NCBI GenBank assembly: GCA_029778935.1 | Contig: JAKPBM010000206.1 | Location: forward strand, 1 to 6,414 | DNA: 6,414 nucleotides | Direction: 5' to 3' | Origin: Bacillota bacterium | GTDB lineage: Bacteria > Bacillota > Clostridia > Oscillospirales > QAMX01 | Shown here: positions 1-6,414 of the stretch, piece by piece | Layout of the letters: each line of letters opens with the position of its first letter | Position numbering within the stretch: position 1 is the first letter of the stretch | Program-made: the position numbers and the translations under genes | The notes under the pieces: generated by a model | The model's database searches: none | What the model was told of the DNA's origin: nothing | What the model saw: only the letters and a program-made list of their open reading frames with translations

Positions 1-1
1 C

Positions 2-196
2 GTCGTCAACCCCGAAGGCGAAATCAAGATTTACGAAGTCCACGACAACGGCATCGGCCGCAACGCCGAGGAGCTGGTGAGAAAGGTGCAGGCGGCCCAG
101 TTTGTCGCCGAGCACGGCGACCAGGTCTGCCCGGCCAAGTGGAAGCCCGGCGCCGAAACCCTGACGCCCAGCCTCGACCTCATCGGCAAAATCTAA
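2..196 (+). CDS. ahpC: AhpC peroxiredoxin, C-terminal part (5' end outside window)
   Basis: This is the last 64 codons and TAA stop of a typical 2-Cys peroxiredoxin of the AhpC class, which reduces hydrogen peroxide and organic hydroperoxides in the cytoplasm. The visible part begins in the core strand (VVNPEGEIKIYEVHDNGIGR), continues through the helix with NAEELVRKVQAAQF, and ends with the AhpC tail VCPAKWKPG...LTPSLDLIGKI, which closely matches the tail I recall for enterobacterial AhpC. The Cys of VCPA (codon 128-130) is the resolving cysteine known for this family; the peroxidatic cysteine lies upstream, outside the window. The next gene, 95 bases downstream on the same strand, encodes a plausible dedicated disulfide reductase. 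A hairpin terminator separates the two. Promoter and any peroxide-responsive operator are out of view. Identity is firm; only the missing 5' part is uncertain. Confidence 0.95.
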   Translation, partial: VVNPEGEIKIYEVHDNGIGRNAEELVRKVQAAQFVAEHGDQVCPAKWKPGAETLTPSLDLIGKI

Positions 197-217
197 CACC
201 GCTATGCGCGTACTCTG

Positions 218-249
218 CGCCGCTGCCGCCTGGCGGCAGCGGCGTTTTT
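218..249 (+). terminator. Rho-independent terminator after ahpC
   Basis: A perfect 10-bp GC-rich stem (arms CGCCGCTGCC at 218-227 and GGCAGCGGCG at 235-244) with a 7-base loop is followed directly by five T. It begins 22 bases after the ahpC stop and ends 42 bases before the next start codon. I see no convincing promoter between it and the reductase gene, so it may be partly read through and lower reductase expression relative to ahpC. That role is inference. Confidence 0.88.
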
Positions 250-291
250 CACGAAAGTTTTGTCTACTGACGATATTTTTGAGGTGATATC

Positions 292-1983
292 ATGGCGGAT
301 ACCATTTATGATCTGATTATCCTTGGCGGCGGCTGCGCGGGCCTTTCCGCCGGTATATATGCCGGACGCGCCAAGCTGAAAACCTTGATTATTGATAAAG
401 CCAACCCCGGCGGACAGATTGCCAACACGGCAGACGTGGTGAACTACCCCGGCATCCGCCGCATCAGCGGGCCGAACCTGGTCAAAGAAATGCATAAGCA
501 CGCTTTGGACTTCAAGGTGAAGTTCGCCACCGCCAGCATCGAGCGGGTGGAGCTGGACGGCGACGTAAAGAAGCTCTATTCGCCCGAAGGCACCTTTCAG
601 GCCCGGTCGCTGATTATCGCCACGGGCGCTTCGCCCCGCCGCATCGGCTTTCCCGGCGAAAAAGAATTTACGGGCAGAGGCATTGCCTACTGCGCCACCT
701 GCGACGGCGAGTTCTTTACCGGTTTGGACATTTTCGTCATCGGCGGCGGCTTTGCGGCGGCGGAAGAAGCGGTGTATCTGACCCGCTTTGGCAGCTCCGT
801 CACCATCGTGGTCCGCGAGCCGGACTTTACCTGCGCGAAAACAGTGGCCGACCAGGCTAGAAATCACCCGAAAATCAAGGTCATCTACAACACCGAAGTG
901 GAGCGGGTGGAAGGCGACGACCTCATGCGCAAAGCCGTGTTTAAAAACAACGTGACAGGCGAGACTTTTACCTATGAAGCCGGCGAGAAGGGCACCTTCG
1001 GCATGTTCATCTTCGCCGGTTACGAGCCGGCCACAAGCATGTTCAAAGGCCTCGTCGATATGGATGACTACGGCTATATCATAACCGACGACGCCATGCG
1101 CACCAGCGTTCCCGGCGTCTTTGCGGCGGGCGACCTGCGGCCGAAGATCTTACGCCAAATCGTAACCGCCGTGTCCGACGGCGCTATTGCCGCCACCTCG
1201 GCCGAGCGCTACGTAGCGCAGCTCAAAGAGCGGCTGGGTATCCCCATGTACGAGGAGGACGAACCGGAGCAAACAACCCCCGCCCCTGCGGCGGAAAGCC
1301 AGCCCGCCGCCCCCGCGCCGGCAAAGCCCGCCCAAACGGCCGACGGCCAGTTTATCAACTCGGTCATGCGGGAACAGCTTACGGCGATTTTCGCTAAGCT
1401 TACAAAAGACGTAACCCTTCTGACCGTGGTGGACCCGGCCAACCCCAAATCGGCGGAAATGCTTGCCTTCTTGCAGGAAATCGAGCCGCTAAGCCCCAGA
1501 ATTCACTTGAAAACCCTGCAAAAAGGCCAGGATCCGGCCATGGAGCAGAAAATCCATCTCGAACGCTTCCCCAACGTGGCCCTTTTGGACGACGCGGGCG
1601 AATACACCGGCGTGACCTTCAGCGGCATTCCCGGCGGGCATGAAATTAACTCCTTTGTGTTGGCCCTCTACCACTACAGCGCTGACGACAAGCTCACGCC
1701 CGAGCAGGTCAAGCGGATACAGTCCATCCAGAAGCCCATTCACATGGCCGTATGCGTGTCGCTTACGTGCCATCTCTGCCCGGACGTGGTCAGCGCCTCC
1801 CAGTCTATCGCGCTGAAAAACCCGCTGGTTCGCGCGGAAATGATCGATTTGGGCCTGTTCCCCGAGCTGCGGCAGAAGCATAAGGTGATGAGCGTGCCGG
1901 TCATTCTCATCAACGACGGGGAGAAGGTCGTGTTCGGCTCCAAGACCCTGGACCAGATTCTGGATACGCTCCTGGCTCTGTAA
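292..1983 (+). CDS. AhpF-like FAD disulfide reductase with permuted domains (TrxR core, then double thioredoxin-fold module)
   Basis: This is a 563-residue flavoprotein expected to pass electrons from NAD(P)H to AhpC. Residues 1-315 are a thioredoxin-reductase core: FAD-binding GGGCAG at 12-17, redox pair CATC with C134 and C137, nucleotide-binding GGGFAAAEEA at 151-160, and the FAD motif GVFAAGD at 275-281. Residues 321-350 are an acidic then Pro/Ala-rich linker. From about 355 on, the protein matches the N-terminal module of AhpF: a first fold without CxxC (MREQLTAIFAKLTKDV, FSGIPGGHE with E451) and a second fold with LTCHLCPDVV (C493, C496) and a cis-Pro at 536. Canonical AhpF (about 521 residues) has this module in front of the core; here it is behind. 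The HRRxxxR NADPH motif of thioredoxin reductase is replaced by VREPDFT (174-180), suggesting NADH use (inference). The ATG follows GAGGTGAT at 281-288. It could also be annotated trxB or FAD-dependent oxidoreductase, so I give no symbol. Confidence 0.93.
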   Translation: MADTIYDLIILGGGCAGLSAGIYAGRAKLKTLIIDKANPGGQIANTADVVNYPGIRRISGPNLVKEMHKHALDFKVKFATASIERVELDGDVKKLYSPEGTFQARSLIIATGASPRRIGFPGEKEFTGRGIAYCATCDGEFFTGLDIFVIGGGFAAAEEAVYLTRFGSSVTIVVREPDFTCAKTVADQARNHPKIKVIYNTEVERVEGDDLMRKAVFKNNVTGETFTYEAGEKGTFGMFIFAGYEPATSMFKGLVDMDDYGYIITDDAMRTSVPGVFAAGDLRPKILRQIVTAVSDGAIAATSAERYVAQLKERLGIPMYEEDEPEQTTPAPAAESQPAAPAPAKPAQTADGQFINSVMREQLTAIFAKLTKDVTLLTVVDPANPKSAEMLAFLQEIEPLSPRIHLKTLQKGQDPAMEQKIHLERFPNVALLDDAGEYTGVTFSGIPGGHEINSFVLALYHYSADDKLTPEQVKRIQSIQKPIHMAVCVSLTCHLCPDVVSASQSIALKNPLVRAEMIDLGLFPELRQKHKVMSVPVILINDGEKVVFGSKTLDQILDTLLAL

Positions 1984-1994
1984 CAGAAGATATG

Positions 1995-2025
1995 AAAAGA
2001 CCCTGCTTAAGCAGGGTCTTTTTTT
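1995..2025 (+). terminator. Rho-independent terminator after the AhpF-like gene
   Basis: Arms AAAAGACCCTGC (1995-2006) and GCAGGGTCTTTT (2011-2022) pair perfectly around a TTAA loop, and the T-run extends to 2025. It starts 12 bases after the stop codon. The A-run on the left arm means it could also stop transcripts coming from the right. Confidence 0.93.
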
Positions 2026-2373
2026 GATGCTTGGCGGCGGAATGCCAAAAGCGAATAGGAAAGGAGCGGCAAGCCGAAGCTGCCCGGCGGGGGGTATATC
2101 ATACCACGCAGCTAAAATGCGGCGTATATGAGACGGATAGAGAACCGGTAGCGGCGGGAAAGCGTGTTTCTAACAGAGTAAGCGCAAAGGTTTCGTATTG
2201 TATCCACTGGAAACCGGCAAAGAAGGCGCGGCCAGGCTGGTTGTGCCAAATTTTTTATAAAATGGACTAAAGAAATCCGAATTACCGCCCTTAGGATATA
2301 TACATTGCCGGCCCGGGAAGGGTGGCGGAAAATCATAAAAATTTTGTCGGAAACCGAATTCTTATGCAAAGGC
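2026..2373. other. Intergenic stretch without a recognisable gene
   Basis: This is the left part of the 488-base gap between the AhpF-like gene and the solute-binding protein gene. Composition shifts from GC-rich (about 2030-2250) to AT-rich (from about 2250 on). The open frames here have no family resemblance and no well-placed ribosome binding site. I see only short dyads that could be chance: GGTAT/ATACC at 2093-2105 and TTTTATAAAA at 2253-2262. No RNA family or mobile-element end is recognisable. Confidence 0.6.
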
Positions 2374-2389
2374 ACTAAAATGTTTTAGT
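2374..2389. promoter_or_regulatory. Inverted repeat, candidate operator upstream of the solute-binding protein promoter
   Basis: ACTAAAA and TTTTAGT form perfect 7-bp arms around a TG centre. The A-rich half followed by a T-rich half around a short centre resembles LacI-family operators such as those of ribose and other sugar repressors, although those usually have CG at the centre. Its centre lies 51 bp, about five helical turns, from the palindrome over the -10 region. The regulator is unknown. Confidence 0.5.
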
Positions 2390-2412
2390 AGAATTTTAAA
2401 TACTGTAACAAA

Positions 2413-2441
2413 TTGACAATTAACTATTAACATGTTAATAT
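2413..2441 (+). promoter_or_regulatory. Sigma-A promoter of the solute-binding protein gene
   Basis: A perfect -35 TTGACA (2413-2418), a 17-bp spacer and a -10 TAATAT (2436-2441, four of six matches) sit in AT-rich DNA just before the gene. Transcription would start near 2448, giving a leader of about 25 bases before the TTG start, which leaves no room for a riboswitch. An 11-bp dyad, AATTG-A-CAATT (2411-2421), covers the -35 box. Confidence 0.78.
2425..2440. promoter_or_regulatory. Perfect 16-bp palindrome over spacer and -10, candidate repressor operator
   Basis: TATTAACA followed by TGTTAATA is a perfect palindrome without a spacer. It overlaps the end of the promoter spacer and all but one base of the -10, the classical place for a repressor to block RNA polymerase. 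A further TTAAC half-site lies at 2420-2424, in direct orientation to TTAAC at 2427-2431. The sequence is not one I can assign to a named regulator. Confidence 0.65.
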
Positions 2442-2455
2442 AAAAGCAAACCAAG

Positions 2456-2466
2456 AAGGAAGGTGA
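2456..2466 (+). promoter_or_regulatory. Ribosome binding site that selects the TTG start at 2472
   Basis: The run AAGGAAGGTGA ends in AGGTGA (2461-2466), a full match to the 3' half of the extended Shine-Dalgarno sequence, five bases before TTG at 2472. The alternative GTG at 2463 lies inside this run and only two bases after AAGGA, too close to be used efficiently. Confidence 0.75.
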
Positions 2467-2471
2467 GGAAG

Positions 2472-3842
2472 TTGAAGAAATCCTGGCGTACTTTGGCACT
2501 GCTCCTGGTTGCCTGCATGTGCGTTGCCTTGCTGGCCGGATGCAAGGGCGGGGACAAGCCGGCGGAAACTACCCGTGAGCTGAAAACTTTCGGCGGCAGA
2601 ACCTTCACCATCGCATCCAGCTGGGCCAGCGGCATCTGGCGGGCGTTCCCCGAGGAATCCGCCCAGATGGAAGAAAAACAGGCAATCTATGACCAGCTGG
2701 AAAAAGACCTGGACATCAAAATCGAGATCCTGGACGGCGCCCATGACGCGCAAGGCGTGATTCCTTCCCTGATGGCAGGCGATATCCCTTCCGATGTGGT
2801 AGATTTTAAGATTCACGGCTGGATGCCTCTGGCCGTACAGGGGCTGATCCTGCCCTATGACGACCCGCGGCTTGTCGAAGGCGGGCTGAACGTAAACGAC
2901 CCCAATGTGTTCTTCCAGCCCTTCCCCTTCACCCAGGCGCAGAACTGGAACGGTAAAATCTACGGCGCCATGTGGGGCGGCAAGCACTTTGTTCCCGAGT
3001 TCGGCTGGTGCATCTACTTCAACAAACAGCTGGTGGCCGACGCGGGTGTTACCGACCTGTACCAAGTGGTGCGGGACGGCAAGTGGGACTGGAACTTCTT
3101 CCGCGAACTGGCGTTAAAGTGCACCAAAGACTATGACGCCGACGGCAAAATCGACGTCTATGGCGTCGGCACCTTCGGCTACGGCTCCGAAATCTTCACC
3201 AACCCCGGCTCGGCAATTATCCGCAACGAAGACGGCAAGATGAAAGTGGTCTTAAGCGAGCCGGGCGCGCTGGATGCGCTGGAGTTTACGCGGCAGTTTG
3301 CCGTGCTGGACAAAGTGCGCCACCCTGACGGCTACGGCGACGTGCACAGGCAGTTTACCGACGGCAAAGTGGCCATGGTCTGGGGCGAGCAGTGGAATAC
3401 CCACGGCGACGGCATGCAGTTTAGAACGACCGAAGTAGACTACGGTCTGGTGCCTATGCCCAAGGCCCCCGGCGAGGACCACTATGTCAACGTGCTGGGC
3501 GGCGTACACAGCGTCTCCATCTACGCAGGCCACTCCGACGAAGACCTTAAGGCCATCGCCTACATCTTCTCCGAAATGGGCAGACGGTTTACGGACAACG
3601 AATGGCAGGAGTATTATCTGGAAAACGACCTGCGCGGCGACCGGGAAGCCCTGGAAATGGTGATGGATTACATCTGGCCCCACACGGTGACCGACTATGT
3701 CTGGTGTAGCGTGCCGATACTGGAATTCTTCCGCAACAACATCTATCTGCCCATGACGGAAGGGCAGGGCACGGCGGTGCAGCTGGTGGATAAGTACCAG
3801 GCCGAACTCCAGGTCATGGTGGATGAACTGTTCCGTCAATAA
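2472..3842 (+). CDS. Lipoprotein solute-binding protein of an ABC importer (family 1, probable carbohydrate)
   Basis: This is an extracellular substrate-capturing lipoprotein of 456 residues. With the TTG start it begins MKKSW, giving a basic N-terminus, a hydrophobic core (LALLLVACMCVALL) and the lipobox LAGC with the lipid-modified Cys at residue 24. A Gly/Lys/Asp linker follows, then a mature domain of the usual length for family 1 binding proteins. Family-like signs are the SLMAGDIPSDVV segment, NGKIYGAMWGG, WCIYFNKQL, a calcium-loop-like D220-x-D-x-D-G-x-I-D228 followed by VYG, GKVAMVWGEQW and DYGLVPMPKAPG with a GGVHSVSIYAG strand. Many aromatic residues suggest a sugar or other carbohydrate ligand, but the ligand cannot be read from sequence. 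No permease or ATPase gene adjoins it: a terminator lies upstream and a convergent ribokinase downstream. It appears monocistronic, driven by the promoter at 2413-2441 and probably repressed through the overlapping palindrome. Confidence 0.9.
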   Translation: MKKSWRTLALLLVACMCVALLAGCKGGDKPAETTRELKTFGGRTFTIASSWASGIWRAFPEESAQMEEKQAIYDQLEKDLDIKIEILDGAHDAQGVIPSLMAGDIPSDVVDFKIHGWMPLAVQGLILPYDDPRLVEGGLNVNDPNVFFQPFPFTQAQNWNGKIYGAMWGGKHFVPEFGWCIYFNKQLVADAGVTDLYQVVRDGKWDWNFFRELALKCTKDYDADGKIDVYGVGTFGYGSEIFTNPGSAIIRNEDGKMKVVLSEPGALDALEFTRQFAVLDKVRHPDGYGDVHRQFTDGKVAMVWGEQWNTHGDGMQFRTTEVDYGLVPMPKAPGEDHYVNVLGGVHSVSIYAGHSDEDLKAIAYIFSEMGRRFTDNEWQEYYLENDLRGDREALEMVMDYIWPHTVTDYVWCSVPILEFFRNNIYLPMTEGQGTAVQLVDKYQAELQVMVDELFRQ

Positions 3843-3871
3843 CCGGCATACCTCTTCATAGATCTGCCTCC

Positions 3872-3920
3872 ATAAACGAAACCGGCCTCCGCAAATTCCG
3901 CGGGGGCCGGTTTCGTTTAT
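3872..3920. terminator. Bidirectional terminator shared by the converging genes
   Basis: A perfect 16-bp stem (3872-3887 with 3905-3920) continues through one G-U pair and four further pairs to about 21 bp, closing on the loop AAATTCC (3893-3899). Both strands read out through TTTCGTTTAT, so each gives a moderately T-rich tail. It lies 29 bases after the stop of the solute-binding protein gene and contains the rbsK stop codon (3917-3919) in its right arm. It is thus the only visible stop signal for both genes. Confidence 0.88.
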
Positions 3921-4846
3921 ATGGATTTCCAGAACTCGTCGATGTCTTTCCGGTGTGGCATGGACACCGCCGCACCCGGCTTTGTGACCGACAGGGCCGC
4001 CGCCACGTTGGCAAAGGCCACAGCCTTCTGCGGGGGCATCCCTTCCGCCACGGCCACGGCTAAAGCGCCGTTAAAGGCGTCGCCCGCGCCGGTCGTGTCC
4101 ACGGGGACGACTTTCGGGGGCGGGAGAATGCCTTCCCAGTCGGGGGTGATCAATGCGGCGCCGCGGGCCCCCAGGGTGATGACGGCGTTTTTCACTCCCA
4201 TGGCCAGCAGCTTCCGGCCGGCTGCCAGGGCTTCCCGCTCCGTAGAGACGCTAACACCGGTGCAGCCCACGGCTTCCGTTTCGTTAGGCGTCACAAAGAA
4301 GGCGCTTTGCAGCAGTTCTTCCCGCAGGGGGCGGAACGGGGCGGGGTTGTAGATTAAGGGGATTTGCCGTTTTATAGAAAGCTCCATCACTGCCTGCACC
4401 GTTTCCTCGGGGATTTCGTTCTGGCAGAGGATGGCGCGGCAGGAAGAAAGCGGCTCTTCTGCGGCCCATACGTCGGCAGGCGAAAGGCGGGCATTGGCCC
4501 CGGCGACGATGACGATGCGGTTTTCGCCGGAGTTTTCTTCCACGATAATCGTGGCCGTGCCTGTGCCGGCGTCTTCTGTGTGGAGGATGTAGTCGGTGGA
4601 TAGCCCTTCCGAGCGGTAGAAGGAAAGAAGCGTTTCGGCGAGGAAATCCCGCCCTATGCGGCCGAGGAACACCACTTCGCCGCCGGCCCGATGGGCGGCG
4701 ACGGCCTGGTTGGCACCTTTTCCGCCGGGGCCGATGACCAGACGGGAACCGACCACCGTCTGCCCGCCGGTGGGGCAGTGGGGCGAATACACGGTCAGGT
4801 CGGCGTTGATGCTTCCGACAACGGCGATTTTGCAGACAGAGGACAT
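3917..4846 (-). CDS. rbsK: Ribokinase (PfkB family)
   Basis: This 309-residue cytoplasmic kinase phosphorylates D-ribose at O5 with ATP, feeding ribose 5-phosphate into the pentose phosphate pathway. Motifs fall at nearly the same positions as in E. coli RbsK: N14-A-D16 for sugar binding, GGKGANQAVAA at 41-51 (PfkB signature 1), E144 near the sugar site, NPAP 168-171, TPNETEA 186-192, LGARGA 225-230 at the ATP site, DTTGAGDAF at 250-258 (signature 2, catalytic base D256), and a C-terminal monovalent-cation region VTKPGAAVSMPHRKDIDEF. The ATG at 4846 is chosen because AAGGGAG lies six bases before it and the protein then starts directly at the first strand; an upstream in-frame ATG would add 28 unrelated residues. 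No rbsD or ribose transporter genes adjoin it. A branched terminator-like hairpin lies about 50 bases upstream. Related nucleoside or sugar kinases are possible, but ribokinase fits best. Confidence 0.93.
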   Translation of the reverse strand: MSSVCKIAVVGSINADLTVYSPHCPTGGQTVVGSRLVIGPGGKGANQAVAAHRAGGEVVFLGRIGRDFLAETLLSFYRSEGLSTDYILHTEDAGTGTATIIVEENSGENRIVIVAGANARLSPADVWAAEEPLSSCRAILCQNEIPEETVQAVMELSIKRQIPLIYNPAPFRPLREELLQSAFFVTPNETEAVGCTGVSVSTEREALAAGRKLLAMGVKNAVITLGARGAALITPDWEGILPPPKVVPVDTTGAGDAFNGALAVAVAEGMPPQKAVAFANVAAALSVTKPGAAVSMPHRKDIDEFWKSI

Positions 4847-4894
4847 GGCAATCTCCCTTTCGTATGGCGGCGGGCTTGCCGCGCCTTTGTGTGT

Positions 4895-4952
4895 AAAAAC
4901 GGGCGCCGGCCGATGGGCCTGATGCTGCATGAAATCATGTGGCGCCCGTTTT
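4895..4952 (-). terminator. Branched hairpin with T-run in the rbsK leader (terminator or attenuator)
   Basis: A perfect 12-bp outer stem (4896-4907 with 4941-4952, arms AAAACGGGCGCC and GGCGCCCGTTTT) encloses 33 bases. These can form two small hairpins, GGCC-GATG-GGCC (4908-4919) and CATG-AAAT-CATG (4928-4939), giving a three-way junction. Read on the minus strand the stem ends in GGCGCCCG followed by TTTTT (4899-4895), the form of an intrinsic terminator, 48 bases before the rbsK ATG. It either ends transcripts arriving from the small thiol protein gene or from an unseen RNA, or acts as an attenuator of rbsK. Plus-strand read-out has only four T. Confidence 0.68.
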
Positions 4953-5436
4953 GGTATGGCCGTGAGGGGTTAACGCAGATTTGGGGATAGGTATGGGTTA
5001 TGGGTGATACAACCAGCGGTGCCGGCCCGCATTTGCTGCGGCTGCGCGGGTGATAGACCGGGCTTGCCGAAGCTTCTTGTGGCAGATTTGCTGGCAATGT
5101 ATCAGGCTTGCCGGCGGCTGTTCTGCTACGGAACGAGCGATATAAGCCGAATTCTCCGCGGCTATTGGGCGGTGTTACTTATAAAGGAATGAAACGAGCC
5201 GGTGTTGGCAATTTGGTGCGGTCTATAGGGGGTAGACCTGCCTCGCAGACGCGCGGGCGGGGGGCAAAGATGCAATTTCAAGACCGACCTCGGCGCAGGC
5301 TGCCGCCGTGATTTCTGGCGCTATACGCGACCCTGACCCATGATACGGCGGGAACGCTATGTGCGCCATCCATGCTTTCCGCGCTGAACAGCGCTAGTAA
5401 CACCCGGCAAACACCGGGCACCCGCCGGACACCCGC
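4953..5436. other. Long gap without a recognisable gene
   Basis: No frame here has family resemblance or a properly spaced ribosome binding site. What can be seen are small structures: a perfect tandem of TATGGGT (4992-5005); GGCTTGCCG at 5061-5069 and again at 5105-5113, with a third copy at 4873-4881 in the rbsK leader; a hairpin GGTCTA/TAGACC (5220-5238); GCGCTG-AA-CAGCGC (5381-5394); and CCCGG-CAAACA-CCGGG (5403-5418) downstream of the thiol protein gene, without a T-run. A decayed gene or a small RNA cannot be excluded. The rbsK promoter should lie here, but the best minus-strand candidate (TTGTAT, 17 bp, TATCCC) is weak. Confidence 0.5.
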
Positions 5437-5700
5437 TTAGCTTCTCAGCGCCGCGTCCAGCACTTCCCGAATTTCCGCCATGGTAACGGCGCCTTCATGA
5501 AGCTTCACGCCGTCCAGGAAAAAGCACGGCACGTAGTAATAATCGTACGAGTTGGCCAAATCGGCTTCCTCGCGCTCTTCAATCCTTTGGATGGGGATTT
5601 TCCCGTACTCGGGGTTTTCGGAAATCAGGGAATCGATCAGCTTGTCCGCCTTCTTGCAGTGGGGGCAGCCGTCCAGATAGAAATACATGAGCGTTTTCAT
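5437..5700 (-). CDS. Small thioredoxin/glutaredoxin-fold protein with CPHC active site
   Basis: This is an 87-residue cytoplasmic protein. The first strand MKTLMYFYLDG leads into the redox motif C12-P-H-C15 and the helix KKADKLIDSLI. A second segment (IPIQRIEEREEADLANSYDYYYVP) ends in the conserved cis-Pro (V57-P58), followed by CFFLDG and a C-terminal helix (MAEIREVLDAALRS). Length and layout fit glutaredoxin-like or short thioredoxin-like proteins. CPHC differs from thioredoxin CGPC and from the common glutaredoxin CPYC, and is known in DsbA. With no signal peptide, a cytoplasmic disulfide reductase or thiol-transfer role is the best guess, with the partner unknown. The extra C59 beside cis-Pro is notable. 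The ATG at 5700 is preferred to an upstream in-frame start because AAGGGAG lies six bases before it, the same arrangement as rbsK. It has its own promoter and sits behind the ATPase terminator. Confidence 0.85.
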   Translation of the reverse strand: MKTLMYFYLDGCPHCKKADKLIDSLISENPEYGKIPIQRIEEREEADLANSYDYYYVPCFFLDGVKLHEGAVTMAEIREVLDAALRS

Positions 5701-5759
5701 ACGTTTCTCCCTTACAACATGTCGAAATGGCAACAAAACAGGAAACGCGGCGCAGGGAA

Positions 5760-5772
5760 GGGAAAATTTCCC
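5760..5772. repeat. Short dyad GGGAAA-A-TTTCCC in the leader of the thiol protein gene
   Basis: Six-bp perfect arms around a single A lie between the predicted transcription start (about 5781) and the ribosome binding site. As RNA the one-base loop prevents full pairing, so if it works it is more likely a protein-binding site on DNA. It may be chance. Confidence 0.35.
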
Positions 5773-5775
5773 ATC

Positions 5776-5790
5776 GCTGTAGTTAACAGC
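5776..5790. promoter_or_regulatory. Inverted repeat at the transcription start of the thiol protein gene
   Basis: GCTGT and ACAGC, separated by five bases, overlap the end of the -10 box and the predicted start point on the minus strand. The placement suits a repressor, but the arms are short and no regulator is recognisable. Confidence 0.4.
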
Positions 5791-5816
5791 ATAGCACAGC
5801 GTCTTTTACCTGTCAA
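5788..5816 (-). promoter_or_regulatory. Sigma-A promoter of the small thiol protein gene
   Basis: On the minus strand a perfect -35 TTGACA (5816-5811), a 17-bp spacer and an extended -10 TGC-TATGCT (hexamer 5793-5788) are present. They lie just behind the ATPase terminator, so the gene is an independent unit. The predicted start near 5781 gives a leader of about 80 bases. Confidence 0.8.
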
Positions 5817-5832
5817 TTCTTTAGTATGCGGC

Positions 5833-5875
5833 AAAAAGCAAAGAAACATCGGCCGGAATCTCCCGGCCGATGTTT
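5833..5875 (-). terminator. Terminator of the V-type ATPase operon
   Basis: A perfect 13-bp stem (5863-5875 with 5844-5856) closes on a six-base loop. On the minus strand it is followed by the T-rich tail TTTCTTTGCTTTTT, reaching 5833. The ATPase stop codon (5876-5874) overlaps the first two bases of the stem. Confidence 0.9.
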
Positions 5876-6413
5876 ACTTTTCGGATTGCTCCGCTTTCTT
5901 CACTTTGTACCGCTTGATGCTTTTCAGACGGACAAAATCCTCCCGGTCTTTGTCTTCCAGCGCCTCGCTGATGCGCTGGATTTCCGCCGTTAAGCGCGGG
6001 ATTACGATGTTTTTTAAAGCGTTGGCCCGCTTCTGGGCGGCTTTGATGGCTAAAGCCAGGCGGTAGACGCTGTTTTCCACTTCCGCTAAATCGGCGATGA
6101 ACTCTTTTACCTTGTTGAAGCGGAAATACGCTTCGTCCAGCGCCGAGTTGGTGCCTCTGACGCCGTAATAGAGCTTTAGCGGCGGCGGGTTGGTCTTCAC
6201 GATGGGCAGCTCCACGCCCATGACCGTGCGGAACCGAAGCTGCAGCCCCTCGTCCAAAGGCACCGTCTGGGACGCCTGCTCGGCGATTCCCAGCGTGATG
6301 TGGGCGGTCTGCAGCGCCTCGTAGGCGGAGCGGAAGGTTTCGTCGATGCTGTTTTGCAGCGAGGCGGCTTTGTCAATCAGCCCCATCATCTCGCGGATGA
6401 GGATGTTGCGCTT
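5874..6413 (-). CDS. ntpD: V/A-type ATP synthase subunit D, C-terminal part (5' end outside window)
   Basis: This is the central-shaft subunit of a V/A-type ATPase, which couples ATP turnover in the catalytic head to ion transport (H+ or Na+) in the membrane ring. The 179 visible residues run off the right edge, continuing upstream in frame as KRNILIRE before MMGLIDK, so the internal ATG at 6389 is not the start. Subunit D is usually about 205-215 residues, so roughly 25-35 are missing. Visible signs are the long N-terminal helix (LIDKAASLQNSIDETFRSAYEALQTAH), the variable middle segment, and the long C-terminal helix with RANALKNIVIP followed by LEDKDREDFVRLKSIKR, a hallmark of the family. 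The basic tail is short. As the gene ends at a strong terminator, it is the last gene of its operon; subunits A and B would be expected just upstream, beyond the window. Confidence 0.94.
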   Translation of the reverse strand, partial: KRNILIREMMGLIDKAASLQNSIDETFRSAYEALQTAHITLGIAEQASQTVPLDEGLQLRFRTVMGVELPIVKTNPPPLKLYYGVRGTNSALDEAYFRFNKVKEFIADLAEVENSVYRLALAIKAAQKRANALKNIVIPRLTAEIQRISEALEDKDREDFVRLKSIKRYKVKKAEQSEK

Positions 6414-6414
6414 T

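Follow-up and report, generated by a model that had tools for sequence, protein, structure and literature searches.

The window (the whole stretch of DNA analyzed, 6,414 nt of a contig from a Bacillota bacterium) opens inside the 3′ end of ahpC, which is followed on the same strand by a gene that joins a thioredoxin reductase (TrxR) core to a module of the AhpF N-terminal type (Table 1). The C-terminal 64 residues of AhpC are present, with a stop codon at 194-196 and 61% identity to residues 124-187 of Escherichia coli AhpC. The AhpC match ends at position 193 and the fusion gene starts at 292, in agreement with the sequence-only reading that placed the fusion gene directly after ahpC. The assembly of this genome consists of 465 contigs and is 85.8% complete, and the 5′ part of an ahpC gene, covering model positions 2-115, is found at one end of a different contig (C52). 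The gene was probably split by an assembly gap between C52 and the window contig.

The hairpin that separates ahpC from the fusion gene was not listed by a pattern scan, and an Rfam search of the window returned nothing at the gathering score. We infer that this hairpin might serve as a partial attenuator, allowing an excess of ahpC over its reductase. Downstream of the fusion gene, the window encodes an extracellular solute-binding protein (PF01547; 2463-3842), and in one relative (L006) the open reading frame after the fusion (1965-3338) is similar to it in length and start. On the minus strand lie genes for a ribokinase (TIGR02152; 3917-4930), a separate thioredoxin/glutaredoxin-like protein of 88 aa that carries a CPHC motif (PF13192; 5437-5703), roughly 3.5 kb from the fusion gene, and subunit D of a V-type ATP synthase (5874-6413), which is cut by the contig end.

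Table 1. Features at the ahpC-fusion gene locus (positions in the window)
Feature	Position	Strand	Basis
ahpC 3′ end (2-Cys peroxiredoxin), cut by contig edge	2..196	+	AhpC model 124-187; PF10417
Terminator-like hairpin and U run between ahpC and fusion gene	217..250	+	13-bp stem, -28.7 kcal/mol, z -3.75
Probable ribosome-binding site GAGGTG, 5 nt 5′ of ATG	281..286	+	Read from sequence
Fusion gene, 563 aa, TrxR core, linker and AhpF-type module	292..1983	+	TIGR03143 profile match
TrxR/FAD core, residues 1-312	292..1227	+	TIGR01292, PF07992, PDB TrxRs
Core redox motif CATC, C134/C137	691..702	+	Sequence; Cys in 139/139 rows
Cys181, pyridine-nucleotide domain	832..834	+	Cys in 138/139 family rows
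Linker, Ala/Pro/Glu-rich, residues 313-354	1228..1353	+	Composition; low pLDDT at 325-349
AhpF N-terminal-type tandem thioredoxin-fold module, residues 355-563	1354..1980	+	
Module redox motif CHLC, C493/C496	1768..1779	+	Sequence; Cys in 139/139 rows
Terminator-like hairpin 3′ of fusion gene	1994..2030	+	13-bp stem followed by U run, z -5.14

Architecture of the fusion gene

The fusion gene starts with ATG and runs as a single open frame. The profile of classic AhpF (TIGR03140) matches it twice and in swapped order, with model positions 211-510 at 301-1209 and positions 2-199 at 1354-1983. BLAST alignments gave the same picture: residues 6-312 match residues 213-519 of E. coli AhpF (31% identity; E = 2e-42), and residues 354-557 match residues 1-192 (33% identity; E = 2e-23). 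In the profile search, residues 6-308 also passed the cut-off of the TrxB family (TIGR01292) by a narrow margin (343.8 bits against 343.45). Both parts named in the sequence-only reading, a TrxR core and an AhpF N-terminal-type module at residues 355-563, were thus recovered, with the module placed after the core and not before it. Within the module, the motif LTKDV begins at residue 370, FSGIPGGHE at residue 443, and CHLC at residue 493, and both redox pairs are found at the residues given earlier. The tether, previously put at 30 residues, was about right; the linker comprises 42 residues, including nine alanines and eight prolines.

An AlphaFold2 model of the protein, built from a 34-row alignment (mean pLDDT, 79.3; pTM, 0.64), allows no inference about docking of the module. 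The pLDDT falls below 50 at residues 38-52, 325-349, and 491-495, the second stretch lying within the linker and the last corresponding to the module CxxC. The best 50 Foldseek matches covered the TrxR core throughout, with no module match among them, and a module match is present in the VIA structure comparison list.

A domain order of this kind could in principle be produced by an assembly or frame error that merges two genes, a possibility raised together with the original observation, and the window is indeed one contig of a genome fragmented into 465. However, the frame is unbroken, full-length homologues (534-565 aa) occur at 19 other fetched loci, and another record carries a full-length protein that is 83% identical. 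We therefore discard an artefact as the explanation with near certainty.

Family membership and distribution

Against the NCBIfam family TIGR03143, the fusion protein scores 788.7 bits over profile positions 2-553 of 555 (cut-off, 687.65), making it a full-length member. This family (AhpF_homolog, "putative alkyl hydroperoxide reductase F subunit") has the same length and the same domain order, a TrxR core followed by an AhpF-type module, and its gene presumably adjoins ahpC, as does that of the window protein. The window protein differs from it in nothing substantial and adds one more sequence to TIGR03143. Scores for two other families stay below their cut-offs, with 327 bits over two stretches for classic AhpF (cut-off, 502.9) and 141.9 bits for the protein disulfide oxidoreductases (PDOs) of TIGR02187 (cut-off, 185); the first half of the module has no CxxC in the fusion protein. 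Classic AhpF, as in E. coli and Salmonella (PDB 1hyu and 4o5q), consists of the same two modules with the same CxxC pair, and its gene in E. coli likewise adjoins ahpC, but its module is N-terminal to the core.

The same module is known from Enterococcus faecalis AhpF (PDB 5h29 and 6il7), and because these entries are numbered 353-560, the module is C-terminal there, too. The protein of E. faecalis V583 has a cysteine at position 503 (6il7 is titled as the C503A mutant), whereas the window protein has Ser503 and Cys488. Across the family alignment, cysteine is found at position 503 in 19 of 139 rows and at position 488 in 30 rows. Both structures are linked, we presume, to Toh et al. (2017, BBA 1861:3201). 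A literature search for the family identifier "TIGR03143" found no paper, and the name "EfAhpF" was absent among the matches listed. In a 2025 review (PMC12288474), AhpF of Fusobacterium nucleatum (FN1984) is described with the module at the C terminus, as in the window protein but in a different organism, and with its gene beside ahpC. A body sentence of that review swaps the two ends relative to the figure legend; two Fusobacterium loci among those fetched (L009 and L010) have the domain order of the window protein, matching the legend. The swapped architecture is not new: it is catalogued (TIGR03143), partly solved (5h29 and 6il7), and described in print (PMC12288474). What looks like an odd domain order is a catalogued, putative way of recharging AhpC, seen here in Bacillota and Fusobacteriota.

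We surveyed the phylum for both types of reductase. At an E value of ≤1e-60, TIGR03143 matched in 340 of 398 sampled genomes, nearly all of the matches listed being the TrxR core alone. Full-length matches were present in at least 9 of the 398 genomes, the own genome included, and 6 of these 9 exceeded the cut-off; three candidates per genome were scored, which makes nine a lower bound. Classic AhpF occurs in 14 of the same 398 genomes, and the two lists share no genome, which, with about 0.3 shared genomes expected by chance, permits no statement on exclusion. The own genome has no TIGR03140 match above the cut-off, which fits the earlier proposal that the fusion protein replaces AhpF, as far as an assembly of this completeness can tell. 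Two of its contigs (C367 and C349) carry fragments of one or two additional TrxRs, which could also serve AhpC.

Beyond the sampled genomes, a protein search yielded at least 7,890 proteins at an E value of ≤1e-60, the best 120 listed being 551 to 587 aa long. Named genome records supplied 46 loci, of which 11 contain the full fusion, in Clostridium, another Clostridiales bacterium, Fusobacterium, Coprobacillaceae, Erysipelotrichaceae, and Agrilactobacillus; the fusion at locus L015 scores slightly below the TIGR03143 cut-off (686.3 bits). Plasmid records contained 4 matches among 72,556 at an E value of ≤1e-100 (45-49% identical). No viral relatives were found in IMG/VR with six peptide patterns of the fusion protein, a search that detects close relatives only. 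A complete ahpC lies directly upstream on the same strand in 18 of the 19 full-length relatives examined (match ends 0-189 nt apart), and the association noted in the window recurs with the same domain order. In the nineteenth (L006), the contig ends 80 nt upstream of the fusion; L062 and L063 among the relatives are near duplicates.

Origin of the swapped domain order

We compared 69 cores (20 swapped, 15 AhpF, and 34 TrxR) in a phylogenetic tree. The swapped cores fall into a single clade with a lone Fusobacterium TrxR, L016 (support, 100/100), and this clade groups with five Bacillota TrxRs (94/93) on the TrxB side of the tree; the AhpF cores form a separate clade (100/100). Forcing the swapped and AhpF cores together cost 32.75 log units and was rejected (AU test, P = 0.0006). 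Without seven long-branch rows, the same constraint was rejected more weakly (cost, 12.30; P = 0.0157), and the swapped cores grouped with five TrxR rows that include L016, with support of 99/95. Two points bear on how these values are read: L016 joined the AU-tested group after the tree was seen, and for both core trees the tree program flags a convergence of long branches on the AhpF clade. Scored alone, the core reaches 345.9 bits with the TrxR model (TIGR01292) versus 206.3 bits with the AhpF model.

In a module tree without an outgroup, the swapped, AhpF, and PDO modules fall into three separate groups. The split only unites the PDO rows and lends no support to a sister relationship of the swapped and AhpF modules. 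The first CxxC of the module is absent in all swapped (20/20) and AhpF (15/15) rows and present in 17 of 20 PDO rows. Conversely, all 35 swapped and AhpF rows contain GHE, which occurs in a single one of the 20 PDO rows.

These shared features, together with the AhpF type of the module itself, would suit a history in which an existing AhpF had its module transferred from one end to the other while its core stayed an AhpF core. The core tree, both AU tests, and the score of the core against the two models argue against such a history, and we consider it improbable. The description of the protein as an AhpF with its domains reversed accordingly holds for the order of the parts, whereas the notion of an AhpF with moved parts is probably wrong, the core grouping with TrxB. 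Since the swapped cores group with TrxB and their union with AhpF in one clade is rejected, the most likely origin of the family is the attachment of an AhpF-type module to the C terminus of a TrxB, independently of classic AhpF. On balance, and with some reserve, we extend this TrxB-derived origin to a broader proposal: AhpC reductases may have originated two or more times by the addition of one type of tandem thioredoxin module, N-terminally in one TrxR lineage (AhpF) and C-terminally in another (this family), with the absence of the HRR motif (see below) as a convergent switch to NADH and with Cys181 possibly tuning the relay. That AhpF may have formed twice is already proposed in the review (PMC12288474); the core-tree test of the double origin and the Cys181 observation are new here.

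The lone Fusobacterium TrxR inside the fusion clade (L016:2998-3948, 317 aa) scores 530.1 bits with the core part of TIGR03143. No module or AhpC-like open reading frame of ≥70 aa is apparent among those listed for its locus. This TrxR may have lost its module or may be a relic of the unfused ancestor.

Predicted electron relay to AhpC

All four CxxC cysteines are conserved in every row of the family alignment (139/139). Cys181 is nearly as constant in the family, and its equivalent is a cysteine in 10 of 34 TrxR rows and in none of the 15 AhpF rows. In TrxB, which has no module, the HRR motif binds the phosphate of NADPH. This motif is kept in 18 of the 34 TrxR rows and is absent from all 20 swapped cores, that of the window protein included, as well as from all 15 AhpF cores. 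Judged from the motif, its absence would fit the use of NADH by the swapped cores; 16 of the 34 TrxR rows also lack it.

By analogy with classic AhpF, NADH would reduce the FAD of the core, and FAD would in turn reduce C134/C137. The C-terminal module, swinging on its flexible linker, would then take up the electrons on C493/C496 and hand them to the disulfide of AhpC, the peroxide-removing enzyme. We regard it as very probable that the fusion protein is a TIGR03143 member that recharges AhpC through this putative relay, in a family derived from TrxB by the C-terminal joining of an AhpF-type module. A comparable division of labor is found in Clostridium pasteurianum, where a TrxR-like protein and a small redox protein (Cp34 and Cp9) feed AhpC without being fused. 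A TrxB-type core carrying a PDO-like module (TIGR02187, below the cut-off as given above) could alternatively act as a general dithiol reductase with several targets, not dedicated to AhpC. The recurrence of ahpC immediately upstream, in 18 of the 19 relatives examined, speaks against this broader role, which we judge unlikely. As dedicated AhpC reductases, the two types of opposite domain order would lend themselves to a clean comparison of electron transfer in its dependence on linker and module position.

Among the TrxR rows, a group of 11 carries HDEG in place of HRR together with a 2-residue insertion. One of these proteins (L066:1222-2427, minus strand; 402 aa) extends about 90 residues beyond the core, a stretch with no NCBIfam match at an E value of 1e-30.
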